IMG/VR virus record: IMGVR_UViG_3300006919_000305
Coordinates: 1 to 28,345 of that record
DNA length: 28,345 nucleotides
Reading direction: 5' to 3' (one strand)
Source: a virus
Below, one piece after another: positions 1 to 28,345 of the stretch (its first letter is position 1; each line of letters starts with the position of its first letter). Under the pieces are notes generated by a model. The model was not told the DNA's origin, did not search any database, and saw only the letters and a list, made by a program, of their open reading frames with translations. Both the position numbers and the translations under genes were made by a program.

Positions 1-396
1 AAATCTACAATTGTTGTAAAATGTTTCAATAAAATTACGCAAAGCAGGTTGAACACTATCAGCATTCATATAATCTGCCTCGTCTATAATTACAACTTTG
101 TGATTAGCGTCTTCAGTAAGTGATACTGTACTAGCAAAATTCTTAATCTTGTTTCGTAATGTATCAATCTGTCGGCCTTCGTCTGAACCATTAATGATGA
201 TATAATCACTACCTAATTGTTCACACAATGCTCTTGCAACTGTGGTCTTACCAGTACCAGCAGTTCCAGATAATAATAGGTTTGGTATTTCTTTTTGTTT
301 TAAAAATTCTGAAAATGTATTTTTAATATCTTCACTTAAAATACAATCTTCAATTTTTTTCGGTCGGTATTTTTCAACCCACAAATAGTCTGACAT
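1..396 (-). CDS. 44: Sliding clamp loader large subunit gp44 (5' part; runs off window)
   Basis: The first 132 codons of an AAA+ ATPase are present; the rest lies beyond base 1. The product begins MSDYLWVEKYRP and has Walker A GTAGTGKT at residues 44-51 and Walker B VVIIDEAD at 101-108. This is the pattern of the T4 gp44/RFC-type clamp loader, which with gp62 opens the gp45 ring and loads it at primer ends. The start is the ATG at 394-396, with GGAG (405-408) eight bases upstream. It follows gp45, the 96-aa gene and a dioxygenase gene on the same strand, the usual replication cluster. A TATAAATA box lies 28 bases upstream of the ATG, which would allow late as well as early expression. Identification is firm; only the C-terminus is missing. 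Confidence 0.95.
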   Translation of the reverse strand, partial: MSDYLWVEKYRPKKIEDCILSEDIKNTFSEFLKQKEIPNLLLSGTAGTGKTTVARALCEQLGSDYIIINGSDEGRQIDTLRNKIKNFASTVSLTEDANHKVVIIDEADYMNADSVQPALRNFIETFYNNCRF

Positions 397-418
397 AATA
401 TATACTCCACTTTGTTCA

Positions 419-982
419 TCATTTATTTATAAAGATGTTCCACGATAAACTAATTCTCACATCATTAGTTTGATTACGTTGAACTTCGTGCCTCACATAA
501 CCAGGAAACATTAGCATTTTACCAGCTTCGGGTTTATGTTTCCAGGTACTACCCATAAAAACAGTTGATATATCAGCTTGTACTGTAGGATTATAAAAAA
601 CAATATCGCCATCATTGATACTTGATTTATAATAGTAAACACCAGATATATCAGCATTTCCGTGGTCGTGTTGGTGTCCATAATCATTTGGATTGAACAC
701 GGCAATCCAAGATTCCATTCTATACTGGCGTTTACCAGGATAAAATATACCATCTAAGTATTTGTGAAAATGCTCATCAATGTGATTTTTTAAATGACTT
801 AGATTGTATTGGTCAATTACATTATCTGATAAAGAAGATAATTGGTGAGTTTTACCCCAATCATCATTGTAATCAATTTTTATTTTATCAATACAATTAG
901 ATATTTCAGATTGAATATTTTTTAATTTTTCACCATCTGTTATATCATAGTATAACGGTGTAGTAAAAATATTTTCTATCAT
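419..982 (-). CDS. 2-oxoglutarate/Fe(II) oxygenase-like protein (TIGR02466 type)
   Basis: The 187-aa protein has the jelly-roll signature of putative 2OG-Fe(II) oxygenases common in marine T4-like phages. The metal triad is visible as H105-D-H107 followed by the SGVYYY strand, then a distal H165, and the 2-oxoglutarate-binding R176 in VRISLSWN. The family uses Fe(II), O2 and 2-oxoglutarate to hydroxylate a substrate, which is unknown in phages. It begins MIENIFTTP, much like the oxygenase at 3068-3619 (MIENIFSTG), suggesting a duplication. Its start overlaps the preceding 96-aa gene by four bases and gp44 follows, so it is co-transcribed with the clamp genes. All catalytic positions look intact. 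Confidence 0.85.
   Translation of the reverse strand: MIENIFTTPLYYDITDGEKLKNIQSEISNCIDKIKIDYNDDWGKTHQLSSLSDNVIDQYNLSHLKNHIDEHFHKYLDGIFYPGKRQYRMESWIAVFNPNDYGHQHDHGNADISGVYYYKSSINDGDIVFYNPTVQADISTVFMGSTWKHKPEAGKMLMFPGYVRHEVQRNQTNDVRISLSWNIFINK
424..431 (-). promoter_or_regulatory. T4-type late promoter box before gp44
   Basis: TATAAATA on the minus strand exactly matches the T4 late -10 element read by gp55 polymerase. It ends 27 bases from the gp44 ATG, leaving a short leader that contains the GGAG ribosome site. It overlaps the tail of the upstream oxygenase gene. One exact octamer in AT-rich DNA could be chance, but the spacing to the start is sensible. Confidence 0.5.
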
Positions 983-1269
983 TCTTCATCATATTTATAG
1001 GTGACATCATAGCCACCTTTTCTATCAGTCCACCAATCGTCTTCCCTATCATAATCTAACTGAGAAACAAAGTCCCAAAACTTATCAGATTCTTCATCTG
1101 TAGGTTCTTCACCGTGTGGTTCTAAACTAGAACTCCACTCTTGTTCCTGGTGTGATATGATTTCTTTAAATCTTTGGACTGACCCAAATTCTTCTATGAT
1201 TGCTTCATCATCTACATCATATTTGAATTGAGATGCTACTTGGTGCCATTCGGTTTTACTGAATTGCAT
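979..1269 (-). CDS. Acidic protein of unknown function (96 aa)
   Basis: I do not recognise this protein. It is 96 aa, rich in Asp, Glu and Trp, and ends in an acidic tail with two WW/DW stretches (DDWWTDRK near residue 77). There is no signal peptide, membrane segment or cysteine pair. The ATG follows the gp45 stop directly, and its own stop overlaps the next start by four bases (ATGA), so it is translationally coupled inside the clamp operon. The codons for its last residues, YKYDEE, happen to contain TATAAATA, which I treat as coding sequence. The acidic composition could suit a DNA mimic or a partner of clamp or polymerase, but that is a guess. Confidence 0.75.
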   Translation of the reverse strand: MQFSKTEWHQVASQFKYDVDDEAIIEEFGSVQRFKEIISHQEQEWSSSLEPHGEEPTDEESDKFWDFVSQLDYDREDDWWTDRKGGYDVTYKYDEE

Positions 1270-1935
1270 TTAAAACTCACTGTCTGGTTCTAATGCTACC
1301 CAATATTGAACAGGTTTATTTCTGTTAATAAAATGACTAATCTTTTGTGATGAAATCGCAACATCATAATCATCAGAAATTAACTTAAAGTTTTCTACTT
1401 TGAAAAAAGCAGTAAACGTTTTATCTGTTTCTCCGATTGTAATAGAATAATCGTTAGAAGATTTATTCTTTTTATCTAAAGCAACTAAAGATATATTTTT
1501 ACCATCACCTTTTACTGCAATGTCTGGTAAATTTAATGTAGTAGCTGCCTTTTGCACTTTAGCAAAATCATCTTTTTTCAAATTAAATGCAACTGTTTTA
1601 TCAGGCATTGTAATTGATTTTGTTGGTGCAACTAAAACTGATTTATCGGCAAAGAAGTATTTGATTGCCTGTTTAGATTTCTCATCTGAAATAGTCATAT
1701 AGTTAGCGCCATTGATTTTTAGATTTGGTTTATCAAACAAATCCATAGCTCTTAACATTTCAGACAAACTGTAAATACCAAATTCACTTTCAAATTTTTC
1801 TGGTACTTCAGCTTCTGCTAGAATATTTTTCATAGCAGATATAGTATTTACTTTACTACCTGGTTTAAAGAGAATATTATCGTTTATCTCTGAAAAGTTT
1901 TTTAAGATAGCAACTGTATCATTACTTATATTCAT
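1270..1935 (-). CDS. 45: Sliding clamp gp45 (DNA polymerase processivity factor)
   Basis: This 221-aa protein is close to the length of T4 gp45 (228 aa). Sequence and position match the phage PCNA-like clamp: a two-domain trimeric ring that tethers gp43 polymerase and, in T4, acts as the mobile activator of late transcription with gp55 and gp33. The C-terminal part (QKISHFINRNKPVQYWVALE) is typical of the family. It starts at 1935 behind a strong AAGGAG site. It is the first coding gene after a sigma70-type promoter and a tRNA-like element, so its mRNA has an unusual leader of about 100 nt. The 96-aa gene, an oxygenase and gp44 follow. Confidence 0.93.
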   Translation of the reverse strand: MNISNDTVAILKNFSEINDNILFKPGSKVNTISAMKNILAEAEVPEKFESEFGIYSLSEMLRAMDLFDKPNLKINGANYMTISDEKSKQAIKYFFADKSVLVAPTKSITMPDKTVAFNLKKDDFAKVQKAATTLNLPDIAVKGDGKNISLVALDKKNKSSNDYSITIGETDKTFTAFFKVENFKLISDDYDVAISSQKISHFINRNKPVQYWVALEPDSEF

Positions 1936-1959
1936 TCACGTCTCCTTCATAATTTAAAT

Positions 1960-2033
1960 TGGAGCGGATGGATTGTACTGCCCAATCTTTCCCAGGTTGG
2001 AAACCTAGTGTATTACTTTTATACGACATCCGC
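1960..2033 (-). tRNA. tRNA-Gly(UCC)-like element with encoded CCA
   Basis: The minus strand folds as a cloverleaf. The acceptor stem is GCGGATG (2027-2033) with CATCCGC (1964-1970), then T and an encoded CCA (1960-1962). The D arm is GTAT/ATAC (2010-2024). The anticodon arm is 1992-2008 with loop TTTCCAA, giving anticodon UCC (Gly, codon GGA). The variable loop is GAAA, and a perfect 5-bp T stem lies at 1971-1987. U8, A14, U33 and A37 are present. Against a normal tRNA, the T loop is GGCAGTA (no TTC, no A58) and the D loop lacks GG. It is either a degenerate functional tRNA or a tRNA mimic in the gp45 leader. The predicted transcript starts about 2 nt before its 5' end. Confidence 0.6.
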
Positions 2034-2041
2034 ATATTATT

Positions 2042-2070
2042 AATATAACATAAATGGCCAGGAAAGTCAA
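2042..2070 (-). promoter_or_regulatory. Sigma70-type promoter for tRNA-like element and gp45
   Basis: The -35 TTGACT (2065-2070), a 17-nt spacer and the -10 TATATT (2042-2047) read on the minus strand. The expected +1 is near 2035, two bases before the tRNA-like fold. The -35 sits in the loop of the hairpin at 2053-2085. Confidence 0.75.
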
Positions 2071-2085
2071 GCGATCCTGGCCATT
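2053..2085 (-). terminator. Hairpin after hsp20 (terminator with -35 in the loop)
   Basis: The perfect 11-bp stem AATGGCCAGGA/TCCTGGCCATT has an 11-nt loop and lies just after the hsp20 stop. On the minus strand it is followed by TTTATGTT, a weak U-tract, so termination may be partial. The loop carries the TTGACT -35 of the next promoter. Confidence 0.55.
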
Positions 2086-2096
2086 CATTAAAAAAA

Positions 2097-2546
2097 CTAT
2101 TTTACTTCAATAGTTCTTGGTTTTTTAGATTCAGGTACAATTCTTTCTAAAGATACTCTTAATAGACCATCTTTTAATTCTGCACCTTTTACCTCAACAT
2201 CATCAGCGATTGTAAAAGCTTTAGAGAAATATCTCTTAGCAATACCTTTATGCAAGATACCGTTATTTTCTTCTACTTCCTTTTCATCTGCGTCTTTGAT
2301 TGATTTGATAGTTAACACACCATCTTCCAATGATACGTCAATATCCTTTTTGGAATAACCAGCTAATGCCAATTCCACGTCATACTTATTAGTATCTGTT
2401 TTTACTATATTGTATGGTGGGAAATTAGGTACTGATAGTCTAAAATCATCATTGAACATACTTTCAAAATGATCGAATACGTTATCAAAACCTATTGTTA
2501 CCGGTCTTAGTTGATTAAAAAATTGAATTGCTTTGTGATTTGTCAT
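2097..2546 (-). CDS. hsp20: Small heat-shock protein (Hsp20 / IbpA-like)
   Basis: The 149-aa protein has an alpha-crystallin domain at about residues 42-140. Visible features are YNIVKTDTNKYDVELALAGY, DGVLTIKS, a central KRYFSKAFTIADDVE stretch and GLLRVSLER. A C-terminal I-x-V motif (TIEV) of the type used in oligomer assembly is also present. These proteins hold unfolding proteins without using ATP; cyanophages and pelagiphages commonly carry one. The start has an extremely strong AGGAGG site. Upstream are a TATAAATA late box and a 10-bp hairpin, and a hairpin terminator follows, so it looks like a single-gene late unit. A role in capsid protein folding is inference. Confidence 0.92.
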   Translation of the reverse strand: MTNHKAIQFFNQLRPVTIGFDNVFDHFESMFNDDFRLSVPNFPPYNIVKTDTNKYDVELALAGYSKKDIDVSLEDGVLTIKSIKDADEKEVEENNGILHKGIAKRYFSKAFTIADDVEVKGAELKDGLLRVSLERIVPESKKPRTIEVK

Positions 2547-2573
2547 ATTTTCCTCCTTTTAAAGCAAGTTAAA

Positions 2574-2603
2574 TATTGAATACCCATTTTGGCGTATTCA
2601 ATA
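2574..2603 (-). promoter_or_regulatory. 10-bp hairpin in the hsp20 leader
   Basis: TATTGAATAC (2574-2583) pairs perfectly with GTATTCAATA (2594-2603) around a 10-nt loop. It lies between the late box and the AGGAGG site of hsp20, so it would form at the 5' end of the late mRNA. It could stabilise the message; it does not cover the ribosome site. It is not followed by a clean T-run. Confidence 0.45.
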
Positions 2604-2604
2604 G

Positions 2605-2612
2605 TATTTATA
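2605..2612 (-). promoter_or_regulatory. T4-type late promoter box before hsp20
   Basis: TATAAATACTATT on the minus strand is a very good T4 late promoter match. Transcription would start around 2598, within the leader hairpin and about 50 nt before the hsp20 ATG. No gene overlaps it, which makes chance coding similarity impossible. Confidence 0.7.
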
Positions 2613-2621
2613 TAATTATGA

Positions 2622-2834
2622 TTTTTTCGGTTTCAAGCCTTAAAAAATCTAAAAGAGGCAGGCTTCTTTAAGTTTTTTACTGAAACCAGGCGCAACTGCC
2701 AAAAACATAGTCGGTTTTAAACTCTCGCCAAACACCGACAAAACTCTATGGTGGTTTTTTAGGAGACCACCAACTCCAGCGACACACATTAAATCGTGTC
2801 CTACACCACTAGGTCTTACGAACTGCCTAGCGCT
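2622..2834 (-). ncRNA. Unidentified pseudoknotted structured RNA between S21 and hsp20
   Basis: No gene covers 2547-2856. Read on the minus strand, this stretch folds in series. Hairpin CTAGG/CCTAG is at 2826-2830/2809-2813. Hairpin GACAC/GTGTC is at 2781-2800. An H-type pseudoknot follows: GGAG:CTCC (2774-2777/2762-2765) interlocked with GGTGGT:ACCACC (2766-2771/2750-2755), loops TT and TAAAAA. The stem GTCGGT:ACCGAC (2734-2739/2710-2715) has a loop GGCG that can pair with CGCC at 2689-2692. Last is a long imperfect hairpin closed by GGTTTCA:TGAAACC (2681-2687/2629-2635) with a T-rich 3' side. The pseudoknot resembles PK1 of tmRNA, but I find no tRNA-like domain or tag reading frame. A weak -10 (2835-2840) precedes it. 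The family is unknown to me. Confidence 0.6.
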
Positions 2835-2856
2835 AATATATATAAAACTTTTTCGT

Positions 2857-3066
2857 CTAAAAACCGTCTTTTAGCTTTTGGAGCCTTTGTTTTTTCAACC
2901 AATTTACTCTCATTTCTTTAGCTTTTCTAACTTTTTTTTCAGACGGTTTCTCATAATATTGCTTCGCTTTTAACGTTTGTATAATGCCTTCTTTTAAAAC
3001 TTTCTTTTTTAAAACACGCATTGCCTTTTCTAAGTTACCGTTTCTTACTTCAACTTTAATTGACAA
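2857..3066 (-). CDS. rpsU: Ribosomal protein bS21 (phage-encoded)
   Basis: The 69-aa basic protein begins (M)SIKVEVRNGNLEKAMRVLKKKV and ends in Lys/Arg-rich helices, as in bacterial bS21 (about 70 aa). bS21 binds the 30S platform near the anti-Shine-Dalgarno end of 16S rRNA. The start is TTG at 3064-3066, chosen because AGGAGG lies eight bases upstream and the family begins exactly there; a longer ATG frame would add 13 residues and overlap the upstream gene. The upstream oxygenase stop (TAA, 3068-3070) is one base away, so the two are coupled. Marine phages are known to carry S21; the likely role is to join host ribosomes and bias initiation toward phage mRNA (inference). Confidence 0.9.
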   Translation of the reverse strand: MSIKVEVRNGNLEKAMRVLKKKVLKEGIIQTLKAKQYYEKPSEKKVRKAKEMRVNWLKKQRLQKLKDGF

Positions 3067-3067
3067 A

Positions 3068-3619
3068 TTAATTACCTCCTTTCTTAATATCTCCATTATA
3101 GGCAATAGAAATTCTTTTAAATTCTGATGGTGTTATAAAGTGATATAACATTGAGTTAAAAATCACTAAATCACCTGTACTTACCTTTAATCTATAATAT
3201 TCACTATTATATTGATTATAATCTTTTACCATATCATTATTTTGCCTTGCTAATAATGATTGCATTGGATTTAAAAAAACAATCTCTCCGTCTGTGGATA
3301 ATGGATAATAAACAGCAGATAACAAGCACTCTTTGTGATTGTGTGGAAAGGTTATTAATTTATCGTTGTTAACGTTTGTCCAAGCTTCTTTAAGATATAT
3401 TTTATATTTTGTATCAGTATATATCTTATTATAAAATTCTGTCATTAAATCTAATACAGTGCCATTCAATACATTAAATTTTGAATCATTTAATATTGAT
3501 GTCATATCTTTATTGGCATTTTGTAAAGAGTTTTCTTCGGCATATTCTACAAATGGTTTATTATCAAAACCACTTAAATTTGCTTTTGTAATTCCTGTAC
3601 TAAAAATATTTTCTATCAT
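3068..3619 (-). CDS. 2-oxoglutarate/Fe(II) oxygenase-like protein (TIGR02466 type)
   Basis: The 183-aa protein has the motif H93-N-H95 followed by LLSAVYYP, distal H160 (LYHFITP) and R169 (KRISIAYN), the full facial triad and 2OG-binding arginine of the family. The ATG at 3617-3619 is preferred over an upstream in-frame ATG because GGAG (3627-3630) precedes it and the upstream extension would run through a strong hairpin. The N-terminus MIENIFSTG mirrors the oxygenase at 419-982, but the two differ strongly elsewhere. It lies between the AAA+ gene and S21, one base from the S21 start codon. A substrate in ribosome or translation proteins is tempting given S21 and known 2OG ribosomal hydroxylases, but unproven. 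Confidence 0.83.
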   Translation of the reverse strand: MIENIFSTGITKANLSGFDNKPFVEYAEENSLQNANKDMTSILNDSKFNVLNGTVLDLMTEFYNKIYTDTKYKIYLKEAWTNVNNDKLITFPHNHKECLLSAVYYPLSTDGEIVFLNPMQSLLARQNNDMVKDYNQYNSEYYRLKVSTGDLVIFNSMLYHFITPSEFKRISIAYNGDIKKGGN

Positions 3620-3630
3620 TAATTTTCTCC

Positions 3631-3675
3631 GTAGTCGTAAGCGGGAGTGGCCTTTCGGCCACACCCTAGGACTAC
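3631..3675 (-). promoter_or_regulatory. Strong nested hairpin between AAA+ gene and oxygenase gene
   Basis: On the minus strand, outer stem GTAGTC/GACTAC encloses GGG/CCC and GTGGCC-GAAA-GGCCAC, a GNRA-type tetraloop hairpin. It fills most of the gap after the AAA+ stop and ends right before the GGAG site of the next gene. There is no T-run after it, so it is more likely an mRNA processing, stability or translation element than a classic terminator. Confidence 0.6.
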
Positions 3676-3691
3676 ACTATGTTTGATAAAT

Positions 3692-4900
3692 TTAGATGAT
3701 TTCCTCATCTGACTCATTATCATTGTCATCCACTTGTGAAGATATATCTTCCTGTCTTTTCTGTTCCATAATGTCTTCGACACTTGCACCAGAGTCAACT
3801 TTAGTATATAACTCGACAAACGAATTTTTTGTGTCCTCGTCAAATCTATTAGTACATAACTGAATAGCTTTAACTTTATCACCAAATATAGCATACGCTT
3901 GAGTGATATGGACTAATCTTCTTGTTGATATAATCTCATCAACACCACCATCAAAGTAGGTTTTTCTGATTACATCTGCCCAAGTAGTTAACTTGTCAAC
4001 AAATTTAACGTCTGATTTACCAGCCGCTTTTAAAGTATTTACAAGTATCTTTTTTTCAATAGATACTGAAGGATACTTTTGTTCGAAAGTAACTGGAAAT
4101 CTTTCCAGAAACGCCTCGTTAAGAACATTGGTACCGATAAACTTACCGTCTTCGGATCCTTGCCCTTTAGTATTTGCTGTAGCAACCACATTGAAACCAT
4201 CTTTTGGCTTCACATACTTATTAATCTTTTTAACAAAGACACCAGAGCCTTCTAAGATCGGTTGTAAACACATAATCTTATTAGACGCAAGGTCAATCTC
4301 ATCAAGTAAGAGAATAGCGCCTCTTTCCATTGCTTCGATCACAGGACCATTTTGCCATACAGTTTGGCCATCTTTAAGTCTGTAACCACCAAGTAAATCG
4401 TCTTCATCAGTTTCAATTGTGATGTTAACTCTGATTAACTCTCTTTTGTTCTCAGCACAAGCTTGAGTAACACCGAAAGTTTTACCGTTACCAGATAAAC
4501 CTGTAATAAACACAGGATAAAATTTACCTGATTTAACAATTGATTTTACATCAGGATAATTACCAAAAGAAACAAAAGTGTTATCTTTTTTAGGTACAAT
4601 GTTACCTGATAATGAAGAAACAATGTAAGCAGCTTCGTGCTTTGTTTCATTTTCTACTACAACAGGTTTTTTGACCTCAGTAACTTTACTGGTAGTAATT
4701 GTTTCAGTTGATTCACCATCAACTGGTAATTTGAATAAAGATTTACCAACTTTGTAATCTTTATTTTTAATTAACCACTGAGGTGCATATTTACAACCAA
4801 ACTTTTTGTTTGCCTGTTTCAACTGCTCAACAGTTAATTCTGATTTGCCAAACTTCTCTAAAGCGAAGTTCACAAATTCTTGTTGTTTAGCATTTAACAT
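3692..4900 (-). CDS. MoxR/CobS-like AAA+ ATPase
   Basis: The 402-aa protein has an N-terminal region of about 120 residues. Next is an AAA_5-type ATPase core with Walker A GLSGNGKT (134-141), Walker B ILLLDEID (196-203), sensor-1 VVATANTKG (238-246) and a likely arginine finger in NEAFLERF (261-268), then an acidic tail. It matches proteins annotated CobS in cyanophages and pelagiphages. In bacteria CobS works with CobT and CobN in cobalt insertion, but no CobN is seen here. Pairing with the HExxH/VWA gene upstream fits a MoxR-VWA chaperone or remodelling machine instead. It has its own promoter (4940-4968) and an AAGGA site. Substrate unknown. Confidence 0.88.
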   Translation of the reverse strand: MLNAKQQEFVNFALEKFGKSELTVEQLKQANKKFGCKYAPQWLIKNKDYKVGKSLFKLPVDGESTETITTSKVTEVKKPVVVENETKHEAAYIVSSLSGNIVPKKDNTFVSFGNYPDVKSIVKSGKFYPVFITGLSGNGKTFGVTQACAENKRELIRVNITIETDEDDLLGGYRLKDGQTVWQNGPVIEAMERGAILLLDEIDLASNKIMCLQPILEGSGVFVKKINKYVKPKDGFNVVATANTKGQGSEDGKFIGTNVLNEAFLERFPVTFEQKYPSVSIEKKILVNTLKAAGKSDVKFVDKLTTWADVIRKTYFDGGVDEIISTRRLVHITQAYAIFGDKVKAIQLCTNRFDEDTKNSFVELYTKVDSGASVEDIMEQKRQEDISSQVDDNDNESDEEII

Positions 4901-4939
4901 AATATAGTCCTTTCTATGTTTATTATTAAATATGGTACC

Positions 4940-4968
4940 ATCCTAAAGGATTTTTTCGCATTTGTCAA
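4940..4968 (-). promoter_or_regulatory. Sigma70-type promoter for the AAA+ gene
   Basis: TTGACA (4963-4968), a 17-nt spacer and TAGGAT (4940-4945) on the minus strand. The predicted +1 near 4933 leaves a leader of about 33 nt with a ribosome site. The -10 is part of the palindrome ATCCTTTAGGAT, and the -35 lies in one arm of a small stem (4965-4969/4982-4986). The -10 is the same unusual TAGGAT as in the partner gene's promoter. Confidence 0.75.
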
Positions 4969-4999
4969 CCCTAAAAAAAGCGTTGATTTTATTGACATT

Positions 5000-7285
5000 T
5001 TAAGCAACCCTCTCAATAAATTTGTTCAAAAGCACTCTGGAAGTGATTCTTCCTTTCATACTTTTACTGAATAATTGTCTGATTCGTCCTGCTTTCATAT
5101 CATTTGTAATCTCTGAAATATCAGTTGTTTCAACTTCCATCTTTTTACCATTCATTACAAAGTATTGGTCATAACCACTTTGTTCTACACAAGCAACATT
5201 GTTCTTTAACCAATCTTTTTTATTCTTCTCATATTTTTCTCTATCTGACCATTTGTTACCAAAGTATCTTTCAGCTTCATATGATCTAACATTTTTTAGA
5301 ATATAGAAACCTAAGTTAACAACACCATATTTACTTTTTAATATTGTCAATAGTAAACTAGTCAATCTTTGACCACTGTAAGAAAAAACATCATCTGGTA
5401 ATGTATATGATTTCTTACCGTGTTTTAATATCATTTGACCTGAGTAACCACTTCGTTCCATCTTGCCTTCTACATCTGAATAGACACCGTGGTAACCATT
5501 AGCACCACCATCTGTTAGTGTCATAAAATTCATTTTTTCAATATTATATTTCTTTTTGAATTTTGGAACAATGTCTAACATCATAATAAGAGCTTCGTTT
5601 AATGGAGTATTTCCTAAACTATATTTGTTAGGCATACCAAAGTTTTGACCGTTCTCATATCTACTTTCCCAATCTTCGTATCTTCTTCTTCTACTATAAT
5701 TTCTTTCATAGTATAAACCTGAAGAATACATATACATCATTGATTCGTCTAATTCTCTTTTATTCATTCTGTGGCTGGCAATGTTAACACAATGTGCTTG
5801 TTCAACAGCAAGGTCACCCTCTTTTTTAGAGAACACTTTTTTTTCGTTTTCTATATTCGACCATCTGTCATCACCTTTGTAGTATTCACTTGTAAAGAAA
5901 TAAACTTCAAAAGGTATATTTACTTTTTGACAAAAATAAACTAAGTTAATTAATTGATCTACCGTCTTTTTAATAACATCACACATTGAACCAGACCAAT
6001 CAAGTAACATAATCATACCGTGGTTTTTAGCGTCTGGTGTGATTGTTAATCTTTTAAAGATATCATCTGAAAACTTGTAGTTTTTAAGTTTTAAAGGATC
6101 TAAGACACCAGTTTTATCTTGTGATGATCTTTTATAAGCTGTAGCAGCTTTCTTCATCTCAAATTCTTTAACAAGATAATTAACAGTTTTTTGATTGTCT
6201 TTTTTAAATGATTTAAAGTCTTGCTTTAAGAAGTTTAAATATTTGATGTGGTCATCACTCCAAGAACTTGGTTTAGTTTGAGTAATAATATGTTTTCTAA
6301 AATCTTCTAAAAATGTTTTATACGAAACAATTGTATCAGATAAACTAACATCTGGAACATTAGCATAAATGTATTCTTTATCACCATCGTGGAGTTTAGA
6401 TTGGTTTTCTTCATAAGACATATTAGTAATAGAACCAAACTTACCACCATCAGCTGAACTTTCAGGTGTTTTTTTAGCACTATTAGATAATTGATTTTGT
6501 TCTTTTTTATCTTCATCGGATTTATCATCTGATTGAGAACTACCAGATTGTGATGATTCATTTTCATCTGATTCTTCTAAGTCGTTTTCACCATTACTAT
6601 CTTTTTGGTTTTGACCCTCATTTTTATTATCTGAATCACCGTCTTCTTCATCATCAGATAAATCATAGTTTTCTACAATAGGGTGATTATCAAAATCAGG
6701 TAATTTTTTTAATTCTTCGATTTGTTTTTTCTGCCAATCTAACATCTCTTTAGCAAGAGCAATAACATCATCAAAAGTTTTTATATTGTCAACTTTTTGG
6801 ATCCAAGATTTTTCTTCTTTTGAAAAATTAAATTTAATTCTGTTTAATGATTTTGATCTCATATTAATTTTATCAATTAACATTAAATCAGTATCAACAT
6901 CTTTACCCATAAGTGAAAAGAAATTTTGTTTATTTAAAATATCAAAACCATTCATATAGTTTATAACTACACCTGGATATTTACTTTGAATTAGTTTATC
7001 AATTCTAGTATCTTCTAACACATTACAATATGATCTTAATTCAGGATCATCTGATATAGATTTCCAACCATCAGTTGGTGTCCATAATGCGTGAGAACAT
7101 TCGTGTGCTATTAACATATCATATACATCACCACTTTGTACTTTAAATATTGGTAATGTTAAGATACGATTTTTTGTGTCAAAACTAGCTGTCTTAACTT
7201 TATTGTGTCTAACTTCTAAGTTTTCAGTCGCTATTAATTTCGCTAACTGACCCTTAGTATTGATATTGATATTTTGTGTAGTCAT
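5000..7285 (-). CDS. CobT-like protein: HExxH metal site plus VWA domain
   Basis: This 761-aa protein starts at the ATG at 7283-7285 (MTTQNINI). An N-terminal metal site is seen as HECSH (61-65) with a downstream LEDTRID acid (E91), typical of zinc-metallopeptidase-like CobT-family proteins. A long Asp/Glu/Ser-rich linker follows (about 206-263). The C-terminal von Willebrand A domain has MIDAS residues DWSGS (429-433), T560 (NTPLNEAL) and D592 (TLTDGG). It is the natural partner of the AAA+ gene downstream, as in CobS/CobT and MoxR/VWA pairs. A longer frame to 7321 would begin inside the promoter and is rejected. The -10 lies only 7 nt from the ATG, so the mRNA should be leaderless. Whether the site cleaves peptides is unknown. 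Confidence 0.87.
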   Translation of the reverse strand: MTTQNININTKGQLAKLIATENLEVRHNKVKTASFDTKNRILTLPIFKVQSGDVYDMLIAHECSHALWTPTDGWKSISDDPELRSYCNVLEDTRIDKLIQSKYPGVVINYMNGFDILNKQNFFSLMGKDVDTDLMLIDKINMRSKSLNRIKFNFSKEEKSWIQKVDNIKTFDDVIALAKEMLDWQKKQIEELKKLPDFDNHPIVENYDLSDDEEDGDSDNKNEGQNQKDSNGENDLEESDENESSQSGSSQSDDKSDEDKKEQNQLSNSAKKTPESSADGGKFGSITNMSYEENQSKLHDGDKEYIYANVPDVSLSDTIVSYKTFLEDFRKHIITQTKPSSWSDDHIKYLNFLKQDFKSFKKDNQKTVNYLVKEFEMKKAATAYKRSSQDKTGVLDPLKLKNYKFSDDIFKRLTITPDAKNHGMIMLLDWSGSMCDVIKKTVDQLINLVYFCQKVNIPFEVYFFTSEYYKGDDRWSNIENEKKVFSKKEGDLAVEQAHCVNIASHRMNKRELDESMMYMYSSGLYYERNYSRRRRYEDWESRYENGQNFGMPNKYSLGNTPLNEALIMMLDIVPKFKKKYNIEKMNFMTLTDGGANGYHGVYSDVEGKMERSGYSGQMILKHGKKSYTLPDDVFSYSGQRLTSLLLTILKSKYGVVNLGFYILKNVRSYEAERYFGNKWSDREKYEKNKKDWLKNNVACVEQSGYDQYFVMNGKKMEVETTDISEITNDMKAGRIRQLFSKSMKGRITSRVLLNKFIERVA

Positions 7286-7292
7286 ACTTTGG

Positions 7293-7321
7293 ATCCTATA
7301 TGAAAACACCTCAAATGTCAA
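7293..7321 (-). promoter_or_regulatory. Sigma70-type promoter placing +1 at the CobT-like ATG
   Basis: TTGACA (7316-7321), a 17-nt spacer and TAGGAT (7293-7298) on the minus strand. Seven bases separate the -10 from the ATG at 7285, so transcription should start at or one base before the start codon. No ribosome site fits in the transcript. Confidence 0.75.
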
Positions 7322-7357
7322 GCGTTTATTTTTTGTTGATAAATAAGGGTTTTTTAA

Positions 7358-7456
7358 CTATTTTTGTTCTGGTTTTGTTCGGTTTTCACATTCCGGACAC
7401 GAATCGTAGATGATTCTACCACACCAGATACAGCTAGAATAACTATCTTCCGACAT
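7358..7456 (-). CDS. Small zinc-ribbon-like protein (32 aa)
   Basis: A short frame encodes 32 residues with two CxxC knuckles: C9-IW-C12 and C20-PE-C23, followed by a Lys/Arg/Gln tail. This is the minimal zinc-ribbon arrangement. It starts 14 bases inside the end of the DruA-like gene in another frame, a normal overlap for this genome, and fills most of the otherwise empty gap before the next promoter. No strong Shine-Dalgarno is visible, so translation would depend on coupling. Small zinc ribbons in phages often bind nucleic acid or RNA polymerase; no function can be assigned. A chance frame with two spaced CxxC pairs is possible but unlikely. Confidence 0.6.
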   Translation of the reverse strand: MSEDSYSSCIWCGRIIYDSCPECENRTKPEQK

Positions 7457-8741
7457 CTGAAAGATACTTATCTTTACATTCTTCCCAAGTCATATAGATA
7501 ATATCATCATAAAAGTGTGTTTCTTTTGATACTCTATCTTGTTTCTTTAAACTTGATAATCTTTTTTTAGCATATTTATTCTTCCATAAATCAGATAATG
7601 CCTCAACAGAATTGTCAAACTTTCTGACCAATTTATCTTCTTTTATTTCTTCTCTTAAAAATTCGTTAGTATTTTCAAAGAGTTCTCCAAAGTAAATGCC
7701 TCTAGCGTGTTCAGATTTTATTAACTTTTTATCAATTCCTAATTTTGAGTAAGTAAAATTATGTGACCTATTTCTATGATCTCTTTTATGTGGCTGACCT
7801 GTGTCCTTTTTCGCCACATACCATTCAAAGTATTTGTATGTATGATTCTTCTTTAACCAATTCTGTATCATATATCTTGTAGGTCTAGTAGGTTCATATG
7901 CAACAGAACCAGCAGACCACCCCATTTTCTTCCAATGTTTCAATCTATCATACTGACTTAATGGTATTTCTTTTGTTTTACCATATAAACTTGTTGTAGT
8001 AACTCCTACTAATTTATCTTTGTATTGATGTTCCCACGTTTTCTCTACTGTATCTGATAAACACAATAACGCAAGTAGTTTACCACCAACCAAGTTATAA
8101 CCTAATGGTTGTATTGGTACAATGGTACTGCCTATACAAGTATGATTAATCATTCTTTGAGTTTTAGCTTCTCTGTCCCAACCAATATGATTATCACGTG
8201 GTGTTAAATCTAAAAAGTCTGAGGACATACAAGTAACACCTAGTAATTTTTCTGTTTTCTTATCTCTAATTAAGAAGTTAAGATTTCTACCAATGTTACT
8301 ATTATTCTTCATTGTAGATAGGAAAGTTCTCATACCATTCCAAATAGCAGGCATTTTAGAACCAGTAATAGATTTTACAGTGTCACCATCTGTCCATAAT
8401 AATTCAGGCTCTAAGTAAAGATATTCTTCAGGATCTTCAGGTAACCAAAAGTTATTTTTTATCTCTTGTAATAATGCACCTTGTTCAGGATTCTTCAGTG
8501 CCGGTTTATCATCAAAAAAACTATTTGTTTCTACTGTTGGATATTTGTCGTGTACTTCACACCATTTTTGATATAAAGTATATTCTTTTACATTCATAGC
8601 AGATACAAAAGACAAGTCTTTAATTAAGGCCTCTTTTAATATATCTGTATCTACGTCTGGTATTTTATCTAAAGGATTATGTTCTTGCCAACTGTTCCAC
8701 TGGTCATCAATAGACATTCCTTTTTTCCAACTATAAGCCAT
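7443..8741 (-). CDS. DruA-like protein (DUF4338)
   Basis: The 432-aa protein carries the DUF4338 core in its middle: NFLIRDKKTEKLLGVTCMSS, then DFLDLTPRDNHIGW, then a hydrophobic PIQPLGYNLVGGKLLALL segment and WEHQYKDKLVGVTTTS. DUF4338 is the domain of DruA in the Druantia defence system and of related proteins in mobile elements and phages; the biochemical activity is not well established. It has its own promoter at 8748-8776 with only 6 nt between -10 and ATG, so the mRNA should be leaderless. The zinc-ribbon frame overlaps its end. There are no other Druantia genes here, so this is a lone phage member, perhaps nucleic-acid acting (inference). Confidence 0.78.
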   Translation of the reverse strand: MAYSWKKGMSIDDQWNSWQEHNPLDKIPDVDTDILKEALIKDLSFVSAMNVKEYTLYQKWCEVHDKYPTVETNSFFDDKPALKNPEQGALLQEIKNNFWLPEDPEEYLYLEPELLWTDGDTVKSITGSKMPAIWNGMRTFLSTMKNNSNIGRNLNFLIRDKKTEKLLGVTCMSSDFLDLTPRDNHIGWDREAKTQRMINHTCIGSTIVPIQPLGYNLVGGKLLALLCLSDTVEKTWEHQYKDKLVGVTTTSLYGKTKEIPLSQYDRLKHWKKMGWSAGSVAYEPTRPTRYMIQNWLKKNHTYKYFEWYVAKKDTGQPHKRDHRNRSHNFTYSKLGIDKKLIKSEHARGIYFGELFENTNEFLREEIKEDKLVRKFDNSVEALSDLWKNKYAKKRLSSLKKQDRVSKETHFYDDIIYMTWEECKDKYLSDVGR

Positions 8742-8747
8742 AATCTA

Positions 8748-8776
8748 ATAATATCACAAAGTTACAGGAAAGTCAA
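8748..8776 (-). promoter_or_regulatory. Sigma70-type promoter placing +1 at the DruA-like ATG
   Basis: TTGACT (8771-8776), a 17-nt spacer and TATTAT (8748-8753) on the minus strand. Only six bases (TAGATT) lie between the -10 and the ATG at 8741, so the A of ATG is the expected +1. The -35 lies in the loop of the hairpin at 8765-8785. Confidence 0.75.
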
Positions 8777-8785
8777 TGCTTCCTG
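8765..8785 (-). terminator. Short hairpin after the oxygenase gene, -35 in its loop
   Basis: CAGGAA/TTCCTG (8765-8770/8780-8785) forms a 6-bp stem with a 9-nt loop, one base beyond the upstream stop codon. On the minus strand the sequence after it is GTAACTTT, so terminator strength is doubtful. The loop contains the next unit's TTGACT. Confidence 0.4.
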
Positions 8786-8786
8786 G

Positions 8787-9407
8787 CTACAGTGTTACTT
8801 TTGTTATATCTTCACCTATTTTACCTCTAAAATAAAGGTTAAACGCCAAGGAGTATCTCTTTTCTTGTGATTTGTTTTTCTCTACACTGTGTGCTAAATA
8901 ACTAGGAAACAATAATATTTTACCAGGTGTTACAGCAAAATTGTAATTCTCACAATTATAGTCTGTTGATTCTGTATAATCTAAATATATTATACTTTGA
9001 AACGGAGTTGAACCGGTCAAAGGTCTATCAAATGAAATATCACCTGAATTTTTTGGATGATCTAAGTAATAAACACCACTTAGTATAGAGTTTCCGTGTA
9101 TATGTGGTTGTGCCCAATCACCTGGATGATGAACATTAATCCAAGAATTTAATACTTCAATATTAATGTTTCTTTTAGATTTAAAATAATCAAATACGTA
9201 CCTTTCAGCACATTTTATTATACTCTTTTCCAGGTCAACAAATTCTGGTTGTTTTAATATAAACTTATCGTTTGTAAAATCACCATTACCAATAGGCATT
9301 CTTTCATAATTTATTTGTTTTGCTTTTTTTAACCATTCGTCTTTTACAGGAATATGATCCTCGTAAACAACAGTAGGAAATAAATTATGTACTCTGTACT
9401 CAGGCAT
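8787..9407 (-). CDS. 2-oxoglutarate/Fe(II) oxygenase (TIGR02466 type)
   Basis: The 206-aa protein is the best family match of the set: FPTVVY near the N-terminus, W89-INVHHPGDWAQPHIHGN with metal ligands H102 and H104, SGVYYLDHP, a GDISFDRP strand, then PGKILLFPSYLAHSV with distal H173 and KRYSLAFN with R184. All residues for Fe(II) and 2-oxoglutarate binding are present, so it is likely an active oxygenase with unknown substrate. Its start overlaps the peptide deformylase gene by eight bases, and it is the last gene of the gp55-to-deformylase transcription unit. Confidence 0.9.
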   Translation of the reverse strand: MPEYRVHNLFPTVVYEDHIPVKDEWLKKAKQINYERMPIGNGDFTNDKFILKQPEFVDLEKSIIKCAERYVFDYFKSKRNINIEVLNSWINVHHPGDWAQPHIHGNSILSGVYYLDHPKNSGDISFDRPLTGSTPFQSIIYLDYTESTDYNCENYNFAVTPGKILLFPSYLAHSVEKNKSQEKRYSLAFNLYFRGKIGEDITKVTL

Positions 9408-9948
9408 TTTCTCTTCGCTTTTGCATTTCAGCTATCATCTTTTCTGCTTTTTCAAAAGCTCTTTTAATTTTAAACTTACTAGCGTGGTCTAAAAATACTT
9501 TACCTAACATATGGTCATATTCGTGTTGGAATATTCTACTCATCATACCGTCTAAATGGCCTTCTTGTAAATCGCCATTCTCGTCTTCATACTTAACAAC
9601 AACTTTACGTGGTCTTGTTATAGATAGAAATACAAAAGGATAAGTTAAACAACCCTCTTTCATTACTAAAGTTTCCTCACTACTAGAAATTATCATAGGA
9701 TTAAAACAAGTCATTTTCAATCCGTTCTCTATTTGTGGATGACCACCTAATACAAACATATTAAAAGGTAAACCAACTTGATTAGCCGATAGACCTATAC
9801 CACCGTGTTTGCCCATTGCGTCAAACATTGCCTCTTGTAATTCTTTTCTATCTTTATATCCCTCGTCTTTTAACATATCATCTGTAAAGGGTGCTATTGC
9901 TGATTTTACTCGTGGATCGTTTGGTGGTATTAATTTTAGTTCTTTCAT
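9400..9948 (-). CDS. def: Peptide deformylase
   Basis: The protein removes the N-formyl group from new proteins, using a metal held by one Cys and two His. All three family motifs are visible (numbered from an upstream in-frame GTG, three codons before the ATG chosen): GGIGLSANQ (52-60), EGCLTYP (101-107) with the Cys ligand, and QHEYDHMLG (144-152). The ATG at 9946-9948 follows the upstream stop at once (TAATATG); the GTG at 9957 is an alternative start. Marine phages are known to carry deformylases, thought to help rapid processing of phage or photosystem proteins. Here no photosystem gene is in view, so general support of translation is the simpler idea. Confidence 0.93.
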   Translation of the reverse strand: MKELKLIPPNDPRVKSAIAPFTDDMLKDEGYKDRKELQEAMFDAMGKHGGIGLSANQVGLPFNMFVLGGHPQIENGLKMTCFNPMIISSSEETLVMKEGCLTYPFVFLSITRPRKVVVKYEDENGDLQEGHLDGMMSRIFQHEYDHMLGKVFLDHASKFKIKRAFEKAEKMIAEMQKRRENA

Positions 9949-9949
9949 A

Positions 9950-10660
9950 TTATTCACTTTCTATAATGTTATTTTTAATTTCTTTTAGTAAGATTTCTTT
10001 CATTTTTGATTCTTTAAATCTTCTATATCTCTTAGCTAAGGGTACAAATTTTTCCCAATCGGAAGAAAAAGCACAAGAATTTAAAATCTGTTTCATTCTC
10101 TTATTCATATCAAATCTAACTAATTCTATATTATTATTGGTATCAAAATGACAGTATAACATATCTTCGTTTTCTTCAATTTTAAATTCATCACCCCACA
10201 TATTAAATTCAACATTTATATTTCTAAACCATTTTGATATATTTAGTTTGCCTGGAACAATAGATCCATACGACAAATGTGGTGATTTAGAAAAATATGG
10301 TGACGTAATTGTCATACTTATATCTTCTTCACTAAAAAATACATATGATAAATTCATATTAAATAAAAAACTATCTTTTAAATTTGGTTGATGATTGACA
10401 TATGTTGATATAAAGTTTTTTGATATAGTTTTCAATTCATCATTTTCTAGTTTATAATGTGATGTCATAGGACATTTAACCACAACAATTTGTTTTGTTA
10501 AATCTTTAACTGCTGGACAATACATTAAGTTTTGATCTTTAGGTATATCTTTATTCATATTTGATTGTAAATCATCAAACAATACTGTAGGGTCTTTATA
10601 TAGTATAGACCAATCTACAGGATCAGTTTCAGTTACAGGTGACCAATATATCTTTGTCAT
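9950..10660 (-). CDS. Conserved hypothetical protein (236 aa)
   Basis: I recognise no catalytic motif. The protein begins MTKIYWSPVTETDPVDWSIL and contains several aromatic, strand-like stretches (SYVFFSEEDISMTITSPYFS). It ends in a basic helix (KRMKQILNSCAF... KRYRRFKESKMKEILLKEI). Its start overlaps the gp46 stop by four bases and its stop is directly followed by the deformylase start, so it belongs to the gp47-gp46 recombination operon. No signal peptide or membrane span is seen. A position next to gp46 suggests a DNA-related or particle role, but this is context only. Confidence 0.75.
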   Translation of the reverse strand: MTKIYWSPVTETDPVDWSILYKDPTVLFDDLQSNMNKDIPKDQNLMYCPAVKDLTKQIVVVKCPMTSHYKLENDELKTISKNFISTYVNHQPNLKDSFLFNMNLSYVFFSEEDISMTITSPYFSKSPHLSYGSIVPGKLNISKWFRNINVEFNMWGDEFKIEENEDMLYCHFDTNNNIELVRFDMNKRMKQILNSCAFSSDWEKFVPLAKRYRRFKESKMKEILLKEIKNNIIESE

Positions 10661-12372
10661 ACTTGTGCAATCCTTGTAAAGTTGTGTTCCTTTTCAAATC
10701 TAATTGTATTAGTAAACTTATCAAATAATATATCTCCTTTATGTGATATAATAAAGATATTTTCTTTTGACATTGTATTCATTATCTTAAAAAAATCATC
10801 TGTACCTTGTCCATCTAATGACGAATCAAATATCTCATCTAAAACCAATAAGTTAGTATTGGTACTATTTTTCATTTTTGCAATAGAACGCCAAGTAAAT
10901 AACAATGCAAGGTCTATTCTCATTTTCTCACCCTCACTAAAGTTATTATAATTAAAGGTATCTCTAAATCTACTTTTTACTGTTTCGTTAAACTCTTCAT
11001 CTAAATGAAACGATACAAAGAAATCCATTGATTGTAAATACTGATTAATTAATGTATTCATAATAGGTAAGTATTTTTTAATTATCTTTGCTTTTGCACC
11101 TCTATCGTTTAATATTTCTCTTAATATATCAACATATGCTTTTTGTTCTACTACATTATCTAATTCTTTTTTAGCTTCATTTAAATTTGTTTGTAATTGT
11201 TCTAATTGTTGTTCGATTTTACTAGCGTCTGTTTGTTTATTTTCTAATAATAATATTTCTTCGTGTATCTTATCACTATATTTTTTTAATTCGTCAATAG
11301 ATGTATTGATTTTTACCACATTTAAATTTAAATCAGATAATTTCTTAGATATTTGGTCAAACTCTTTTATTTTTTCTTCGTTTTTAGATATTTCTTCTAA
11401 TAGGTTTTTTACACCATCTTCCAATACTGTTATCTTATTCTTTTCCTGTACAATCTTTTCATCTTTAAAATCTTCTTCTAATGGTTGTGTACAAGTAGGA
11501 CAAGTATCATTTTCTTCAAAGAAAGATAAACTTTTTTTATGATTTTCTAAATTTTGTTCTATCTTTGTTTCTAATTTATATAACTTTTTTAATTTATTAT
11601 CTGTTACATCTTTATCTGTTAATTTAACATTTGTCTTTTCAATCTCATCATTATACTTGGCAATCTTTTGTCTATAATCTTGTAGGTCTTCCTCATTCTT
11701 TTTAATAGTATCTTGTTTATAATCTTTATCACTAACATTTCTATTCTTAATTTCATTATAATGTTTAGTTTCTAATTCATATTTTGATTCTAGTAAATCA
11801 GCTTTATGTTTAATTTCTGTTACTGTTTTCTGTAAATCAGATTGTTGACTTCTCAATATTAAATCCATTAAACCAAAAACTCTAATATCAAGTATCTCTT
11901 CTACCACTTCTCTTCTATAACGTGGTTTCATTTTCATAAATGGTTCGTATGATGAACTACCTAATATAACAACTTGAATAAAAGAACGATAGTTTAGTTT
12001 CATAATATTAGTTTCTAAGTATTTTTGATAATCAATACTAGAAGCTTCTTGGTTTAATAAAACACCATCCTCATATATTTCAAATATGTTTGGTTTAATA
12101 CCTCTAATAACTTTGTAAGATTTAGTACCAACTTGAAAGTGTATCTCTACTTCAGCGCCACTTGAATTAATTGTATTTACCATTTGTTCTTTTTTAATTA
12201 ATCTAAACGGTTTATTAAATAAAACAAAACATAAAGCATCCAATAATGTTGATTTACCTGCACCGTTTGTACCAACAATTAATGTGGTCGGTGCCTTATC
12301 TAACTCAACTTCAATAGGTGTATTACCTGTTGATAAAAAGTTTTTCCATTTTATCTTTTTAAATATTATCAT
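10657..12372 (-). CDS. 46: Recombination nuclease subunit gp46 (SbcC/Rad50-like)
   Basis: The 571-aa SMC-like ATPase has Walker A GTNGAGKST (34-42), a long coiled coil on both sides of a zinc hook CPTC (291-294), an ABC signature NFSEGEKMR (477-485) and Walker B NLLVLDEIFD (507-516). With gp47 it forms the Mre11-Rad50-type nuclease that resects DNA ends for recombination-dependent replication and degrades host DNA. Length matches T4 gp46 (560 aa). In the operon it is separated from gp47 by an oxygenase gene; starts and stops overlap by 1-4 bases throughout. Confidence 0.96.
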   Translation of the reverse strand: MIIFKKIKWKNFLSTGNTPIEVELDKAPTTLIVGTNGAGKSTLLDALCFVLFNKPFRLIKKEQMVNTINSSGAEVEIHFQVGTKSYKVIRGIKPNIFEIYEDGVLLNQEASSIDYQKYLETNIMKLNYRSFIQVVILGSSSYEPFMKMKPRYRREVVEEILDIRVFGLMDLILRSQQSDLQKTVTEIKHKADLLESKYELETKHYNEIKNRNVSDKDYKQDTIKKNEEDLQDYRQKIAKYNDEIEKTNVKLTDKDVTDNKLKKLYKLETKIEQNLENHKKSLSFFEENDTCPTCTQPLEEDFKDEKIVQEKNKITVLEDGVKNLLEEISKNEEKIKEFDQISKKLSDLNLNVVKINTSIDELKKYSDKIHEEILLLENKQTDASKIEQQLEQLQTNLNEAKKELDNVVEQKAYVDILREILNDRGAKAKIIKKYLPIMNTLINQYLQSMDFFVSFHLDEEFNETVKSRFRDTFNYNNFSEGEKMRIDLALLFTWRSIAKMKNSTNTNLLVLDEIFDSSLDGQGTDDFFKIMNTMSKENIFIISHKGDILFDKFTNTIRFEKEHNFTRIAQV

Positions 12373-12953
12373 TCTTTATCCCACATTACATTACCTGACA
12401 CACTTATTCTTTCCACATTTGATTTAAATGGTGCTACGTGATGTCTTAGTTTTGCATTAAATATAAAAGCATCTCTTTCGTTTGGCATAAATGCTCTTTC
12501 TGATAATACATAATCTTGTGTTTCTCCATAGTTAAATACTACACTGCCTGGCCCGAAATCATTTGATACAGATTCAGCATTTTCTAATTTTATTAATTCA
12601 GGTACTTGTAGATATATTACAAAAGATAATTCACCACTATGAATATGTGGAGGATTAAAATCACCTGCTTTCATAAAATTAATCCACAAATTTTTTACTC
12701 TTAATAAGTCTTTTTTGGGTTCTCTTTGTTCTATGAAACTATTATATGAGTTTACATAATCAGTTAAATGTGGTGTAAATTTTTGTGCAAACCATTTTAT
12801 ATCTTCATCTTCATATTGATTTTCTTTATTTAAATGTCCTGCTAATTTATTTCTATAATCAATAGTAGTTTGTCTACCTCTATCTAGTAATTCTTTTCTA
12901 AACTCTTCGTCTATTTGAAAATGATATAATAAAGGACCAAAGTTATAAAACAT
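12369..12953 (-). CDS. 2-oxoglutarate/Fe(II) oxygenase-like protein between gp47 and gp46
   Basis: The 194-aa protein has the core W90-INFMKAGDFNPPHIHSG, with ligands H103 and H105, then LSFVIYLQVP, a distal HH pair (171-172, RHHVAPF) and R182 in ERISVSGN. This fits the 2OG-Fe(II) fold, although the SGVYY strand is replaced by SFVIY, so it is a divergent subgroup. It shares one base with the gp47 stop and overlaps the gp46 start by four bases. It is therefore locked into the recombination nuclease operon and made in step with gp46/gp47. Substrate unknown. Confidence 0.82.
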   Translation of the reverse strand: MFYNFGPLLYHFQIDEEFRKELLDRGRQTTIDYRNKLAGHLNKENQYEDEDIKWFAQKFTPHLTDYVNSYNSFIEQREPKKDLLRVKNLWINFMKAGDFNPPHIHSGELSFVIYLQVPELIKLENAESVSNDFGPGSVVFNYGETQDYVLSERAFMPNERDAFIFNAKLRHHVAPFKSNVERISVSGNVMWDKE

Positions 12954-14002
12954 TATTCACTTGCCTCCGTATATAATTCTTTTGCAAATTGTTTTAGTTT
13001 ACCCTTATCTAAGTCTGTATCAATCTGTTCAATATAGTTACCTAAAAATGTTAATGTGTCTTCTCCTTGATCTAATATGTTTTCACTAACCGTTGCTGTA
13101 ATGTCTGAACCACTATCTTCAATAACATTTAATTCGTGTACATTAATTTCATTATGAAACCTATGTATTAAATCATCAAACATATCACTATCTGATCTAT
13201 TTGTAACAAATAGTTTAACAAAACAATTATTATAAGAACTTATATCCACTTTTCTATAGTCTTCAAACTTATCATTATACATAAACTTTTTGTGTATTTT
13301 TAATGGATTTGATACTCTTTCTAATTCTCTAGTATCTGTATCAAATATGTGAAATCCTTTAGGACAATTAAAATCAGACCAAGTAATTTCGTATTGTGTA
13401 CCCAAATAATAGATATGTCCATCATCTGATTTTTTATGAAAGTGACCAGATAATACTTTTTCAAATCTTTTAAATTGTTTATTTTCTAAACCGTGTTGAT
13501 TAAATACTCCTTTGTGCATTTCAAAACCTTGTATCTCTAAATGTCCCATACATATTTGAGCTGTTGTGGAATCTATAGCGTGTATCGAATCATCATAGTT
13601 ATCATCACAAATCCAAGGCAATAATAAAATATCTAAACCATCAAAGTTTACTGTTTCAGCATTTGTGTATATTTTAACGTTATTTGGTGTTCTTAAATTT
13701 TGTAAAGCATTAACTTCATTCGTGTTTTTATAATATGTGTCGTGGTTACCAATAATAATATGTGTATCTATACCCATTTCTTCTATTGGTTTCCAAAATG
13801 TCTTTTGATAATTATATGCTGTGTTATGATTAATAAATTTTCTTCTATCAACCACATCACCTAAGTGTATTAGGTTTTTAATATTATTTTCTTTTAAATA
13901 TGGAAAAAACTGTTCGTTGTAAAACTTATTAAAGTATTTTGTAAAAGCAGGTGAGTCATTTCTGGCACCCCAATGTGTATCATTCAATAATGCTATTTTC
14001 AT
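12953..14002 (-). CDS. 47: Recombination nuclease subunit gp47 (SbcD/Mre11-like)
   Basis: The 349-aa calcineurin-like phosphoesterase shows the metal-binding series in order: D8-x-H10 (NDTHWG), GDVVDRR (49-54), GNHD (85-88), and the later MGHLEIQ and SGHFHKK motifs. It is the nuclease half of the gp46/gp47 end-resection complex. Length matches T4 gp47 (339 aa). It overlaps the halogenase stop by four bases upstream and the oxygenase start by one base downstream. All catalytic positions are intact. Confidence 0.96.
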   Translation of the reverse strand: MKIALLNDTHWGARNDSPAFTKYFNKFYNEQFFPYLKENNIKNLIHLGDVVDRRKFINHNTAYNYQKTFWKPIEEMGIDTHIIIGNHDTYYKNTNEVNALQNLRTPNNVKIYTNAETVNFDGLDILLLPWICDDNYDDSIHAIDSTTAQICMGHLEIQGFEMHKGVFNQHGLENKQFKRFEKVLSGHFHKKSDDGHIYYLGTQYEITWSDFNCPKGFHIFDTDTRELERVSNPLKIHKKFMYNDKFEDYRKVDISSYNNCFVKLFVTNRSDSDMFDDLIHRFHNEINVHELNVIEDSGSDITATVSENILDQGEDTLTFLGNYIEQIDTDLDKGKLKQFAKELYTEASE

Positions 14003-15453
14003 AATATACCTCGTACTTTATTTAGATACTCTTTATGACCTATTCTCGGTTGATTGTAATATTGAAATTGTGAATTAATTATACTTTCAATATGATTTCT
14101 AAGTGTTTCTGAATAACTTAAATATTCTTTTTTAATTTTATCTATATCAAACATATTTAAACCATACATAACATTAATCCAATTTGCCGGTCTAAAAATA
14201 TGATAATTAGTATCTGTAAAATCCTCTTGTATTGGCAGTCTGTGTTTCCAACGATCAAACTTTTCTTTTAAACTATCTGGCATATCAACTCTTTTAACTG
14301 ATTTCCAAAATGATGTATCTTCTCTATCTACCATATAATGTATAAAAATAAAATCTCTAATATTTTCCATAATACTTGATGTCTTTTTATTATAATCTTC
14401 TATATCTTTTTGACTATAATTTTCTAAGTAGTGCATTAACAAAAACACTTGATTGATAGATACACTTATTGTTGAAGCTTCCATAGGTTCTACAAAACTT
14501 GAACTTAATCCAACAGCTACACAGTTTTTTATCCAAGATTCTTTTAAACAACCAGGTTCAAATTTTACATTTTTTGCAATATTAATACTTTTACCTAGTT
14601 TTTCTTCTACTTCTTTTTGTGCCTCTTCAACATTCATATAATCATTATCATATACGTAACCATTACCCCAACGACCAAATACAGGACTATTCCACATCCA
14701 TCCTGATTTCATACCTGTAATACCTGTGTATAATGGATAATCATCTGTATCATTTGTAGGAAAAGCAATTGCTTCATTCATTTTTAAATAATCTCTATAT
14801 GATTGCCATTCTGCACCTAATTTTTTTATTAACAACTTTCCAAAACCAGTACAATCAATATAAAAGTCATAGTGATAATTATCTTTATCACCTGCTAATG
14901 ATTCTAAACCACCGTTTGAATTGAAAACAACATTGTTTATATCATCTGTAATTATTTTTATATTTCTTTTTTCACATAACTCCGTTAAGAAGTCATTTAA
15001 TTTAAATGTATTAAAATGAAATTGATTTGTAGGACACTCATCATTATCTAAAAAAGATTTTAAGATATTATTATCTAAAACAGATTTGTCTATAGTTTTA
15101 TATTGACTATCTCCTTTTGATAAATGATAAGCGTAACCAGCGTGATATTGAGATATTAAACTCATCTCAGATAAAGGCACAGTTGTGTTATGGTAATAAT
15201 CTTCTTTGTTGAAATTAGAAAATTTTACAGCATATTTAATTGTGGCGTCTGCTTTCTTAATAACTTCTTTATAAGAAATGCCACAATAATCCATAAAGGA
15301 CTTCCAATGTTCAGTAGCTGCTTCACCAACTCCTAATATACCAACCTTTTCAGATTTAACAATAGTAACTTCCTTTTCAGGAAATCTTTGTTTAAGTATA
15401 AGAGCAGCTATGAGGCCTGTTGTACCTCCACCTACAACCAAAATGTTTTTCAT
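13999..15453 (-). CDS. Flavin-dependent tryptophan halogenase-like protein
   Basis: The 484-aa protein matches the PF04820 family (PrnA/RebH type), which uses FADH2, chloride or bromide and O2 to halogenate an indole ring. An FAD-binding GGGTTG lies at 8-13 and GILGVGEA at 38-45. The catalytic-type lysine is K73 in TIKYAVKF, and a tryptophan motif WMWNSP is at 251-256. SSSFVEPMEAS (317-327) carries the equivalent of the active-site Glu (E321). The motif is normally WxWxIP; here Ile is Ser. It lies between gp55 and gp47 in one unit. Related genes occur in marine T4-like phages, but the substrate, possibly a peptide or protein Trp, is unknown. It needs a host flavin reductase. Confidence 0.88.
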   Translation of the reverse strand: MKNILVVGGGTTGLIAALILKQRFPEKEVTIVKSEKVGILGVGEAATEHWKSFMDYCGISYKEVIKKADATIKYAVKFSNFNKEDYYHNTTVPLSEMSLISQYHAGYAYHLSKGDSQYKTIDKSVLDNNILKSFLDNDECPTNQFHFNTFKLNDFLTELCEKRNIKIITDDINNVVFNSNGGLESLAGDKDNYHYDFYIDCTGFGKLLIKKLGAEWQSYRDYLKMNEAIAFPTNDTDDYPLYTGITGMKSGWMWNSPVFGRWGNGYVYDNDYMNVEEAQKEVEEKLGKSINIAKNVKFEPGCLKESWIKNCVAVGLSSSFVEPMEASTISVSINQVFLLMHYLENYSQKDIEDYNKKTSSIMENIRDFIFIHYMVDREDTSFWKSVKRVDMPDSLKEKFDRWKHRLPIQEDFTDTNYHIFRPANWINVMYGLNMFDIDKIKKEYLSYSETLRNHIESIINSQFQYYNQPRIGHKEYLNKVRGIL

Positions 15454-15455
15454 AA

Positions 15456-15998
15456 TTAACCTAGTGAGTAGTATTCAACTTTTTTTGTTCTTTTAACTTT
15501 TTTCTTTTTTGGTTTCTTTTCTTTATCCTCTTCCATAGGAAGATTCTTTTTTAGAAACTCTGTAAATTGATTTTTAAATTCTCTATCTTCTCCAGGTTGT
15601 AATGAAATATCATCAAAGTTTGCTTCTGCTAAGATTTTGTGTTTAATGGTTACCTGTTTTTTCTCTTTTTGTATTCTTCTAATAAATGCGTAATAGATGA
15701 TTTGTGTAAAATAAGCAAATGGATTATTTGATTTATCAGGATCAAAGTTATCCAAGTATTGTAAACAATTCTCTATACCATCACTAATCATATCATCTCT
15801 AAAAGTATAGTTTATAAAGTTAGGTCTGTATGATAGATGATTCGCAATTTTCAAAAAACATTCACCAATATAATCAGTAACAGGAGGTTTTTCTAGTTTA
15901 AGTCTTTTGGCTTTCTTAATTGATTTTTTATACTCAATCATAGCCAACAAAAACTCTTTATTACTTACATAATGTTCTTTTTTTTGTTTATTATTCAT
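15456..15998 (-). CDS. 55: Late transcription sigma factor gp55
   Basis: The 180-aa protein has a sigma-2-like core: YIGECFLKIANHLSYRPNF, then MISDGIENCLQYLDNFDP and PFAYFTQIIYYAFIRRIQKE. This is the signature of T4-like gp55, which directs host RNA polymerase to TATAAATA promoters. The C-terminus is a Lys-rich segment ending EYYSLG, where T4 gp55 has its clamp-contact tail. It heads a unit with halogenase, gp47 and gp46. The promoter at 16006-16034 ends 7 nt before the ATG, so translation would begin at the very 5' end of the mRNA. The late boxes in this window are its expected targets. Confidence 0.94.
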   Translation of the reverse strand: MNNKQKKEHYVSNKEFLLAMIEYKKSIKKAKRLKLEKPPVTDYIGECFLKIANHLSYRPNFINYTFRDDMISDGIENCLQYLDNFDPDKSNNPFAYFTQIIYYAFIRRIQKEKKQVTIKHKILAEANFDDISLQPGEDREFKNQFTEFLKKNLPMEEDKEKKPKKKKVKRTKKVEYYSLG

Positions 15999-16005
15999 AA
16001 TATAT

Positions 16006-16034
16006 AATATACTCTATAATGTTGTTTTTGTCAA
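16006..16034 (-). promoter_or_regulatory. Sigma70-type promoter placing +1 at the gp55 ATG
   Basis: TTGACA (16029-16034, perfect), a 17-nt spacer and TATATT (16006-16011) on the minus strand. Seven bases lie between the -10 and the ATG at 15998, leaving no room for a Shine-Dalgarno. This is the strongest promoter match in the window. Confidence 0.82.
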
Positions 16035-16053
16035 GCTTCCAGGAATGCTTGAC
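16030..16053. repeat. Inverted repeat joining two facing-away -35 boxes
   Basis: GTCAAGC (16030-16036) and GCTTGAC (16047-16053) form a perfect 7-bp inverted repeat around TTCCAGGAAT. Each arm supplies the TTGAC of a -35, one per strand, giving a symmetric divergent promoter region. It could also bind a dimeric regulator. Confidence 0.55.
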
Positions 16054-16076
16054 TTTTGGCAATTTCTATGTATAAT
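16049..16076 (+). promoter_or_regulatory. Possible plus-strand promoter, antisense to the 138-aa gene
   Basis: TTGACT (16049-16054), a 16-nt spacer and a perfect TATAAT (16071-16076) on the plus strand. No plus-strand gene follows, so any transcript would run antisense into 16112-16528 and towards UvsW. Good boxes but no known target. Confidence 0.4.
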
Positions 16077-16111
16077 AGAGCGTGTAGCGGGTTGATAGAG
16101 AATACTCCAGC

Positions 16112-16528
16112 TTAGTGATAGGTCTTATCATCTTCTTCTTCATCTCTAAATTCGTCCCATAATTCATTAAACTTCTTATTTTCTTCATCAGATAATTCTT
16201 GTTTATCGTAGGGGGTGTTGTCAGGTTTTTGTTGTATTCTATCATAATTTTTAGCAATGTTTAAATAACTCTTTTGCATTTCATTGGTGGCATTTGTTAT
16301 ACTCATTATCTTATCTTTAGGAATAGTAACAATTACATCATTTGTATATCCTGCCCATTTGATTAAGGCAATATAATCTTTAAAACCTTTTGTGGTGAAT
16401 TGTGATACATATTTTATTTGTAATGGTTTTTCTAACCTCAGTAACGGCGATTTATCACCAAGTTGTTCTTTAGCGAACTTGGTTACTAAATCATCTCCGT
16501 TTATAAGTTTAACTATTTTTGTTTCCAT
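16112..16528 (-). CDS. Conserved hypothetical protein (138 aa), small beta-barrel-like
   Basis: I do not know its function. The N-terminal half (METKIVKLINGDDLVTKF... LEKPLQIKYV... DYIALIKWAGYTNDVIVTIP) looks like a string of beta strands similar in rhythm to LSm/SH3-like barrels. The next part is helical (NATNEMQKSYLNIAKNYD), and the C-terminus is very acidic (about residues 113-136). It starts 20 bases inside the end of UvsW and is the last gene of the UvsY unit. An RNA- or protein-binding role is plausible from the fold impression only. Proteins of this look are frequent in marine T4-like phages. Confidence 0.72.
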   Translation of the reverse strand: METKIVKLINGDDLVTKFAKEQLGDKSPLLRLEKPLQIKYVSQFTTKGFKDYIALIKWAGYTNDVIVTIPKDKIMSITNATNEMQKSYLNIAKNYDRIQQKPDNTPYDKQELSDEENKKFNELWDEFRDEEEDDKTYH

Positions 16529-18005
16529 TTAAATTAACGTTATGTATTTCGTAATTAAAGTTTTCTTCATTGTAAATATTTATTCTTTCTCTAAAGTGTG
16601 CCAACGTATAGTTTTCTTTTTCGTTATATGTTAAGTCATCTGCAATATCATATAAAGTAGCTGCTGAATTATTATCTTTTAATCTTAGACCACGACCAAT
16701 AGATTGTAAGTTTCTTATCCTGGATTTACTAGGAGAAGCAAAAATAATGTTATGCAAATTCCTAATATTAATTCCGGTTGAAAAAGTGCCGTACGAAGCA
16801 ACAATAACGGCATTATCAGATTTTTCAGTGAGGTCTCTAATTGTTTCCCTTTGTTCCGTGTCCACGCCACCATAGACATAAAAGACCTGTTTATCAGTTG
16901 CTTTATCTTTGATAGATTCATAAAGATCCTTTCCGTGTTTTTCTACGTATTGAAATAAACATAATGTATTCCCTTGTAAGTTTGATGCTAAGTTTCTAAT
17001 ATACTTATTACGCTTTTCATTTGATACCAAAAAGTCCATTTCTTCCTGATAGTTTTTATCTTTTAAAAATTGCCTACTATATTGGTCGTGTTCTAATATC
17101 AAACAAACAATTTTTAAATCTGCTAATTGTTTTTTTTCTTGTAATTCACTTGTAGATACAACTTTATTAACTGTACCAAATAATCCTTCTAAAACTAATT
17201 TGTGTGTTTTTGTACCATCTAAAGTACCTGTTAAACCTATTCTATATTTACATTGATCTAATTTAGTCAAAATTTTAGTAAGTGATACTGCCTTAAATAA
17301 ATGTGCTTCGTCACCTATTACCATACCATAATCTTTAAACCATTTCTTAGGTAAATTGTAAACTGATTGCCAAGTTGTTATTACAACTCTTTTATTTGTT
17401 TCTTTTGCGTGTCCTTGATATATTCTATGTACATTTCTTTCACTATTATAACCATAATCTTTAAAATCTTTAAACAGTTGTTCTACTAAAGATGTTGTAG
17501 GAACTATAATTAATATTTTATTATTTTTCTTTTCTTTTAATCTTAATAAATTATATATTAACATTAAGTATATTATTAAAGATTTACCAGACGCTGTTGG
17601 AGATAATAATAGACATCTACTCTTTACGATAGAGTGTATAAATGCCTCTCTTTGATAATCTCTAATTTGTATTTTTGGAATTTTTAATGCTTTAAGAAAT
17701 CTATCTATTTCTTTATCATCTACAGTTTTATCTTTTATTTTAGTACCATCAACAATCTGAATGTTATTGTCTTCGCACCACTTAACTATGTAAGGATATA
17801 AACCAGCATATATCTGGCCATTTGCATATGAAAATAATCTTATTTTCCCGTCCCATACTCTATTACGGAACTGAGGCATAAATTTAAAACCTGGAACTTC
17901 AAACGTAAAGTATTCTGATAATTCTCTACGAATATCAGCATCAGCTTCTATCTTTAAATAGACCTCATCTTTTTTGTCAATAATAATATATTTTGTCAGT
18001 GTCAT
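16509..18005 (-). CDS. uvsW: DNA/RNA helicase UvsW
   Basis: The 498-aa SF2 helicase has Walker A SPTASGKS (135-142), Walker B DEAH (232-235), motif III-like LTGTLDG (258-264), and motif VI QSIGRGLRLK in the C-terminal RecA lobe. The N-terminal 110 residues form the UvsW-specific substrate-grip domain. In T4 UvsW reverses forks, branch-migrates recombination intermediates and clears R-loops, shutting off origin initiation late. Length matches T4 UvsW (about 500 aa). It is in one unit with UvsY as is usual in marine T4-like phages, but three oxygenase genes separate them. A short 26-nt gap with AATAAATA precedes its ATG; this is not an exact late box. Confidence 0.95.
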   Translation of the reverse strand: MTLTKYIIIDKKDEVYLKIEADADIRRELSEYFTFEVPGFKFMPQFRNRVWDGKIRLFSYANGQIYAGLYPYIVKWCEDNNIQIVDGTKIKDKTVDDKEIDRFLKALKIPKIQIRDYQREAFIHSIVKSRCLLLSPTASGKSLIIYLMLIYNLLRLKEKKNNKILIIVPTTSLVEQLFKDFKDYGYNSERNVHRIYQGHAKETNKRVVITTWQSVYNLPKKWFKDYGMVIGDEAHLFKAVSLTKILTKLDQCKYRIGLTGTLDGTKTHKLVLEGLFGTVNKVVSTSELQEKKQLADLKIVCLILEHDQYSRQFLKDKNYQEEMDFLVSNEKRNKYIRNLASNLQGNTLCLFQYVEKHGKDLYESIKDKATDKQVFYVYGGVDTEQRETIRDLTEKSDNAVIVASYGTFSTGINIRNLHNIIFASPSKSRIRNLQSIGRGLRLKDNNSAATLYDIADDLTYNEKENYTLAHFRERINIYNEENFNYEIHNVNLNGNKNS

Positions 18006-18031
18006 AATAAACCAATCTTATATACTATTTA

Positions 18032-18685
18032 TTAGTCGTTATTTGGTCTATATTTGGTGGGAAGACCTAGGTAAAATCTTTCATCATATTTTTTTTCATT
18101 GACACCATCATCTTCATTGTAATGTAAAAATACTTGTGCGTGATTTAAACCTTTTAATGGTTCTCTCCAATGTATAACATCACAACCTCTATAAATTATA
18201 GCTTCACCTGGTAACATATAAATGGGAACATCTTTACCATTTTTATCTAAAACAAACATTGGCCAATTATAACTTTCACCATTCTGTATATTTTCATTAT
18301 TATAACCTAAACATAATGTCATAGAAAAATCACAAGACTTTCTATCTTTGTGTCTAATTAATTCCGATTCAAAAGTATATAATCTATGATATGAATAAGT
18401 AGGTACTAATTTTTTACCTATTAATTTACCAACTTCAGGCATAATTAATTTTAATAAAGTATCACAGATAGGGTCACCGTATTTACTGTAATCACCTGGA
18501 GCTTGTGCGTCTTCAAATGTTCCGTGATATTCTCCCTCATATTCTAAATCATTATTTTCTAATAAACACAATCTGGTTGCTTGATCTTTAATATGCTCAT
18601 ATAATAAAATACAAACATTTTTATCTATGATATTGTTTATTTTTAAATATTTATTTTCTTCAAAAAATTTAATTGAATCGCTCAT
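18032..18685 (-). CDS. 2OG-Fe(II) oxygenase-like protein (HxD subgroup, 217 aa)
   Basis: The protein has the metal motif H112-K-D114 (LIRHKDRKSCDFSMTLCLG), a PGEAIIYRG turn and distal H172 (DVIHWREP), followed by HAQVFLHYN. The usual 2OG-binding Arg after the distal His is replaced by an HAQ stretch, so this is a separate subgroup, and co-substrate binding may rely on another residue. Its ATG overlaps the stop of the next oxygenase gene upstream by four bases. The combination of HxD, HWREP and QVFLHY is one I associate with marine phage oxygenases of unknown substrate. Confidence 0.8.
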   Translation of the reverse strand: MSDSIKFFEENKYLKINNIIDKNVCILLYEHIKDQATRLCLLENNDLEYEGEYHGTFEDAQAPGDYSKYGDPICDTLLKLIMPEVGKLIGKKLVPTYSYHRLYTFESELIRHKDRKSCDFSMTLCLGYNNENIQNGESYNWPMFVLDKNGKDVPIYMLPGEAIIYRGCDVIHWREPLKGLNHAQVFLHYNEDDGVNEKKYDERFYLGLPTKYRPNND

Positions 18686-19428
18686 TTAAAAGGTGCTCCT
18701 AAACTCCATAAAACTAGTGAATATCTAGTTCCTCTTGTTACTGGTGTTACACAATGATATTGAAAAGAAGGAAATACTATTACTGATCCTTGTACTCTTG
18801 CTTGTGTAACCTCTGAAAATCTTTCGTGTGAATGTGGACCAAAGTCAAACTTTAAATTACCACCATCATAATCTTCGCCAGGATTTAAATTTATAGTAAC
18901 ACTTAATTTTCTAATTCTGTTTATGTAATTTTTATTCATAGTAAACCCTTCTTGTAGTTTACTTTCTTCTTGTCCGTGTAATCCAGGTATTAGTCTTTTA
19001 TATCTGGCGTGCCAATCAGTAGCACCATCATTATGCCAACCATAAAATCCTGTGTTTTCATATTTTGTAAATTGAAAATCTTCCGAAGCTTCTAAAGTAT
19101 AATGCCATCCAGCATTTTTATTAGCTTTGTGTACAAAAGGCATAACTAAATCATACAACCAAGGTTCATTTAACCAAACAACTTCACTATCTCTAATATA
19201 TGTTTTTTCTGTATCTAAACCTTCAACTTGCATTTCTTCAACCGTTTTATCGGTTTGAGGAACTGTTTTGTCATCACTTTTTTCAATGTGACCTCTAGTT
19301 ATAGCTCTTGTAGAATTGCCTTGTGCTATCTGTTCATTTATTTTTTGATTACCAATAGAAATTATCTTATGGCAATCTTCGGCGTCTAAAGCACCTTCAA
19401 ATACCCAATATGGTTCTTTAACTAACAT
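18682..19428 (-). CDS. Prolyl 4-hydroxylase-like 2OG-Fe(II) oxygenase (248 aa)
   Basis: A P4Hc-type domain is visible: FQFTKYENTGFYGWHNDG with ligands H132 and D134, then LSVTINLNPGEDYDGGNLKF, VIVFPSFQYHCVTPV with distal H225, and GTRYSLVLW with R235. The last residues are LGAPFK, nearly the same as LGPTFK in the neighbouring oxygenase at 19446-20003, which indicates tandem duplication. It differs by an insert (about 137-168) and a longer N-terminal half. All active-site residues are present. The family hydroxylates prolines or other residues in proteins; the phage target is unknown. Confidence 0.88.
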   Translation of the reverse strand: MLVKEPYWVFEGALDAEDCHKIISIGNQKINEQIAQGNSTRAITRGHIEKSDDKTVPQTDKTVEEMQVEGLDTEKTYIRDSEVVWLNEPWLYDLVMPFVHKANKNAGWHYTLEASEDFQFTKYENTGFYGWHNDGATDWHARYKRLIPGLHGQEESKLQEGFTMNKNYINRIRKLSVTINLNPGEDYDGGNLKFDFGPHSHERFSEVTQARVQGSVIVFPSFQYHCVTPVTRGTRYSLVLWSLGAPFK

Positions 19429-19445
19429 AAATTTTATTTATCCTC

Positions 19446-20003
19446 TTATTTAAATGTCGGACCGAGTGTCCAACCCACTAAAACCTTTCTAACACCTGAA
19501 GTAACAGGATGTACTTTATGCCATATGAAAGACGGAAAGGATATTACCGTACCTAACACTAAATCATTTAGTATAATATTTTTATCTAATTTTTTAGGTG
19601 TAGGTGTGCATAGTTCAAACTCACCACCTTCATAATCTTCATTTAAATTTATTGTGAAACTAATTTTTCTTATTTTACCATCATCATAGGGTTTTGTATG
19701 TGAATCTATATGCCAATCATAATGGTCATTTATTCCATAGATTGAATATTGTAAAGGTTCTAATTTATCTATTTTAAAATTCCAATTAGTTCTTCTATTA
19801 TGTTGTTCAATTGTCTTTAGAATTTTATTATTTAAAACTTTGTTGTCTTTAATCCAACTTACCTTACCACTTCTATTTGCATTATTACCGTCTTGTATTC
19901 TTGCTTGATCTATTTTTAATTTTTCACCAATGTAAATAATATTATCACAAAACTCTTTATCAAAAGCTCCGATAGATATACAATGATTATTATCTAAGTA
20001 CAT
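19446..20003 (-). CDS. Prolyl 4-hydroxylase-like 2OG-Fe(II) oxygenase (185 aa)
   Basis: This is a compact P4Hc-type protein: YDWHIDSH with ligands H98 and D100, ISFTINLNEDYEGGEFEL, ISFPSFIWHKVHPV with distal H162, and VRKVLVGW with R172. It shares the order, spacing and C-terminus (LGPTFK) of the 248-aa oxygenase that follows it in the operon, so the two are paralogues. Its ATG overlaps the UvsY stop (TAATG), making it the second gene of the unit. The catalytic set looks complete. Confidence 0.88.
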   Translation of the reverse strand: MYLDNNHCISIGAFDKEFCDNIIYIGEKLKIDQARIQDGNNANRSGKVSWIKDNKVLNNKILKTIEQHNRRTNWNFKIDKLEPLQYSIYGINDHYDWHIDSHTKPYDDGKIRKISFTINLNEDYEGGEFELCTPTPKKLDKNIILNDLVLGTVISFPSFIWHKVHPVTSGVRKVLVGWTLGPTFK

Positions 20004-20431
20004 TAGATTGCTCCAGAGGTAAACTTTCTCCAGTCAATAGCGTTTTTAATTGTGAATGTTCTATTTGATATTTGTCTTAATGTTCTTTCTAAAAAATCTA
20101 TAACTGTTTCTAAGTATTTTACCTTTTGAATGGCCTTTTGTAATTCTTCATCTGAATCTAAATATTTGTCTAAGTCTGTTCTCATTATTTTTAGATCAAA
20201 TGGTTTTTCTTTATAAACTTCAGGACTAGATTTGCCTGTATAATATTCCCACTTATCTCTTTTTAAAACTGAAAGGTCTGTTTCAGCCTTTGTTAACATT
20301 AACTTAAATTTATTGAAATGTTTTAGATACTTATTGTGTAATTGAGGTGTCTTTAAAGATTCTATATCCAATTCAGTATCATTAATTTTTAAATCTTTAT
20401 CTGCTTCTTCTTGTAACTTTTCTATGTCCAT
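20003..20431 (-). CDS. uvsY: Recombination mediator UvsY
   Basis: The 142-aa, highly charged, mostly helical protein matches UvsY (T4: 137 aa) in length, position and sequence. A central HNKYLKHFNKFKLMLTKAE helix, KRDKWEYYTGK and the C-terminal LERTLRQISNRTF are visible. UvsY hexamers load UvsX recombinase onto gp32-covered single-stranded DNA. It is first in the unit, with TATAAT 20 nt upstream of the ATG and GGAG as ribosome site, giving a leader of about 13 nt. Confidence 0.92.
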   Translation of the reverse strand: MDIEKLQEEADKDLKINDTELDIESLKTPQLHNKYLKHFNKFKLMLTKAETDLSVLKRDKWEYYTGKSSPEVYKEKPFDLKIMRTDLDKYLDSDEELQKAIQKVKYLETVIDFLERTLRQISNRTFTIKNAIDWRKFTSGAI

Positions 20432-20451
20432 AATTTCTCCATAATATGCTT

Positions 20452-20480
20452 ATTATATCACACAAACTTAAAAAAATCAA
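20452..20480 (-). promoter_or_regulatory. Sigma70-type promoter for the UvsY unit
   Basis: TTGATT (20475-20480), a 17-nt spacer and perfect TATAAT (20452-20457) on the minus strand. The -35 falls in the loop of the hairpin at 20466-20490. Confidence 0.75.
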
Positions 20481-20490
20481 GCTTTTAAGT
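20466..20490 (-). terminator. Hairpin at the end of the tail-tube-like gene, -35 in its loop
   Basis: ACTTAAAA/TTTTAAGT (20466-20473/20483-20490) gives a perfect 8-bp AT-rich stem with a 9-nt loop, overlapping the stop codon of the upstream gene. The minus strand has seven T residues through the 3' side of the loop and arm. It is weak as a terminator because the stem is AT-rich. Confidence 0.4.
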
Positions 20491-21108
20491 ATGTGTAACA
20501 GTATTTGTTCTTGCGTTCACACTTGCAAATTCATAGTACAAATATTTAAATGTAACATCAACCGATAAGTAACTTATATCGTCTGCTTGTTGATTATATG
20601 ATAATCCACCAATTGCTGATGGAAATATATCTCTAAATCTTATTTCTTTTGTAGGGTTATTCTTACTTGAAAGCACCACTAAAGTAGCGTCGGAAACTGA
20701 TCCTCCTGCGTCTGGAGCGCCATATTTCACTTTACCTGGTTCAGTGTTTACATTAGCATTAGACGTTGGAAATCTATCACCTCCTGATGATAATAGACTT
20801 GCAAATTGTGAATTATCCTCTGGAAATCCTAATCCTACAATCCAGTTATGTATTTCTTCATAGTTTTGTAAATCTTCATCTACTAAAAAAGATACGTTTA
20901 AATCTGCATAATCTAACTTAGAACCTGGTATAGGAATATTTTTCAAAGAAGTCATTTGATCTATAGTATTTAATGTAATACCAGGTACGTTAACTGCTGT
21001 ACAAAAATATTCGACTTTTGGTAGTTTTGATATTAAAAACTTAAAACTGGTAGGACTTGCATAGTCTGTTTTTGTAGGTTGTCTGCTATAAGAATTAGTT
21101 GTTGTCAT
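20485..21108 (-). CDS. Tail-tube-fold structural protein (gp19/gp48/gp54 superfamily)
   Basis: The 207-aa protein has tail-tube-like features: TSFKFLISKLPKVEYFCTAV, VPGITL, IPGSKLDYADLNVSFLVDED, and the C-terminal ISYLSVDVTFKYLYYEF strand. The pattern parallels gp19 at 27759-28286 (VVMPFPGY, TIPAMTL, FNITFGYQYFE) without close identity. It may be a tube initiator/baseplate junction protein (gp48/gp54-like) or tail completion protein; position after gp23 and before UvsY is where marine T4-like phages often carry gp3 or similar. The start overlaps the upstream small gene by 14 bases. Virion role is likely; the exact subunit is open. Confidence 0.75.
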   Translation of the reverse strand: MTTTNSYSRQPTKTDYASPTSFKFLISKLPKVEYFCTAVNVPGITLNTIDQMTSLKNIPIPGSKLDYADLNVSFLVDEDLQNYEEIHNWIVGLGFPEDNSQFASLLSSGGDRFPTSNANVNTEPGKVKYGAPDAGGSVSDATLVVLSSKNNPTKEIRFRDIFPSAIGGLSYNQQADDISYLSVDVTFKYLYYEFASVNARTNTVTHT

Positions 21109-21325
21109 CTTTTTTATCTACCTCTTCCCACTCTTTTTGAGTGGATAATTCTTTTAATTTTATTTCTTTTTCAGTAAGTATTTCTTTTTGTTTTTTAACT
21201 TCTTCAAGTTTCTCTAATAAAAAATCTTCTTTTTTCTCTGGTCCAGGAAACGTGATTATAGCAACTAACATTATACCAGCTGATAAACCTAATATCCAAG
21301 CATATTGTTTAAGTAAATCTTTCAT
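21095..21325 (-). CDS. Small membrane-anchored coiled-coil protein (76 aa)
   Basis: Starting at the ATG at 21323-21325 (MKDLLKQYAWILG), the protein has one hydrophobic span at about residues 8-26 (AWILGLSAGIMLVAIITF). A long Glu/Lys coiled coil follows (EKKEDFLLEKLEEVKKQKEIL... LKELSTQKEWEEV) with an acidic end. A longer frame to 21352 would start inside the gp23 terminator and is rejected. One membrane helix with a charged coiled coil is the design of an i-spanin or a membrane assembly factor, but no lysis genes adjoin it. It is the first gene after the gp23 terminator. Function unknown. Confidence 0.72.
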   Translation of the reverse strand: MKDLLKQYAWILGLSAGIMLVAIITFPGPEKKEDFLLEKLEEVKKQKEILTEKEIKLKELSTQKEWEEVDKKDDNN

Positions 21326-21355
21326 ATTACTATTTATCCTAACCGGAGGCATAAA

Positions 21356-21387
21356 AAAAGGGGAAGCGCTTTCACACTCCCCCTTTT
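21356..21387 (-). terminator. Intrinsic terminator after gp23
   Basis: On the minus strand AAAAGGGG pairs with CCCCTTTT around an AT/GC loop, with two more pairs inside after one mismatch. The stem is followed by a run of seven T. It lies 28 bases beyond the gp23 stop. This is the clearest rho-independent terminator in the window and should limit read-through from the abundant capsid message. Confidence 0.85.
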
Positions 21388-21414
21388 AAATTTTTACCCG
21401 TTAGAGTAAGCTTC

Positions 21415-22764
21415 TTACATTAAGTTAGAAACTTTTACTCTTCTGTAGTATCTGTTAGCGTTAGCTGATCCAGTACCATCAATTGAACCTGAGTTTTCAG
21501 CGAATGGGTTAGCTTGTAAACCATATCGTGTTTTAAATCCAATTTTTGGTTGGAAAGTATCCTGACCAACTGCTCTCACCATTTGTAGTGGAACATATGG
21601 ACAATAGAAGATACCAGCATCATACTGACTTGTTCCTTTGTAACCAACAACAAAGTATTGTGAAGCCGCATTGTTAGCACTATACGGATCAATGTACACT
21701 TTGTATCTACCGTTTAATACACCAGCAAAAGTATTACCTGTGTCATCAACGCTTAGATTGTTGTTTAGAGCAGGAGCATAGTCTAGCACACCAGCCATTT
21801 GAAGAGCTGAAGCAACATCTGAACTTGTGATTAAGATGTTTCCTTTTCCTCTTCGTGTTCTTTGTGCGATAGCGTTAGCTTCTCTCTCTACTTGGAACAT
21901 AAGACCTTTAAATCTTTCAACAGACCATCTACCGTTTGAGTCTGTATCTAAATCAAAGATACCTTCAGTTGTTGTGTTAACAGTACCTGTGTTAGCAGAA
22001 GCACCTTTTTCAGCAACAGTGTAAATAGTTCTCACTACTTCTCTGTTAATCTCAGCAAGAATTTCAGCAGATAGAATGTTTGCTAATTCTGTTTCTGCGT
22101 CTAAACCGTGGATCGCTTTAAGGTCTTGTGCTAATTCCATAGTGTACTCAGCTTTTAGCGCTCTGCTTCTTGCTGTAACAGTTGATTTCTCAATTGAGAA
22201 AGCCATTTCAGCGAAAGAGTTAGAAGATGAATCTCCTAATGCTTCAGCAGATGCTGTTGCCATACCAGTACCAGTTGTGTAAGTACCAGCAGGTGAGTCG
22301 TTAAGAACACTTGGGTTAGTTCCTGATTGAGCAGATGAACCTGCACCACCAACACCTGGTAATGTTGAATCACCAGCTGCGTTACGTGATGAGAAATCAC
22401 TGTCTGCTTCGTTGAATAATGCCTCTGTACCGTTTTGAGAAGCGTATTTTGCTCTCATAGCAAAGATTAGTCCAGTTGGACCAGTCATTGGTTGTACACC
22501 GGCAATGTCGTATGCGATTAGATTTGGCATTGCTCTTCTAACTAACGAAATTAGGATTGGATCCCAATTCTGTACGTAAGAAGCGTCTGTGCTGTTTTGT
22601 GGAGCAGCTTCAGACATAAATGCTCTATCTTCTCTTATAGCTTTTTCTTGGTTTTCCAAGATCACAGCAGTTACCGCCTTTTTATAACTATCCGTTACTT
22701 CTGGGAGTTCTGGATGTTCAAGTACGGGCTGCCATTTTTTAACTAGTTGTTCAGATAAGTACAT
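21415..22764 (-). CDS. 23: Major capsid protein gp23
   Basis: The 449-aa HK97-fold capsid protein of T4-like phages. N-terminal MYLSEQLVKKWQPVLEHPEL, then AFMSE|AAPQN, a likely prohead protease site after E52 (hydrophobic-x-E), then WDPILISLVRRAMPNLIAYD and GVQPMTGPTGLIFAMR, the most conserved gp23 motif. The C-terminal half includes KYKVYIDPYS and FFKT-like FQPKIGFKTRYGL. gp21 would remove about 52 residues during maturation. It follows gp21 and gp22 in the same direction and ends in a strong terminator. Length is shorter than T4 gp23 (521 aa), as usual in marine relatives. Confidence 0.97.
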   Translation of the reverse strand: MYLSEQLVKKWQPVLEHPELPEVTDSYKKAVTAVILENQEKAIREDRAFMSEAAPQNSTDASYVQNWDPILISLVRRAMPNLIAYDIAGVQPMTGPTGLIFAMRAKYASQNGTEALFNEADSDFSSRNAAGDSTLPGVGGAGSSAQSGTNPSVLNDSPAGTYTTGTGMATASAEALGDSSSNSFAEMAFSIEKSTVTARSRALKAEYTMELAQDLKAIHGLDAETELANILSAEILAEINREVVRTIYTVAEKGASANTGTVNTTTEGIFDLDTDSNGRWSVERFKGLMFQVEREANAIAQRTRRGKGNILITSSDVASALQMAGVLDYAPALNNNLSVDDTGNTFAGVLNGRYKVYIDPYSANNAASQYFVVGYKGTSQYDAGIFYCPYVPLQMVRAVGQDTFQPKIGFKTRYGLQANPFAENSGSIDGTGSANANRYYRRVKVSNLM

Positions 22765-22780
22765 ATCTTTATTATCTCCC

Positions 22781-23863
22781 TTATTTGTTCGACAACTTAA
22801 TGTCTTTAGTTTTAGATACTGCAGCTACATAAGCGCTCATTGAACTTGATAAATTCAAATCCTCTGTTTCGCCTTCAGCAACATTATCTATTTCATTGTT
22901 AGATGAAATTTCTTTTGATTCAGTAAAGTAAGACTCTTTTATTGTGCTTACTTTTTTCTTAAAGTCATCAGCATTAGAATACTCGACTTCTTCAGCAAGT
23001 TTGTTGAATTTTTCTTTTTGTGTATCTGTTAATCCTTCAGATACTTCAGCAACGATATCCTGTTTTGTAAGGTCACCGTTTACTTTAGTTAGTTCAACAT
23101 TCTTTTCGATTTGCTCGTTCAATTTCTTGTTAAGCTCATCAATTTGTGAAGCTTGATCTTCTAATACATCATATTTTTCGTCTGGAACATTTATGTAATG
23201 ATCTTCAAATAATTTTTTTAGACCACCAATAAAGTCTTCAGCGATTTCGCCTTTTATTCCTCTTTCAATAGCGATTTCGTTTTGTTTCATCCACTCTTCT
23301 ACAACGTAGTTTAAGTATGAATCAACTTTTTCAACGATTTCAACTTTTGAGGCTTCAACTGATTCTTTAAGTTTTTCTGAATAGTCTGCTTCCATTTTTT
23401 CTTTAGCTTCTGCAATACGTGATTTTACAGCAGCGCCAAAGATAGTAGCAGCTTTTTCTTTAAACTCTTCAGTTAAATTTTCATCACCGATTAAAGCTTT
23501 AACATCTTCAGAGATGTCAAGTTCTTCTTCTTTCGGCTCAACTTCTTCCGCTTTAGTGCCTGGAACAGCAACTTTAGTAACACCAGCTTCTGTGTCTGGT
23601 TGTCCACTAGCATCGCCATCGTCAGCTTTTGCATTTACAGCGTCGGAAACTTTTTTATTCTTTTTAGTAGCATCTGGATTGCTGTCAGTCGGTTTAGTGA
23701 CCGCTGGACCTAAATCTTCCGCCTCGTTAGACAAATGAGAAGGTTCAGCTGCTACAGCATTCTTTTTTGGAGCGTCAGCGTCTGGATTAGCAGTAGCTTC
23801 CACTACAGCTTCGTTCTCAACAACTTCTTGCTCTACTACTTTATTTTCTTGTTCTGTAGCCAT
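22781..23863 (-). CDS. 22: Prohead core scaffold protein gp22
   Basis: This 360-aa, highly charged protein has a disordered, Ala/Glu/Asp/Pro-rich N-terminal third. It is followed by a helical core with VEEWMKQNEIAIERGIKGEIAEDFIGGLKKLF and coiled-coil DELNKKLNEQIEKNVELTKV, the marine gp22 signature. Scaffold gp22 fills the prohead and is cut to peptides by gp21. T4 gp22 is 269 aa, so this one carries an extended N-terminus. It is preceded by a TATAAATA late box and AAGGAG, and is followed by gp23 after 16 bases. Confidence 0.93.
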   Translation of the reverse strand: MATEQENKVVEQEVVENEAVVEATANPDADAPKKNAVAAEPSHLSNEAEDLGPAVTKPTDSNPDATKKNKKVSDAVNAKADDGDASGQPDTEAGVTKVAVPGTKAEEVEPKEEELDISEDVKALIGDENLTEEFKEKAATIFGAAVKSRIAEAKEKMEADYSEKLKESVEASKVEIVEKVDSYLNYVVEEWMKQNEIAIERGIKGEIAEDFIGGLKKLFEDHYINVPDEKYDVLEDQASQIDELNKKLNEQIEKNVELTKVNGDLTKQDIVAEVSEGLTDTQKEKFNKLAEEVEYSNADDFKKKVSTIKESYFTESKEISSNNEIDNVAEGETEDLNLSSSMSAYVAAVSKTKDIKLSNK

Positions 23864-23883
23864 TTGAGATTACTCCTTTATAG

Positions 23884-23901
23884 TTTTAATTCGAATTAAA
23901 A
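23884..23901. repeat. 18-bp perfect palindrome in the gp22 leader
   Basis: TTTTAATTCGAATTAAAA reads the same on both strands. It lies between the late box (23922-23929) and the gp22 ribosome site, so the late mRNA would carry a small hairpin near its 5' end. It could be a stability element or a dimer-protein site; being AT-rich, chance is possible. Confidence 0.5.
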
Positions 23902-23921
23902 ATATCTCTCTTTTTACTAGA

Positions 23922-23929
23922 TATTTATA
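23922..23929 (-). promoter_or_regulatory. T4-type late promoter box before gp22
   Basis: TATAAATA on the minus strand, in the 84-base gap between gp21 and gp22. The predicted start leaves a leader of about 50 nt. An exact match in a non-coding gap ahead of a major late gene makes this convincing. Confidence 0.78.
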
Positions 23930-23947
23930 ATATCCTTAACTTTGAAA

Positions 23948-24592
23948 TTATAGTTTTTTTAGAAAATCCTCAAAAACTTTAGCTTTTTTCTCAGCCATTT
24001 CGTGTTTTTTTGTTCTAATCAACTCTTGTTTCCAAGAATCTACATCTTGTTCGATTAGAACGCCATTATTCCATACCCATTCTTTGCCTTCCATTATGCC
24101 TTCTACGAAAGCATCTGGAGCTGAAGGATCTGCAACAATGTCGGCAGCTGTAGCTAAATAGAAATCTCTTCCTACGTAGTTTGAACCACCTCTTTGCTCT
24201 AATGAACCCATACCACGTGATGAAACACCTAACTTGGCGCCCTCATCAATAAGACTTTTTACAATCTTACCGTATGGTGTGTCCATTATTTTTGCCTCAC
24301 CAATAAAATTTTTACCTTCAGGATAAAGTTTCTTAATCATATGTGAAACTCTTTCCAAATTAACAGTTGGTCCGTCAGGATGTCCTAACTCACCGAATGC
24401 TCTACTTTTATTGATAAATTCTGCGTTATATCTTTTAACTTCTTTAGCTAAAACCTCTGTAGGATAAATTCTACCATTTCTATTTTTAATCTCAGACTGT
24501 AGAAATATTCCTTTAATCTTGTATTCTTTCTTACCGTTGTTTTCTTCAACTAGGTAAGTAGCATCATTGATTTCTTCTCTAATTAGTTTCAT
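23948..24592 (-). CDS. 21: Prohead core protease gp21
   Basis: The 214-aa serine protease of the herpesvirus-assemblin-like fold (U9/S80 family) matures the T4-like prohead. Motifs include GIFLQSEIKNRNGRIYP, FGELGHPDGP with catalytic H71, and LGVSSRGMGS with the catalytic Ser at 124-125, then DFYLATAADIVADPSAPDAF. Length matches T4 gp21 (212 aa). It should cut gp22, the small core proteins and gp23 after hydrophobic-x-E. A TATAAATA box lies 20 bases upstream of the ATG. Confidence 0.95.
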   Translation of the reverse strand: MKLIREEINDATYLVEENNGKKEYKIKGIFLQSEIKNRNGRIYPTEVLAKEVKRYNAEFINKSRAFGELGHPDGPTVNLERVSHMIKKLYPEGKNFIGEAKIMDTPYGKIVKSLIDEGAKLGVSSRGMGSLEQRGGSNYVGRDFYLATAADIVADPSAPDAFVEGIMEGKEWVWNNGVLIEQDVDSWKQELIRTKKHEMAEKKAKVFEDFLKKL

Positions 24593-24612
24593 AGATTCTC
24601 TCTCTTAGTTAC

Positions 24613-24620
24613 TATTTATA
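24613..24620 (-). promoter_or_regulatory. T4-type late promoter box before gp21
   Basis: TATAAATA on the minus strand in the 30-base gap before gp21. The expected transcript start is about 15 nt before the ATG. Confidence 0.72.
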
Positions 24621-24622
24621 AA

Positions 24623-25015
24623 TTATCTAAACTCCACAACGATTGTATAGTTATCGCCGTTAGCAAAATTTTTAGTTGATAGTAATACGTCACCTGTTGG
24701 TGTTGTTGCATTGTTAGGAATCTCATCACCACTAGTTCTAAAATCCCAATAACCATTTCCAGAAAGTAACAACGCTGTTGAATTAGTAGCACCGTCCCAT
24801 ATCAATTCTACAGCTGATTTGTTATTTGCTGTGTTAATCGAGTACCAAATTTTACTAATTTTACGATTACCGTCTTCGGTCATAAAAGTTAATTCAGAAG
24901 CATCAACTTTTTTAACTAAAGTTTCTCCCGTTCCATCTGATATGTTTGTTAGTTTTGTTACAAACTTAACACCAGATGTATCAGTTATCGTTTGTGTTGT
25001 TACAATGTCTGCCAT
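24623..25015 (-). CDS. Putative virion structural protein, paralogue of next gene upstream (130 aa)
   Basis: This is a beta-rich, Thr/Asn/Gly-rich protein without catalytic motifs. Its layout (ISKIWYSIN... VELIWDG... LLLSGNGYWDF... GDVLLSTKNFANGDNYTIVVEF) runs parallel to that of 25019-25414 (IKSITHTVN... VTVYFGN... VSGDGSWGN... GDIKLSSDANVTDYTLVIEL). The two are therefore tandem paralogues. Position between portal and prohead protease, and the Ig-like strand pattern, suggest a capsid decoration or neck component. No family name can be given. Confidence 0.75.
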   Translation of the reverse strand: MADIVTTQTITDTSGVKFVTKLTNISDGTGETLVKKVDASELTFMTEDGNRKISKIWYSINTANNKSAVELIWDGATNSTALLLSGNGYWDFRTSGDEIPNNATTPTGDVLLSTKNFANGDNYTIVVEFR

Positions 25016-25018
25016 TTA

Positions 25019-25414
25019 TTACCAGTCTTTAAAGCCAGTTTTTTTAGTTAACTCGATTACTAAAGTGTAATCAGTAACATTAGCATCACTTGATAGTTTG
25101 ATATCGCCTTCAGGTCCGCCTATTGCTTCTTCACCCTCTACGTTACCCCAACTACCATCGCCAGATACGTCAACTTTTTTAGTATCGTCATTGCCAAAAT
25201 AAACTGTTACTGTTCCTGAACCGTTAACTGTGTGTGTAATACTTTTAATTTCTAAGTAATGCTCTGAACTAAAAGCTGTTCCACCTAATGCTGTAGCTGA
25301 ATCTATATCATTAGCTAAATCAGTTACAGATTGAGCAGTTTCACTACCGACACCAGTACAAGTTAGGATAGCTTTATCCTGATCGTCTGTTGTTCTTACT
25401 ACTGTAATTGCCAT
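25019..25414 (-). CDS. Putative virion structural protein (131 aa), tandem paralogue
   Basis: Begins MAITVVRTTDDQDKAIL and ends LVIELTKKTGFKDW. The central region is all beta, with short Gly-rich turns, and aligns by eye with the 130-aa protein just downstream. AGGAG precedes the ATG, and the stop is three bases from the next start. It is likely part of the virion (head decoration or vertex protein) because it sits in the gp20-gp21 interval and has no enzyme motif. Function unproven. Confidence 0.75.
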   Translation of the reverse strand: MAITVVRTTDDQDKAILTCTGVGSETAQSVTDLANDIDSATALGGTAFSSEHYLEIKSITHTVNGSGTVTVYFGNDDTKKVDVSGDGSWGNVEGEEAIGGPEGDIKLSSDANVTDYTLVIELTKKTGFKDW

Positions 25415-25432
25415 TTTTCTTTTTCTCCTTTG

Positions 25433-25678
25433 TTATGATCTTGGTGATCCTACTGCACTTGCTTTTGAAGTAGCGCAAGTAATTTTATCACCAGGTGCTT
25501 TTTCTAAAATTATTGTTTCGCCTTGTGCTAAATAAAATTCACCAATAGCTCCATCATCAGCATCTACTATTGTACCTGTAGCTGCACTAGTAGCTGTAAT
25601 TTTTACAAATTGAGCTCTGCCTATATTATTAGCACTTGGATTGTCAACGACATCTCCTTTTACTATAAATGTTGCCAT
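25433..25678 (-). CDS. Small putative structural protein (81 aa)
   Basis: The protein begins MATFIVKGDVVDNPSANNIG and is rich in Ala, Thr, Ile and Gly, with a predicted all-beta pattern (FYLAQGETIILEKAPGDKITC). No motif is recognised. GGAG lies before the ATG, and the upstream 81-aa gene ends three bases from its start codon. It resembles small head-associated proteins of marine T4-like phages in length and place. Whether it is packaged in the virion is not known. Confidence 0.7.
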   Translation of the reverse strand: MATFIVKGDVVDNPSANNIGRAQFVKITATSAATGTIVDADDGAIGEFYLAQGETIILEKAPGDKITCATSKASAVGSPRS

Positions 25679-25681
25679 CTG

Positions 25682-25927
25682 TTATACTCCTAATTGTTCT
25701 TTTACTTCGTTGTCAAAGTAATTTAAAATTTCTTGTTTATCAACACTATGAAAACGTGAAACATCATCTATTGCTTTATCCATATTTTCGATAATGTTTG
25801 TATCGTCTTCATCTATTATTTCAAATATATCTTTAACAACCTCTTTCATCACAGGCGTTAAATTATCATATGATTTTGATTCAACAAAATCGTAATTTTT
25901 AAATAACTTACTTACTGTCTGTTTCAC
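25682..25927 (-). CDS. Hypothetical helical protein in the prohead region (81 aa)
   Basis: The protein is helical and acidic (KNYDFVESKSYDNLTPVMKEVVKDIFEIIDED and MDKAIDDVSRFHSVDKQEIL). The GTG at 25925-25927 (VKQTVSKLF) is chosen as start because GAGG lies nine bases upstream and the overlap with the previous gene is then 20 bases; an ATG at 25969 gives 95 aa with a 62-base overlap and a less likely N-terminus. Place and size resemble T4 gp68-type prohead core proteins, but sequence similarity cannot be judged by eye. Confidence 0.65.
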   Translation of the reverse strand: MKQTVSKLFKNYDFVESKSYDNLTPVMKEVVKDIFEIIDEDDTNIIENMDKAIDDVSRFHSVDKQEILNYFDNEVKEQLGV

Positions 25928-26207
25928 TAGTTTCTGCCTCTGCTGAAACTGGTTCTGCTTGCATATCACTAGTATTTGTTACAGATCCATCCTGATTAAA
26001 AACACCTGGTTCTGCAACCTCGGGTTTATCATCACTTATAGGGTCTGCTTCAAATGATTGTTGAAACATATTACCAGCTATTTCTTTTCTCTGTACTTCT
26101 AAAGCGTCTCCGATTTTTGCTCTCAAAGCGTCTTTAAAATTTTCACCAGCGTCCGAGTTATTTCCATTAGCTAAATTATCAATAAAGTTTTTTATATGTT
26201 CACTCAT
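25908..26207 (-). CDS. Prohead core-like protein (99 aa, gp67-like)
   Basis: The N-terminal helix-rich part (FIDNLANGNNSDAGENFKDA, LRAKIGDALEVQRKEIAGNM) carries the KIGDALEVQRKEIA stretch that recurs in small prohead proteins beside the portal gene in marine T4-like phages. The C-terminal half is acidic and disordered, ending in Glu/Ser/Thr repeats. It directly follows gp20, where T4 has gp67. It has a TATAAATA box and AGAGGAG upstream. An internal scaffold protein degraded by gp21 is the likely role. Confidence 0.75.
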   Translation of the reverse strand: MSEHIKNFIDNLANGNNSDAGENFKDALRAKIGDALEVQRKEIAGNMFQQSFEADPISDDKPEVAEPGVFNQDGSVTNTSDMQAEPVSAEAETSETDSK

Positions 26208-26223
26208 TGTTCTTCTCCTCTTC

Positions 26224-26231
26224 TATTTATA
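26224..26231 (-). promoter_or_regulatory. T4-type late promoter box before the gp67-like gene
   Basis: TATAAATAGAAGAGGAG on the minus strand combines an exact late box with the ribosome site of the next gene. It overlaps the last codons of gp20. The transcript would start near 26218, about 11 nt before the ATG. Confidence 0.65.
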
Positions 26232-27720
26232 CTGAATTATCAGTATTTGGTGTTGAAATGATACCATCTTTGATTTCATTTTCAATCTGTTTATCAATAT
26301 CTTCGATCTCTCTTTGATCTTGTTTTAAGATATTCTTTCTTACATACTCTACAGAATAGAATTTACCGATATAATCTCTCATATCATTTGCTAAAGCTAA
26401 TCTTTCTTTTAACATCTCAGTTTCTTTTAATTCTGAAAAGTGTCCATCTTTAACAAAGTCGTATTGTAAATGACTAGAGATTGTACCCCAATCTTCTTCA
26501 GCGATTATACCTTTTAATATTAATTGAGTTTTTAACATATCATTAAAAATCTCAGTAAACTTTCTTCTTAATCTTTGAACAAACTTAGTAAATTTAAGTT
26601 CATCTCTTGTAATTTCCGCTTGTCTTCCTAAATTAAAACCAGATGTTGATTCCATTCTACTTACAGGAACATTTAATGATCTGTAAAGTTTCTTTTGAAA
26701 GTAATCAATATCTCCAGTTTCACCTAAGTTTTGACCACCAGGTAATGTAGAAATTTCTGTACCTCTACCACCTTCTCTTCGAGGTAACCAGTAATCTTCT
26801 AACATATTCATATAATTACGGTCATCTCTAATCTCACCTGTAGAAGCATCATAGACAAGTTTATTTCTATATCTTGTCATAACATCTCTTAAATATTGTT
26901 CAGCTTTTACTTTAGGTAAATTACCAACATCAATATAAAAAATTCTTCTTTCTGGTGCCCTTGCAATTCTGTATATTACAACAGCGTCTTCAATCATTCT
27001 TAATTGATTGACTGGTTTAATCGCCTTATGTAAATAAGACAAGACCATATTTTTATTTTGATCTACTAAACCAGAGTTAACATAAGAAATTGTATCAACA
27101 GCAATTCTAATACCTTGTGCATTAGTTCCTGTAATACCTTTTTCGTTGAATATATAATATTCGTTTGTTAAGTTTGCAATCTCAAATGATTGTGGATTTC
27201 TTTCTTTCTTAATCTCTCTTACTTTTTTAATTTTACGAGGATCAATGTATTTTAATTCAGTAATACCATTTTTAGGATTTTCTCTATCAATAATTTTTTG
27301 ATAGTATATTCTACCGTCAACATACCATCTTCTAAAAATGTCGTGGCCTTTTGTATTGAATTGTAATAATCTTAAAATGAATTTAAACTCATCTTCGATT
27401 TTTCTTCTTACCTCAGGACCATAAGGTAATTTATTTAAATTCGGTTTAACAGGATCTTTAAAATCATCAACAACGATTGCTTCGTTGACAATATCTTCAA
27501 TTGCTGTATCGCATTCCGGGTGTAAAGAAATTTCTCTATACCTTCGTATTAAGTCGGCTTCGTTCTTAGCCGTACCTTCCATATCCAAATATTGACCAAA
27601 GTATCCGCCAGCGGCAGCGACGGTGCTGGCACCGTCATCTGCTACTGGAATACTAAAGTTTTGTTTTGGATCTCCTTTAGGTTTTGCTCTTGTAATTTGA
27701 AAACCAAATAGTTCCGCCAT
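26227..27720 (-). CDS. 20: Portal vertex protein gp20
   Basis: The 497-aa portal protein of T4-like phages (T4: 524 aa). Diagnostic stretches include IVNEAIVVDD, RRWYVDGRIYYQKIID, LKYIDPRKIKKVREI, APERRIFYIDVGNLPK and DYWLPRREGGRGTEISTLPG, and SRMESTSGFNLGRQAEITRD. The dodecamer forms the DNA entry and exit channel, initiates head assembly and docks the terminase. It stands between gp19 and the prohead core genes as in other T4-like phages. AAGGAG lies before the ATG; no late box is visible in the 38-base gap from gp19. Confidence 0.97.
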   Translation of the reverse strand: MAELFGFQITRAKPKGDPKQNFSIPVADDGASTVAAAGGYFGQYLDMEGTAKNEADLIRRYREISLHPECDTAIEDIVNEAIVVDDFKDPVKPNLNKLPYGPEVRRKIEDEFKFILRLLQFNTKGHDIFRRWYVDGRIYYQKIIDRENPKNGITELKYIDPRKIKKVREIKKERNPQSFEIANLTNEYYIFNEKGITGTNAQGIRIAVDTISYVNSGLVDQNKNMVLSYLHKAIKPVNQLRMIEDAVVIYRIARAPERRIFYIDVGNLPKVKAEQYLRDVMTRYRNKLVYDASTGEIRDDRNYMNMLEDYWLPRREGGRGTEISTLPGGQNLGETGDIDYFQKKLYRSLNVPVSRMESTSGFNLGRQAEITRDELKFTKFVQRLRRKFTEIFNDMLKTQLILKGIIAEEDWGTISSHLQYDFVKDGHFSELKETEMLKERLALANDMRDYIGKFYSVEYVRKNILKQDQREIEDIDKQIENEIKDGIISTPNTDNSV

Positions 27721-27758
27721 AATCTATATCTCCTTGATACTAATACTTATCCAATTTT

Positions 27759-28286
27759 TTAAGTAGTAGTATTTGTTTCAAAGTATTGATAGCCAAACGT
27801 AATGTTAAACTGTTCAATAGCTGTTTGTTCGTCATACGATAAGTCAATTGTTCCAATCTCAGTTGGATATGCACCTCTTAAAGTGTAAGACTTAATTGTA
27901 TTACCGTTTCTATCTAAGTGGTCAATAAATGCGTCCACTTGATAGTCAGCTGGGTTAGTTAAACCCTCATTGTCAGTCATATTATTGATGCCGTTTTGCC
28001 ATCTTTCAAAAGCATTTCTTAGTTTGAAGTTTGAGTCATTGTAAACAGTGATTGACCAATCTGCAAATGTTCTATCACCTGCAATCTTAATTGATCTACC
28101 TCTAAACTTCACATCAACTGTACCCAGCGTCATAGCTGGAATAGTTGTTGATCTACATAAAAATGCTAGGTCTTCTATTTCTCCACCAACTTGTGCATAA
28201 CCAGGAAAAGGCATTACTACCTTAAACTGGTTAGCTCTAGCGCCACCGCCAGCAAGTTTAGCTTTGAAGTCATTAATGTTTGCCAT
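27759..28286 (-). CDS. 19: Tail tube protein gp19
   Basis: The 175-aa protein matches T4 gp19 (163 aa): RANQFKVVMPFPGY, EIEDLAFLCRSTTIPAMTLG, FRGRSIKIAGDRTFADWSIT and TVYNDSNFKLRNAFERWQNG, with a final NITFGYQYFE strand. Hexamer rings stack into the inner tube of the contractile tail. GAGGAG precedes the ATG. It follows the gp18 sheath gene with a 19-base gap and is upstream of the portal gene. Confidence 0.95.
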   Translation of the reverse strand: MANINDFKAKLAGGGARANQFKVVMPFPGYAQVGGEIEDLAFLCRSTTIPAMTLGTVDVKFRGRSIKIAGDRTFADWSITVYNDSNFKLRNAFERWQNGINNMTDNEGLTNPADYQVDAFIDHLDRNGNTIKSYTLRGAYPTEIGTIDLSYDEQTAIEQFNITFGYQYFETNTTT

Positions 28287-28305
28287 TTTTTATTCTCCTC
28301 TACTA

Positions 28306-28345
28306 TTAACCTGCGACTTCTTCAAAAGAAACGCCAGTTCTTGTT
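28306..28345 (-). CDS. 18: Tail sheath protein gp18 (last codons only)
   Basis: The minus strand reads TRTGVSFEEVAG followed by TAA (28306-28308), ending 19 bases before gp19. Twelve residues cannot prove identity, but a coding frame ending just before gp19 in a T4-like phage is expected to be the sheath gp18, and the C-terminal pattern is compatible. Confidence 0.6.
   Translation of the reverse strand, partial: TRTGVSFEEVAG

Follow-up and report, generated by a model that had tools for sequence, protein, structure and literature searches.

The DNA analyzed here, referred to as the window, is the whole of the virus record IMGVR_UViG_3300006919_000305 (28,345 bases), in which a T4-like gene order encodes a clamp loader, the gp45 sliding clamp, Hsp20, a gap, bS21, a 2OG-Fe(II) oxygenase and an AAA ATPase. 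The gap spans 310 nt (2547-2856) and is bounded by two minus-strand genes, those for the bS21 ribosomal protein (2857-3069; PF01165) and the Hsp20 small heat-shock protein (2097-2546; PF00011), which are the constant upstream and downstream neighbors, respectively, of the minus-strand RNA described below. It holds no gene on either strand save one 46-aa frame, which is absent from relatives, and a coding explanation was rejected on that ground. The host of the virus is very probably SAR11, because, within the phage collection, the cultured phages most similar to it in Hsp20 both infect Pelagibacter: Mosig EXVC030M, at 83% identity, and HTVC008M, at 62%. Few organisms in the sea are as numerous as SAR11 bacteria and their myophages. 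Several short 2OG-Fe(II)-oxygenase-like proteins are also encoded within the 28 kb (419-982, 3068-3625, 8787-9407, 12369-12953 and 18032-20003), and the one at 3068-3625, the sole one of the five compared with Pfam, matches PF13759.

Comparison with relatives makes it virtually certain that the bS21-Hsp20 gap carries a real, conserved structured RNA, which is shared by T4-like phages of Pelagibacter (SAR11), the isolates HTVC008M and Mosig EXVC030M among them. When 2.9 million viral contigs were searched with the bS21 protein as the sole criterion, at least 80 loci, a redundant set, were obtained. In 78 of the 80 loci listed, a hairpin termed P2 (loop YYCRUAA) lies within 170 nt of the bS21 stop, and, of 1785 background windows from other parts of these loci, 1 matched the same descriptor; the RNA is missing from 2 of the 80. 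When P2 was counted with no requirement for pairing, 30 G-U and 5 A-C combinations were present, an excess showing that the RNA has the same sense as bS21 and lies on the minus strand of the window. Thermodynamics alone is weak evidence, as single-sequence folding of the minus strand gave z = -1.5 for 2615-2838 and z = -3.0 for the whole gap, and the plus strand of the gap folded more strongly (z = -4.2); the comparative evidence is strong. The gap measures ~230 to 510 nt among relatives, and more where a gene is inserted, and the RNA itself ranges across the family from ~110 to 420 nt, with a long form of ~400 nt. The 110 members compared were obtained with a k-mer filter and not by phylogeny, and compensatory changes are therefore not counted as independent events; base pairs were counted by scripts because MAFFT misaligned the stems of P1-P2 and the short knots. 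The preliminary description of a gene-free stretch of 310 bases with a structured minus-strand RNA is borne out by the conservation and compensatory changes among relatives, and its proposal of a phage-encoded non-coding RNA on this strand gains further backing from the G-U excess and from a late-promoter-like box; its observation is thereby confirmed and its interpretation partly supported.

The predicted fold, shown by this comparison to be conserved on the bS21 sense strand, begins with a constant 5′ hairpin and, in most members, finishes with an H-type pseudoknot; optional modules lie between the two. The order from 5′ to 3′ is late box, P2, PK-A, an optional central domain, HP3, PK-C and PK-D. 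The box resembles the T4 late promoter and precedes P2 in 109 of 110 RNAs, compared with 1.4% of random 30-nt windows. In the window it lies upstream of the RNA (2837-2844) and reads TATATATA, a variant found in 54 of the 110 RNAs with P2, while 55 carry NATAAATA, and the box ends 9-14 nt before the loop motif; the late-box motif also precedes structural genes in the window. P2 (2807-2832), which is probably the 5′ end of the RNA, pairs CGCTAGG with CCTAGTG beneath an invariant UCRUAA loop (here CAGTTCGTAAGA, 2814-2825). This loop may resemble a tRNA anticodon loop or 16S 1495-1500, a likeness that is not used as evidence. Where bS21 lies directly upstream, a closing helix, P1, pairs the strand just past the bS21 stop with the strand just past P2, and scores of at least 18 were reached by 62% of P1 strands with their own partners, 23% with swapped partners and 3.6% when shuffled. 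P1 is treated as optional, because neither the window nor the members in which a gene intervenes show a clear copy of it, and a small hairpin in the window (GGACAC...GTGTGTC, 2781-2801) sits where other members have the P1 3′ strand. The upstream strand of P1 lies before the late box and its partner lies inside the RNA, and a helix spanning the box can therefore form only in read-through RNA, so that two forms of the RNA, one long and one short, may exist. Of the features by which the new family is recognized, the window copy carries P2 with its UCRUAA loop (2832-2807), the late box (2844-2837) and at least one H-type pseudoknot (PK-A, with PK-D as a candidate), and P1 is absent.

PK-A (2750-2777) is an H-type pseudoknot with an A-rich last loop, in which GGAG (2777-2774) pairs with CTCC (2765-2762) and GGTGGT (2771-2766) with ACCACC (2755-2750), leaving loops of TT and TAAAAA. 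It is present exactly as first described and recurs in relatives with different pairs; compensating changes in pseudoknot stems, on which the preliminary description had staked its proposal, occur in the PK-A-type stems of these relatives. A blind descriptor located PK-A-like knots (score of at least 28) in 33% of 112 non-redundant relatives compared with 0.9% of shuffles, and PK-D-like terminal knots in 78% compared with 5%. Pairing within each of the 25 PK-A and 23 PK-D examples arises by construction, because they were selected for complementarity, and the informative measures are the shuffle rates, the variety of pairs and the drop on swapping: nearly every stem position shows 2-4 Watson-Crick pair types (e.g., GC/TA/CG/AT), and exchanging partners between RNAs lowers pairing from 100% to 50-78%.

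HP3 (2710-2739) is a hairpin pairing GTCGGT with ACCGAC around an inner GCGAGAGT (GNRA-like) motif, and homologues with other outer pairs are found in four members (L007, L073, L036 and L333). The core of PK-C (2669-2700) combines a mini-hairpin, GGCAGTTGCGCC (2700-2689), with pairing of TGGTTT (2688-2683) to AAACTTA (2675-2669). Among relatives located by loop sequence alone, the inner stem of PK-C covaries (GGTTC:GAACT, GGTTG:CAACT and GGTTT:AAACT) and the outer stem, weak in the window copy, occurs as GTGG:CCAC, GAGG:CCTC, GAGTT:AACTC and ATGTT:AACAT. A second pseudoknot had been proposed between GGCG (2726-2729) and CGCC (2689-2692), which would join HP3 to PK-C; it is unsupported, because its strands belong to separate modules that each occur alone (HP3 without PK-C in L036 and L073, PK-C without HP3 in L034, L292 and L294). 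The terminal pseudoknot PK-D (2620-2659) is formed by GCCT (2659-2656) with AGGC (2640-2637) and GATTTTTT (2649-2642) with AAAAAATC (2627-2620). In the window, where its stem S2 is worth ~-3.4 kcal/mol, PK-D has a competitor in a nested hairpin of -15.6 kcal/mol, which is the closing hairpin originally noticed, although the position of that hairpin corresponds to the conserved pseudoknot. A T8 run comes immediately after the terminal pseudoknot in L082, L084 and L088, where PK-D may also serve as a terminator.

The central domain, which the window copy does not contain, comprises four helices around a junction and a pseudoknot between the 5′ joining strand and the last hairpin's loop. In 18 members aligned by sequence, 96.4% of cells are paired and both sides have changed in 14 of 23 pairs, including a T-A to C-G change within the knot in three sequences; none of 500 shuffles reached such pairing, and slid versions of the structure paired at 34-48%. 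Covariation thus argues decisively for the predicted cloverleaf-pseudoknot. A model built from this domain (R1, with rough E-values) also detects the module alone in L259 and L375-L379, where no bS21 or Hsp20 was found in the sequence examined, and at least the central module therefore does not need bS21. These lone copies (in L259 at 1316-1419 on the minus strand) belong to another phage lineage and in one case lie near a GP88-family gene; upstream of the module in L259, L376 and L379 are further structured units, CTGATCCCTGGTCC...GGACCTGGGATCAG, repeated in one intergenic stretch. Gapped central-domain patterns found no match in bacterial genomes, and a looser pattern gave 6 matches that the model did not confirm.

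At least eight module architectures occur among the 110 members, with the 5′ hairpin constant throughout, and the architecture of the window (P2, HP3 and PK-C, with PK-A and PK-D) is seen again in four further members. Pattern scans with two module motifs placed 91 members beside bS21 and/or Hsp20 wherever the flanks allow a check; in each of the six exceptions (L259 and L375-L379) the central module stands by itself, and, L259 excepted, the remaining matches look like coding sequence. The box and P2 are kept in several members, including HTVC008M, in which a gene separates bS21 from the RNA, and in L012, L027, L031, L046 and Mosig the RNA is kept with a gene between it and hsp20, so that the element behaves as an independent locus. 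Entire modules, both pseudoknot and cloverleaf, are exchanged, and one is common to another phage lineage; this offers an unusually clear view of RNA evolution by cassettes. HTVC008M (L163 region, NC_020484 91768-91968) carries a minimal form of ~115 nt with P2, a second hairpin and one terminal pseudoknot; the second hairpin repeats the CUCGUAAAU loop, which suggests that the loop is the functional element. HTVC008M has one more TTCATAAGACCT, at the junction of two genes, which was judged to be due to chance.

The downstream gene has a late promoter of its own, TATATAAATA (2605-2614, minus strand), followed by a leader hairpin with a bulged G (2576-2601, minus strand), a neighboring element that lies outside the RNA. 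A TATAAATA box and leader hairpin precede hsp20 in 99 of 118 gaps. In the window (2614-2547), L366 and L367, this leader runs from the late box through a hairpin of the form ..AATAC-G-CC-loop-GG-GTATT.. to ACTTGCTTTAAAAGGAGG. It looks like a conserved 5′ element of Kyanoviridae, because the cyanophages P-SSM2 and S-PM2 show the same hsp20 hairpin with a ACTCGCTTA..AAGGAG layout. The modular RNA resembles T4-type late transcripts such as this leader in having a TATAAATA-type box followed by a hairpin within ~6-12 nt; the hsp20 leader, however, is short and leads to a Shine-Dalgarno sequence, whereas the modular RNA continues through its pseudoknots with no shared ORF. In two relatives a glutamine riboswitch lies shortly downstream of hsp20 (L018, 3049-3097; L060, 3033-3085).

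The explanation that best fits these observations is a phage non-coding RNA gene, of which the window copy would be one member of a new modular family; taken as a whole, it has a little less than an even chance of being correct. The late box ahead of 109 of 110 RNAs, together with the separate box of hsp20, indicates that the RNA is very likely its own, stand-alone late transcript, and we strongly infer that a T4-type late promoter belonging to the RNA itself drives its late synthesis from P2 onward, independently of hsp20. On the other side, a P1 helix that spans the late box sits more easily with read-through from bS21 than with a late start. More weakly, the RNA may act in trans during late infection as a protein- or ribosome-bound RNA, with translation the most plausible process; its candidate partner would be phage bS21, alone or as part of the 30S subunit, the pseudoknots would form a compact scaffold that resists nucleases, and the UCRUAA loop would be the recognition element.

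That the RNA acts on translation or on bS21 is a tentative proposal, plausible but rather less than evenly favored, and the ribosome- or S21-directed factor suggested in the preliminary description is thus possible. The proposal draws on the adjoining viral bS21 gene and on earlier findings: bS21 of Bacillota binds the large, structured OLE RNA (PMC12054373), bS21 of HTVC008M is incorporated into 70S ribosomes of E. coli in work cited in PMC9723584, and phage bS21 is described as expressed late in other phages (PMC9723584). The independent life of the central module in phages with no bS21 found speaks against it. OLE RNA and the phage RNA share a large, elaborate fold and a functional link to bS21, which is binding for OLE and gene neighborhood alone for the phage RNA. 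They differ in that OLE RNA is ~600 nt long, is not described as modular and has as its bS21 site a Shine-Dalgarno/anti-Shine-Dalgarno mimic (PMC12054373), whereas the phage RNA has neither an Rfam match nor the OLE architecture, and inspection of P2 by eye recognized no such mimic. A bolder version, in which the late RNA teams up with the bS21 of its phage, whether free or 30S-bound, and so turns SAR11 ribosomes toward the late messages of the phage, and in which pseudoknot and cloverleaf modules are swapped like cassettes between phages to fit their hosts, is unlikely to hold in this joint form; if true, such a ribonucleoprotein switch would be an independently arisen viral counterpart of the bS21-OLE RNA connection. 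bS21 is among the commonest ribosomal proteins carried by viruses and its role is unsettled, and a conserved RNA tied to its gene in nearly all related genomes is a testable candidate partner for that role, the more so as two cultivated phages with a cultivated host, HTVC008M and Mosig, carry it.

The same transcript could instead be a cis-acting 3′ UTR of the bS21 mRNA, whose knots block 3′-to-5′ exonucleases and fix the 3′ end, giving abundant bS21 with no role in trans. This is a possible reading on the unlikely side, to which the position of the RNA directly after bS21 in most members, the P1 helix that begins just past the bS21 stop and prefers its own partner, and the pseudoknot that forms the end of most members (with T8 after it in the three loci above) all lend weight. 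It fits poorly with the late box that separates bS21 from P2, with retention of the RNA where a gene has come between the two, and with elaborate covarying domains that exceed what a 3′ block requires. Distinctly improbable is a sponge, decoy or defense-interfering RNA that titrates a host RNase, a CsrA-like protein or a defensive RNA-binding protein, with module exchange as the mark of an arms race; the gain and loss of modules behind a constant 5′ hairpin and the module common to an unrelated phage lineage would suit it, yet it lacks a candidate target. The long regulatory leader envisaged at the outset, which would control hsp20 by sensing temperature, a metabolite or a protein, is disfavored and very unlikely: the RNA does lie directly upstream of hsp20 in most members, with no clear terminator between them in the window, but hsp20 has its own late promoter and leader hairpin, the RNA persists where a gene separates it from hsp20 or from bS21, and the modular RNA was not found in S-PM2 and P-SSM2, which have hsp20.

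Across ~30 members scanned against all 4227 families of Rfam 15 (riboswitches, tmRNA, GOLLD, wcaG, manA and others), the RNA had no match at gathering score, and nothing relevant appeared at E ≤ 10 in the window or the long form; the sole matches nearby were tRNAs and the glutamine riboswitch, outside the RNA. Some GOLLD/ROOL RNAs are linked to phages or to mobile elements, and the modular RNA resembles them as a pseudoknotted, phage-linked RNA without known function; it differs in being much shorter (~110-420 nt), in its mosaic modules and in its bS21-hsp20 site. GOLLD and ROOL are large, ornate, pseudoknotted RNAs of unknown function (PMC12286853). A search of mostly open-access journal literature found no description of such an RNA, and a pelagimyophage survey assigns S21 to no specific gene cluster and leaves such an RNA unmentioned (PMC7029224); the modular RNA is a new, previously undescribed family of Pelagibacter myophages.

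The likeness to the PK1 region of tmRNA holds for the shape of one knot, and a further resemblance is the run of several H-type pseudoknots whose third loops are A-rich, but a degenerate or second tmRNA is hardly credible: the tmRNA covariance model RF01849 has no match at E ≤ 10 in the window or the long form, ARAGORN finds no tRNA-like acceptor domain and nine members have no tag reading frame in common, so that the defining features of tmRNA are refuted. A true, alpha-type two-piece tmRNA, which RF01849 does match, is a separate gene in HTVC008M (NC_020484 145103-145414), Mosig (MT647606 111505-111808) and Melnitz (MZ577097 45973-46390; for Melnitz and Mosig see also PMC9004378). Mosig_00015 and Mosig_00014, annotated as hypothetical proteins inside the RNA of that phage (L162 3064-3312), are probably not genes.
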